Shown here in pieces: positions 1 through 64,000 of a DNA stretch of 64,000 nucleotides. The notes under the pieces were generated by a model, which ran no database searches, was not told the origin of the DNA, and saw nothing but the letters and a program-made list of their open reading frames with translations. This stretch comes from Utricularia gibba (taxonomy: Eukaryota; Streptophyta; Magnoliopsida; Lamiales; Lentibulariaceae). The stretch is from positions 578,501-642,500 of the forward strand of contig NEEC01000026.1 in assembly GCA_002189035.1 (NCBI GenBank). The letters are read 5' to 3'. Position numbers and translations under genes: made by a program. Position 1 is the first letter of the stretch; each line of letters starts with the position of its first letter.

Positions 1-2340
1 AAACTGCAAAGCCTATCTAGAGTCAATCAAGGGCAAGAAGCAGAATGAGAATTCAGCTTCAAATATACACATGATTGAGATTAACACTACTATCAAGAAT
101 GGTTCTTGGGTGTTAGATTCTGGTTGTGGTGCTCACATTTGCACTAACATGCAGGACCTAATGAGTAGTAGAATCTTGAAGAAAGGCGATGTTGACCTAA
201 GAGTTGGGAATGGTGCACGAGTTGCTGCCATGGCAATTGGGACTTGCCACATCGCCCTACCTCTGGATTATCTCTTAAATTAGATTCTGTTTATTGTGTT
301 CCCTCATTGTCTGAGAACATCGTCTCTATTTCTTGTTTGGACAAAATTGGTTTCGAGTTTTCTATAAGGAACAATTGTTGTTCCATACGACGAGGGAATG
401 TGCATTATGGTACTGCTACGATAGTAAACGAAATATATGTTTTGGATCAGCATGATTCAGAACATATTAACATGTGCATAAAAAGGCCAAGGATTGACAA
501 TGTCTTGAATTCTTACCTCTGGCATTGTCGTTTAGGCCATATAAACAAGAAGTGTGTTGAGTACTTATATCGATTGGGATATTTGAACTCAGAAGATTTT
601 GAATAATATGAAACATGCGAATCTTGTTTATTGGGCAAAATGACAAAGCAATCTTTTCTAGGAAAAGGAGCAAGAGCTGAAAACTTATTGATTTAATACA
701 TTCTGATGTATGTGGTCAAATGAGCATCACTACTATAGGGGGTTTCTCGTATTTCATCACTTTTATAGATGACCATTCAAGATATGGATGCATCTACTTG
801 ATGAAACGAAAATCTGAAGCCTTTGAAAAGTTCAAAGAGTTTCGGATGGAGGTCGAGAACCAGCTTGAGCGTTCCATCAAGAAACTTCGATCAGATCGTG
901 GTGGGGAATACTTGAGTAATGAATTCAAGAATCATCTGAAAGACAATGGTATTGTCTCAGAAAGAACTCCTCCTGATACACCTGAGCACAATGGTGTTTC
1001 TGAGAGGAGAAATCGAACTTTGCTTGACATGGTTCGATCCATGAACAAAAGTCCATGTGGGGATATGCTTTAGAGGCAGCGGCTCATGTTTTGAACAAAG
1101 CCCCATCGAAATCAGTTGAAACCACTCCTTATGATATTTGGATTGGCAGAAAACCGAGTTTCTCCTATCTCAAAGCTTGGGGATGCCCTGCTTATGTAAG
1201 AAGGTTGAAGTCAGATAAGTTGGAGAACAAATTTGACAAGTGTTTCTTTCTGCGATATCCACAAGAAATCATGGGATACTACTTCTATAATCCTCAAGAG
1301 GGAAAGGTTTTCATCTCGAGGAATGCTGTCTTTTTAGAGAAAGAGTTTCTCCTCAAAGAAGCAAGTGGGAGTCGTTTTGAACTTGAGGAGATATTTGAGA
1401 ACGAGCCAATGACACCTATAGAGATGCCAGTGGGTGACTCAAAAGGTAATCTAGGCTCACCATCTCGAAATTGTGTCCCAGAAACTGGTAATGTACCAGT
1501 GAGCAATCAACCTGAGCAATCTGGCTTGCCAAATGTACCAAGCACGTTTTCTGTCAGAAGATCAGTCCGACAACGTAACCCTGTTGTGAGATATGGTTTC
1601 ATTGTTGATGCCGAAGGCATGGGAGACCTCACATTAGATGAGGAACCTCAGACTTATGATGAAGCAATCAATAGTACTGAGTCAAGTAAATGGCTTGTTG
1701 CCATGGGGACAGAAATGGATTCCATGTATGAGAACAATGTATGGACATTGGTCAATGCTCCAGAGGGAGTAAATCCTATTGGATGCAAATGGGTATTCAA
1801 AAGGAAAACTGACATGGATGGAAATATATCTACCTATAAGGCATGACTTGTGGCAAAAGGGTATCGTCAAAAACAAGGTGTTGATTATGACGAAACCTCC
1901 TCGCATGTTGCTATGCTGAAGTCCATTCGAATTTTACTTGCCATTGCTGCTCATTTTGATTATGAGATATGGTAGATGGATGTGAAAACAGCCTTCCTAA
2001 ATGGAAATTTGGCTGAGAAAGTGTACATGACACAACCGGAAGGTTTCACACAAGATCCTAGTAAAGTGTGTAAACTGAACAAATCCATCTATGGGCTAAA
2101 GCAAGCTTCAAGAAGTTGGAACATCAAATTTGATGAGACAATCAAAGAGTTTGGTTTCTCTCAAAATGAAGATGAACCTTGTGTATACAAGAAGGTAGAT
2201 GGCTTGGCAATCGTATTTCTCATATTATATGTGGATGGCATATTAGTAATGGGAAATGATGTTGCAATAATGCAATCAGTAAAAATCTGGTTATCCAAGA
2301 GCTTTTCATTGAAAGATCTTGGAGATGTGGCTTATATATA
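1..2340 (+). pseudogene. Ty1/copia retrotransposon pol polyprotein, broken
   Basis: Domains follow copia order on the plus strand. An aspartic protease (LDSGCGAHIC) lies near 110. A GAG-pre-integrase segment (WHCRLGHINKK) is near 520-560. The integrase core runs from about 690 to 1070, with FIDDHSR near 755 and HNGVSERRNRTLLDMV near 990. The integrase C-terminus (AWGCPAYV) is near 1180, and the reverse transcriptase runs from about 1670 to 2340 with MDVKTAFLNG and YGLKQA. Several frame breaks and stops lie at about 283, 604, 1070, 1845 and 1975. The RT catalytic YVDD box reads YVDG. RNase H is absent, and the reading ends directly in a short LTR tail. The element is dead, and its 5' part lies outside the window. 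Confidence 0.93.
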
Positions 2341-2379
2341 GAGCTTTTGAGACATAAGATGTCTACGAGAAACCCAACA
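2341..2379 (+). repeat. 3'-terminal stub of a copia LTR
   Basis: Directly after the reverse transcriptase lies a segment ending in TGTCTACGAGAAACCCAACA. It matches the last about 38 bp of the LTR copies ending at 58647 and 33582. RNase H, the polypurine tract and nearly all of the 3' LTR are therefore missing from this element. The stub ties the LTR family seen at 31.4-33.6 kb and 57.2-58.6 kb to this copia pol. Confidence 0.7.
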
Positions 2380-2465
2380 TAAGTCTTGTATCAATTAGAT
2401 CTAGAGATTGAATGCACTTTTATAGTGAAAAAGAGATAACAACTTCTGCTTCATCTATTGGCAAA

Positions 2466-3836
2466 TGATAGCACACGAATTTTCCTACTTTTATGATATG
2501 AAAATCACAAATTTTTAATTATATTTAGTTGTTAATTTTATAGTTTTAAGTATTTTTATTTGATTAGGGAAAATATGATTTTTTGGTGTATTAGTGGGCT
2601 AAATCCTTTGATTTAGCTCACCTTATGTCTAACCCGATTTTGAGTTTAGTAGCAACCCAAAATTCAAGTAAGAAATCTGGATTTCATGCAAATCACCAAG
2701 CTGCAGGGGGCAATGAGTACACTGTTATGGCGGAAGTCTGCAAGTTAGGGCCAGGAGCAGTAGATTTGTCAGAGAATGTACTTGCCTTGGGCAGCGGGAG
2801 GAGAGAGAGTCGCAAAGGGGGAACAAGCAGAATTTTCAGAACACACACGAGGGGGTTTCTCCCCAACTCGAACACGAGGAATACTGAAGGAGAAGGAAAA
2901 AGAAAGGCGATTTTCTAGAGAAGAACCTCCAATTTAAAGGAAGAAAATGAAGACCCAGTTCAGCGCTGCTGTTCCGGCCTGTGAACAGTAGCATTCAAAA
3001 ACCAAAATCCTTACTGCTTTACTTTAGTTTGTTAATGTTTTTCAGTTTCTGCAATCAACTTCTGCATGATGTTCTTAACATTTTCGTTGTATTATGTTAA
3101 TGTCATTACTTTTGACTCTCCAAATATGAGTAGCAAAAACCCTAGGAGTGCCTTAAGGTGAAGCATGATGGTGTGGGTCTAGGAGTCTTAATAAAATTCA
3201 CCATTATTTCTTAACTCTTGTTTCTATCAAGCCATGGGTAGACCTAAGGAGGGGAACAAGTAGCTTCACAACTTAGATGCTTAATTTAGAGGTAGACCAA
3301 CAAATCAAGACGAGAGTAGTAGGTGTTAGTTCGGAGTAGAACCAGTAAAACCGGGTAGACCTAGTTCTATATGCTTTGCATGTGGGTAGACCTAATTGCA
3401 ATATTGGTGATGATATTGGAGACTAGCTTAGTCGAAAATGTGATGATTGACCTAGGTAAACTTAAGTTATTTGAAGTTGTGAGTGTAGGAACATGGTAAT
3501 TTAAGTTAGACATTTTAGCACCACACCATCGCAGATCCTTAAGGCATTTTCGTACTATTTTGAGTTAGAACCAGTACTTGTTACCTTTCACATTTAAACC
3601 TGATTTCGTTTACTGAACTTACTTGCCACTACTAGTCCGAGTTTAGACTAAGACCTACTATTGTCCCGAATTATGCATCTATTAAAACACTTAGCAAGCA
3701 TAAGCTCCTTGTGATCGACCCGACATCCACTATACAGGTTTTCTAAATTTATATTTTGTGTAGATTAGGGACTATAAATTTATTTGATACGGATTTCTAT
3801 TTTTATTGCAACGATATTAAGAATTTCTGTTTATCA
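2466..3836 (+). mobile_element. LTR (family A), apparently solo, 1.37 kb
   Basis: The segment begins TGATAGCACACG and ends CTGTTTATCA, so it has TG...CA termini with the short inverted repeat TGATA/TATCA. The flanking 5-mers are GCAAA (2461-2465) and ACAAA (3837-3841), a target-site duplication with one mismatch. Near its start is an inverted repeat at 2594-2621. It shares blocks in the same orientation with 32226-33406 and in the opposite orientation with 45086-46190, 52963-54132 and 12297-13402, for example the 'gtgccttaagg' block near 3147 and the 'ggtagacctaagg' block near 3237. A degenerate gag follows at about 3930, so it could instead be the 5' LTR of a decayed gypsy element. Confidence 0.72.
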
Positions 3837-3929
3837 ACAAACAAATGGGTGTTCATTTACCAATTGGAGTACTCCCATTGTTCATGTTTTAATTCATAAA
3901 TAGATCAATATGCACCTTTAGGAAGAACA

Positions 3930-4300
3930 TCCCTCAAAAGAAGAGCCTTAGTTATAATGATTCAAAGTGAAAGAGAAAATTTGTAAGAATATTTTGAACG
4001 ATTCAATCACATCTGCAACATGTATTTGCAGCAAGAACTTACTAAAGGTTAGATTTTATAGTACTTCTACAAAGGATTAACTCTCAAGATTTGAGGATAG
4101 GTGGATACTGTTACTTTGAGTAATGTGCCATTATTAGAGAAATGTCATAGTACTAATGCTAGAAGATTAATTATTCTACCATCAATTGTTATGATACATT
4201 ATACAAAGTAGACCATTCTAGAATCTTAGCTCAATTAGTCACATTGAATGACACCTTGAAACTTAGCTTTCAAACTCTTCTTCATAAAAAAAGGAGGATG
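3930..4300 (+). pseudogene. Degenerate Ty3/gypsy gag fragment
   Basis: The translation contains RFNHICNMYLQQELTK, then QYFYKGLT, then LEKCHSTNARRLI, interrupted by stops. The spacing resembles the retrotransposon Gag domain of Athila-type gypsy elements, whose typical pattern is RFN..C..HH....LI.YFY.GL. There is no complete frame. It lies about 95 bp after the family-A LTR in the same orientation, so the two may be remnants of one element. The assignment rests on a few motifs only. Confidence 0.45.
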
Positions 4301-4803
4301 TCATGGAACTTCAAGTTTAATCATACCATATGCAGATTGATGAATGGGAATTCGTGAAATACCTATTGAGGAGTGACGAACGAAAAATCCTGAGACATTA
4401 TGGAATATTAAGATTTTCAAATCAAATACAATTTATAAAACTCTAATGCACATTAATTAACAAATCCACAAAATATGTATTCGGGGTTGAACATAAGGAA
4501 TGTAATGCTTGTTGTGCGAAATTGTATACATTTTGATATCAAATACAATTTTTAGATCTTACCTAGAACTTATGCAAATTCAACAATAATTACAAAAATA
4601 CAAATAATTAGAGAGCAACTTTCTAATTCTAAATTAGAAAACGCATATGCAATGTCTCGGGTTTCCAAGGGTGAAATACTCACTCATCTCTTCATCCTAA
4701 AACTATAATGTGCAAACTAACCCGAGATGGACTAAGTCTATATACGCCAATCTTTAATTTTTTTGGTTTCAATTTCCTTAGGTTTCCTAGACCCATCTTA
4801 CAC
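4301..4803. other. AT-rich non-coding stretch
   Basis: Nothing recognisable was seen between the gag relic and the Harbinger left end. It is probably more decayed retroelement sequence. The TTA at 4804-4806 is the left target-site duplication of the next element. Confidence 0.4.
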
Positions 4804-5261
4804 TTAGGCCACGTTTGGTTGGACAATTTAGGTGGGTTTTCGCGTGGGTTTAGGAATAAACCCACGTTTGGTACATGGGTTTTAGGTGGGTAAAAATATA
4901 CCCACCTGCTGGCTATATACTCGGCAGGAATCCGCCGAGCTGGGATTAACTAAATCGAGGGGGAGGGGGGAGGGGGTGGTCGATTTAGCTAAACAAGGGT
5001 GTTGATTCCAATTTTACCCTCAACGTCGTGTAAATTTGAACGCAGATCTACAGAAACTAGATGCAAGTATTGCGAATTGCCAGCGGCGTTGTGTTCGTGC
5101 ACTTTGGGTGCAAATAGGTGGGTCTTCCGGTACGTGTGTTTTTTGTTCTTGATGGGTTTGTCAACTACCAACATCTATGTATTCTAATTTTCCAATTTCA
5201 AAATCAGTGGTGATTTGTGTGTGGATTTCTTTCACTCGATTTTTATTATTGTTGAGGGGAC

Positions 5262-6580
5262 ATGAATTTTTTCAATGAGGGTCATGTCACCTTGCGTGCG
5301 ACTGCGGCGGTATTAACCAAATACTTGATTGGGATGAATGTGTTAATATACTTATATTGGAAAAATTACCATACGAAATATAGGGTGAGACACATGTATT
5401 TCTTTATAGACAAGATTCCTAAACAAGTTGAGTATATTAGTAGGTTGGTGAGTGATGTAAACAACACATCAATTGAGAACTTGAGAATCAGCCGAAATGA
5501 CTTTGGTATTTTATGTAGCCTGTTAGAAAATCATTCTAGTTTAAAGGCTGGAAAATATGTTACAATTCCGAAGATGGTTTGCATATTTTTAAGAATCTCA
5601 GGTCACCATAAAAAAATGTAGGTGCGGAAGCATGTTTATAGGAGGCTTCCAAAAGGTGTTGCATGCAGTCCTTTGCTTTTATGAGGTACTACTAGAGACC
5701 CCAGTAGCTGTTGGAAAATATGCATTCGAAGGAAAGTTCAAATACTTTAAGGGTAGACACATCTTTCATACATGTTTTTTAGAATGTGGCTCCAATTAAC
5801 TATGCATTTGTAGCATTGGGTTGGGGCCATAGATGGTACATACATCGATATACGAGTGAAGAAATCAAAAGCTGCAAGGTATATAAATCAAAATGGTGTG
5901 ATATCGACAAATGTGTTGGGTGTATGTGATGAAGACATGAAATTTATGTATGTGCTAGTTGGGTGGGAGGGGTCTATTGCACACAATTAGGTGCTAAACG
6001 ATACATTCTCAAGATCCGATGATTTTCATGTACACGCAAGTATTTGACTTGTTTAGTCTCTGCATGTGATTTCAATCACTTTATGGAAATGAATATGTGA
6101 TGACACAGGAACATATTACCTATGCTATAATGGATACGCCAATAGGAAAGGTTTTTTGGCACCATACTATGGAGTCCGTTATCACTTGAAGGAGTGGGGA
6201 TAGGGAAATGGAGTATCCTAGAATGCTAAAGAGCTATTCAGCATGTGGCACGCATCAGCCAAAAATGTGATCGAACGAATTTGAGGCTTGATGAAAATGC
6301 GGTGGGGTATACTACAGTCAGCTAGCTACTATTCGGTAGATACACAAAATTGGATTGTTTTGGCATGTGCTTTGCTCCATAACCTAATTCGAAAGGAGAT
6401 GATCGTCGATCATCTAGAGGATGAGGTCCCATTGGATTTCCAGAATGAAATCAGGGAAACAAGTGATACATAAAATGTCATAACGTTTGTTGGAGGAAGT
6501 CAGGCATGGAATAGGTGGCGTGACGAGCAAATTGAGGTGATGTACACCGAGTGGCTCGCAACCTACAGACACCGCTAATG
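5262..6580 (+). pseudogene. HARBI1-like transposase (DDE_Tnp_4), degenerate
   Basis: The N-terminal part (5262-5621) reads as one frame and contains ENLRISRNDFGILCSLL, the conserved helix region upstream of the nuclease. The DDE nuclease follows from about 5815 with GAIDGTYIDI (first catalytic Asp), NVLGVCDEDMKFMYVLVGWEGS, and then a stop where the second Asp region is expected. From about 6120 come NGYANRKGFLAPYYGVRYHL and WGILQSASYYSVDTQNWIVLACALLHN. In-frame stops occur near 5990, 6200 and 6283, and there are probable unspliced intron positions. It is clearly homologous to the transposase at 51135-52468, but more decayed. Confidence 0.88.
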
Positions 6581-6589
6581 TAGGCCTGC

Positions 6590-7400
6590 TTTAGGTTGTG
6601 GTGTTATTGATTTTCCTAAATGAACATTTTGAAACTATCATGAAGTTTGTACTAGATTTGCTAAGTGAAACTTGTATGCATTAGAAAGATTGAAAAAGCA
6701 TCGCATACATATATATCCAATGCACAACCATACATACATCGGGTGTATGCCAACATGAACACCAATTCTCATAGTATCCGGTGCTTGCTGCAAGTAGTGG
6801 TGGGATTCTACCACTATGATATGTGTTACCATGGGATAACAAGGTATTACATGGAGGACCATTGGACTCGACACCGCGATCTTGGGATGACGTGCTTCGG
6901 AAGTCCTATTAGACATTACAGACTTAGCAGCATCATGTGTTGCCCAGTCCGACGCTTCAAAATTTTGGAAAGACATGAGCTTGAAGTTGCCCCATATTAC
7001 CCGAGTCATAAAATATGATGCTTCTAAACACCTATGGTACACTAAACACATAGCATCACCGCATGCTACCTTATCTAGCATTCTCTTTTTCAATAAAAGT
7101 GAGTTTAAATGGTGAAGTTATCCAACATTAAATGCGCTGGGCGGTTTTTAACCATAGTGGGCAATTAATTCCCACCTGCACACAATAAAGTCACCTGACA
7201 TTTTCCACTTTCCAAAACGACTTCATTAATCATGCCCTTACAACTCCTTCCTTATGGCATACGTGCAACAGTACCGCATACATCGGATTTCTTCACACCC
7301 TCATCAGAAGAGCTTCATGATGATAGGCAGAACAGTACGCAGCCTATTCATATGTGTTTCAGAATCTTCCTTTCTTTCGGTAGTATGATTTCTTTTTCTT
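6590..7400. other. Internal Harbinger region without recognisable genes
   Basis: The region is of mixed composition. A short open frame on the minus strand (6638-7093) has no recognisable motif. It may be intron or flank of captured sequence. No nested TIRs or TSD could be identified by eye. Confidence 0.35.
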
Positions 7401-7409
7401 TTTTTGTAG

Positions 7410-7800
7410 ATGTTAGCATGTGACAAACTATGCGCCCGCTTCTCAATTCCTGACGGCTGCATTATGTAGGATAAATTACCCGGTGAAACATCCGACTCTG
7501 AACCACCAACCAGAGTTGGAGCAATGAGATTCGCCGTCAGCACCAAGCACTTTTGGTGTGGATTGCAATTGCCCCCGCCTCCTTTCTTGGTGCGGATACT
7601 TGCTGCACTCTTGATCCCACTCTTGCACTTGACTCCATATTTTGTGGTGCACGTACTCGCGTTTTTGCAGATTTTCCAAGAGGAGGATATACCTCCAAAA
7701 ATGTGTGTCTTCTTTGAAGTCTTCGTGTATGTCAATGTAAGGGGAGTTTGCACTATTCTCTTCATGTCAAACCGGGTGTGTTTCTCGTTACAGACATGAG
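7410..7800 (+). pseudogene. Transposase_28-like (putative gypsy-type transposase domain) fragment
   Basis: From just after a TTTTTGTAG acceptor-like site near 7411, the frame reads LACDKLCARFSIPDG, a stop, and then RFAVSTKHFWCGLQLPPPPF followed by VRILAALLIPLLHLTPYFVV. The alternation of 'hPxxPFhxxhL..L.h...QLTPxxhxxhhxF' resembles the plant 'putative gypsy type transposon' domain (PF04195), which is common in retroelement and MULE gag-like or captured proteins. It sits inside the Harbinger element, upstream of the FCP1-like relic, and may be the 5' part of the same passenger gene. One stop is visible in frame. Family assignment is from memory of the motif pattern only. Confidence 0.4.
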
Positions 7801-7974
7801 AAGCGCATATGATGATTGATGAATTAGTTTCGTATGGGTATGCCCACCCAACGGGCCAACAAAATTGACAGTGTCAGATAATGTTGGACACTCATCAAGT
7901 AATCATATACAAATACTTTAAAATATTCTAAATTTGTGTGCATCATAAGGCATGTTTTTTTTGTCGTCCTATTG

Positions 7975-9150
7975 TAGTAATGGAGGTCTTGCCAAAGAAT
8001 GCAGCAAAGAGGTTTTTGAATTTGTTCTCTAGCAGAAAAAAGTCACTATAGGACATTTTGCCACCCTTTGTCAATGCTCCTAGAATACAACATTTGTAGT
8101 GTGGAACCCTTGACACCATAGACAACGTAAGAGTACAAACGAAGATGCGGAGGACATGTTCCATGAAGAGGGTGAAAACATGTAGCCAGAAGGCGACAGT
8201 AACGGACCAAAACTGATTTTGATACTAGACGATGAGTACGGAGTTGCTACAGCAAAGTACACCGAGTTGGAGAGATTGCACGCAAAGAATCTTGAACTTT
8301 GTGGATGACTTGCTTGGTATGAGTGCAGGTGACCATATGGTGGACTGTCGAGCAATGATGCAGCCCCACCACGGAAGTTATTAATATTCGATGTAAATGG
8401 CGCACTTGCGCATATTGTGTATCCTTGGGATGTCAAGTGGGGAACTCCGAGGCCAGATGCGGTCATTTATGGGTGAAATGGTAATGTGCTGTATTTCACC
8501 TATGCATCCATCACGACGTGGTACTCTAACATTTGATATGAGTTTAATATTTCTTTTATGTTTCGATACTATTATTGTGGTTTTAGTGTATCTTCGACCA
8601 TAAGCACGTGAGTTGATATAGTTTTGCATGGAACATTTCCACGTCATGATGCGGTCTTTGAGAGGACGGTAAGATTGTCCAATGATTATGTGGTAAGGTC
8701 TATATGATGCTGACGCTTGATTTTCTCGATAAAATATTTCAATGAACAATTGCACGATGTGATTCAGGGGTTACTAGGACCTGCAACCGCCAACAAGCTT
8801 GTCTTCTAATGGGATGGATCCAGGACTATGGACACTAGTTATCCAATCACAACAATAGGAACAACACTATTAAGCTGAAGTTGTTGACTCATGTTTCGAG
8901 CGCCAACATAGAGTTCCAGGGCAAATATCACCATCTTAATACACTACTCATCAATGATGCGCCATACAAGTCACTACACAACCCGATGAGTGTCTCATCA
9001 CTCTCTTGCACCTTGCCATATTCCCAACAATTGTTCCCTGGTTTGAGGGGGTGATATTAGGTCGTTCTTGGAAGCGTTCATTGACATAATGGATGTTCCC
9101 ACACACGACGATCACCGACGAGTAGGTCAACATCCAATAAATGAAAAAAC
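7975..9150 (+). pseudogene. Chimeric passenger gene with FCP1/NIF-like phosphatase domain, broken copy
   Basis: At 7980-8080 the frame reads MEVLPKNAAKRFLNLF...KKSL, then a stop. A charged segment follows (8100-8330). From about 8375 there is an FCP1/NIF-type HAD fold: KLLIFDVNGALAHIVYP (motif 1 region), FCMEHFHVMMRSLRG near 8620-8660, LVFYWDGSRTMDTSY near 8800, and NTLLINDAPYKSLHNP near 8940-8990. The last matches the conserved NTLLhDDSPYK box of plant NLI-interacting-factor phosphatases. Motifs lie in different frames with stops, so this is a pseudogene or has unrecognised introns. The same module order occurs in the Mutator element at 43980-45085. Confidence 0.6.
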
Positions 9151-9890
9151 CAACAGTGGAAGCAGTACAAGGTTATTGCATGATAGATGATATACCTTTA
9201 ATTTGCATGGATCTTGCGTGAACTACGGTATTCTAACTTTGTTATTATGTGATCGAACAACTATTGCAGAAGCAACGCATGTATTAAGATCCAATGCCAT
9301 ATCTAACCATTGCACAATGTGTCCATATGCGGTACTTCATAACAATCAACACCAACACGATGCTCTTCCATCACTTCTTGGTAGCACCGCACTGTGATGT
9401 GCCATTGTTTGAAGCACTGTGTTTATGGGTTAGTGCTTCAAAGCGTAGCACTACGCTTGTTCATATGCAGTGCTTCCACAAAGGACGTGGAACATTGTCT
9501 ATCGTCTACTATAATGCTCACACCCTGCACTCAACCCTGCCCACTTCAATCAGGTGTTGTGTATACGAATTACATGTATTCATCTTCCGCCCTCATTTTC
9601 ATGTGGAATACCATACATATTTGTTTACAAGATGCTTAGAAGATGAAATAAATATAGTCCATGAGTCCAACAAAATGCCAAAACTGTACAAAAGATTTAA
9701 GATCTAAGGTCAAATGCAAGACTATGCACAATCAGCTCTCTTTCGCAATCATTTGAGGACGGAAACTAGTGCAACCTTACAGGGTTGGAGCTAATCATCT
9801 TTGCTATGGTAAAACATTGGAATGCAGAAAGTTGCAGTAGCATACCTCTGATGATCTCCCCTGCCTGATGCTGATTGTCCACCAACTCTC
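9151..9890. other. Harbinger interior, no supported gene
   Basis: Only short overlapping open frames without motifs are present (9203-9707). The 3' exon of the minus-strand Myb-like gene begins at 9898. Confidence 0.35.
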
Positions 9891-9897
9891 GCGATTG

Positions 9898-10701
9898 CTA
9901 CAGCACTGTTAATCCCAAGTGACGTAGCTCCTCACATGTGCACATATTATACTCCTTCATTTCTTTGAGGAGCTGCATATCATCATCGATTCCCCTCGGT
10001 CCCCGTCCGCTTCGTCTAGACCATCGTGAGTTGGTGTTGTTGTGTGATTCAAAGTCTCTACTCTTAGGAGTGACATTCACTCTCCACGCCACAACCAAAT
10101 GGGTCACAGGATGTGTCAGCGTACAAAAAGTTTATATCTTGTCCAATGATATCCGGATCCAGGGGACAATCCAAAGATGCATCCAAATTCTCACCAACAT
10201 CTTTAACTAATTTTCTCTTCATGGTCATAGTATTATCCCTGCCACTCCATGTAATACAGCCATGCTTTGTATCTTAGTACGCACAGCCTCGGTGCATGCT
10301 AACATAACCACATGATAAGCATCGGATATAACATCACCGACTGTAAGGCATACGTCCTAGTCAATCTCCTTCCAAACCTCCTCGTTAGCGTCTATGGTGT
10401 AGGTTAGCTCATTGAAATCGGTGCCCGACCTTGATAAAAAATCTACAAGGAGATAATAGCCTTTTTTCTATGTATGCACCTTGTTGGATATGTGCAGGTG
10501 TGCATGGATGTCAATTTCTGGGCGGAGTTTCAATAACTCTATCTCTAGTGCTCGGTGATACTCCCTCTTGAAACCATTCTCAATTTTCCAGCCTTCTTTC
10601 ACTATCTGCTTCAGAGCATGCAACAAATCCTTCTCCCCATCTGGCTTCCAGACCCGCTTCGTATTTTTGGTGGAGTCTTCCATGTCATTTGGGCTATGCA
10701 T
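9898..10701 (-). pseudogene. Myb/SANT-like accessory protein of the Harbinger element
   Basis: The minus strand reads MEDSTKNTKRVWKPDGEK, then LLHALKQIVKEGWKIENGFK, and further on IDIHAHLHISNK. This is the N-terminal half of the Myb/SANT-like DNA-binding domain (Myb_DNA-bind_3 type) found in plant Harbinger ORF1 proteins. The middle (about 9990-10460) is out of frame and carries stops. A C-terminal segment with DDDMQLLKEMKEYNMCTCEELR is at 9898-10107. Harbinger transposition needs both this DNA-binding partner and the transposase, and here both are damaged. The gene converges on the transposase, as in the second Harbinger copy. Confidence 0.75.
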
Positions 10702-11180
10702 ACCTATGGTTTATACTAAAGGAAAAAAATAGGAATAATAAAGCAAAATCAACGACGACTTACAATAAGTCAACCCTAGAATTAACTCTGAAATCAACAA
10801 ATTTTAAGTGAGAAAATCCACACAAAGAATGGCATACACAATCTGCAATTGACCCATGGCCCAAAGCCCTCACTTACTAGTGAAATCGTAGGAGATCTCA
10901 TCGCACGGCAGCACCATAACCCCATAGATGATGTCGATGGAGAAAGGGGAAAACTAATTGTGATAAAAATGTGTAATAATTTTTGGGAAAGGCTATATTG
11001 GTAATTTCATATGAACATTTATCACAAACCTAATTTTATACCCACGTAACAAACATGTTTTATAATTTAAACCCATCAACCAAACACGAATAATCTTCTA
11101 AACCCATCAAATCCATTTATCTAAATCCAAATAAACTAAATCCGAGTTTAAGTGTTACCCAATAACCAAACGTGGCCTTA

Positions 11181-12291
11181 GTTCTACCATTTCATAAGCT
11201 TGATGAGATTAGATCTACTCGATTCTATTAATCACTATCCAAGAAATCACATATGTTACTACATTCCAAACTCATTTGTCTATCTTTAGATTGGGCTTCC
11301 AAAGCTAAACCTATTTTCTTTTTCCTCTTATAGATCTATCCTGAAATGTTAAATACCAAAACAGACAATATCATACAAAGCGTGGATGGGTCATGATATC
11401 AAGCACCATCACTAGGGAACTCATATGTTGTTCCTCATAAGTCGTTCTATAGTTTGAAAACATTGTAAAGTCCCTTGTCGAGAGTACCACTAAAATACAA
11501 TGGAACAAAAGGATATTAAATATCAAATAATGATCATGAAATAACCCTTACCATGCAATTCAAATGTGATCATCAATTATTAGTTATTGTGACATGGCTT
11601 ATGTTTCACATAAGAAGTATTATGGACCATTTCCCTAACTTTGTTAGTATCTTATTTATCAAGCGCTATCGGGTCATTATGCACACAATTATGTACAGCC
11701 GGAGTCATTAGCTATCTTCCAATCTTGCAATAAAGGGATGGTGGATCACTACCTATTCCCTATTGGGAAGTAAAGGAGGAAGATGACTGGGTTGTGTCAT
11801 ACCCACATAGGATTGTTAGAAGAGATCAGATGGAGCATCGCCGATTGATTTAACAAGTGACGTGCAAAGGTGTCCAAGTGGAAGTGTAGTTACACCTCAT
11901 CATCCATGCAAACTGTAGAAAACAACTTCATAACAAAGGTTGGTGTAGAGATCAGATCTACAGATGAATGGCATTGGGAACGAGTCAAGGGCTTGCATCA
12001 TTATTGAGTTAATCTCTGGGACTCCTTGTGTTCTTGTCAGATATAGCAACTAACTAGTAAGTGCTTGTGTTTAACACAAATTATATTTGCTTTCTTACTT
12101 CATAATCCAAGAGATCACATACATGATTGGTATAATGATATGCATTTTAGAGAAACATACGCTCGCTCCATTCATGATAATGGTCATAAAAAAATGTTTT
12201 TATTGTTAATTTTTTGCTTCAATTTTTTTTAACTTTGTTTAGAAGGTATATAGGATAGTAAGGAATCATTGATATTGGACAAGAGCAAGAT
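11181..12291. other. Repeat-derived non-coding DNA
   Basis: No frame or motif was recognised. Wording such as 'aagaaatcacat' recurs at 11242 and 12110, suggesting old internal repeats, but nothing can be named. Confidence 0.3.
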
Positions 12292-12296
12292 ACTAC

Positions 12297-13402
12297 TGAT
12301 GCATGTCGTAACTTGTAGATAAATGTCACAGTTTAACACGTTCAACGCATCAAAAGAAATTTATAAACCTAATAATTCTACTATACAAATTAAAGAAATT
12401 AATGTAGCATGGCAAAAAAGGGTCGAATCCACAAGGAATGGTTGTAATTTCTCGAAGTCCTTTACATTTACTAAAATAGGGGTGATTCTAGGGGTTTAGC
12501 TTTTATGCATGTGAGACATAAAATAACAGTAATTGAAATAAACAAGTTACAGGGGTGAGTGAGCATAGAGAATAACAAGAATGCATAAAAATATAAAATG
12601 AAGGTGATTTGACTGGGTTTTACACTAGGATATGTTTCTTGTGTCACTCAAGAAAGTCCATAGGCTTAAACTCAGCTTTATCATGCCCAAAGATAGAGTA
12701 AAGGATTGTAGGAACAGTACATGTAATATTTCATTTAAAACTAAAGAGGAAGACCTTACACATAAACAATTTCATAAACTAAAATAACATCTACAAGAGG
12801 TGTCTCATTCATAGCCAAGCACCAGAAATGTAACAAAGCAAGGAAATGCAGAAAATAACAACAACAAGCTCAACAACAAAAATGGAAGTGCGGAAAGCTA
12901 AAGTAAATTTTCAAACAGGTGCTATAGGTCGTAGATCTGCTGAAACTGAACATTTCGGATGGAAATATGGTAGGAAAATGTAGATTTGGAAGCTGTCGGA
13001 GCCGTTCTTCGGAGAACCACCTTTCTCCTCGCTTCCTACTCCTTGTTGTTCGCTTCCTCTCTCTCTTGCTTCTTCTTTTCTTTTCCCGCTCAAAGTAATG
13101 ATATCTCCATCTTTTTCATGGACTTCTGAAGAAAGATCTCCGCTCTATATTTTATCTTTACAGAAGGTGGCTGCGGAAAACGCACTGCCAATATTGGTTT
13201 CTACCCTTTTAAGATGTAGAAACACATTAGAAATAAACATTAGAGTTTTCAACGTAATTGTTTCCAATTAAGCCCATTTTCACAACAAACACTTTACAAT
13301 AAACTAGTTGCATGAAAAGAAACCATTACACATATTAAATAGCATTTTGCCTCATAAAACAACCCTAAATACTACAAAAATACAATAAAAATGGTGTTAT
13401 CA
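12297..13402 (-). mobile_element. Solo LTR (family A relative), 1.1 kb
   Basis: The plus-strand boundaries are TGATGCATGTCG at the left and GGTGTTATCA at the right, so the LTR reads TGATAACACC... on the minus strand. The flanking 5-mers are ACTAC (12292-12296) and ATTAC (13403-13407), a target-site duplication with one mismatch. The internal 'ggtcgaatccacaagga' block near 12420 matches similar blocks in the other family-A LTRs (for example 'ggtcgaacacaaggag' near 53070). Beyond the right end lies a MURA zinc-knuckle relic, which this LTR seems to have interrupted. Confidence 0.68.
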
Positions 13403-13410
13403 ATTACCTT

Positions 13411-13590
13411 CAATGTTCCATATGACACCTCGCAATAGACCTAAGAAGCATAAAAAAAGGCCACCTTATGAAAAACAATCGCCTCATAGGAAATAGAACA
13501 AAACTGGAACAAGACAATGACAATTTTGTCGTGCATGCGGATATACGAGGCACAACATATGGACATGTGAGCTGAACTTCAAAAAAAGTT
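13411..13590 (+). pseudogene. Mutator (MURA) transposase C-terminus with CCHC zinc knuckle
   Basis: The frame reads MTPRNRPKKHKKRPPYEKQ, a stop, and then FCRACGYTRHNIWTCE. The combination of an RPKKxR basic stretch and a CxxCGxxxHNxxTC knuckle is the signature end of MULE/MURA transposases. Two stops lie in the frame. Upstream MURA sequence is absent, because the solo LTR ending at 13402 directly precedes it. Confidence 0.6.
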
Positions 13591-13969
13591 AGTTTGCTAT
13601 ATTGGATCATAGTTTTGTTTCATATGGTGTGGTATTATTTGTTATCAAAGTATATTATTTCCTCATTATGGGAAGAAGAAGGTTGTGAAAAAATGAAGGA
13701 AATGAGCAAGGAACACAAGAGTCATCCAAGGAAACAGAGTCAAAGGTCACCTCTAATGAACTCAAAAAACCAATTACATCAAAGGGAAACAAAGACATGC
13801 CAAATAAAGACAAAAAGGTATAATTTTTTCGTAGTTCTTTCATCCTTAAGCTCATGTGTTCAATTAATCCAAATCAGGATCCACAAGTGAAACAAGAAAA
13901 GACTTTGAGCATGGAGCCCCTACGATGGTGGGACAGTAGTTTGCCAATTGCCAAAACATCATTCTTTCA

Positions 13970-14460
13970 TCTGATATTCCACTATTGTGAACAACTATGG
14001 TGGATCAAACCAAAAGATGAAGGATAACAAGAAGAAGAAGTGTCTTCCTGGGTTTCGTAAGTATGGTACCCTTATTGAGTTTGATTTTACAAAAGTGCTA
14101 CGTCATATTAGAGGTGAGATTCCACAAGAGCGGCTGGACATTTCTAATTTCATTGATCCTTTATATTTTAATGAGAGGGTTGGTAATGAGGGAGAGAGTT
14201 CATAGAAGATTCCCCATGAACCAGCCTTCCTCAGTTGCTTATACGTGGTGTGGCCTAATATTTATCGATAAGGTGAACTTCGTTTTATATTTGAATATTA
14301 CATACAATGTGTTTAACCATTTATGTTCTACAACTAAAGGTCATTGGCTGATGATGATATGCTACAACTTTGGAGTCACACACAATAGAATGATCACTAT
14401 CTTACATTCTTTGAGAGCAGGAGATGCACGATATCTAGCGAAGTAAGATTTGTATCGGTA
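13970..14460 (+). pseudogene. Possible Ulp1-like protease fragment of a MULE
   Basis: Two overlapping frames are open. The first (13987-14205) is basic. The second (14063-14446) ends with KGHWLMMICYNF and ITILHSL. The HW...ILHSL arrangement resembles the catalytic His-Trp strand and the following 'DSL' of C48/Ulp1 cysteine proteases, which plant Mutator-like elements often carry. The proximity to the MURA zinc knuckle supports a MULE origin. The fragment ends at the solo LTR that begins at 14481. The homology is tentative. Confidence 0.3.
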
Positions 14461-14480
14461 CTACAAACTATTATACTACA

Positions 14481-15777
14481 TGTTGCGTGTCGTTTTTTCA
14501 ACAAATTTTAATTTATTAAAATGTAAAACACAAAAGAACGTTGTACGAGTGTTGATCTCAGGGAGTTGAGTTTTGCAAAAAGTGTTTTGTGATAGACTTT
14601 TACAAATTGTCACGGGTTAGTTAAAGAGGGTTTTTGAAGTACAAAAATAAAAGATGCAACGCAAGTAATGGACCTTGACTAAGGGTTGTTGTTCCTGGAA
14701 TTGAATTCCGTTTCCTTCTTTTGTCTATCATCACCTCCGCTTTCACTGATTCCTTCTGAATAACTAGTTATTGGAGCAAGGAATAGCCGACTCTCCCTTA
14801 CACTCTAATTGACAAGGAGGCACAGAAATAGCCTCATTTAATTCCTCTTTGGACGATTGAAAAGACAAGAGGATTGTCGTTGAATGCCTTTAAAACTGAA
14901 TTTTGCGTGTGTACCCAGTTGTTACCAATGACCAATGGTAGGTACGAGGTCACTACCTATCCATTGTTACGGTACCTCGATCACAAACAATGCGCTACTT
15001 CACTCGAACCAGTAGAGTTGGAGATTGTGCTCTTCACCTTGCTTTTTATCAAAATCCACGAGGAGTAGCCTACTACTCATAGACCATGACTACGAATCGC
15101 TACATAAAGACTGCAACAAGACGCATGGAAGTATGCAAAATCCAGAATGAATTCAGTAAAAAATTGAGATTAATGCTCACAACTTGGAAGGAAACTTCAT
15201 CTACTCCTAGAAACTAAAAGAGTTTAGCCAAAAATGTCAATGAAAGCAAAAAATGAAATGGAAAGCTAAAGTGTTCTTCCTCCCTTAGAGGAGAGGAAGA
15301 ACCAAAAGTTTTAAGTGCAAAAAGTAAGTGTCAAAAGTCCGAAAGAGATTGTTTCAAGTTGGTTTTAATTCAATCTCCACGTGCATGAACTTCTTCTACT
15401 CCATTCCATCATTTTTGTTGTCTTGCGTATGCCAACAACTTTTCCATGCATGCAAGTAAACGTCTAATCATTGTTACAGACTCTGACATACCGTAAGTCA
15501 GGGATCCTGACTAGTGTCAGTCTTCTGCCCACAATTGACCAAAGTTGCGTGCAAGGCACGAAACGTCAGAGTTTGGTCTCTTGCAACACTTCAAACCTGC
15601 CTCCTGACATTTTGGATGAAAGTATACGAAAAAAAATAACAAAATATGTACAAAATTCAAAAATAGAGATTTTTTAATAAAATCTAATACTTAACAATAT
15701 AACTCTTAATTTGGACGACTTAGTACTAAATTAACACATAATAATACATAGTAATAACTAGAAAATGACACTTAACA
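14481..15777. mobile_element. Solo LTR (family B), 1.30 kb, perfect TSD
   Basis: The termini are TGTTGCGTGTC... and ...GACACTTAACA. The inverted ends TGTTGCGTGTC and TGTTAAGTGTC match at 9 of 11 positions. A perfect 5-bp duplication, CTACA, flanks it (14476-14480 and 15778-15782). No coding capacity is present. The 'gttgatctcagggagttgag' block near 14550 is of the kind seen in the LTRs of plant gypsy elements. It splits a MULE-like relic. Confidence 0.78.
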
Positions 15778-15782
15778 CTACA

Positions 15783-16400
15783 TCAATAAAAGAGCTATGA
15801 CTAATTCACTATTTCACCTATGTAGGTGTTTGAAATACATGTTACGGTATGCGCACCTTTTGATGTTAACAAGTTGGCTTCAATGCCTATTCACTTTCTT
15901 GAGATACACGCAATGCAACCCCAATAGATAGCATAGCATAGACAAGTTATTCTTTTTATAATTTTCACCACAAATTAGATCAACTAAGTGCAGGTTATAT
16001 GTTTTATATTTGATGAGGTTCCTCATGCGGAATGCACTGCCAGTTTTCTTTCCTTCTGAATATTCATCATCTGTAAGCCTTTGATCATTCAAAAATGTGG
16101 AATACAATAGGTGGAACATTATTAACTTTGGTCGTTTTGTAGCTTATGATAAGTTGATACATGAGTTACGATGTATTACAGTTCTCTCTAACATGTGGAT
16201 GGTCAAATGTTACGATGGGTGGACATCGGTGATTCCCTTGAAATCGGATAAGTATAGCATGAGAGGACAAACCGGTTAGTTGGATGTCAGTGATTCTCAA
16301 ATTTCATTAGCTATATAGTTGTTTCTTTTGGTTGGTATGCCTCTAATATGATATTTAAACATTTTGATGATTCCTTAAAAATGTTTAAATATCTAATATT
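15783..16400. other. Non-coding or relic sequence after the solo LTR
   Basis: No gene can be supported. Short frames on both strands lack motifs. It may be the continuation of the MULE-derived sequence interrupted at 14481. Confidence 0.3.
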
Positions 16401-16495
16401 TAATTTTCATTGTGCCCAATCAATAGAAACATGCTCCCAATATGGCCATGAATAAAGGGCATTAGTATACATATATAAATTCCATCATATTGAAA

Positions 16496-16590
16496 ATAGT
16501 GATAATAATAGCAATAACAATATATGTATAACAATAATAATGACAACAGCAACAACAATAATAATAATAATAAAATAATAATAATGTATT
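16496..16590. repeat. AAT/ATA-rich microsatellite
   Basis: The stretch is an imperfect run of ATA, ACA and AAT trinucleotides, ending in seven or so tandem ATA units near 16556-16585. It begins a very AT-rich tract. Confidence 0.8.
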
Positions 16591-16599
16591 TATAATTAA

Positions 16600-17620
16600 A
16601 AATGAATATGGTATATGGAAAGATTCTATTTAATAGAGTTAGTTTGAGTTTGCCCAATTATGTGACAAGTATGAATACAATACAATAATTAAGTCACATA
16701 ATGAAATAAATAAAAATTGAGAGTTCAACTAAGTACACGTTTTACTTCATATAAAGATTTAATTAGAAATTTACTTGAATCTAAAATTAATAAGTTAAAG
16801 AAAATGAATAAGAAAAAGACACATATATATTTTTTCTAACAATTTTTAATATATTAACTATTTTTAATATATTTTGTCCAAAATCACAATTTTCAATAAA
16901 TGTGTGTATTAAAAAGTATGCATAAAAAAAGTTTGTATTGTTTTTCAATATTTTTAAATAATGTATATACCTATACATTATTTTAAAAACGTTGATGTTT
17001 AAAAAATAATATAATATTAAATGTTCATGCTAAAATGATATATTTTGAAACATTTATATTGAATTTGAATAAAAAATTAAAACATTTGTACTATAACTTT
17101 GAGAAACATATGAGTCTAATCATAACCGATTTTTAAAATTTTTGTATTGAAACATATTTTTTCCCTACCCACATTTACTAACACCACTAAAATGCAATAA
17201 CGGCTATATAACACCACTAATTCCCTGAAATAATTGGATGGCATTTGGATGTCCTGTTGTTAAACGATGGGATCTCACTATTTCTGACCGTGTTGATAAA
17301 TAGCCTTCTATGAAATATGATTGTGCAAAGTGGCCCTATTCTATAAATCTTTGCAGAATAATTATACTCTTTAAAAAATAATTATTTTGTATTCAATTTA
17401 TATTTAAAATTACAATTTAATATTATTTTCATATAATTAATATTGCTTACATATAAATTTAAAATTCAGTTTAATACATTATAGATAAAATGTTATTCTA
17501 ATTATAAATATATTGACTTTTTGTGAATATTGAATATTTTTATTATATAAATATGATATTATATAATATTTAAAAAAGTAAAAGTTATAAAATAATAATC
17601 AATTTTCTAAAAAGCTCCAT
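16600..17620. other. AT-rich intergenic tract
   Basis: There is no coding signal. It is long and AT-dominated up to about 17.6 kb, and separates the transposon cluster from the gene island. Confidence 0.5.
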
Positions 17621-18770
17621 TATTTCCGTTACAGTTTTGGGAAAGTGAATGAATCGATGGTGGAGAAGGGAGAAATGGTGGAGATGAAGCGGGCACACCA
17701 TGTGGCGTGGCATGCTGAGTCTCCATTATGCTCTATTTTAGCAGCAGAGTGGAAGCATGACTGAACGAAGACACGACTCTAATCGCCCCCATTTATCCAA
17801 AAATAATAGTTAGTTTTTTCTGTTTTTAAAGCTTAGTTATGAGTTCTGACAGCATTCCTTTTGAGCATTCCCAATTCCGTTTTTTTCTTGCGGAGCATTT
17901 GCTGTCAGCATTTTTGCAAATCACAACGAATAGAACAAGCAGTATTGCAGCCATTCTGCAATACACGCAACCCAATCCATCAGCATTTTGTCAACCTTAG
18001 TTTACGGTTCAACAAAAAATGGGTGATCTGCGTTATTCGTGTGTATTTTGGCCTGGGGAGCCTTGGTCTGTGTCACCGAAGTAGCCGTCCATGTTTCGTT
18101 TTGGGCTGGTGGTCCACCTCGCCCACTCTCTCCAGCAGGGTTAGTGCTCGGCGTTCACACACCATATACGGAAAAAGTAAACAGGCTCCTGATCCCACAA
18201 CACGGACCGGACCGAGTTGAGTAACCAGAGTTGGAATTGTTTTTCAAACTTGGACGTGGTCGTCCAAGGCAATCATATCTATACATCTACCCAGTTTCCA
18301 TCTTAATCGGCGTTGAGTCTCAATTATTCAACGCGGGTATTGATCTTGACAAATGTATTAGTGTGTGTTTACTTGGATACAACGAGCAGAGAATGCAATT
18401 GTTTACTTTGATACGATCGCTATGACACTCAAACCGAGATAGATAGGTATTGTGCATTTGGGTGGGTTTTTGTTGTCTTTGCATTTCATTTGGGGTTTGT
18501 TTCGCATTTAATTTACGTGTCTCAGCAGGGCAGAGCTGTGGTGACCTCGCGTTGAAACTTTGACTTTGACCGAAAGACAAAAAAGCAAAGAAAAGCCACA
18601 CCTTCCTACCGACTTCCTCCCCTCACCTTCACCGTCGGCTTCCGCTCATGACTATCATATCTATATATATACACGTCTGCCTTCCTTCAACCTCAACCTG
18701 CGTCCTCATTTCAGCCTTTTTGTTGACGCCCTTCTCTAGATTCTGACCGGAGTTCCTGTTCGCCCAACGG
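17621..18770 (+). promoter_or_regulatory. Upstream region and promoter of the CCCH zinc-finger gene
   Basis: A TATA box-like run (TATATATATA) lies at about 18662-18671. Two directly abutting W-box cores, TTGACT (18560-18565) and TTGACC (18566-18571), lie about 95 bp upstream of it. W-boxes bind WRKY factors and are typical of stress- and elicitor-induced plant genes, which fits this zinc-finger family. The transcript start would be near 18690-18700. Confidence 0.55.
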
Positions 18771-18995
18771 TAATTCCCCTCCTCCTCTTCTCTATGACAT
18801 ACTTGTGGGCGTCCGAGGATTTCTTCTGTTTCGGCGATCTCATCTTTGTCGCCAATGGTTACTGATTTTTTTTTTCGGAAAAATAAAACTATACAAATTC
18901 TTTCTTTTTTGCTTCCGTTGTCGAAAATTCCATCTTTTTCCTGTTAGCTTCTCTCGTGTGGTGCTTGATTCTTTGTCCGTCCCCTCCTCCAGGTC
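18771..18995 (+). other. Probable 5'-UTR intron of the CCCH gene
   Basis: A donor-like CG|GTAATT at about 18769 and an acceptor CTCCTCCAG ending near 18992 bracket a T-rich stretch just upstream of the ATG. A leader intron is plausible, but no transcript data are available. Confidence 0.4.
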
Positions 18996-18998
18996 TCA

Positions 18999-20836
18999 AT
19001 GTGTCTAGGTCCGAAAATCAAGACCAACACTTCCGATTTGACGATGGTGGCTGGAAATCAAGTGGAAAGGGCAGAGTTTTCTCCAAAGTCTTGCACTAAA
19101 TTGCTTGAATTGGCAGCCATCGATGATTTGTCCGCCTTCAGATATGAAATAGAGATGATGGGTTCGAATTTGGATCAAGTGGGATTTTGGTACGGAAGAA
19201 GCTTCAATTCGAGGAAGATGGGGTTTGAAGAGAGAACCCTCTCATGATTGCCTCTTTGTATGGGAGCACTTCGATTCTAAAGTATATAGTTAACTCAGGC
19301 CAGGTTAATATCAACAGAGCTTGTGGCTCAGATGGTGCCACCGCGCTTCACTGTGCTGCCGCAGGAGGCTCATGGTCGTCGTTAGAGGCTGTCAAGATTC
19401 TGATCAACGCCTCGGGTGACGTTAACGCCGTTGATATGAAAGGGAAAAGGGCAGTAGACCTGGTCGCGCCATGTGTGAAAGCTTCCAGTTCCTCCAAGAG
19501 GAAAACGTTGGAGATACTGCTAAGTGGGGTTATCACAAGCACCAGTAAACTTGAGGAGGTAGAAGAGGGGAACTCTCCTAAGGCTACAAATGAAGGGAGC
19601 GAGAAGAAGGAGTACCCTATTGATATTTCCTTGCCTGATATAAATAGTGGGATATATGGAACTGATGAATTTAGAATGTATAGTTTCAAGGTCAAGCCTT
19701 GTTCCAGAGCATATTCTCATGATTGGACTGAGTGCCCTTTTGTCCACCCAGGTGAGAACGCACGGCGCCGCGATCTGACCAAGTATAACTACACCTGTGT
19801 CCCTTGTCCTGAATTCAAGAAAGGAAGTTGTGCCAAGGGAGATAACTGTGAGTATGCGCATGGTGTTTTCGAATCATGGCTTCATCCAGCCCAGTATAGA
19901 ACTCGTCTTTGCAAGGACGAAACCGGGTGTTCTAGGAAAGTTTGCTTCTTTGCCCACAAACGGGAAGAGCTCCGACCATTGTATGCGTGTACTGGCTCAG
20001 CCATGCCTTCTCCAAAGTCGGTTTCAACCACGTGTGTGGACTTGACAACATTGAGCCCTATGTCTCTGGGCTCATCTTCCATCACTTGTTCGTCTCCGAT
20101 GGGCGGAGGAATCTCTTGGCAGAGCAAGACCAATTTTCTGACACCCCCTACCCCTACTCTGCAGCTTCCCGGCAGCAGATTGAAATCAGGAATGAGTGCC
20201 AGAGAGATGGATGTAGACATGGAGATTTTGGGATTGGAGAAGGTTCGAATTCAACAAAGGCATCAACAGCTGGTTGAACAAATGTCGAGTTCTCCATGCA
20301 CATATAGCAGCAGCAGCAGTAGATTAGGAGGAGAGATAAAGGCAACCAATCTGGATGATATGTTTGGCTCCTATGATACGTCTCTGCTCTCTCAGTTGCA
20401 ATCTAGCCCCCCAGGAATGCAGATCCGGCAAAATTTGAAGCAGCTGAGAATGAGCTACCCTTCCAAAATGTCAACCTCGGGCGCTGTGGCTGCGGCAGTT
20501 TTAAACTCAAGATCATCATCTGCATTCACGAAGCGCAGCCAAAGCTTCATCGATCGTGGGCGGTCTAGCCTATCAGGGGGTGTTCCCTCAAAACTCTCGG
20601 AATGGAGCTCCCATGATGGAAGACTCGAGTGGGGGTTCAACGGGGAGGATTTAAACATGCTGAGGAAATCTTCATCCTTTGGGAATAGGAATGGGATTGG
20701 AATCGGATCGATGCCAACTCCTCCAAACCTGGAGGAACCGGACGTTTCTTGGGTCAATTCCCTTGTGAAGGAGGCAGAACCGCATGTTCATTGGCTGGAC
20801 CAAATGTACATGGAACAGGAGCAGATGGTGGCATGA
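18999..20836 (+). CDS. Ankyrin-repeat arginine-rich tandem CCCH zinc-finger protein (one frameshift)
   Basis: This is a plant RR-TZF protein of about 612 aa, the SZF/OZF/TZF7-11 type, which binds AU-rich mRNA and acts in stress responses at cytoplasmic granules. The N-terminus MCLGPK matches the family's MCxGxK start, followed by LLELAAIDDL. Two ankyrin repeats follow (ATALHCAAAGGS; VNAVDMKGKRAVDLV). From about 19690 come an arginine-rich CHCH segment (CSRAYSHDWTECPFVHPGE), a finger CPEFKKGSCAKGDNCEYAH, and a second finger CKDETGCSRKVCFFAH. The C-terminal box is PDVSWVNSLVKEA...WLDQMYMEQEQ. The frame of 18999-19247 stops after EERTLS, and the remainder opens at 19244. One C appears to be missing from the run at 19237-19239. 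Otherwise it is intact and intronless. Confidence 0.93.
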
Positions 20837-21066
20837 GGCCATAACGCATTCCCTTCATTTCTTTTGTTTAATTCCACATCAAGTATATTTCTAGTTTCGA
20901 TACGGACATATCGCATTAAGGCCAGGGTAAACGAAAACGGAAATACATTCCAAAGCAATCAGCCCCCCATTCTAATCATTTTCTGCATACTTGCCGGCAC
21001 TTTTGAATGATATCCCAGAAATGATTATATTGGCACAACCGTAGAAAAAGAGCATCATATCCCCCC
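20837..21066. other. Convergent 3' intergenic spacer
   Basis: This 230-bp spacer lies between the 3' ends of the CCCH gene (+) and the ETG1 gene (-) and must hold both 3'UTRs. No clear polyadenylation signal stands out. Confidence 0.5.
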
Positions 21067-24018
21067 TCATTGACTGCCAATGAGCCTCTCCTTTCTGTAC
21101 GTCTCTAGCTGCTTCACCTTTTCCCAGTGGTCTACCTTCAAACATGTGTCACCAAAACTAGCAGACATCAAGCGGCCCATTGTGAGCCATCTGCGAGACC
21201 AAAACAACGTCATTGCAGTCGACTGTACCACAATAACAACGATTATAATTCATGTCACAAACCGGCTAAACTCTGCGGTTCCTAGACTTCTGTCTGCTTG
21301 TCGGGCCGCAACCAAGTCATCCTCGACCACCTGTCATGTTCAAGAGCGTTCAAGAAAAAGAGAAACAAGGGGCGAAAACCTGGATTCTCCAACCTTCTGC
21401 ATCTGAGGATCAATTGTATGAGTTTCCGATTTCAAGCTGGCCAGATACCATCTCCAACCATTCAAAATCTCTTCGCTGTAACTGAAATCATCACATTCAA
21501 CCGTGGATGGATGAAAAGGAAGAACCAAATCTGCCGGAAAAATCATTGATTTCCCTTCGGAAAGGATCAAAACTTGAATATCCGTTGCCATCTCCATTTT
21601 ATAATACGTGAAATCATACTCAACCTGATGATTCCAAGAGGAGTCCAAGTAAGGCAATGCAAGCTAGGTGGCAAAAGAGTTACAAGGATACCTTCTGCAA
21701 TTCCGTCAAGCGTTTGAATAGTTGGGCGTTTTCAGAGACAAGGGAGTCCAGCGACCCTGTTTGCAGCGAGGTCTCATCTATGGTTAAGTGTGAGCCTTCG
21801 GCTAACTGCAGAAACCCAGGGACCAACCTGTGGAGATAACGGGATAACTGAAGAAACTAAAATACCGAATCATATCACTACAACGAGAGAAGGAAAATAA
21901 TCAACTACCTATTTGTCCTGTAATCCTTCTTTGAAGCTAGGCGAAGAGAGTTCAGATTATCTACTGTGAGAGGCACATGTCGCGTGTACGGTAGAATGCT
22001 AGTTAAGGCACGCCTTAGTTGATTTCCGAATACAGACATTCTTTCCTCATCAAAACCTATAAGATTCAAGGATAGCTTCCCTATGGGCATGGAATCTGTT
22101 CTTGAGTGAACCTGCAAGAGAATTGATTCTTTGCTTATGTTCTCTTTGAAGGCTCCGGTAACACTACAAGTACTTTTTACCCTGGATAAAAGGTGCAACA
22201 ACATGTACTCAGCAGCTAAACTGTCATTCCCGAGAACAAATGTAAGGTGCCTTGTAAGACCTTCCCTTAGAGTTCTCTTCACATCTTGTGTTACCTGCTA
22301 TATCATACATAACTTCGATAAGGATGCTTCCTAATTAAAAGAAAGTGCAACAAGATTTTCAACTGACCTCCAGTGGGCAACTCACAAGAGAGTGATTGAT
22401 TGCAAATTTGCGATATGAAACACAATCAATACAAGGGACCTGCAGTGAAAACATCATGCAAGCTTGGAACCAGTCGTCTTCAAAATTTTCCAGACTAAAA
22501 CAAACTCAATGTAAACAATTTCTCCAAAAGGAAACCAACTTTATAAGTTGACAAGAGTAAGAGTAACCTTGGCACGTGACCCATGAAGCAATGGATCATC
22601 GCAGAATCCGTCCATCATATCATCTTTCTCAGTTTCTTCCATGATAAGCTCGGTCTCGCGAGTGAAAATGCCAACAAACTCAAAAACGCCATTTAGCGGC
22701 AAGTCTGACTCAGGGGAGTCATATACCTGTCCTTCAAGAAAATAACTTGGCGTGATTTAACAGAGGTCCCTTCCTTATAGGATATAGTAATTGGCATATA
22801 ACTGGTAGATTGACCTTGATTAGACAAGAAAATGGGGCTCCTTCATCACCAATGGCTGAATCCAACCTTGGTATGATGCGCTGAGCCATGTTATGGCCGT
22901 TTGATAGCTCGAGATGAGCATTATCTCCCCTCTGTGACACGAGAGGGGTAGTGTTAAGTTTTCAAGGCAAACCATATAAGCAGAAGAGTGCTAAAATAAC
23001 GTTTCTCTCGTCAAGCACGGCGTTTGGTTTTACTCACCATCTTTTTATTGTTAAGGGTATCCACAGGAGAATAAACACCTTCCTGTCATAGACTGCTTTG
23101 TCAGTTTCAGAACAAAGTAAATTTCTAAAGCATTAGAAGCACCAGCGCGTAGCCATATACCAACATATCAACATCAGGTATGGCTGAAGGATCTTCTCTG
23201 TGGCGCTTCTCCCTTGATTGATGCATGGAATTGACATATTGACTGGTAGCAGCTTCATAAGACACTTGGACCCATGAGCTCTGCCCAGGAACCTAAGAAG
23301 CCAGAGAAAAATTACACCATATGGCCACCAGCAGTAAGGCAGATCTAACAAAATATAGTAAACTTACAGGGACACAATAAAGCAGGCGGCGCTCCCAAAT
23401 CCTGGTATCTGACATGCCATCCATTGGGCAGGTTGGATTGCCATCAAACTTATTAGTAAGCCAGTTTTCTCCATCCTTGGCAAAAATAAAGGTAAAATCC
23501 AACTTAACGATGTGGCTATGCCATGCAGCTTTCATATAGATAGCATAACAACCATCGGTAACTTTGAGGAGGTGTACGAGAGACAGACAGGTATACCTTG
23601 TAAGCACCAACATAGTATTCGCTACCCAGCATGTCTTGTACCATACCACGAAATCTAACGAGCGTTTTGGGCTTAAGCCAATTGATGGTTGATGGATTAA
23701 GTATGGGCACCTAAGACAGGTATGCTTCAATTAAATGACCAAATCATGCCATCTCAAAATTACAGAAACTAAAACCAAAGTAACCCTAAACAGAAAAGAC
23801 GAGAGCAGCGGCGAAACAAAATGAAAAAAAAAAGAAAAAAAAAAACTAACATGAGAAATGCGACCATCATCAAAAAGAAACTGATGAAAAAGATCGGCAA
23901 CACCCCAATCCATGCCGTCGAGCGCAGGCGACTGGTCACTCGCCGCCACAGCCTCTCGGAAAGTCGATAGAACAACTCCGAGTGGGTTGTCAACAAAATC
24001 ATACCGCAAACCCACCAT
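21067..24018 (-). CDS. ETG1: Mini-chromosome maintenance complex-binding protein (ETG1/MCMBP), 14 exons
   Basis: The protein binds the MCM2-7 replicative helicase in the nucleus and supports its unloading and sister-chromatid cohesion. Exons by eye (high to low): 24018-23851, 23710-23597, 23475-23368, 23292-23161, 23082-23038, 22931-22815, 22726-22568, 22439-22368, 22294-22181, 22111-21909, 21827-21692, 21663-21394, 21330-21263, 21190-21067. They sum to 1830 nt (609 aa) with consistent phases and GT-AG introns. Family landmarks are NPLGVVLSTF and GMDWGVADLFHQFLFD at the N-terminus, VRFRGMVQDMLGSEYYVGAYK, WERRLLYCVPVPG, AEYMLLHLLSRVHSR with IGKLSLNLIGF, and a final WEKVKQLETYRKERL. Intron 1 contains a long A/T homopolymer. 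The gene looks intact. E2F-like sites lie upstream. Confidence 0.92.
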
Positions 24019-24101
24019 CTTCGTTCTAACTCCTAGGTCTTTTGTCGAAGAGTGTTACGCCTAATGTACCCAGTAGTGTGTCACGCCAGGAGCCTGGAAG
24101 C

Positions 24102-24131
24102 TTTCGCGCCAAATTGTTAATTATTCCCGCC
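24102..24131 (-). promoter_or_regulatory. Two E2F-type sites upstream of ETG1
   Basis: TTTCGCGCC (24102-24110) and TTCCCGCC (24124-24131) lie about 85-113 nt upstream of the ETG1 start codon. Both fit the E2F consensus TTTSSCGS. ETG1 was named 'E2F target gene 1' in Arabidopsis, so S-phase control through E2F is expected. Confidence 0.75.
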
Positions 24132-24169
24132 AATTTGTAGCTCAGCAAATTACGATGTCGGAACAAATT

Positions 24170-24900
24170 TCCTTATTTATTGAGGCCCAGACCCAGATGA
24201 CAAAGACCGAAGGATATGGATTCAAGTGTGTTTCAAATTCTTTTGTATGAAAATTCATTTTTGAAAAAAAAAATTCAACTTTATGAAAAGCGTAAATAGT
24301 AGAGTATGACTTTTCGGTAATAATTGATTTTTAAAAATGAATTTTAATATTGATTTTACAATTATTAATACCCATTTGTTATAAATAATCATAATTACTA
24401 AATACTTTCAATTTTACATCATCATTTTAATATAAATCTATTTAAATTAAATAATAATATAAAATATATCTTTTTAAATTTATATACTTATAAAATATGA
24501 TTATTAGTAAATATGATTAAATATGCTATTTAATTAAAAAAATAATTCTCATTTTTTATATTTTATAATAAATCAATTTTATAATAATTATTTTCAAATG
24601 CACATCACTTTTCATTTCTATTTGAATTTCAATTGTATTAGAATCACCTTTGAAAAGGTTTCCCCAAACATACCATGTGACTTGATGCCCCTTCTCATGA
24701 AGGTGTTTAATTTATTATTATTATTATTTCTTTTTATAATATGCTATATTAGGCTTAATAATTTTTAAAAATATTTCAAATTATTTGAAAAAATATTGAT
24801 TATTATTTAAATGTATTGAATCGATTCACTAATTTATTCATAGGTTGGACTTGAAACAAATTTAAATCCAATTTATACCCATAATTTTAAAATGTTATTT
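24170..24900. other. AT-rich intergenic tract
   Basis: Very AT-rich sequence with no frame or motif. A short (TTA)n run lies near 24711-24727. Confidence 0.5.
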
Positions 24901-24932
24901 TACGTTGGTATGAAACCGGGGTTTTGTTGTGT

Positions 24933-25594
24933 TCAACTTTGGGAGAAGAGCCTGACGAAGAAATTGGAAGAGGTAGGCCGGGCGTTGTTCTCCGGGTCCA
25001 GGCATGCGACGTGTACGTATCTTCCAAACTTGTCCACTTGTCTGGGCTGCCCGTCTGTATTCCTGTTGCAGACTCGGCACTTCTTGTCCACCCATCCTTC
25101 TTCCACATACTGCCCCTCCACTGCTCAACAACAATCACACACTTGATTCATCTCAATCATGATTTTCGAATGCCTTTCATTTTAGTAGCGTAGCATACCA
25201 TCAATGTATGATTTGAAAAAATCCTTGTAAGTTCCGCCGATTTTCCTCCTCAGAGCCTTGTACTGTATGCAACAAGTACTTCAGGAATCAAAATCATCGA
25301 GAAGCGTCAGGCAATAGCTAAGGGAGACGATCTTGCCTGATCTCTGGTCATCCTTCCACCCGAACGTGTCGCCTCCCTGGCTTCTTCCAGAAGCTCGGCA
25401 TCTTTATCTGATCTCACCTGCGAAAAATCAAGCGCATCCAAGAACGATGGCTGCCTCCTCGTAGCCTCTTTGTTCTCTTCCCCAGCATCTTTTCTGCTGC
25501 AATTCACTCGCACGAGTTGTCGTGGTTTCCTGCTAAAACCATCGCCGCCAAGACCCATAGGGAAAGACAACACATCGAAACCTCTCGTGCCCAT
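24933..25594 (-). CDS. Small conserved plant protein with CxxC...HxxC zinc-like motif, probably plastid-targeted
   Basis: Three exons fit together: 25594-25337, 25262-25199 and 25120-24933, summing to 510 nt (169 aa) with matching phases. The N-terminus (MGTRGFDVLSFPMGLGG...RVNCSRKD) is basic and S/R-rich, like a chloroplast transit peptide. The middle holds LRRKIGGTYKDFFKSYI. The C-terminal domain GWVDKKCRVCNRNTDGQPRQ then VDKFGRYVHVACLD has CxxC and HxxC pairs that could bind one zinc. It ends SNFFVRLFSQS. Intron 1 must use a GC donor (CAG|GCAAGA) to keep frame; intron 2 is GT-AG. I recall similar uncharacterised plant proteins, but no function is known to me. Confidence 0.72.
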
Positions 25595-26419
25595 GCCTGA
25601 GCTGCCAATGGGGAGGGCGATGCATATACATTTATATTAAAAATAAATACATACATATAATTTCATGGCATTGGCACACTACCCCTTATCACCACAGCCT
25701 TTGCTTCTATTCGACGTGGCCTTTGGTGGTCTTTGGATGGAGTCATGGAGCTTATTGATTCCACACTCGTAACATTTTCTGTGAGCCTTTCATATCATAT
25801 CCTCTGCCCTGTCCACTAACTCTACATGGAATCTCGTATTGTAAGGAAAGATACGAAGATGGAACACCGTATACCTTACTGTAATCCACGGTTTCATTCT
25901 GCACTTTTGCCTTTTTCACAATCCTCATGGAAACTGAAAGTGAAACAACGAACAAGTTCAGCTCTCTGCGCATGAGCAAGGGACCGGCTACACTGGTAAA
26001 CCAGATATCCGCAAGGTACAAAAGTGAACCTCAGAAAAAACACCGTCACCTCCAACAAACACCAAACCAATCTGATCTCAGGCGAGGCAATAGATCAGAT
26101 GGAAGAAGCGACATTGCAGGCAGACTGTGAATTGTCAAAATGGACATCAACATAACTACAATGCACGGCAGAAACAAGATCATCACTGCTACGGATGGCC
26201 CAAAGAACTCGCCTTGAACATAACCGCAAGATAAAGATCCTTTACAAGACGGGATTAGTGATCATATTCGTCAACAGAAGGATGCGCGGATCACTAACCA
26301 AGTTTATTTCAGCTCAGCGAGTATATAGAAAGAAAAACAACTTTAACAACTTCACCCACCCACTCGAGTTCCCTCTCAAACCAGTGCGTAGCAATCCAAC
26401 CGTCTTCTTGACGACAAGC
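25595..26419. other. Spacer between the small gene and Mn-SOD
   Basis: This probably contains the Mn-SOD 3'UTR (upper part) and the promoter of the small gene. An open frame on the minus strand (25752-26021, with MRIVKKAKVQNETVDYSKVY) shows no family motif and is not called. Confidence 0.4.
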
Positions 26420-27790
26420 TCACCTACTTGAGTGGACGCCAGATTCCTTCTCGTAAACATCACCGACATATTTCCAATTGATGAAAATTGTGGATCCACG
26501 GAGACTCATAAGCATCAAAAAAACTACCTGCAAGTAGTATGCATGCTCCCACACATCAATACCCAGTAACGGTACCAAATTTGGTCCTTTAGTAACAAGT
26601 GGATCCTGCAGCAAAAGATGGCCATAATGAACAATCATGCGTTACCTCAACCCCGGGTCACATCAAAGGAAAAAATGGCATTCATGTTCCTGGACAAGCT
26701 TGTTCCGGTTTGCAACTATGGCATTCCATCTAACCTGATTTGCAGTTGTCTCGACCAGCAAGTGCTTTGATTCTTTATCCAACCCCAACCACTAGAAATG
26801 TCCAGGATCTGAGTTGAGCTACTCGTACGGAAACTTCTCTTACAACGTAATGAGACCAAAGGGGTCATTGCAATCTTACCACCCATCCAGATCCCTGTAA
26901 TGCAGCCCCTTCTGTGGTAACCTTCTGGATTAGCGCTTCGAAGGAGCCAAAATCCTCGTCAATGGCCCAGCCTAGAGAACCCTTAGGAGGGTCCCCTCCT
27001 CCTTCCTGCCAAACAAATTAAAAATTATTTGAGAAATCTTACCCAGTTTTGTAAAATGAACTAAAATATCGCCTTACCTGCACAGGCGCGAGGTTCTTCC
27101 AGAAAATCGAGTGATTGATATGACCTGTTTTTTTTTTTTTTTGAAAAAAAAAGCAAGGTAAACCAGGTTCCACAGGAACTACCAAATTGGCAAGACCATG
27201 AATCAACGAAACGTCCTGATATTGTTAATGAAAATCTGCAATTTTCGCCTGTCTTCCCTTAGTAGATTAAACTAAAATTAGCGCAAGAATTGCAAAGTCT
27301 AGAAGCAAAATCCCATGTTTCGAAAACGGTACACATCCAAACGCACTGGATATTGTTCAGACTCAGCATTAAATCTCAATTTTGCAATTCAAACCAATCA
27401 AGACAATCCCAAGCTCAAAAGCAAATAAGAATCCTAAGGAATATTCCGTCAGCGAGATAAAAACAACGAGAGAGAGAGAGCAAAGAACAACGCTGCCGAG
27501 GACCAACCTCCGCCGTTGAATTTGATGGAGCTATGCAGCTTGACGACGGTCGAGGCGTCCCCTCCGGATATGGCAGCATCCAGCTGCTCGAGAGCCTTGT
27601 TGTAATTTGTTATGTAAGCCTGGTGATGCTTCTGGTGGTGGAGTTGCATGATTTCGCCGCTAATGGCCGGCTCTAGGGCGCCGTAGTCATATGGAAGGTC
27701 AGGCAAAGAGAAGGTGTGGAGCCCTCGGAGTGCCAAACGCAATGGCAAGGCTCTCACAGTCTTCCCGGCAAGAAGGGATCGGAGCGCCAT
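26420..27790 (-). CDS. MSD1: Mitochondrial manganese superoxide dismutase, abnormal last exon
   Basis: The enzyme converts superoxide to H2O2 and O2 in the mitochondrial matrix. Exon 1 (27790-27508) starts [20 protein letters not shown], an arginine-rich presequence, then [19 protein letters not shown] and [11 protein letters not shown] (first Mn ligand region). Exons 2-5 (27124-27078, 27005-26880, 26791-26735, 26605-26528) give [43 protein letters not shown] and [14 protein letters not shown], with the D...H ligand pair. After YYLQ a GT follows, but no exon encoding the expected YKNVRPDYLKNIWKV segment is found. The frame instead runs through 16 unrelated residues into [14 protein letters not shown] and stops at 26420. 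The metal ligands are present, but the C-terminal helix is altered. Confidence 0.88.
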
Positions 27791-30600
27791 GGTTGAAACT
27801 GAAAGCGACACCGAAACCTGGTTTGGTAGATGGAAATGGGAGCCTTGTGTACAAGAGTGCCACCTTCACACTTCTTTATTAAGGGTGTCTCTGGTAAGTA
27901 TATATTCTTTGGTCTAGTGATTTTATTTAAGACTATGTTTCATAGGTTAACCAGATTCTACTCATTTTGTTCAAGAATACTATCTAGTATTCTCGTCTTG
28001 ATTATTTGGTATATCTTTAAATGAAGGGTTTGAGTTATATTACTGCTTTTTCATTAGGTTTAATCGAAAAGTATTATAAATGAACGGCTAATGTGATTGT
28101 AGTTTATCTAATAAATCCTAAAGTACATCAACCTTTTACTTAAAGCATCTTTGAAGTATAATCAATCATATTTGATAAGTAAAGCATAACTTCATACATG
28201 TAAATCGAAGAAAATATCTTAATTATAAGGAAAAAAGTCATCTGAGGCAAAGTGTTCAATAAACTAAACATAAAGTGAAATGTTATGTTTCTCGTTTGGT
28301 ACTGTTCACTGTATGTAACAATAACGTTGAATTGAGTTTCAATGTATCCTTTTCACGTTGAAGGTTTTTTCTTCCAGAAAAATCATCTTCCTCTTCATTC
28401 ATTTCTTATGTTCTTCCTAATCATTCATCATTCTATTGTTTTTCGAAGCTCCAAAATATCTCCCTCTCTCCTCTTCTATTTTTTTCATGTGAGTATTGTT
28501 TTTGATATCCCTAATGTTCTTATCTTGAATTTTCAAATTGCAGGTGACAAGACAATGTTTTTTTGTCCGCCGTCAGATATTGCACCCCTCTTGACTTGAT
28601 CCACATATTTTTGAATTCGATCTGCTGCTAATTTTGATGCTAAGACTCAATTAAACATCAAATATACTGGACTAATCAAAGTATTTAGTTCATGTTTGCA
28701 CATAAACATGAAAATAGCCTAAATAACACTTAAAACATGAAAAACTATATAAACACACTTTAAATCCTAACAAAACATGATAATTTTGTATTATAAAATA
28801 CTAAAAAATATGTGTCTATCACTATGAATTCAGCTTTTGAGTCCTATTCTATGATTATTGATTAGGGCCAAAACCAATCTTATTCAAAGTGAAGAATCCA
28901 AGATTGGGATCAATTATATCCTTCAATTCTCATACAAGCATTGGACGTTACTATTACTCAAACTTTGAAAAGTGGCAAAATTGATTTCTATCAATTACTG
29001 TTCATCTTAATTGTTTTAACAATTTAGTATAATTATTTCTTAATAATTGTTACAATTATTCCCCAATATTTTTTAAATTAACATAATTGGTTCTTAAGAA
29101 TTTGGTGCTTACTATTCACACAAACAACTTGAGATAAATGGTCTTTATTATTTGATATAATTGGCATAACTAGTTCTAGCTATTTATGTATTTGATAAAA
29201 TTAGTCTCTCCAATATTATTTACACAATTTTTATATTTTAAAATGATACTTATTCACACTTGCCATATTTAATAGAAGAGTCACACTCTATAATAACAAA
29301 GACATCACAAAAGTTAAATTTGATCAAACTATGTAAAATCGTAAACCAAATCCATCCATTTTATAAAAAATAGAAAAAATAGTATATTACTATTACAAAA
29401 CTATAATGTAAACCATTATCATTCACGGCTCACTGATGTTGTCAATATTGGAACTTCGAAGATAACTTCAATCATCAATCATATGTTGATGTTGAAATAA
29501 AATTCTTATTAACATGAGTAATGAGTGTACTAAGAAAGATTATGTTAAAACTATATGATATTCATACAATATATACATGAATTTTTATTAAAAATCATCA
29601 ATATATACTAAATTTCTTTCTGGTCAAACTAGTCGTTGGCCCGGTGTGTTGCCAATGGCTAGCAATATTTATTTTAATATCTCTTAACATGTTTTATATT
29701 TTTTTAATCTTATTTGGGTTTTGTGATATTAATCAAAAAATTATTGATAATCACATTTTTTGTTGTTAATGTTTTTTAAAAAAAACAATGACCATTGGAT
29801 GACTTGGTTACATTTAATGAATATTTTAAATCGAACCAATGATTCGACGATTCCTAATACATTGAACTGAACTGAAATCATATGGTTCCGATTCTGGAAC
29901 CATACACATGCCCATGGCCCAAAACCGAACCAAAAGCATGGTTTGGTTTGAACCACGATTCTGATTTCAATCGATCGTACCTCTAGTGACAGTTTACAAC
30001 ACACTCAACAACCTCACACGACAATGCTCTGCAATATCTTATGATACCTCGTAAACATATTCTACATTAAAGAAAATAAAAAATATAGAAAATTATAGTG
30101 GTAAGTGTAAAGATTATTAATATAATGATAAAGTACATAAAAACTTGAATATTAGTTTTAAATTTTGATTACACAGATGATAGTAATCCTTCTTAGATGA
30201 TTTTCTAACATGCATCTATAAAAACTTGAATGGACTATAAGATGATTATATGAGTGATGAAAGAGGACCTTATTTCACATATCACAATGATTTCCATTGT
30301 TTGTTCATATGTTAATCCAATATAATAGGATTTGAAAGAAATTATTATAACAATAAATTAATACATCAATATATTTTATTATATACACGTATCGATATGA
30401 CTATTATTATAATATATATATAATTTATACATGTTTATCATAAATAGTAAATTTTCAAAATAGAATGTAATGAGTATACTCATGTCCCCAATCGAATACA
30501 TCATTAATGTCATTCGAATAACAATTAAAGTACTGATTGTACTCATCAATTCATTGGTGCTCGATATGGCACTGGTCCTACTCCACATACAATGGGAATG
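27791..30600. other. Mn-SOD upstream region and long AT-rich intergenic DNA
   Basis: The first 300 bases hold the Mn-SOD promoter. The rest has no supported gene. A degenerate 'accgaacc/ggttcgg'-type stretch near 29830-29960 and scattered AT-rich repeats suggest old transposon debris that cannot be classified. Confidence 0.4.
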
Positions 30601-31180
30601 ATGAGGTTTAAATCCAATTTGGTTAATCGGCTACTGAAAGGAGAGCCAAAAGGTGTCCTGACAGTCTGGCACAGGCCGACAGACCGATAAATGTTAGAGT
30701 TGTCAGCATTGGCCGTTTTGGAAAGTCTGACAAATAGCCGAATTACAGCAATGACAGAAGCAGTCGGTAGTTATCTGAAAGCAGGACTGCAATACAGGCA
30801 ACATGCGCAGAAAGTAGGTGACATCTATAGAATTCAGAATTCAGTTAGACCAACCTCTCCTATAAATGTAAGAAATTCTATAGAGGAAATGGTTGGATTT
30901 CAAGCCCTCTGACTTGTATCTTTTCTCCATCTCCATCTAGTGAAGTCACTTTACTGCGAGCTCCAATAGCTCCGTGGTTTTTTTTATTCCTTAACAATTT
31001 CCGCGTAAAAATCCCTTGTCTTCTTTCATTTCTATTGATCACATTGCAATGCACAACTCGTAAGAATCTGAATCGGATAGGACATGTTCGATTGTATTCT
31101 TGAACCGAAAATCGAACTCCACCCTCTTGCCGGTTTTTGACCACAACAGGGACGTTAGCTATAGAGACCAACCCAAATAG
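30600..31180 (+). repeat. Retroelement LTR or leader-like fragment
   Basis: A short TATA-containing segment (CCTATAAATGTAAG near 30860) is followed by a C/T-rich leader and TTCCGCGTAAAAATCCC near 31000, an arrangement typical of the R/U5 part of plant LTRs. No terminal repeats or pol could be linked to it. Confidence 0.3.
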
Positions 31181-31379
31181 GAAATCATATAAATATTCGT
31201 TGATATCTATGGCATTGTTATCACGAGGATGAAAATATGCAATTTGTTCACTATAAGATAAAGTGAACATGGCAATAAGAAGGTTAATATACAACCTACG
31301 TTTGTAAAATAGGACTCATTAGATTGATGAATCCCTTATTCGTGAGTATTCTATAAATAGCGTATTTCAAGTGTTGTAG

Positions 31380-33582
31380 TTAGGATACTATGGAAAGCTA
31401 ACCAAGTGTTAGTAGCAACATTTCAAATATGATAGCCATGCAAATAAGCTTAGACTTGAGGTCAACAAAGTTATCTTGATCTTAAGTTTGCATTTTCGCT
31501 CATTACTAATGACAATCGAAGTATTTGAGTAGGTCATTGAGTGTTAGTGTTTAAATGCAATTATAAGTTTGATACATCAGAAAGACACACACTCATATTC
31601 TAATATCAAATAAGATATAAGTATGATGAAAATTGTTCATTGCATTTTGGCTGGCCATAGAAAGACTCATCAATTCACCTTATTATTGTTACATCATGGG
31701 AATCATGATATGTTGTTAGAGATCACTCATGATCGATAATGATGGATTTGATTAATTAAGAATTAATTAATGAAATCCATTATTACGGCATTGATTGATA
31801 CAATTACATGAATTGAAATCCATTATTACGGCATTGAAATCCTATAGGGTCACACACAATCGTGGAGCCACTCATCGATACAAAATATAATGATACAATT
31901 ACATGAAATATAATTGGTAATGTATATAAATTAAATATAGAGTTATTTTAAGATTAATATTGATTAAACTCAAAATAAAAGATTTGATATATATAAGATT
32001 TGGAACATATATATATCTTCACAAGATAAGATCTTTACGAAAATTTGATTAGATATGTTACCAAATATCTATCAAAAAGATTCGATCTGCAGATATTTTG
32101 ATATCTTTGTTCTCTTTAAAATTGATCCGCAAGGGAGCGATTTTTTCTACTAGCACCTGAGGAGATGGACCATCATTATGCTGCCTTGAGAAGGTTATCG
32201 ACGGAGTGCTTCACGTGTGGATATCTGATAACACATATTTTTGAGTGTTTAGGAGTAGAAAAATGTCTAATATTTTGTCACAAAACTCAAGTTCTAGCAT
32301 GAATTTCTATGCTTTTGCAACTAGTACTGCAATCGCATGTTTTATTCCTAGTTAGGACTAAATCATGATTTAGTCCAACCTTAGTTTTAATTGTTTCCTA
32401 GAGCAATGCAGCAATTGTCGGCCAATTCAATTTCCTAGAAGCCAAAAAGAGCACAGTGAAATTATAAAGTATATGGACAAAAAACTAAAGAAAGTACAAT
32501 CAAATATTAAGGAAGAGAAGAAAATGATTTTGAAAATAATGAGGAAATAGAAAATATCTTCCCATTGAAGAACACGAAAAACAGTGGTGGGAGGGGAGAT
32601 TTGGAAGGAGAGAGTAGCACAACCATGGAGGACGAAGAAGATGAAATCATGATCCAAGCTCTACTTTGATGATTTTCTTCCGTTCTTGAAAAATACTATT
32701 CCTAACTTAGAATAGTTTTAGCTTTACTACATGACCCATTTGCCTTTTCTATTTCTATTATGTACTGCTTGCTGTTGTTTAATTTTGAGACCAGAATGTT
32801 GCTTGTGATATGTTATGAAAACGTTTTTCTTTTCTTTATCATGAGTGGCTAAATACTTAGAGGAGTGCCTTAGGGTCAAAGGGATGTAATGTACTAATCA
32901 ATCATTTGACCTTGTTAATTATAGATCATACCACTTCCTTATCAAATCAAGATAGATTCAGTAGAGGGAAGTAATGATATTCCTCTTAACAACCCTAATT
33001 AGAGGTAGAGCAAAGATTAAAAAAAACAAGGGTTTGGATAGATCTAGACTTTTGCTTGTTAGATGTATGATTTATGGTGTATGTGAGGTTATTTTAATGA
33101 TAAGCATACAAGCTCTAGGAGTCTCAAGGCGCCACCAATTTCATCTTCGAAACAACCGAGTTCAAAAGTTTGTTACTTTTATTTATCGTATTCTATCGTA
33201 GTTCTGTCTTAGTCCTAATTAAAACCAAATTTATCAACGTGACATTGATTACATGCATTGATAATCACATGACAAGCACCTGCTCTTCATGTTCAACCCT
33301 AATCATTATGCTCATAATTGTATCATGCTTGAATGTATGTTAGATTATAAATTTATGTGATAGGAAAATTTGCAATTTAATGACATTACATATTTTTTGT
33401 TTATCAATATCATAGAGGCCATCTATTGTTGGCGGTTGGTGAACAATGGAGTGCACTGAAAGGTATTCTCACAATCTCCATATCTGATGTATATCGTATT
33501 CCAAGATCTGTGGTTTGGGTTTCTCAAAAAGTTTTAAATTCCGTTGCTTTTCTGACATAAGATGTTTACGAGAAACCTAACA
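31380..33582 (+). mobile_element. Copia LTR copy, 5'-truncated and interrupted by a nested solo LTR
   Basis: The segments 31380-32225 and 33407-33582 together match 57560-58647. Shared blocks include 'agcttagacttgaggtcaacaaag', the GATGGATTTGATTAATTAAG block and the terminal GTTTACGAGAAACCTAACA. A short internal duplication of 'aaatccattattacggcatt' lies at 31776-31834. The 5' end of the LTR is missing. The interruption at 32226-33406 is a separate element with its own target-site duplication. Confidence 0.78.
32226..33406 (+). mobile_element. Nested solo LTR (family A), 1.18 kb, perfect TSD
   Basis: It starts TGATAACACATATTTTTGAG and ends TTGTTTATCA. A perfect ATATC duplication flanks it (32221-32225 and 33407-33411). 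Removing it rejoins the copia LTR exactly where the 58.5-kb copy is continuous (gtggata|ccatagagg). The inverted repeat near 32362 (GGACTAAATCATGATTTAGTCC) and the 'gtgccttaggg' block near 32865 mark it as the same family as 2466-3836 and 52963-54132. It has no coding capacity. Confidence 0.88.
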
Positions 33583-34378
33583 ATGCTATCAGTACTTTCT
33601 TCAAGGTATCGAAGACGAGAGGCTTCTACCAATTTTATGTACAAATGACCCCAATGTCTATGTAATTCACCTCGGGTAACTAAAAATGAAGTATTCACAT
33701 ATATACAATAATTATTTCTAATTCTTACGATAGTGATACATACCTAACAAAATATGATGCATGAAGCGTATGTACCGAAGAAGTGTTTCATCATTAGCTA
33801 TGGATTGTGCCTATAACTTCCATCGCATAAATTCTATAAAGCACATTTATAGAAAAATGGAAACTAAAGGTAATACATACCAACCTTGACAATCATGCAG
33901 TGACATCAAAATAGATAAAATATAATTACAGAAATCTTGAAAGGATACCCAATAAACACTACATCGACAAAATTAATCAGAAAGGATTATATAAGTTACA
34001 ATGAAAATTAAATGACTCCCAAGCAATCCCATTATCTATCCACCCTAAGACTTGCTATCTCTATCATGAATGACATGGGCAAACAAGTCATTCACAGCTA
34101 AAACAAGTAACTTTATCACCCATTGCATGGGTTGGGGAGCACAAGTAGCAAACTTATCTCTTTACTCGTAGCTCTCTTTGGTCTACGATTAACAGAACAT
34201 CTGATAGGCTTTATCAAGTTTCATATACTTCTTCATCAACTTCTTGATCGTATGCCTCCAAATCCCATTGTAGTCACTGGATATCAAATTAAAAAGAATC
34301 AATCTTTGGTGACATATTGTTGGATGGCTCCAAGTCACCCAAATCAATGAACCTGATGATAACATCGAGGATCATGAA
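33583..34378. other. Intergenic DNA without recognised features
   Basis: The segment is mixed AT-rich. A short open frame at 34123-34350 has no motif. Confidence 0.35.
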
Positions 34379-34646
34379 TGTATTAAAGGCACACCCTCAT
34401 AAGCTTATATTTACAATTTGAATCATCAACAAATCATTTAAAATTTGAACTCAAATATAAATAACACATAAAATCACATATCCTCATAATAAGTGTTCAT
34501 CATAGATATCATGTATTAAAGGCACACCCCTCATAAGCTTATACCTACAATTTGAATCATCAACAAATCATTTAAAATTTGAACTCAAATATGAATAACA
34601 CATAAAATCACATATCCTCATAATAAGTGTTCATCATAGATATCAT
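34379..34646. repeat. Tandem duplication, two units of about 132 bp
   Basis: The block beginning 'tgtattaaaggcacaccc' and ending 'gttcatcatagatatca' occurs twice in direct succession (from about 34379 and from about 34511). The two units differ at only a few positions, so the duplication is recent. Confidence 0.88.
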
Positions 34647-34689
34647 GTCCACCATATAACCCTTAGATACTAAATTGATAACAATAAAT

Positions 34690-35170
34690 CATGGGTCTCT
34701 CTGTTATATACACTCATACCTATGAGACAACATATGAAAGTAACCCAAATATACATTAAAATTAAAATAGACCCACCCCTATTATATGTATTCACGCTCA
34801 TATAAGATTTTTCATCCCCACCCACCTTACAAACACCATAACCCATGCCTATATGCTACTTTCCAAAATTGTTATACAAGAACAATTTATGTCATAACCC
34901 ACACCCATATAATACTTTTTTATGCTCAACTCACCATTCATACATAGATTATGCCATAACCCACACATGTATACTACATTTTGAAATTGCTATATGGGCG
35001 GAGGTTATAGTATAATTCATGCCTGTAACAATTTTTATGAAGTTTTGGTATCATACCCTCTAACATACTATTGTGGGTTATGACATAACTTATACTCATG
35101 TGTCATTAGTAAAGGCTATATACAATAACCCATGCCCCTATGCCATTTTTTAGTATGCAATTTTTTTAAA
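34690..35170. repeat. Degenerate tandem repeats ('cataacccacacccatata')
   Basis: Related units recur about every 40-90 bp (near 34847, 34893, 34953, 35010, 35080 and 35123), each with a 'cataaccc-a-(c)cc(a)tat' core. They are divergent and non-coding. Confidence 0.6.
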
Positions 35171-36205
35171 ATTTAAAAATAATAGCCTTAATTTAAGTTC
35201 AAATATATCATATTATTATTTGTGTAACTAATATTAGGAGGAAAAATTAAAAAGAAAAAAAATAATTATAAATATAGTTATTTGTATTACATTTTATTCT
35301 AGTTTCTACTAAATGTATATTTTTTTCGTTTATAATTTTTTTTAAAAAAATACAAGTTTAAACAAATAAAAAAAACTTATATTTTACTCACAAATACAAT
35401 TCTCACCACAAAAATACATCTAACTGAGAATACTAATTAAAAAGAGAACTATTTGCCCAATGTTTGTCAAATCAAACTTTTTACAAATAAGAAATTTGCA
35501 TAGGATTGTTTTACTAATTAAACCCACTACAATACTCCTGCCGTTAACCTAAATATTGTGGACGGTTGAATTATTCCATCATGACCAATCATTGTATGTA
35601 GTGCTTCATCGATTCTTCATAAATTTGGTATGATTTATTCAATAATGCTACTGTTAAAATTTAAAAAATAATAGAAAGTATAATATAGTTTAAATTATTA
35701 ATTTAATCTATATTTATACATAAAAATACATATAGTATTAAAATTATCAAAATATTAAAAATCCTAATTAAAACATATAATTTCATATTCTTAAACTACC
35801 TCCAAAAAATATGTCATCACATGTTCTCCCAATTGATATTTGATGGAATTTTCGTTTTTAGCTAACTACTATGCTCTTGCCTTATATGAAGACAGCGGAT
35901 ATTCCATCAGCGTTTTAAAAACTGCATTCATACCCATCATCTTACATTATTTGCATTATAAAATATTCACTATAAATTTGGTTTTCTCCCAATATTTTTC
36001 TTTCTTTTACTATTTGTGACCCCCCACCAGCATACATTAGAAAAAAGAACGTCAACACAGAATGACCGACGTCTATTAAAATTTGCATTATTCTAATACC
36101 CTCGAGGGGCGCACATGCGTACAAAAAAAATTTGCAATAAGGAGCGGAGTGCAGTTGAGAGAACACCTTGTGCACAAAAAACACTGCTTCGGCGCCTATC
36201 CGTCT
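35171..36205. other. AT-rich intergenic tract and terpene synthase promoter
   Basis: AT-rich up to about 35.9 kb. The last few hundred bases must contain the terpene synthase promoter and 5'UTR. No clear TATA box was singled out. Confidence 0.4.
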
Positions 36206-38744
36206 ATGTCTCCTTTTCAGTTGTCGAGAATGGCCTTCGAAAAATGCTTACCGTCCTGGCGTTCGCCAGCACCTTCGCTAGCTCCTCCTTATTTGTCCTC
36301 TATCCCTACAGCCTCGCGGAGCCATTCTTTCATCATCCGCATGTCATCATCATCTTCTTCTTCTCCCACACGGGTTTCCGTCACCGGCAACGATGCGCTT
36401 TTGCAGTATGTCGGCTGGTCTCCTACTGTAAGTCATGTACCTCTCTCTAATCGCTTCTCTTCTTAAAAAAAGAGACTTGATATGTTTTCCGTTGTTCAGG
36501 TGTTTCCCCTTGAGAAGGACGTGAATACAGAAAGGAGAGATTACTTGTTGGAGAAAACTGCAAAGAAGCTGCGAACCAACAAGGAATCAGTTGAGAAGCT
36601 TCAAATGATTGACACCATCCAACGACTGGGTGTCGGATACTATCTCGAGGATGATATCAACGCTGCGTTGAGAGCTGAATTATCACATGGCTTCTGTGGG
36701 GCCGATAATCTGTTCACTACAGCTCTACGCTTCCGCCTACTCCGTCACAATGGATTTCAAGTGAAATCTGGTGATATTTATGCTATCTGTTTCTTCATTT
36801 GTCGACATGAATATGAACCCAGGGTATTCATGTTCTCTTAACAGATGTATTCGACAACTTCACTGATGGAAACGGTAAACTCCCGCAGTCTATGGCTGGG
36901 GACGTTATGGGTCTGCTAAGCTTGTACGAGGCATCGTACACGGGTGCTCATGGGGAAACTTTACTAGATGAAGCTAGAGGATTCACCAGAGCCAATCTCC
37001 AACGGAAGCTTCCAGAGCTCCCGCTGCTACTTCAGGAGGAAGTGGCTCAAGCATTGGAGGTTCCTAGGCATCTGAGGATGGCGCGGCTTGAGGCGCGACT
37101 GTTCATTGAGCGATACTCGAAACAAGAGGATCGTGATGACCAACTTTTGGAACTGGCGAAACTGGACTACGATAGGGTCCAAGTTCAACACCAGACTGAA
37201 CTCGCTGAAATCACAAGGTGAACGAATGTTTTTATTTATCACAAGGCTATGAAAAAGGTCTCACCTTTCAATACTCACGATATAAAGATTTGCATCAGTC
37301 AAAAATTGCCTTCTAAAGTCCTGCAGAAGTTGCGTAGCCACTCTATTAAATGGAAGAACTAGATTTCATTTGGTTCAAAAAGTCCAGGTTATTTAATTTT
37401 TGCAAGTTAGCTGAACTAGTGGAAATTGATACTAGCGTGTGTTTTCTTTTTTCCGTAAAACCGATTATAAATGTTAGATAAACAGCATATTCATATCCCA
37501 AAAGAAATAGGTTATATTTATGGAAAAAAGGTGCTGCCTACTCTTGATACCCACAGCACACAAATTTATGCTTCTACTAAGATTTCTTTTCTCGTCGTGG
37601 ATATTTCTGCATGTGAAGGTGGTGGAAACAACTTGGGCTGGTTGAGAAACTGCCCTTTGCAAGGGACAGACCGTTGGAGTGTTTTCTGTGGACAGTCGGG
37701 CTTCTGCCAGAGCCCAAGTACTCTCGATGTCGAATAGAATTGGCTAAAACAATAGCCATTCTTTTGGTGATTGACGACATATTTGACACCTACGGCAAAG
37801 TGGAAGAACTAGTCCTTTTCACGGATGCAATCACAAGGTAAAACTGATATCGAACTTCTGTTTCTTTTTAATTTATTTTAATTGCTTATGATAGATTGAA
37901 AGTATACTCGCACAGGTGGGATTTGAAAGCCATTGAGGGGCTACCCGAGTACATGAAGATATGTTACATGGCACTCTACAACACCACCAATGAAATATGC
38001 TACATTGTTCTCAAGGAAAATGGATGGAGCGTCCTCCCGTACCTCAAATCCTCTGTACGTGTCCCTAATATGTGCATACGTATTGCGGTTGCAGGTTGCA
38101 ACGTAACATTAACGAGTGGGATGTGCGGTGCAGTGGGTGGACATGATAGAGGGATTCATGGCGGAGGTGAAGTGGTTCAACGGCGGGAAGCGGCCGACCC
38201 TGGAGGAGTACATTGAAAATGGTGTGTCGACTGCAGGGGCCTACATGGCTTTGGTGCATCTCTTCTTTCTAATCGGTGAAGGCGTTACCGACCACAACGG
38301 CAGTTTGCTATTCAAGCCGTACCCGAAACTTTTCTCTGCAGCAGGCCGGATTCTCCGACTATGGGACGACCTTGGCACTGCCAAGGTATCTGAATCTCAT
38401 CATCAGTGACTTACCAAAGAAAACCCTGAGTAATAAAATCGATTCTATACGCAGGAGGAGCAAGAGCGTGGGGATCTTTCGTCCAGCATCGGTCTGGTAA
38501 TGGTGGAGGAGAATCTGCTGACGGAGGAGGAGGGGACAAATCGCATTTTGGAAAAGATTGAGGATCTGTGGAGGGATCTAAACGGAGAGATGCTAACGGA
38601 TCCGACAAAAGGATGCCCCTGTCGATAGTTAAAGTGGCACTCAATATGGCGAGAGCTTCACGAGTAGTGTACAAGCACGAGGACGCCTCCTATTTCTCCA
38701 GCGTCGACAACTATGTCAAGGATCTCTTTTTCACTAAATTCTAA
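36206..38744 (+). CDS. TPS-g class terpene synthase (linalool/nerolidol synthase-like), one frameshift
   Basis: Class I terpene synthases ionise prenyl diphosphates to volatile terpenes. Seven exons fit: 36206-36427, 36500-36770, 36845-37217, 37619-37837 (219 nt), 37916-38054 (139 nt), 38134-38385, 38455-38744, the usual plant TPS architecture. The N-terminus is Ser/Pro/Arg-rich (plastid-like), with no RRX8W motif, which is characteristic of TPS-g. Catalytic motifs are RDRPLE (RxR), DDIFDTYGK (DDxxD) and [17 protein letters not shown] (NSE/DTE). [19 protein letters not shown] and [20 protein letters not shown] strongly recall acyclic linalool/nerolidol synthases. A one-base loss in the A-run at 38607-38610 shifts the frame after GEMLTDP. 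The normal C-terminus ([20 protein letters not shown]...) continues in another frame to 38744. Substrate and product cannot be told. Confidence 0.9.
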
Positions 38745-39800
38745 ATAAAAAGGACGATTTATGACAACCCATATACTTTTAATCTAATTGTACGTCGTTC
38801 TTGTTGCCAAGCCATAAACCTCTTGAAAGCTAAATCAACTCTTAGGGAAAGCAATGCACCCCTTGACAAGATCAAGGCGGATACGAAAAACATGTGAGTG
38901 AAAGATCCAGATCCTAGGCTGAGCCAAAAAGGATACACGCCCAAGAAGGATAAGGTGTGCCTTAGAAGGAAGTATCAATAACCAAAAAGGGGCCTACCAT
39001 GAATAGAATAATGATAACTTCACAACGTATAGAAGACCCCCTTCTCCTCTAGTGTCGAGGAGTTTTTGCTTTCTGGAATTCTAAGCCCTTGTTGGCAGTA
39101 CCATAGCTTCAAGAAAGAAGCATCAACTTCTTTCCAAGTCCAAGGGGGATTTGGCGAAAATTGTGGCTTATCCTTACAATCAACGCCCTTTCACTCATTC
39201 TCAAAACCTTGAACTTAACAATCTGGTATTAGAGCGTATGGATGAACTCAAGGAAATGCTGATCAACATGATGGCTGATTTAAAAAGGGATATATCAAGT
39301 CTGCTGCGATCAGTAACTTAAAAAAAAAAAACTATTGAGAATAAAAATCTACAAAACATGTTCTCTTGAAATAAGCTTGTAAATTTGTAACGAGGATCAA
39401 ATTTGAGCATGTGAAAAACAAATAGAGCTGTATTATGTAACATTCATCATCCATCAATTAGCTCAGTGGTTTCAGGTGGTGTCCTGCAACGATCAGGACA
39501 AACACAATTATACGGTCACTCTTTAAACAAGCCGGATGTAACTTCTACCTTTTAAAACACTTGCACTGATCCCATACTTTCACTGCTGTAAGCTTCAACA
39601 AACCACTACAAACAAATGAATACACAAATGCAGCGTTTACATCGGTATATTGAGCAAAAAAGAACATTTTTCCGACCGCAGCTTCAAAAATTGTACAATA
39701 TACATTTTATTCAACCCCTAAGGTATGTGTCATGTAATGAAAAAACTCTATTAACTAGGAAGATTTACAACCTGAGAATATGGAAAGAGAACTTTCCATA
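38745..39800. other. Intergenic DNA with possible gag-like relic
   Basis: From about 38820 to 39300 the sequence has a codon-like character (for example a segment ending 'LERMDELKEMLINMMADL' on the plus strand near 39230), suggestive of a retroelement gag coiled coil. No domain can be confirmed. The remainder is the CIPK 3' flank. Confidence 0.3.
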
Positions 39801-39801
39801 A

Positions 39802-41264
39802 TCATGGTAGAGCTTCCTGTATTAACAACGGATGCATCAAGGAATCCTGTGGCTGACACGAATTCTGAGACTGCTGCTCTTGGCGTGGTGACTTACGAAC
39901 CTCTTGGGCCTTGGTTGATTCCATATCTTTTTGAGGGTGCGCAGGAGCACCTTGCCAAATCCATACTATATCTTGAAGGCGAGGTCTAATCCCATCAAAA
40001 AATGTTTTCTGATATTCCAGGGTATCTCCACCAGTTTTTTTCATTTCCAACAAATGGCAAGCAGGAGTGAGCTCGAAGATCTCAGCATCAATGGTCAGAA
40101 CCCCCTTTCTACCTTCCTTGGTTCCCTCAAACTTGAAAAGTCCTGCATCTCGTTTACTCATCCTGAGTTTCAAATTTTTGGCAATATCTTCTAGCTTGGA
40201 GATGATTAAAGAAGCAGGCCTCCAAGAAATGAATCTGGCTTCTTTATCTGGACAAGGCTCCTCAAATAATCTTGACAGATCAAATCCAGCTGACAGGGAA
40301 ATGAGGTCAAATGCGTTCATCTTTGAGAAGCTGGGCCCATCTTTTTTGTCTTCAGTAGATGTACTACCATTTTCATAGGGCATAGATGATGATGCATTTC
40401 TGCCTCCTGTACTAGTTGTACTGTTTTCAGGGTCATCGACTAATGCCTTCGAGGGAAGCCCTTTCTTGAACCAGGGGTTTTCCTTAATTCTTGCAATTGA
40501 GATTCTGGTATTGGGTTTGGATCGAGCATTCTTGAAAGTAATTTCTTTACTTCAGGTGGAAACCAATTTGGACATTTGAATTCAGCCTTCCCTATCTTCC
40601 TGTACATCTCCATTAAATTCGAGTCATGGAATGGGAGATAACCAGAAAGCAAGACAAAGAGAATCACTCCACAAGACCAGATATCAGCTTTGGCACCATC
40701 ATACCCTTTTCTGTTTATAACTTCCGGGGCAACATATGCAGGTGTACCGCACGTGGTGTGAAGGAGACCGTCTTGGCGCTTTGACTCAGCCAGTGCACTC
40801 AAACCAAAATCGGAAACCTTAAGATTTTCATTGTCATCTAACAGTATATTTTCAGGTTTTAGATCCCGGTGGTAGACATGTCGGCTATGGCAATAATCAA
40901 CAGCATAAATCAATTGTTGAAAATACTTTCGAGCAACATCTTCCTTCAGCCTGCCGGTTGCCACCTTGTTGAAGAGCTCACCTCCTTTAGCATATTCCAT
41001 CACAAAATAAATCTTGGTTTTAGTGGCCATAACTTCATAGAGATGGATGATATAAGGATGCCTTACCAGTCTCATAATCAATATCTCCCTCTTTATTTGA
41101 TCTACGATTCCCACTTTCATAATCTTTTCCTTGTCTATGACTTTAATGGCAACACTCTGTCCGGTTTGAACACTCCTTGCATGAAAGACTTTCGCAAATG
41201 TACCTTGACCTAACAGCCTACCTATTTCGTACTTTTGCAATAGCACATTGCTCTTAGAATCCAT
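39802..41264 (-). CDS. CIPK: CBL-interacting protein kinase (CIPK/SnRK3), intronless, one frameshift
   Basis: CIPKs are Ser/Thr kinases activated by calcineurin B-like calcium sensors, which direct them to membranes to regulate ion transporters. The start chosen is [10 protein letters not shown] at 41264 rather than nine codons upstream (41291), since CIPKs begin just before the kinase domain. Kinase motifs: [13 protein letters not shown] (P-loop), [10 protein letters not shown] (Lys), [13 protein letters not shown] (catalytic), [26 protein letters not shown]. The regulatory half has [19 protein letters not shown] (NAF/FISL, CBL binding) and the PPI region before [17 protein letters not shown]. 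One A appears missing at 40513-40514 (after MLDPNP), so the frame shifts between the kinase and NAF halves. Length about 487 aa, normal. The sequence resembles the intronless CIPK2/10/11-like group. Confidence 0.93.
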
Positions 41265-41291
41265 AACAAAGTTGAAATCCCTGAATGTCAA

Positions 41292-42563
41292 GAAACCAGA
41301 AGTCTCTGTTATCCTATGGAAATGATTCCAGGGAACAACAGCTCGAAAGACTTATATGCAGCAATTTTATATGAGCAACACCTCCCCACAACCAGGAAGA
41401 GATATTATTTAGGATCAAGGTTCCTGGATCCTCTTTCAAGGGCAAGGAAAATGTAGATTCATCTGGTGAGAGATCATCAAACTCCAGTATATGTCCTGGA
41501 AGGAATGCAGTAAATACCCAAGTCTATTTACCATAAAAATTGAGTCCAAGTAAATCACATCAAAGGATAGACTGCATACACAAAAAATAGAGATGTTTCC
41601 AAAGTTCTAAGTTCAAGCAACGAATACAAGACAAATATCATTCACAAAATAGAAGCCCTTAGTTATAGAACGTATGTATTACTACAATTTCGTGTTCGGC
41701 TGAGATCAGTAAAGTAAAAAGTGAACTGGCATAAAACAGAAACTAAGTAACCCCAAAAGGAAAGCACCGGATAAACTATTCACTATTAAACAGTTTCTGA
41801 ATTACGAACTTTTTGAACATGCAACCAGAAAAAAGATGATCCTTTAATATATATTAGTGTTCCGATTTTATTTTTCACTATGGAAAAGCCCATCCATTTC
41901 TTATCTAAGTTTGTGATTTCGCTCTTTTTCTGGGCGCCAACATCATCAACAACAACAACAGTACAGCTCCAATTTTCAGCCACGGCATACAACAACACTA
42001 AATACAATCATCGACTAGGAAAACAAACATTGAGTTCGAGGTTCACCATTCTAGAATCACATTTTAAATTTTAGAATTGTCACTAATTAGAAAGACTGCC
42101 TTAAAACGATGCGCACAACAATATCAAGATCACATAATTAAAAAAATGTAAACCTTGAATTTTAGTTTTTATCCACGACCATCTCTCAAGGAGCAAAATC
42201 TGAAAAATAGGGAATACAGACAGATGACCCAGGGGAATCGAGAATTAACTACCTTTTTGTTTTGCTTAGATATAACAGCAGACAGTAGGGCAATACTCGA
42301 GCCGGCAGGCAATAAAGAAGATCGGAGAAGGGGTGAAATGAAGTCGGAGCTTGTCCAACTTTCAGAAGACTAAGGACGCGGAATTAGGAACACATGCTGC
42401 GATGGTGAGGTGAGCCGGGTCTCTCTATAGTAAAACAAGGCAAGCCGACACAGCTAAATTTAGTCGTCACTCCGTGCCCATAGTAGTACAGTACTCAAGA
42501 TACGATGCCACACCAACGAATTCCTCGATCAATTGCCCGATTACGTCACACCAAGGCGGGGCC
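41292..42563. other. CIPK 5' region
   Basis: This is 1.27 kb upstream of the CIPK, probably 5'UTR with a possible leader intron plus promoter. The segment 42340-42450 is more GC-rich and may include the transcription start. No other gene is supported. The Mutator element begins directly after its left boundary. Confidence 0.45.
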
Positions 42564-43059
42564 GTAAATCCCCGAGTTTTTACCAAATACAAAAAATCCA
42601 GTTCCAAAATCAACCATTGTATGCCTTTCATTTCTATCAAAACCATCCATTTTATCGATTTTTTTTTCATTTTTGAATTTCTTTTTTACAAAAAATAGAA
42701 ATATATTACATTTGTTTTATAAATATTGTAATAAATATTATTAAAATATTTGTTTAGAATTTAAAAATTATATTAAATAAAAAATTAAATCAATTATTAT
42801 TTTTCAAATATAACACGAAAAATAAAATTAAATTTTTCATAATTTATATTTTTATTTAATTATTATATATTCAAAAATATATACAATTAAATAATAAAAA
42901 ATAAATAATTTAAAAAAAATGAAAAATCAAACTATATTATATATTCTTTACAAATAATAAACTAAATTAAAAACCAACAATATCTTTTCATTTAACTTTC
43001 TCATTTTAATATTTTTTATTTATGTTAATCATTACAATTCGTTATTACAATTATCAGAA

Positions 43060-43660
43060 ATAAAAAAATATAAAAAAAACAACAATTACATATTTCTATC
43101 GATCACTACAATTCACCAATTACAGTTATTAGAAATGAAACTAATATAAAGAAAACGATAATTGTCTATTTCTATCGATCACTGTAATCATCAATTATAA
43201 TTACCACAAATAAAAGTAATATAAGAAAAACTATAATCGTCTATTTTTGTCGATCACTATAATTCATCAATTACAGTGAATAGAAAACATGGTGATAGTA
43301 GTATGTTAAGCAAAAGTGTTCCGAACAAGCATAAAAGAGAAAATAAAAATTACTCGAGTAATAGTTTGTACCTCTAAATTTTATGGTCACCGTAATTACT
43401 AATTACAGTTATCAGAATTGAAAGTAATATAAGGAAATGATAACCTGTTTCTACGGATCACCGTAAGCATCAATTACAGTTACTAGAGAAAATGTTTATA
43501 ATACTCTAATAAGCAAAACGATGATTACATATTTTCCCGATCATCAATTACAATTACCAGAGAATATGCTTATAGTACTCTACCAAGCAAAATGATGATT
43601 ACCTATTTTTGCCGATCACCGTAATCATCAGTTACAGTTATTAGATAATAATAAAGCAAA
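43060..43660 (+). repeat. Left subterminal repeat array of the MULE
   Basis: About seven imperfect units of roughly 72-80 bp share the core 'cgatcactgtaatcatcaattacagtt...aga' (near 43105, 43177, 43252, 43387, 43458, 43539, 43613). The right-hand array is the reverse complement. Confidence 0.8.
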
Positions 43661-43979
43661 AATGCTCCTAATATGTATAATGAAATAGAAAATGAGAATT
43701 ACTCTACTAATGTTTTGTAATACTCCTAGTCCGGATGGTCTTCATTCATTGGGGCTTGACCAATACGAAAATCATGCACAAAGGATGATACATCAAGTGC
43801 ATCTATAAGTTATTCAAGAAAAGTCTTCATCTCACCCCCTTCCATAAAAGATGAATCTTTTTTATGAATCTTTAAGAAAAGTCTTCATCTCAACCTATTT
43901 GAGAAGCATTAGAGTATAATTTAAACTAAAAAAATAAAATTTAACTTATGAAATTTTTAACTAAAATCATTACCAGATT

Positions 43980-45085
43980 TCTTGTAGACTTGTATGATGA
44001 ATCATCTACCAACAAGGTGTTACCATGTGTATACCGGCCATGAAAACCATCATCCTCCCATATTTTTTGCAATTCTTTCAGCGAAACAATACTTGCTGGC
44101 TTCTTGAGGATTCAAAGGTTTGTGGTGGTGCATTTCGTTCCATCCCATATGAATGCCAAATTCGACATCTTCTCGCCAAACATCCCGTTAATGACTTGGT
44201 TTAGTTATGAATTGTTACAAAAAGAATACATGTAAAACATATATATAAAAAATATAATATAATATTTTGTATGTTATCCTCCACGTGAGGACCATAGTGC
44301 AACATCAAAATGTTGCATACACCATTCCATGAACTCCCTAACATTTGGTTTTAGAAACACTAAAAATATAACATAGTCAATCAATAAATTAGCAACTAAC
44401 TATATGTTGCAAATGTGTGAAATACTAAATAAATATCATACCTGCTCGCCCATAAATCCACTTATCGGGACGCCCTTTGATGGTTGATGATGAATGAAAA
44501 ATATATCAGCAAAAATGTCATTGACGACAAATACTACTAATTTCCGCACCATTGGAATATGACTACTTGATTCGCAGAAAGAAGACCGTTTGGATTGATA
44601 CCACTTTAGTTGTTGCTTCAACGCCTCATTTTTAGCAACCAAATCATTTGTTTCATTGTCAACCGCCACATCTTTATGTGAATTATCAGCATTATTTCCA
44701 CTTTGATCATCCACATCATCATCCTTCTTTGTAATTTTTTTTTTCATACCAACACTTGGCCGTGCCCCGAACTCTAAAAATAGGAGATAGGACTGTAGTC
44801 AATGACCTAGTCTGCCCTTTAAAGAAAACAATGAATTCATCAACGACATCCCTTGGTAACATCTCAATACCTAACAATAAATATAAGTAAATTAGATCAA
44901 TAAAATCATAACAATTCTCATAAAAGCACATAATATAAAAAATTGTTTAACACATAAAATACCTTGTGGTTTTCCAATAAGATAAGAATTTGGAAGTGTG
45001 CGTGGGAAATCATTTGATAAATCTTTAGGAGGAGAAACCTATACAAAACTTGTCCACCAACTATCATAGCCACTTCATAGACCTT
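43980..45085 (-). pseudogene. Chimeric passenger gene with FCP1/NIF-like phosphatase domain (MULE copy)
   Basis: Minus-strand exon-like segments in order: PKDLSNDFPRTLPNSYLIGK (about 45040-44960); GIEMLPRDVVDEFIVFFKGQ then TRSLTTVLSPIF (44900-44790); a charged, coiled-coil-like stretch KKKITKKDDDVDDQSG...KNEALKQQLKWYQ (44745-44590); KLVVFVVNDIFADIFF (44540-44490, HAD motif 1, with the catalytic first Asp replaced by Val); REFMEWCMQHFDVALWSSRG (44340-44285); LAFIWDGTKCTTTN (44150-44110); and NTLLVDDSSYKSTRN (44020-43985). The last boxes are hallmarks of FCP1/NLI-interacting-factor phosphatases. Introns appear between segments. It is truncated upstream by the LTR at 45086. The lost Asp suggests no phosphatase activity. 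Confidence 0.62.
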
Positions 45086-46355
45086 TGATAAATGAAAATT
45101 TCCTAGTGTCATTGCAAAAATAGAAAATTTGTTATCAAATAAATTTATAATCCCTAATCCACACAAAATACAAATTTAGAAAACTTGTATAGTGGTTATC
45201 GGGGTCGATCATAAAGAACTTGTGCTTGCTAAGTGTTTTAGTAAATACATGATTCGGAATAACAATAGGTCTTAGTCTAAGCTCGGGCTAGCAGTGCAAG
45301 TAAGTTCAGTAAACGAAATCAGGTTTAAATGCGAAAGGTAACAAGTACTAGTTTTAACTTAGAATAATACGAAGATGCCTTAAGGGTCTGCAGGTGGTAT
45401 GGTGCTAAAATGTCTAACTTAAATTACCATGTCTCTACACTCATAACTTCAAATAACCTTAGTCTACCTAGGTCATTTGTAATATTTTACGCAAAGCTGG
45501 TCTCCAATATCATCACCAACATTGCAATTAGGCTTACCTGCATGCAAAGTGTATAGAACTAGGTCTACCCGATTCTACTGGTTCTATCCCGGATTAACAC
45601 CTACTTTGTCCGCCTTGATTTGTTGGTCTACATCTAAACCAAGTTTCTTAGTCGCGAAGTTACTTGTTCCCCTCCTTAGGTCTACCCATAAAATGATAGA
45701 AACAAGAACTAAGAAACAATGATGAATTTTACTAAGAATCCTAGACCCACACCACCATGCTTCACCTTAAGACATCCCTAGGGTTCTAGCTACTCATACT
45801 TTGAAGGTTAAGCATGATAACATCAACATAAAACAACGAAAATGTCAAGAATATTGTGAAAGAGTTGCGTGTAGAAACTGAAAACATCAACAAACTAAAA
45901 TAAAGCAGTAAGAGTTCAGTTTTCCGTCTGCTACTGTTCCTTGGCTGGAATAGTAGTACTGGACTAGGTTTTGATGATGTTCTTGAGGGTGAAGTCCTTC
46001 TTCTTCTCCCCTGGATTGTGTTCTTCGTATTGGAGTTGGAGGTTGGGGGAGAAACTCCCTCGTCCCCCGTTGGAGGTTGTTGAATCTTGGAGGGAAAAAT
46101 CCCCGCTGTGTGTGTTCTCCGAAAATTCTGAGTTGAATCCCCTTTTTGCGACTCTCTCTAAGCATCTTTCTCTCGCCTCCTACTTAAAACACTAGTTTTA
46201 AGTGTTTTTATGTAATTTAGGAAAATGAAATTTTTGGTGTGATTAGTGGGCTAAATCCTTTGATTTAGCCCACCTCATGTCTAACCCGATTTTAGAGTCT
46301 AGCAGCAACCCAAGAATCAAGGAAAAATCTTGATTTCGTGCAAGTCACTAGGTTA
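45086..46355 (-). mobile_element. LTR (family A) inside the MULE, truncated, with inverted end segment
   Basis: The low end TGATAAATGAAAATTT (LTR 3' end read on the minus strand) and most of 45086-46190 are the reverse complement of 2770-3836, for example 'ggtagacctaaggaggggaacaagt'. In contrast, 46190-46355 matches 2540-2705 in the same plus-strand orientation, centred on the inverted repeat at 46246-46273. The family's TGATA(A/G)CACA start is absent, and the LTR abuts a copia fragment at about 46357. The 5-mer before it is ACCTT (45081-45085), with no partner found. Confidence 0.7.
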
Positions 46356-46356
46356 C

Positions 46357-48031
46357 ATTACTTCTAAAATCCTTGGTTCCTGCAAAATCGAGTCAACGAA
46401 ACCATATTAATCCTTGCTGCTTTTCTTGTACAAGCCATAAGAAGATGTTTAGGGTTTCCAGCAATGTATCTCAAAACCCTTTTCGCACACTGCAAGTGAT
46501 TTTCCATAGGCTGGTGCATAAACCTAGAGAGAAGGCTCGTTACAAACATGATGTCTGGCCTAGTGTTGGTGAGGAACATCAATGACCCGACAATTGATCT
46601 GAAAAGTGTTAAGTCAATAGCCTTCCCTTCTTGTGCAAAAACGGATTTGTAATTTTGCAATATAGGGGAGTTGGCAGCAGAACATTCTGAATATCCAAAC
46701 TTCCTTAGCATATTTGTAGAGAATTTGGTCTGTGAGAGAAAAATTCCAATTGGTAGCTGCTCAACTTCCATACCTAAAAACTGATGCATTAGTCCAAGGT
46801 CTGACATCTCAAACGTGCCTTTCAGAAAACTCTTGAATTTGTTTATCTGAGAGACATTCTTTCCTGTAATCAACATAAATAACCGTGATCAGGGTTGCCT
46901 TGTTATCCTCTAGATAGATGAATAGTGCTGCATCATTTTTGGATTTTTCAAATCCAAAATCCAGTAGAGCCGTTTCCAAACGTTCATACCAAGCTCTAGG
47001 GGCTTGCTTTAGACCATATAAGGCTTTTAGTAAGAGATATACCTTGTTTCCTGGGATTTCGAATCTAGGTGGTTGCTTGCAGTAGATTTTTTCCTGTAAA
47101 TCTCCATTTAAAAAGGCCGACTTGACATCCATCTGATGAACTCTCCAATTCTCTTGTGCAGCAATAGCAAGTAAGAGTCTAATGGTATCAAATCTAGCAA
47201 CACGGGCAAAGGTATCATAGTAATCAATACCATGCTCTTGGGAGTAGCCTTTGACTACCAACCTTGCCTTATACTTTTGTAGAGTTCCATCAGCATTAGT
47301 CTTGATCTTGAACACTCATTTTAGTCCAATGATGTGGGCTTCAGGTGGAGGATCGACCAGAATCCTGGTGTTATGTTTCTGAATCATCTTGAGCTCTTCT
47401 TCCATAGCCCTTTTCCAATGGGATTGTTGTAAGGCTTCCCCAACATCTTGCAGTTCTGAGGATGCAATAGCAAGGTTTGCATATTCATGTATGTCTGTAA
47501 ATCTCCTTGTCCTTTGAAGTGATGTTCCTGTTTGATCTTCTGCTGTCTCGTGATATATATCTAATAACAGTCGAAACCTTGTGGCCTCAGATTCATCAAG
47601 GCTGGAGGGAGTGCTACTTGGTGAGTGGATGCTCTCTTGAGCATCTACCGGATTATTTGAGCTATTCACGTCATCAGGTTGAGGGGGTGTACCCGAATAA
47701 GCATCATCATCCAGGTCATCAAGAGAAAAATCGTTAGAGGAATAAAGATTGACCTTTTTTGAGATACTAACCACATGTGAGGCAAGAAGGTTGCACTCCC
47801 AATCCCAGAAGTCATCCTCATCAATCCACACACTTCGAGCTATACTTACTCTTTTTTTTGTGGATTGTAGATTCTATAGCCTTTAGTACCTTCAGAATAT
47901 CCGATGAATATACCAGCCAACGAACGGTTATCCAGCTTAGACCGCAACTCAGCTGGCACTAGAGTGTATGCTACTGATCCGAATACCCTGAGGTGACCAA
48001 CAGCTGGTTTCCTGCCATAAACCAGCAACAA
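46357..48031 (-). pseudogene. Ty1/copia pol fragment (integrase end to reverse transcriptase)
   Basis: On the minus strand come the integrase C-terminus (GRKPAVGHLRVFGSVAYTLVP, IFIGYSEGTKGYRIYNP), a Ser/Asp-rich linker, and then reverse transcriptase (FKIKTNADGTLQKYKARLVV, MDVKSAFLNGDLQEKIY, ALYGLKQAPRAWYERLE, and after a break MSDLGLMHQFLGMEV, YIAGNPKHL). The catalytic YVDD box is cut by a small deletion with a frame change near 46870. Gag, protease and RNase H are missing. It comes from a different copia lineage than 1-2340, judged by its sequence. It is nested inside the MULE. Confidence 0.92.
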
Positions 48032-48369
48032 TGCCTCTCATTCATGATCCTACACATAGTTCACGATATAGGATGAATATGGATAGGGGAAGGAGCGCAG
48101 GAATGAGAAGTGGACATAGTGGAAGACCAAGATTTTCACAAGATACAGCTTCACCTGCACATAGTCCACCTCAGAGTCATCGGGTATCTATTGATGTACC
48201 ATATCACCGTGATTTCAAAGGTCTTTCTCAACAATCACGGTCATCTCTTCAAGAACGACCTCAAGGTATGAACACTAGGTTTGATCTTCCTAGCTCGTCT
48301 ACTCAACAGTCTAGGAAGCAAAAGTTACTTGTGTGTAAATTTTTTGGGTCATTTATGAAATTCAGATAA
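48031..48369 (+). CDS. Hypothetical Ser/Gln/Arg-rich frame inside the MULE
   Basis: The frame of 112 codons (RYRMNMDRGRSAGMRSGHSG..., SSTQQSRKQKLLVCKFFG) is low-complexity and rich in Ser, Arg, Gln and Pro. It starts exactly where the copia fragment ends and stops at the right subterminal repeats. It could be part of a captured host exon or chance. No family is recognised. Confidence 0.22.
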   Translation: MPLIHDPTHSSRYRMNMDRGRSAGMRSGHSGRPRFSQDTASPAHSPPQSHRVSIDVPYHRDFKGLSQQSRSSLQERPQGMNTRFDLPSSSTQQSRKQKLLVCKFFGSFMKFR

Positions 48370-48384
48370 ATATTATCAATATGT

Positions 48385-48900
48385 AAAATACTATTTGATT
48401 GGTAACTGTAATTGATGAATTACAGTGATCGGCATAATTATGCAATTATCATTTCCTTTATTACTTTTGTTTTTAGTAACTGTAATTGATGATTATAAGG
48501 ATTGGCAAAAATAAATAATTTTTGTTTTGATTACATTACTTTCATTTATACTAACTGTAATTGATGATTACAGGAATTGGAAAAAATAAACAATTTTTCG
48601 TTTTGCTTATATTACTTTCATTTATGATAACTGTAATTGATGAATTACAATGATCACCAGAAATAAGTAATTGTCATTTTCTTTATATTACTTTCATTTT
48701 GAGTAATTGTAATTGATGAATTACAGTGATTGTCAAAAATATGCAATTATCGTTTTTTTATATTATTTTTATTTCTAGTAACTGTAATTTATGATTACAG
48801 TGATTGTAAAAAATAAAGAATTATCGAATTGCTTATATTAATTTCATTTCTGGTAACTGTAATTGATGAATTGTAGTGATTGGTCAACATAAATTAACAT
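48385..48900 (-). repeat. Right subterminal repeat array of the MULE
   Basis: Seven or so imperfect units share 'taactgtaattgatgaattacagtgat' (near 48403, 48477, 48552, 48628, 48704, 48778, 48854), the reverse complement of the left array. AT-rich TIR-like sequence continues to 49675. Confidence 0.8.
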
Positions 48901-49920
48901 ATGTAAAATTTGTTTTCACTAATTGAATCACAATTAGTATATAGTAAAACATGAATTCTATTATTGTATTATAAAAAAATCGATACATTATAGATATATA
49001 TATGTATTATAATGATTCATATAATATGTATCTTTGTATTTTTTAAGAAAATCGAATATCTTGTGGAATTTTATAAATATAAATATTTTATTTTTTATTA
49101 TTTTAAAATTGTTATACATTTCTAGTAACTGTAATAGATTATTATGGTGCTTGAAAATCTCGGACACTATAATTTATATTGTAGGCATCAATTTCAATAT
49201 AAATTAATATATGAATATTTTTTTTCACTAATCGAAATATAATTAGAATATATAGAAAAACATGATTTCTATTATTGTATGTTCAAAAATAATGATACAT
49301 ATAATATATAAGTATTATATTTGTAATTTCAAAAAAACATAAATATCTTGAGAAATATTAGAAATATAAATATGTGTATTTTTATTTTAAAATTATACAA
49401 TTAAAATTATGATTAATTTTTAAAAATATTTTATTAATTAATTAGTTTGAGTGATATAAACAGTTTTTTTTAAAAAAATTTGAAATATTTATAACAGAAA
49501 TTATATTATTTAAATACATATATTTATTATATTTAAATGTATACGATATCTAAGAATAAAATTAATTCAAAAAAGAAAAGAAAAAGTTAAGATAGATGTT
49601 TTTGTACACATAATATACATAGTGGATGGTTTTGGAATTGAGTTTTTTCACAGTGGGTGGTTTTGTAAATGACCCGTAAATCCCCCTCGAAAAGGTTTCG
49701 TTAGTTGTAACATAGGGGTTTAGTTCATTTGAGTATTCGACTGCTATATTTAAAGAGTAATTTCTAATGGTATAAATCATTGGATTTTAAAAAATAGATT
49801 TAGAGGTTTTTCTCATAAAATATAGAATTTTGGTTGGAATTGCAAAAGGTTTGTGACAACATATTTCTTATAAATTTATTTTTGATTTCTAGAAAAATTT
49901 AATTGTTTTTGTATGTGTTC

Positions 49921-50510
49921 AGCATTCACTTCAAACTTACAAGGCCATACAGTTCAAAATATTTCCACTCTATGAAGAATGGGTTGAAATTTTTGGAAGT
50001 GATCGTGCGACTGGTGAGGGAGCAATACCCATCGATGATGAACCAAGAAATGACATCGAAGGTGCAACTACAGGGCTAGAGGAAGACCCACCAAATGAAA
50101 ATGGTACAGAGGGTGTTTATTCTAATCTGAAAAGCCAACACTCTAATGATGAGTCAAGTTCATTTTTTGAGGATGTATTTGCATGTAGCAAACAAGAAAG
50201 GCCAAACAAGAGAGGAAAACGAAAGAGAATAGCATATGATGACCAAGATTTTATTATAAAGCTTCGGGAGATGACTCAAGAAACCAATGCTATGTTGCTG
50301 CAAATATCATCTAGGCTAACTACTGAAAGTGATTGCCAACGTCAAGCAGCTACAATGATACGAAGCATGTCTCTTCATATGTCTCCAATTGAATTTATGA
50401 ATATTTCAGAGGTTATAATTAATAACCCTGGAAAGCTACAAAGTTTTCTAGCAATGACAGATTCTGAAAAACTTGAATTAGTATCAAGCATTCTAAAAGA
50501 ATATCGTTAG
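49921..50510 (+). pseudogene. Harbinger Myb/SANT-like protein, C-terminal exon
   Basis: After a TGTGTTCAG acceptor the frame reads HSLQTYKAIQFKIFPLYEEW, then VEIFGSDRATGEGAIPIDDE. The FPLYEEW...IFGSDRATG segment is the conserved end of the Myb/SANT-like domain of Harbinger ORF1 proteins. A nuclear-type basic stretch KRPNKRGKRKR-like and MTQETNAMLLQISSRLTTES follow, to the stop at 50510. The DNA-binding N-terminal exon is not present upstream, where the MULE lies. Confidence 0.72.
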
Positions 50511-51134
50511 CATTATGAAAATACTTAGTTAGTGATTATGTATTTTGTCTTTCATTTAAACGTTGTTGTCTATTGTTTGTTGAAGATTTTATTGTTGTTA
50601 AAACTTTGATTACAATTAAGATGTTGATGAGTTTGCATTATGGTGTGATTGGTTATTAAATGATGTTATATAACTTATTTTATTTTCACTTGGTTAATCA
50701 TTTTTTTTATTGCTATATGTATTGGTTTTTTTGGATAGGCGACATCCCATGTGCTGGAAAATTTTTTTTATTTCATTGCTTCTCATCCTTTCTTAAGGTC
50801 TCAATAACAAATCAAATCAAACAAACACACATTAACTAAGAATTACAACACCAAATAATTTATTTTTCAAGCAAACAAACAATCACTAAACATATATCAA
50901 TCTTATTATTTGTAAAAAAGCAAACTAAGTGTATATTGATTAACTAAATTGGATTAAATAGTTAAGATAACAGATAATCATAAATCAGCCTAAAAAAACC
51001 ATCAAATACAACTAAACATAGCAAATACCATCATTCCAACAAAACTTACATAAAGGCTCAATGTCCAGCAATAATCCAATATAAATAGTTGCAAAACAGA
51101 TTATATATTTCAACAAATCTACTCATTTAAGTAT
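50511..51134. other. Non-coding centre of the second Harbinger
   Basis: AT-rich 3' sequence between the two convergent Harbinger genes; nothing else seen. Confidence 0.5.
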
Positions 51135-52440
51135 TCATTGATCAATCCATTCCAATGATGACACATTCTCAGAAGTCATAAAATTACCATGACTTGTCTC
51201 ATTATCACAATAGTCATCCGGAACCTCATATTCATAAGGATCTTTGGTCATCTCTCGTCGTATAAAATCGTGAAGCAACGCACATGCATTGATGATCCTT
51301 ATTTGTGCATTTATAGGATAGAATGAGGCGGAACGCAATATACCCCATCTTTTTTTCATAATTCCCCAAGTCCTTTCAATAACATTACGTGACTTTGCAT
51401 GCCACATATTAAAGTATTCTTTTTCATCTTGAAGAATTTGAGTACCTTCACCCCAATCTTTAAGATGATACCTTACGCCTCTATATGGTGTCAAAAACCC
51501 TTCACTATTTGCATATCCATTATCCGCCAAATAATAATAACCTAGAAATATCAAAACAATAAAAATTAGGAAAGTTGGTATATAAATAATGCATAAACAT
51601 ATAGACTGTCGTACCCTTAGGAACACGAAATGGGTTCTTTCGTGTAAGCACATCTTGTAATACTCGTCCATCTGCAGCCGAGCCTTCTCATCCTGCTAGT
51701 ACATATATGAAGCACATTTTATCATCGCGGACTCCTAATACATTGGTTGCTATTGATCCTTTACGTGTTCAATATCAAGGTTTATCCACCCCCTTCACTG
51801 TGACATTCACATAAGTTCCATCTAATGCACCTAAACAATTCTAACACAAAAAGCAAATAATAATAAATACCTATTTCATATTAACACCAATAACAACAAA
51901 GTATTGACTTAGAAATATACTTTAAAATATGTGTTACCTCAAAAAATTTGAAGCTTGAACCATTGTTGCTGCAAATAGGCTTCGGCTTAACCAACAATTT
52001 ATCATGAAGCTTAAGAACAGCTTTAAAAACTTGATTAAAATATATGCTACATGTAGCCGTAGATCTCAAGAAATCAAATTTTTGAGATCTTATCTTCTTG
52101 TGATGTGCTAGCACACCAAAAAATAATGCAACTTTTTCTTCAATGGAGACCCACCTGGAGTTTTTTAAACCAGAAAATTGTTGCAAAAGAAAACAGAGTC
52201 GGCCAAAAGCATCTTGACTCAAACGCAAATTCTCACAAGCTGCTCCTCTAACATCGGTTACCAAATTGCACAAATACTGTTCTTGCTTTGGTCGCCTAGC
52301 CAAAAGAGAATAGTGCCGTGCTTTCTTCTTGCGCGTCAAATTCCAGTGCAAATAACAAGCTAATCTTAGCATAGCCCATTGAATCACAATAACTCTTACA
52401 ATCAAGGAAAAAATAGAGCGATTCCGATGCACTGCCATTC
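51135..52440 (-). pseudogene. HARBI1-like transposase of the second Harbinger (few disabling changes)
   Basis: The start MAVHRNRSIFSLI is at about 52440. The N-terminal region has ENLRLSQDAFGRLCFLL and FFGVLAHHKKIRSQKFDFLR. After an intron (about 51850-51950) comes NCLGALDGTYVNVTVKGVDK with the first catalytic Asp, then stops in the next 100 bp (near 51780 and 51700, one replacing the Trp before EGSAADGRVL). After a second intron (51545-51610) are YYLADNGYANSEGFLTPYRG, WHAKSRNVIERTWGIMKKRW (third acidic residue, E) and IINACALLHDFIRREM. It is younger than the copy at 5262-6580 but not functional as read. Confidence 0.85.
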
Positions 52441-52708
52441 TGCATTGCAATGAAATAGATTGAACCAAATGTGCAGAAAAGAGGGATTTTTGAGAGTGAA
52501 GGAGACGAACGATTGAGGGGCAATTTTGGTATAAAATAAAAAGTATTAGATAAAATAAGGGAGGGCCGATGTTTTATTTAAACCCTTGTACATGGGTTTA
52601 AAAAAACCCTTGCAATCCCGGGATCATTTAAACACACAAAGTAAACACAATACAATTTGCAATCCTACTTTTAAACCCATTGAATCCTTTCAACCAAACA
52701 ATCCCTTA

Positions 52709-52957
52709 GGCGCAAGGCATTTTCAGGTGGACGAGCCTCTTTCACCTTTATTTTGCTAATGTACTTTGAAGTTGGCTGGAGCTAACGTGCATTACTTTGA
52801 TTTGTGTATTTCACTTTGTTGTATTACATTTGTTTGAACTTGATTATTATTTTACACGTGGATGCACTTGACATGTAGATGGGTAATGTGTTAAAATACA
52901 AGGAAAATAGCTTATCTACATACATGAGAGAAGGACATTACCAAAAAATCGAAATGA
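52709..52957. other. Flank of the solo LTR, possible Myb-gene relic
   Basis: From 52880 a frame reads MGNVLKYKENSLSTYMRE up to the solo LTR at 52963, and may be the 5' part of the Myb/SANT-like relic that resumes at 54133. No other feature. Confidence 0.3.
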
Positions 52958-52962
52958 CAATG

Positions 52963-54132
52963 TGATAAACGAAAAATTTACACGTCGTAAATGTAAACTT
53001 TCCTATCAAATAAATTTATAACTTAATACACATTCAAGCATAAAACAATTATGAGCATAGTGGACTAGGGTCGAACACAAGGAGCTAGGTGCTTGCTATG
53101 TGAAGGTCAATGCAAGGAATCAATGTCATGTTGGTAAAATTGGTCTTAGCTAGGACTAAGGTAGAACTAAAACGAAATATAGTAAAAAAAAGTAATAAGT
53201 TCTAGAGTTCGGTTGTTTCTGGAATGAAATGGGTGATGCCTTGGGACTCCTGGGGGATGTATGCTTATCACTAAACAAACTCACACAAACCACAAATCAT
53301 ACAACTAACTCACAAGATCTAGGTCTACCCGGATTCTTGTTTTTCCCCCTAATCTTTGGTCTACCTCTAATTAGGGTTGTTAAGTTGGGTTTCACTACTT
53401 CCCCCTCTTGATCTATCCTGGTTTGTTAAGGAAGTGGCGTGACTCATGGCTGTTTAGATCTAAAAGTTGATTAACATGTTTCTCCCCTTTTTACCCCAAG
53501 GCACCCCCCTAAGTACTTAGCTAGTCATGCTTAAAGTAAACGAAAGTGGAAAAGAAAACATCACCCACAGTGTGCTCATTTTACAGTCAAATACCAGAAA
53601 GCAAACAAGCAAGTAATGTGAAGTGTCAACAAAAACTGAAAAACGTCACTAGCTACTCTTAGCTAGGAGTAATATTCTTCGAAGACAGAAAATAATCTTG
53701 AACTTCAGCTTCGTTCCTGTTTGTCTTCCTTCTTCTTCCTTCCCAGAAAACCTTCTCCCCATAAAATGTGTTCGTGAGTCTCCAAGGGGAGATCTACCTT
53801 CTCTCTCCACCTTTCCCTCTTTTTGTCCAAAATCTCCCTTTTTCCTCCTTGGATTTTGTGTGCACCACTTTTCTGACATTTGGACTCATCTTCTGCCACT
53901 ACACTGTGCATGTTCGGCTCCTTGGAATTTGTGTTGTGACCTACACTGCATTGCTCGAATAAAACTATTAGAAGGTTGGGGCTAAATCATAGATTTAGTC
54001 CCAACTAAAACTAAAATCACACAATTACGGTACTAATGCACAAAAATATAAAACTAGGCAGTAAAATTAAATTTTTGTAGCATAATATGAATTTTTTTCA
54101 TGTACTTAATCACTCAAAAATATGTGTTATCA
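52963..54132 (-). mobile_element. Solo LTR (family A), 1.17 kb, perfect TSD
   Basis: The plus-strand ends are TGATAAACGAAAAATT and AAATATGTGTTATCA, so on the minus strand it starts TGATAACACATATTTTTGAG, identical over 20 bases to the start of 32226-33406. A perfect CAATG duplication flanks it (52958-52962 and 54133-54137). The central C/T-rich zone (53700-53960) and the inverted repeat near 53977-53999 are as in its relatives. It has no pol or gag. Confidence 0.9.
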
Positions 54133-54310
54133 CAATGGAAACCCGGTAGGAAAAGTACCTAACTCAAGCTTTGAAAGGGATAGTTCAACATGGTTGAAAG
54201 ATTGAGAATGTATTTAGGGATAGTTAACATCATGCAATCAAGCCTATTTTTTGAAAGATATAGCTAGAAAACCAATGTATGCACACAACCATATTTGGAA
54301 GAATGATTAT
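54133..54310 (+). pseudogene. Myb/SANT-like domain relic interrupted by the solo LTR
   Basis: The frame reads KYLTQALKGIVQHG, stop, KIENVFRDS, stop, HHAIKPIF, then further residues ending MHTTIFGRM. This parallels LLHALKQIVKEGWKIENGFK of the Harbinger accessory gene at 10468-10701. It carries at least three stops. It is a third, separate Harbinger-derived remnant, with the solo LTR inserted at its 5' side. Confidence 0.5.
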
Positions 54311-54880
54311 TATTTGCTAATCAATTTTTTTGTCTCGATATGGCATTGGATTTAATGAAATGGTGAATATGGTAGATGCCGATGATGAGTTGGAACCGAA
54401 ATTGAAGAGGTATAGTTTGGGGCACCTCTTCGACCTATGCGACCAGCCCTTATAACGTTGGGTTTTTAGACAATTCCTTCTGAGTGGGTATTTGTCCCTA
54501 TTGTTTAATCTCCCATTAAGCAAGCCATAGCCTCCTCGAGCATTCTCCACCCAGTATACCTGTAAATTCTTGTCCATTGCATTCTCGCCATGACGAAAAA
54601 GGGAGTGCTATCCCCTTGGCTTTAGAATTTTCCTTGCTCGTAACCCATATCTATATTATTATTTATTATAATAAATAATTTGATTTGATTATTTATTATT
54701 TTTATTATTTTTTATCGAGTCTTCCATATCTGCGAGATTTCCATATCTATAGACCCTAGGAATGTATTTATTATTTTTTATTGATTTTACATTTTATATA
54801 TTAATTTGATCTTTTTGTAACATAAATACATTTTATAAATTTCTAAAGTATTTTCGAATCAATAAGAAGAGAAATCAAAA
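54311..54880. other. AT-rich sequence between relics
   Basis: An open minus-strand frame (54317-54577) has no recognised motif. 54640-54870 is strongly AT-rich. Confidence 0.35.
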
Positions 54881-54881
54881 T

Positions 54882-57180
54882 CTAAAAATTTACGAATTTG
54901 AGAGGGCATAAAGCAATTAATGGATGATGGATTTCGTACTCGCATGAAAACTGCCCTTGGACCAGCCACGAATCGATATAAGCATCGAGTTTTGTAACTC
55001 TAAGTTCCTTGGCCATCTTCATTTCCTTAATCAAGGTTTCATATTCACCTATATTGTTGGTGGTGGAAAATAAGAACTTCACCGTTATATAAATGTGATC
55101 TCCATCCCGAGTTTTGATATATATTCCTCCTCCAACCCCATTATACATCAACCTTTCAACATGCATAGCCCATCGGCCATTGACTTGCATGAATCAGTCA
55201 ATCGACCTGATCATTTATACTAGGAAATTGGTGAGCAGCTGAGCTTTGATTGACGTCCTTGATTTGAATTCGATATCTATAGTACTTAACTTGACTGCCC
55301 ATTTGACCACCCTTCTAGAGATCTCAGGTTAAGAGATAATATACTTCAATGGTTGATTTGTAAATATCACGATATGTCAATCTTGAAAATATGATTTCAA
55401 TTTAGTGGCCGTCATTTTCAAAGCCAAGATGAACTTCTCGATTACCGAATATCGGGTCTCCCTTGGCAGAAGAACCTTACTCATGTAGTATATCGATAAG
55501 TGCTTTTCCTCCGAAATAGTTACCAGGACCATACTCCTTCAATTTTTCAAAAGCAACCTAACAATCTTCGTCCCATTCTAGAGCATTCCCTTTTCAAAGG
55601 ACTTTGAAGAAGGATGCCAATTTGTCTACTGATCGAGATATGAATCAATTGAGGGCGGTCGATTTCCCTGTAAGGCTTTGATATTCCTTGACCGTCCTCG
55701 AGGGCTGCATTTTGCATATCACCTTGATCTTCGTGGGATCAGCCTCAATTCCTCTCTCGAAGACATAGTGGCCGAGGAATTTCCCACTCCTTACCCCAAA
55801 ACAACACTTCAATTGGTTGAGTTTCAACCCATACGATCGACATAGAGAGAAGCAAGAATCTAGGTAAGTCAAATGGTCTTCCTCATTCATTGATTTAATG
55901 ATCATATCGTCCACATACACCTTCATGAAATTACCGATTTCGGAAGAGAAAATCTTGTTCACAAGTTGCTGATAGGTAGCCCCAGAGTTGTTCAGGCTGA
56001 AAGGCATGGCAACGTAGTAGTAGACCCCATCCTTGGTGTAGAAGGTAATTTTCCGTTGATCCTTCTCTGGGATGAAAATTTGGTAATAACAGGAATATGC
56101 TTCCATAGTGCTCAAAAATTGGACAGCAGGCATTGAGATCGGTGAAGTCAACACACATTCTCCACTTTCCCCCAGGCTTCGGGACAACGACGAGGTTGGC
56201 CACTCATTCGGAATATTGAATCTCCCTCACATAGCCGGCTTCTAACAATTCCCTCGTTTTTTCCTTGATGATTCGGCACTACTCTTCATAGAAATGTCGC
56301 TACTTTTGTCGAATCGGTTTTGCTCCCGGGTAGGTATTAATGTGATGTTCAGCAACAGATGGATTCATACCTACGAAATTAGCGACATTCCAAGCAAAGA
56401 TATCAGTGTTCCTTTTCAAGAGTTCGGCTAACCTTTTCTCAAACTCAGCACTAATATGGGTCGTCTTCTGCATATCCCCTGTACAAATTAGTTGCTTCTT
56501 TCCTATTGGTTCCATGGCTTGTTTGGTCGGCTCACTGCGGTCTTTGTCTACCATCATTATTCTTGGTTTCTTTATGCACGTGTCCCGACAAGAAGACACA
56601 TAGCAAGATCGAGCGGCTAGTTAGTCGATATCTAGTGTGCAGATGCCCCTTGGAGTCGAGAACCTGATTTTCAAATGTATAGTTGAGGGTATCATACCGA
56701 ATAGGATGAGAATGATGTTATAAGAAACCTCTGAGTCCAGTATCAAGAATTCTATTCTCTTGGTCCAGTTTCGCCCCAACACACCAAATGTCATGGGCAG
56801 GGTTATCTTTTTGACTATCTGCACGGCCCATTGATCAAAAGTGTATAACTTCATGCTGATTCGACGAATGTCTCCCTCCTTGGATGACACGAGCAACTCA
56901 GCTACCTCTTTCTTCATGATGTTGCAAGAGGACCCTTGATCAATAAGGATATTTCTCACCTTTGTGCTTCTGCATATTCCCGCCATCACTAGGGGTTCAT
57001 TTCGGGCAGCAAGATCGATGGGGACGTTCCTCTCATAAAAAGTGAATTCCTCCTACTCCCAAGCAGCTTTTTCATATTGGTTTTTCCTGATCTCAAAGAC
57101 TTCTACCCTCCTTGCCTCATCCAAATATCTTTTCCTTGCTTTTCCTAATTCGTCCACTTCAGTCCCCCCTGAAACCACAT
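54882..57180 (-). pseudogene. Ty3/gypsy retrotransposon pol relic (protease-RT-RNase H), Tat/Athila-like
   Basis: Reading down the minus strand: EEFTFYERNVPIDLAARNEP and the protease ILIDQGSSCNIM (about 57060-56621); a linker with KRLAELLKRNTDIFAWNVAN; reverse transcriptase with VVVPKPGGKWRMCVDFTDLN (56200-56140), GVYYYVAMPFSLNNSGATYQ and an intact VYVDDMIIKS box (about 55920); the RT thumb/RNase H linker with frame breaks (55640-55200); and RNase H (VGGGIYIKTRDGDHI, TTNNIGEYETLIKEM) to 54882. At least five frame breaks. No integrase and no matching LTRs were identified. The gapped RT-RNase H region is of the plant Tat/Athila kind. Confidence 0.9.
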
Positions 57181-57192
57181 GGATTTCCCTAG

Positions 57193-58647
57193 TGTTAGTG
57201 TATGTGTTCTAGAGACAATCAACTCATTGGCAAATCTTATCTTTTGATATTTACTTTGAATTGTGATCAAATTTATATCATTGATAAAATCCTCTACTTG
57301 ATCTATGTGCTATAGAAATTATGATGAGATCATAATGTGAGATTCTTCAAGCACTCATGATCAAGTTAAATCTCCCTGGCTAGGAGTATTTGTGAAATGA
57401 GGATATCACAAATACGAATAAGCTGGCACACATTGAGTTCCCTAAACAGTTTAGGCAATGGTTCTCACAATTGATGTAATGAGATTACTAGAACCTATGT
57501 GTGGGTGTCGATTAGAGAATCGATTCACTGGATGACTCATCTTTGAGATGCTACTATGGGAAGCTAACCAATTGTCAATAGCAAGATCTCAAATATGACA
57601 GCCGTGCAAGTAAGCTTAGACTTGAGGTCAACAAAGTTATTTTGATCTTAAGATCACATTTTCACTCATTACTAATGGGAGTCTAACCATGGCTTGCCTA
57701 GTATGGATGAGTAGGGATGTGACTCCTTAAGGTTGGAGATAGTTGATTGATCAATAAAGGATTCATCACTCATGTTAGCAATGAGATTATATCTCAAGTA
57801 ATTGCATCAAAGCCTAATAGTAAGTCTTGGGCCCAGGGTAACGACACTTGAATTGTTTGAGTAGGTCATTGAGTGTTAGTGCTTGAATGCAATTATAAGT
57901 TCGATACATCAGAAAGACACACACCCATGTTCTGGTACCGAATAAAATATAAGTATGATGAAAGCTGTTCATTGCATGGTGGCTGGTCATGGAAAGGCTC
58001 AATCAGTTCACCTGATTATTCTTTAATCTTGGGGATCATGATATGTTGCTAGACATCACTCATGATCGATAATGATGGATTTGATTAATTAAGAGTTAAT
58101 TAATAAATCCATTATTACGGCCTTGATTGAAGAAGCCTATAGGGTCATACACAATAGTGGAATCACTCATCGATATAAAATAGAATGACATAATTACATG
58201 AGATGTGATTGGTAAAGTGGATAAATTAAATAGAGAGTTATTTTGAGATTAATATTGATTAAACTCAAAATAAAAGATCTCATATAGATATGATTTGATA
58301 TGTCACAAAATATCTATCAAAAAAAGATTTAGATCTTAAGATCTGATCCAAAGTCTTCGTGCTCTCTGAGATTAATCCACAAGGAGGTGTTTTTCTCTAC
58401 TAGCACCTGAGGAATTCGACCAGCATTCAAGAGCCTTGAAAAGGTTATCGACGGAGTGCTCTACATGTGGATACCATAGAGGCCGTCTGCTTTGGGGCGG
58501 TTGGTGAAAAACGAAGTCCTTTGAAAGGTATTTTCAGCATCCCTTTATCTGATATATACCGTATTCCAAGATCTACGTTGGGAGTTTCTCAAAATTTTTA
58601 AAATTCCGCTGCTTTTGAGACATACAATGTCTACGAGAAACCCAACA
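57193..58647 (+). mobile_element. Copia LTR copy, 1.45 kb, nearly complete
   Basis: It starts TGTTAGTGTATGTG and ends GTCTACGAGAAACCCAACA, with TG...CA termini whose inverted ends (TGTTAG/CCAACA) fit copia LTRs. Its last 38 bp match the stub after the copia pol at 2341-2379, and its interior matches 31380-32225 plus 33407-33582. The flanking 5-mers CCTAG and GTCTT do not match, so it is not a clean solo LTR or one border is wrong. It abuts the gypsy relic, which runs in the opposite direction. Confidence 0.72.
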
Positions 58648-59412
58648 GTCTTAGACACCAAAAACTCCAAATCACTTGGTGTCAAGAGTCTTTTATAATA
58701 GAGAAGATTTAAATCTTTGTTTGCTTGTTTATAAAAGTCAGATTTTATTCAAATTTTTATATGGCCCAATCATTTGAGATCAAATATTCACTTTTTATGC
58801 AACTTAAACCTACTTTTTGATTCAAATTCATGTTGCTTTAGGCATGTTCATTATTGGCTCATAATCTCTTTTCCAATTGAGTTGATATTATCTTTAAAAA
58901 TCATAAAATATAATTTTCCTTCAAAAATATCAAACTAATACAAATATATAAAAATCATTAAAAGGTATTTGAGAAACTAGATACAAAGAATATAAAATGA
59001 TATAAAAAATTTAATGAAAACTACAATTTTGAGTGACAAGAAAAACTAAAACACCTAAAACCTTCAATTGATTTGCCATTAATTCTTTGAAAAAAATGAT
59101 TGCAAAACATAGTGCAAATGCAATGTCAAAGCCTACACTAGTAGTATTATTCCCCCCTCCATCAGCATATGCTTCCCCTCTAGAGCACCAAACAATAGGT
59201 AGGCAATGCTTCTAATAAATGTGATCAACGCTTTTGGTCATATCACACCGATGACAAATAGTGGTTAGTATTAATTTTAAAGAATTGGCAAATTTGATTT
59301 GAAGTGTTTATTGTGCACCCTTTCTAACAACTATAAATTGATCACCTCTAGCATTTGGTTCTCCACGCCTCAAATCTGTGAGTGGGTGTGGTGCTATTTC
59401 CATTACCACAAC
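58648..59412. other. Promoter-side flank of the purple acid phosphatase gene
   Basis: AT-rich intergenic DNA with a small inverted repeat (GACACC...GGTGTC, 58653-58682). The phosphatase promoter must lie here, but no TATA box stands out with confidence. Confidence 0.4.
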
Positions 59413-62317
59413 ATGGAATTGGTTTCCTACATATTGATATACATGTTCCTTCTGTTCTCAATTTGCCACTCATGGAATATTCCAAAATACCTGGAGCCAG
59501 CTTCGGTTGTCTACGAGAACAAGACAGCCATCTCAGATTTCCGACTAGTTAATAGGCGGAAGCTGGCTTCCTGTGCCACCTTAAATCAAGATAACAAAAT
59601 CGAAATTCTGACTAGCGGTAATCTTCCTGACGATAGCATGATCACAGTTAAAATTTCAGGTGTTCTCGTCCCTGATAGTGGTGATTGGGTCGGCTTGATG
59701 TCCCCTTCTACAGCAGAGTAAGAAAGTTGATAAACACCTGATTTCTACATCATTTTCCTTACTTGAGCAATAACTGACTCAACATATTGGTGAGTGATAT
59801 AGTTCTGGTACTTGTTTGGGAAACGACATAAAGTACGTTGAAACTGGAGACCTTGCTTCCTTACCTCTTGTATGCGACTATCCTCTTAAGGTGACCCGCT
59901 CACTCATCTCCAAAACCCTTTTCATAATAATAATAATGTTTTTTTTATCTTCCTACAGTCTCAATATGCGAGTAACGACCCAGATTATTTGCCCTGCAAC
60001 AAAACAGAATGTCTGAGCAGCAACCAGGGTGGAGAAGAATGCACCTTCGAAGGATGCACAGCAGTACTATCTTTTCATGCCATTAACATAAGAACCGATC
60101 TCAAGGCAGTGTTCTTTGGTGGAGGATATGGTACTCCTTGCATTTGGGCGACCTCCAACATTGTATCCTTCGCCAACCCCAGCAGTCCTCTCTACGGGCA
60201 CCTCAATAGTGTTGATTCCACTGGAACTTCGGTACGTTCTACTTTTCAAATTCGACAAGCTTAACTAATCAGCTGAATTATAAATTTTCCTATATTTTTG
60301 ACATGATGTGGGTTATGTAGATGAGATTAACGTGGGTTAGTGGTGATGAGGCTCCACAACAAGTTCAATATGGATCGGGAAATACCTTAACATCAACAGT
60401 GACAACCTTCACCGTTGATGATATGTGCACTAGTGAGTATATTTTTTTGTTATAATTTTTATGATATGCAATTCAACTGAAAGTTTCTACAGTTTAATAG
60501 TATGCAGTATGAGAGTTCAAATACATCCATCGAAATGTTACTAATTTAGATTGATGCTGCTAATCAGCTGATTTGGTGCCGAGCCCTGCTGTGGACTTTG
60601 GCTGGCATAATCCAGGCTACATTCATACTGCCGTAATGACCGGACTCAGCCCTTCATCTTCCTACACCTACAGATATGGAAGGTAAGTGTTTAAATGAAA
60701 TGACGATGGATGATAAGTGCAATGTAGTGTTTATTTGGGATTAACCAATCAATCGTGTTTTATTGCTGATTTCTTCACATTTTTTGTGCAGCGATGTCGT
60801 GGGATGGAGCTCAAACATCAGCTTCACAACCCCGCCAGCAGCAGGGGATCTACAGTTGCGTTTCCTTGCATTTGGGGATATGGGGAAGACCCCTTTGGAT
60901 CAGTCTGATGAACACTACATACAAGTATGCTATTTTTTTCAATGTTTTTGATCTTATTCTTTCGCATATTATAATATCAATATTATTTGGTCACTAACTC
61001 TATATAAATTATTTCGACTTTTTTCAGCCAGGAGCATCTTCCGTAGTCAACGCTATGCTTGATGACATAAACAGTGGGAGCGTCGATATCGTGTATCATA
61101 TTGGAGACATCAGCTACGCCACTGGATTCCTTGTTGAATGGGATTACTTCCTCCGACAAATCAGCCCCATAGCTTCTCGTGTAGCTTGGATGACCGGCAT
61201 CGGAAACCACGAGAGGTACCTTATTCATGGATCTGTTTTATTTGACATTATTTTACCTTCCCTTATTAAAATAAAAATATGGCTCTTCTGGCTTATTTAG
61301 GGACTTCCCTGAATCTGACTCAGTCTACATCACTTCCGATTCTGGTGGTGAGTGCGGTGTCCCTTATGAAACCTACTTCCCAATGCCGACTCAAGGGAAG
61401 GACAAACCATGGTACTCCATAGAGCAAGGCCCCGTGCATTTTACCATCATATCAACTGAGCATGATTGGACCGCAGGCTCAGAACAGGCAATTCTTGTTC
61501 ACTTGACCATCTCCAGCCTCTACCAGAATCTGGCACATTATCATTGTCTTCTCGTGTGTTGTGTTGTTGCAGTATACGTGGATGGAGAATGACTTGGCAT
61601 CGGTGAACAGAATTACAACCCCATGGATTGTCTTCCAAGCGTAAGACTACAAAAACTAGCAATACACTTTAGCCATGGAGGACACACTTCTTCCCATCTT
61701 TGAATATTGTTTTCTTCAAACAGGCACAGGCCATTCTACACATCAGCCGTGGAGGACACGCTTCTTCCCAACGATAGCGTTGACCCAAACTTTGTCTCGG
61801 CTGTGGAACCACTATTGCTCAGTTACAAGGTTGATCTTGTCTTAGAAGGACATGTTCACAATTACGAGAGAACTTGCGCCGTTTACAAGAGCACATGCTT
61901 GCAAATGCCCACTAAAGATGATTATGGAGTTGACACATATGATTTCAGCACCTATGAAGCTCCAGTTCACATCGTCATCGGAATGGCTGGATTTAAACTA
62001 GATGGCTTTGTAAAAAATGTGAGCCAAACGTCCGGTAATTACTCATTTTCCACACACTAATCTCTTGTTGTGCTTTCCACATTCGCAGAACACATGGAGT
62101 TTGAGCCAGATCTCAGAATTCGGGTACTCGAGACTCACCGCCACAAGAAACGAGATTACATCCGAGGTAATTGAGGAACATGTCTTGCCATCTTGGGATG
62201 ATTCAAAGTATTAGGATGCGGTATCATAACTTGTGCGTATAAATTATGTATTTGATGCAGTTCGTGGATGCAGCTACAAAGCAAGTCTTGGACAGTTTCA
62301 AGATCACAAAACCTTGA
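59413..62317 (+). CDS. Purple acid phosphatase-family metallophosphoesterase, 12 exons
   Basis: A secreted or vacuolar dinuclear-metal phosphoesterase related to plant nucleotide pyrophosphatase-type PAPs ('probable inactive PAP 1'-like). Exons: 59413-59717, 59803-59890, 59959-60231, 60321-60432, 60568-60682, 60792-60924, 61028-61215, 61301-61487, 61573-61640, 61724-62018, 62089-62166, 62261-62317; total 1899 nt (632 aa), phases consistent. The N-terminus MELVSYILIYMFLLFSICHS is a signal peptide or anchor. The fibronectin-like PAP N-domain includes MRLTWVSGDEAPQQVQYG. The metal motifs are all present: GDMG, GDISY, GIGNHER, ISTEH, GHVHNYER. AHRPFY replaces the more common GHRPMY. The exon 8/9 intron seems to use a GC donor. 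'Inactive' in homolog names is not evident from the ligands here. Confidence 0.88.
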
Positions 62318-62960
62318 TAAATAACACCTGATGGCCCTTGAGTTTAATAAAAACCCATTTCTGACATTCCCAGCTGGCCAACTGTATCGATTCTTCGTAT
62401 CATGAATAAGGAAATTGATATTATCATAAATCATTATCATAAATTTTAAAATGAAAAGATTCTGCGATAACGAAAGGAAACAACTTGACTCCAATCTTTT
62501 TTTACTTCAGAGCCTTTCGTTGTGTTACTACATATTGCATTTGACTAAAAAAGCGAGTTAAGCTGAAAGTAGATTTTTGATGCCTAATTAAGAAAATTAT
62601 TAGTTGTCTTTCTAGAACTCATGTATCAATAAGAGAATTTCTAGTATTTGGTGAGTATACTACAATATTTGGTGAATAATATTTCTCTCAATGAATTTTT
62701 GGTATTTGAATTGGTATTTTGTGAATATACTACAAATTCAATTGATCTTGAATACTGATTTTTATGTATATTAAAAATTATTTTATATTTTTGGATGATT
62801 TCCCACAATATAGATGACTTAAGACTTTTTTGAGGAACTAATAAAGAGAAAAATAATGCAGTTCCCTAATCCAAAGAAACAAGATATCAATGAAAACAGA
62901 TAAACAAAGTTTACAAAGGATTATAATAACTCAAGAGAGAGAGTTTGCCATCAATCAACA
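62318..62960. other. PAP 3' flank and AT-rich spacer with short repeats
   Basis: The segment 62630-62735 contains imperfect repeats of 'tatttggtgaatatactacaa'. Nothing coding. The LINE sequence begins immediately after. Confidence 0.5.
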
Positions 62961-62963
62961 GAA

Positions 62964-63966
62964 ATGGAGAGAGAGAACGCGAGTGAAAACCCGCGCTCGC
63001 GGCTTTCAAACCCACCGTACCTAAATCGGGACCGCCGCCCGCCTTCCGACGGGCCGATTCAGAAGGGTCGGGATGGAGCGACACCTGGGGAAGGAAGGAT
63101 TAGGAAACATGAACCCTATTGGAAGTCATTGACACGCATTTGCCACACCTTTTTCGTTACCCTTTTTCCGAACAACTGGGGGGCAGCAGAGCTTCGACTC
63201 CACTTCGCGGATTGTGGGACGCTGGTAGATGTGTATGTAAGCTCCCGTCCGGGCAAAAATGGGCAGCGATTCGGCTTTCTACGTTTCAGCAAACAAGGCG
63301 AGGCTCAGAAGCTGGAAGACTGCGTCAGGGAGACAGCATCCAAGGGCGCCCGCCCTCTGGCCGTACGTCGATACTGGGTGGGGAAGGCAAGCGGACAGAC
63401 AGAAAGGGCCGATACGCAAGTGTTTCGTACACAGGGGACGCAACCTCAGACGAGGGGAGGGCCGCAGTCCCCCAAACTGGTCAAATGGGGCTGCGTACGT
63501 GGGCGGAAGTCGCAAGCTCATCGATTAACCCAAACCAGCTCCCAAAGGGAAACGGACACTCAGGACAATCTCCTATCCCTCTGGTGGAGGATCCAGAAGC
63601 CAAAACATGGGCATCAAGAAGCGTCATCGGTGAGGCGAAACAGATCTATGAAACTTTCACACTTAGAATCATGCTAGGGGAGGCAGGTTTCCAGGGGATA
63701 CGAGTGCTGAGCATGGGTGGTCCACGGTTCCTACTAGAATTCAAGGACCAAGATCAACTGAATGCAGCCACCGCCACCGAGAACCCATGGTTCACGGAAC
63801 ATTTCCACTAGATCAAATGCGCTGAGTCTTTTGATGCAAAAAATCGTTACACCTGGTTGAAGATTAAGGGACACCCGTTAGAGGCATGGGCAGACAACAA
63901 TTTCAGACGGATAGCAACCGAGTGGGGATCAGTCATCGCCGTTGGAGAAGCTACACTAACCCGTGA
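62964..63966 (+). pseudogene. LINE (L1-type) ORF1 with RRM and DUF4283-like parts, frameshifted
   Basis: The first frame (62964-63440 or so) is basic and contains TFFVTLFPNNWGAAELRLHF, then GTLVDVYVSSRPGKNGQRFG, then FLRFSKQGEA, an RRM of the kind found in plant L1 ORF1 proteins. A second frame carries on with MGLRTWAEVASSS and LEFKDQDQLNAA...ENPWFTEHF. After a stop at 63810 it reads SFDAKNRYTWLKIKGHPLEA and WADNNFRRIATEWGSVIAVG, the DUF4283-type region of such proteins. There are at least two frame breaks. The reverse transcriptase ORF2 is missing; the sequence runs into telomere-like repeats. Confidence 0.8.
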
Positions 63967-64000
63967 TTAGGGTTCAGGGTTTAGGGTTCAGGGTTCAGGG
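63967..64000 (+). repeat. Telomere-like heptamer repeats (TTCAGGG/TTTAGGG)
   Basis: A partial TTAGGG is followed by TTCAGGG, TTTAGGG, TTCAGGG and TTCAGGG in perfect 7-bp phase to the window edge. TTTAGGG is the plant telomere unit, and TTCAGGG is a one-base variant. The array continues outside the window. Confidence 0.85.

What the first reader, a model, noticed from the sequence alone, without database searches (positions are those of the whole stretch)
43980..45085. Same chimeric FCP1-like passenger gene in two DNA transposons of different superfamilies
Seen: the Harbinger at 4.8-11.2 kb (plus strand, 7975-9150) and the Mutator-like element at 42.6-49.7 kb (minus strand) hold the same module order. 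First comes E(V/M)LP(K/R)...F...F...SL...LxP, then a charged stretch, then FCP1/NIF boxes: K-L-x-x-F-x-V-N, C-M-x-H-F-x-V...S-x-RG, L-x-F-x-WDG, NTLLxxDxxYKS. Known: NTLL-D-S-YK is a plant NLI-interacting-factor phosphatase box. Inference: one chimeric gene was captured by or travels with two unrelated transposon classes, or it belongs to an unrecognised element nested in both. Both copies are damaged, and the MULE copy lacks the catalytic Asp.
Basis: partly seen in the sequence, partly recalled or inferred. Interest (0 to 1): 0.75.

Follow-up and report, generated by a model that had tools for sequence, protein, structure and literature searches.

The report
Chimeric gene shared by unrelated transposons
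In this plant genome, one fused gene (a transposon domain of unknown role joined to a relative of a plant phosphatase) sits inside at least three unrelated kinds of cut-and-paste DNA transposon, which suggests that transposons can pass useful helper genes to one another.

Summary
Window 7975-9150 (+) and 43980-45085 (-) hold homologous copies of one gene. They lie in two unrelated transposons whose ends I located: a PIF/Harbinger at 4807-11177 (TSD TTA, TIR GGCCACGTTTGG, DDE_Tnp_4) and a long-TIR Mutator-like element at 42574-49675 (10-bp TSD GTAAATCCCC). The gene is longer than reported: Transposase_28 (PF04195) exon, short conserved module, coiled coil, FCP1/NIF-like exons, conserved C-terminus. 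It has more than 100 copies in the genome. Of 108 clusters, 36 lie downstream of a Harbinger transposase (0.6 expected) and 11 downstream of a hAT transposase (0.6 expected). At least 13 lie in the MULE family. So three superfamilies carry it, not two. Three introns sit at identical sites in all TE lineages and in host FCP1-like genes, which lack Transposase_28. In the tree the TE copies separate from four host genes with 100/99 support. Best reading: a host FCP1-like gene was captured as DNA, fused to Transposase_28 and passed between superfamilies as an accessory gene. Both window copies are dead, but others keep motif-I Asp. Function is untested. Motif I is DVNG, not DxDx(T/V), so phosphatase activity is doubtful. 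Fungal TET/JBP genes are the nearest precedent.

The parts
4807..11177 (+). Element A: PIF/Harbinger transposon, TIR GGCCACGTTTGGTT, 3-bp TSD TTA at 4804-4806 and 11178-11180
   Evidence: full-length relative at C460:850447-856920
5829..6383 (+). Harbinger transposase DDE_Tnp_4 domain (decayed: 7 stops)
   Evidence: C507:584329-584883, E 9.6e-15
7539..7727 (+). Exon 1 of the chimeric gene in A: Transposase_28 (PF04195)
   Evidence: C507:586039-586227, 29.1 bits, cut-off 26.2; 131 bits with own block model
7980..8470 (+). Exon 2 in A: conserved module (EVLPKNAAKRFLNLF...), charged stretch/coiled coil, FCP1 motif I (LLIFDVNG)
8586..8670 (+). Exon 3 in A: VYLRP..RELI.FCMEHF box (decayed)
8759..9145 (+). 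Exons 4-5 in A: WDG / NTLLINDAPYKS boxes and C-terminal GGDIRSFLE..ID.MDVP block
42574..49675 (-). Element B: long-TIR Mutator-like element with about 75-bp subterminal repeats; 10-bp TSD GTAAATCCCC at 42564-42573 and 49676-49685
44436..44865 (-). Exon 2 of the chimeric gene in B: EMLPRDVVDEFI module, charged/coiled stretch, motif I (VFVVND, Asp lost), frameshifted
44283..44360 (-). Exon 3 in B: VFLKPNVREFMEWCMQHFDVALWSSR
43962..44204 (-). Exon 4 in B: LAFIWDGTK ... NTLLVDDSSYKS
43741..43866 (-). Exon 5 in B: C-terminal GGEMKTFLE*LIDALDVSSFV block, with an in-frame stop
45086..47990 (-). Copia-type retrotransposon sequence inserted in B; replaces exon 1 (Transposase_28) and most of the MULE transposase (right border approximate)
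   Evidence: all sister copies lose similarity to the window at 45086
47992..48369 (+). Remnant of the MULE transposase C-terminal tail in B (matches L078 ORF 1437-1943)
   Evidence: by reading the two translations
33845..34516 (-). Third, older FCP1-like relic in the window (KLLVLAVNDLFAHVIH); relative of L024/L025, which also carry Transposase_28

Best explanation
Both regions are decayed copies of one transposon-borne accessory gene: Transposase_28 - coiled coil - FCP1/NIF-like. Its FCP1 half came from a host FCP1-like gene, copied at the DNA level with introns kept, and was fused to a Transposase_28 domain. The fused gene then moved between transposon superfamilies (Harbinger, Mutator-like, hAT) and multiplied with them. 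Shown: anatomy, element ends, repeated association with three transposase types, shared architecture and intron sites, split from host genes. Inferred: a single fusion followed by transfer, and that the protein helps the element. The most likely role is a trans-acting factor that binds host chromatin or transcription machinery to favour expression of the element, with the FCP1-like part as a phosphoprotein-binding (pseudo)phosphatase module. This functional step is a guess, at about 0.3.
For: Element ends and TSDs. DDE_Tnp_4 in A. MULE (3.4e-12) and DBD_Tnp_Mut (1e-4) between the same TIRs as the gene at C414. hAT dimerisation (2e-14) and hAT RNase-H (1.2e-9) domains upstream of L086. Genome association: 36, 11 and 6 of 108 clusters against about 0.6 expected each, and 56 with Transposase_28 upstream against 0.2 expected. 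Transposase_28 and NIF over the Pfam cut-off in one reading. Same block order in A and B. Three introns at identical sites in MULE, Harbinger, hAT and host copies. Host genes without Transposase_28. Tree: host versus TE 100/99, MULE 100/99, hAT 100/100, Harbinger-A 100/100. dN/dS 0.37 in Harbinger-A, below the neutral simulation range 0.61-0.86 at kappa 4.
Against: Only one plant genome could be searched; host homologues with Transposase_28 in other plants are not excluded, so parallel captures remain possible. dN/dS in the MULE copies (0.57, 0.44-0.69) cannot be told from neutral (0.57-0.82). Whether hAT is nested inside Harbinger is not settled (AU p 0.084). No copy examined is fully intact, and expression was not tested. 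hAT element ends were not found.
Confidence: 0.78

Rival explanations
1. Independent captures: a host gene that already had the Transposase_28-FCP1 architecture was copied separately into Harbinger, MULE and hAT elements.
For: DNA transposons in plants often capture genes; introns are kept in all lineages; gene position and orientation differ between superfamilies (opposite to the MULE transposase, same strand as Harbinger and hAT).
Against: The host FCP1-like genes of this genome have no Transposase_28 within reach, and all TE copies fall on one side of a 100/99 branch. Transposase_28 is itself a TE domain (PMC11963269).
Confidence: 0.15
2. The chimeric gene is itself a small mobile element nested in both transposons.
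For: It occurs in several unrelated element types.
Against: A-family copies align continuously through the gene over the whole 6.4-kb element; A and B share no DNA-level similarity; I saw no TIR or TSD around the gene; its place in each family is fixed.
Confidence: 0.03
3. The gene is a passive passenger (Pack-type capture) with no role for the transposon.
For: Both window copies are dead; MULE copies show near-neutral dN/dS; motif I lacks the second Asp.
Against: It is present in dozens of copies at a fixed position in several families whose transposases are also present. Protein motifs and intron sites persist across lineages whose DNA is no longer alignable, and Harbinger-A dN/dS is below neutral. 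Pack-type elements lack transposase; these families do not.
Confidence: 0.2
4. The similarity is chance or a generic NIF match without common descent of the N-terminal part.
For: The single pieces are short and the A copy is decayed.
Against: Six collinear blocks, shared introns and more than 100 related loci.
Confidence: 0.01

Closest known systems
TET/JBP dioxygenase genes carried by several DNA transposon superfamilies in fungi (Kojima 2025, PMC12730594)
   Same: One accessory gene found in several unrelated DNA transposon superfamilies, passed between them, with no terminal structures of its own, at fixed positions within families
   Different: Fungi, not a plant; a demethylation-type dioxygenase, not a Transposase_28-FCP1 fusion; no fusion to a TE-specific domain in the parts read
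ULP1-carrying MULEs (Kaonashi/KIU, VANDAL) and VANC anti-silencing factors (as reviewed in PMC13317346)
   Same: A host enzyme domain captured by plant MULEs, fused to or next to a TE accessory protein, kept over long times, role in mobility suspected or shown
   Different: There a SUMO-protease domain in non-TIR MULEs; here an FCP1-like domain, also in Harbinger and hAT elements
Transposase_28 (TRP28, PF04195) antisense ORFs of Retand Gypsy retrotransposons (PMC11963269)
   Same: Same domain, as an extra TE gene of unknown role
   Different: LTR retrotransposons, and in the passages read no FCP1 fusion
Plant FCP1/NIF-like genes with the DVNG/DLNG motif (host loci L014, L020, L026, L028); nearest solved structure UBLCP1 (3shq)
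   Same: Same FCP1-like exons, intron sites and C-terminal block
   Different: Host genes lack Transposase_28 and the short conserved module, and are not repeated
Pack-MULE / Pack-TYPE elements
   Same: Host gene sequence inside a DNA transposon
   Different: Pack elements are non-autonomous without transposase; here autonomous families carry the gene as a standard part

Membership tests
PIF/Harbinger (element A) | 3-bp TSD TWA and short TIRs | tested here: met
   TTA on both sides, TIR GGCCACGTTTGGTT on both ends
PIF/Harbinger (element A) | DDE_Tnp_4 transposase | tested here: met
   PF13359 at window 5829-6383, E 9.6e-15, decayed
PIF/Harbinger (element A) | Second, Myb-like ORF | not tested
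   Not looked for inside 4807-11177
Mutator-like element (element B) | 8-11 bp TSD and long TIRs | tested here: met
   Perfect 10-bp TSD; long inverted ends with 75-bp repeats
Mutator-like element (element B) | MULE transposase | tested here: met
   In full-length sister C414: PF10551 3.4e-12, PF03108 1e-4, just below its cut-off; the window copy keeps only a C-terminal tail
hAT (loci L086/L088 type) | hAT dimerisation and RNase-H domains | tested here: met
   PF05699 2e-14, PF14372 1.2e-9; 11 loci with the same layout
hAT (loci L086/L088 type) | 8-bp TSD and hAT TIR | tested here: inconclusive
   No convincing ends found in 15.3 kb
FCP1/NIF (PF03031) | Match to the NIF profile | tested here: met
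   L082 50.2 bits, L079 22.4 bits, cut-off 21.8; window B alone 15.5, below cut-off
FCP1/NIF (PF03031) | Catalytic motif DxDx(T/V) | tested here: not met
   Motif reads DVNG in TE and host copies; first Asp kept in most, second never. So it is a homologue, not a shown phosphatase
Transposase_28 (PF04195) | Match to the profile | tested here: met
   Window A 29.1 bits; L079 31.5; hAT L086 41.5; MULE copies up to 40.2
TE anti-silencing factor (VANC-like) | Trans-acting loss of methylation at related copies | not testable with these tools
   Needs methylation data and expression

The most novel reading that the evidence does not exclude
A Transposase_28-FCP1-like protein is a shared, functional helper (for example an anti-silencing or transcription-activating factor) that three unrelated plant DNA transposon superfamilies use and have exchanged.
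Probability: 0.35. Interest if true: 0.82.

Novelty: new variant of a known kind. Interest (0 to 1): 0.64.

Why it matters
Accessory genes shared across DNA transposon superfamilies are documented in fungi (TET/JBP). I found no report of one in a plant, nor of an FCP1-like or Transposase_28 gene in Harbinger, MULE and hAT elements. If the protein helps transposition or escape from silencing, it would show that unrelated transposons trade helper genes. It would also give Transposase_28, a plant TE domain of unknown role, a first testable context. In annotation, these copies would inflate counts of plant FCP1-like 'phosphatase' genes.

Tried and rejected
CACTA (PF02992) as the carrier of the third type: no hit in the genome, and the tool warned that this does not prove absence. 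Rfam: nothing. hAT TSD/TIR search by script: only A/T-rich chance pairs. dN/dS of MULE copies as proof of selection: dropped after a neutral simulation gave the same range. iqtree codon model: no omega in the output. PDB search with the Transposase_28 exon: no match. Structure prediction was not tried because no copy gives an unbroken spliced protein. The nested-element idea was considered and rejected. Literature searches for FCP1/NIF genes inside transposons found none.

Full report
Observation. Regions A (7975-9150, +) and B (43980-45085, -) are homologous. Six-frame comparison gives collinear pieces with E 1.5e-5, 1e-4, 0.002 and 0.003, and tblastn of the B protein onto the window returns A at 6.7e-11. 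The match runs beyond the stated ends: a C-terminal block lies at about 9026-9145 and at 43741-43866. DNA-level similarity between A and B is absent, so the relationship is old.

The two carriers. A lies in 4807-11177, with TIR GGCCACGTTTGGTT and TSD TTA on both sides and a decayed DDE_Tnp_4 at 5829-6383. This is a PIF/Harbinger element. A relative at C460:850447-856920 aligns over 6.4 kb. B lies in 42574-49675, with a perfect 10-bp TSD GTAAATCCCC and long ends built of about 75-bp repeats. Its sister at C414 carries, between the same ends, a MULE transposase domain (3.4e-12) and a MuDR DNA-binding domain (1e-4, slightly below cut-off), both on the strand opposite to the gene. In the window copy a Copia-type insertion at 45086 has replaced the first exon and most of the transposase; only a transposase tail remains at 47992-48369.

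The gene. Exon 1 encodes Transposase_28 (PF04195; window A 7539-7727, 29.1 bits; L079 31.5; L086 41.5; MULE copies such as C413 40.2). Exon 2 holds the short conserved module, a charged/coiled stretch and FCP1 motif I. Exons 3-5 carry the remaining FCP1 boxes and the C-terminal block. NIF (PF03031) is over cut-off in L082 (50.2 bits) and L079 (22.4 bits). The block order is the same in A and B families.

Genome-wide association. I merged FCP1-like hits into 108 clusters and compared them with DDE_Tnp_4, MULE, Transposase_28 and hAT hits. 36 clusters have DDE_Tnp_4 upstream on the same strand (0.56 expected), 11 have a hAT dimerisation domain upstream on the same strand (0.57 expected), 6 have MULE upstream on the opposite strand (0.65 expected), and 56 have Transposase_28 within 2.5 kb upstream (0.2 expected). 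The MULE profile misses many B copies, but long-TIR hits flank at least a dozen of them. At C213 the gene follows a hAT transposase (PF05699 2e-14; PF14372 1.2e-9). A second MULE lineage with transposase, Transposase_28 and FCP1-like gene on one strand is suggested at C1:4.73 Mb and C507:0.36 Mb.

Origin. Host FCP1-like loci L014, L020, L026 and L028 have the FCP1 blocks but no Transposase_28 or short module. Three introns lie at the same places in MULE, Harbinger, hAT and host copies: before V(F/Y)L, after WSSR.., and at NP|V. The FCP1 part was therefore copied as DNA, not through mRNA. In maximum-likelihood trees the TE copies separate from the host genes (100/99). MULE, Harbinger-A and hAT are each clades (100/99, 100/100, 100/100), and Harbinger plus hAT plus L079 form a group (98/95). 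Whether hAT is nested in Harbinger is not decided (AU p 0.084).

Selection. Nei-Gojobori dN/dS is 0.37 (0.28-0.46) among Harbinger-A copies and 0.57 (0.44-0.69) among MULE copies. Simulated neutral sequences of the same make-up give 0.61-0.86 and 0.57-0.82 at kappa 4. Only the Harbinger value argues for constraint. MULE copies look like a burst that is now decaying.

Mechanism. Motif I reads DVNG in TE and host copies: the first Asp is mostly kept, the second is never present. The nearest solved relative is UBLCP1, whose aligned motif is DIDYTL. A classical FCP1 phosphatase reaction is therefore doubtful, and a binding or altered-activity role is more likely. Together with its fixed place in several autonomous families, this suggests an accessory protein acting in trans, perhaps on expression or silencing of the element. 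That step is inference only.

Comparison with known systems. Fungal DNA transposons of many superfamilies carry related TET/JBP genes with no ends of their own, thought to be passed between superfamilies (PMC12730594). Plant MULEs carry ULP1 domains, and VANC proteins counter silencing (PMC13317346). Transposase_28 is known as an antisense ORF of Retand retrotransposons, of unknown role and apparently confined to flowering plants (PMC11963269). I found no report of a Transposase_28-FCP1 gene in DNA transposons. The library holds open-access papers only.

Limits. One plant genome was available (100.09 Mb, 516 contigs; species not verified; size would suit a small-genome angiosperm such as Utricularia gibba, untested). 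Counts are lower bounds. Many copies are decayed and hAT ends were not found.

Noticed in passing
window 33845-34516 (-); L024, L025: A third, older FCP1-like relic in the same window, 66% alike to a pair of inverted copies at C304 (about 867 kb and 970 kb) that also carry Transposase_28; carrier transposon not identified.
   Followed up: partly
L086 4888-5286; C213, C1, C402, C414, C304: The hAT-borne elements carry a second Transposase_28 gene (without FCP1) about 2-3.7 kb downstream of the chimeric gene.
   Followed up: partly
G000 C1:4729506-4735330, C507:357665-361986, C142:581143-584273, C451:5584799-5589633: A second MULE lineage seems to carry the FCP1-like gene on the same strand as its transposase, with Transposase_28 between them at two loci; its copy L021 branches first among TE copies.
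   Followed up: partly
window about 49893-52573: Another Harbinger remnant (DDE_Tnp_4 at window 51270-51545, -; possible Myb-like ORF 49893-50510, +) with no FCP1-like gene seen.
   Followed up: no
window 52963-54132 and 32225-33407: A repeat of about 1.1 kb, 77-88% alike, that also sits beside the chimeric gene in MULE copies L060 and L069; identity unknown.
   Followed up: no
G000-wide: About 35 Transposase_28 hits matching profile positions 5-67 with no FCP1-like gene or transposase nearby; possibly Retand-type retrotransposon ORFs.
   Followed up: no
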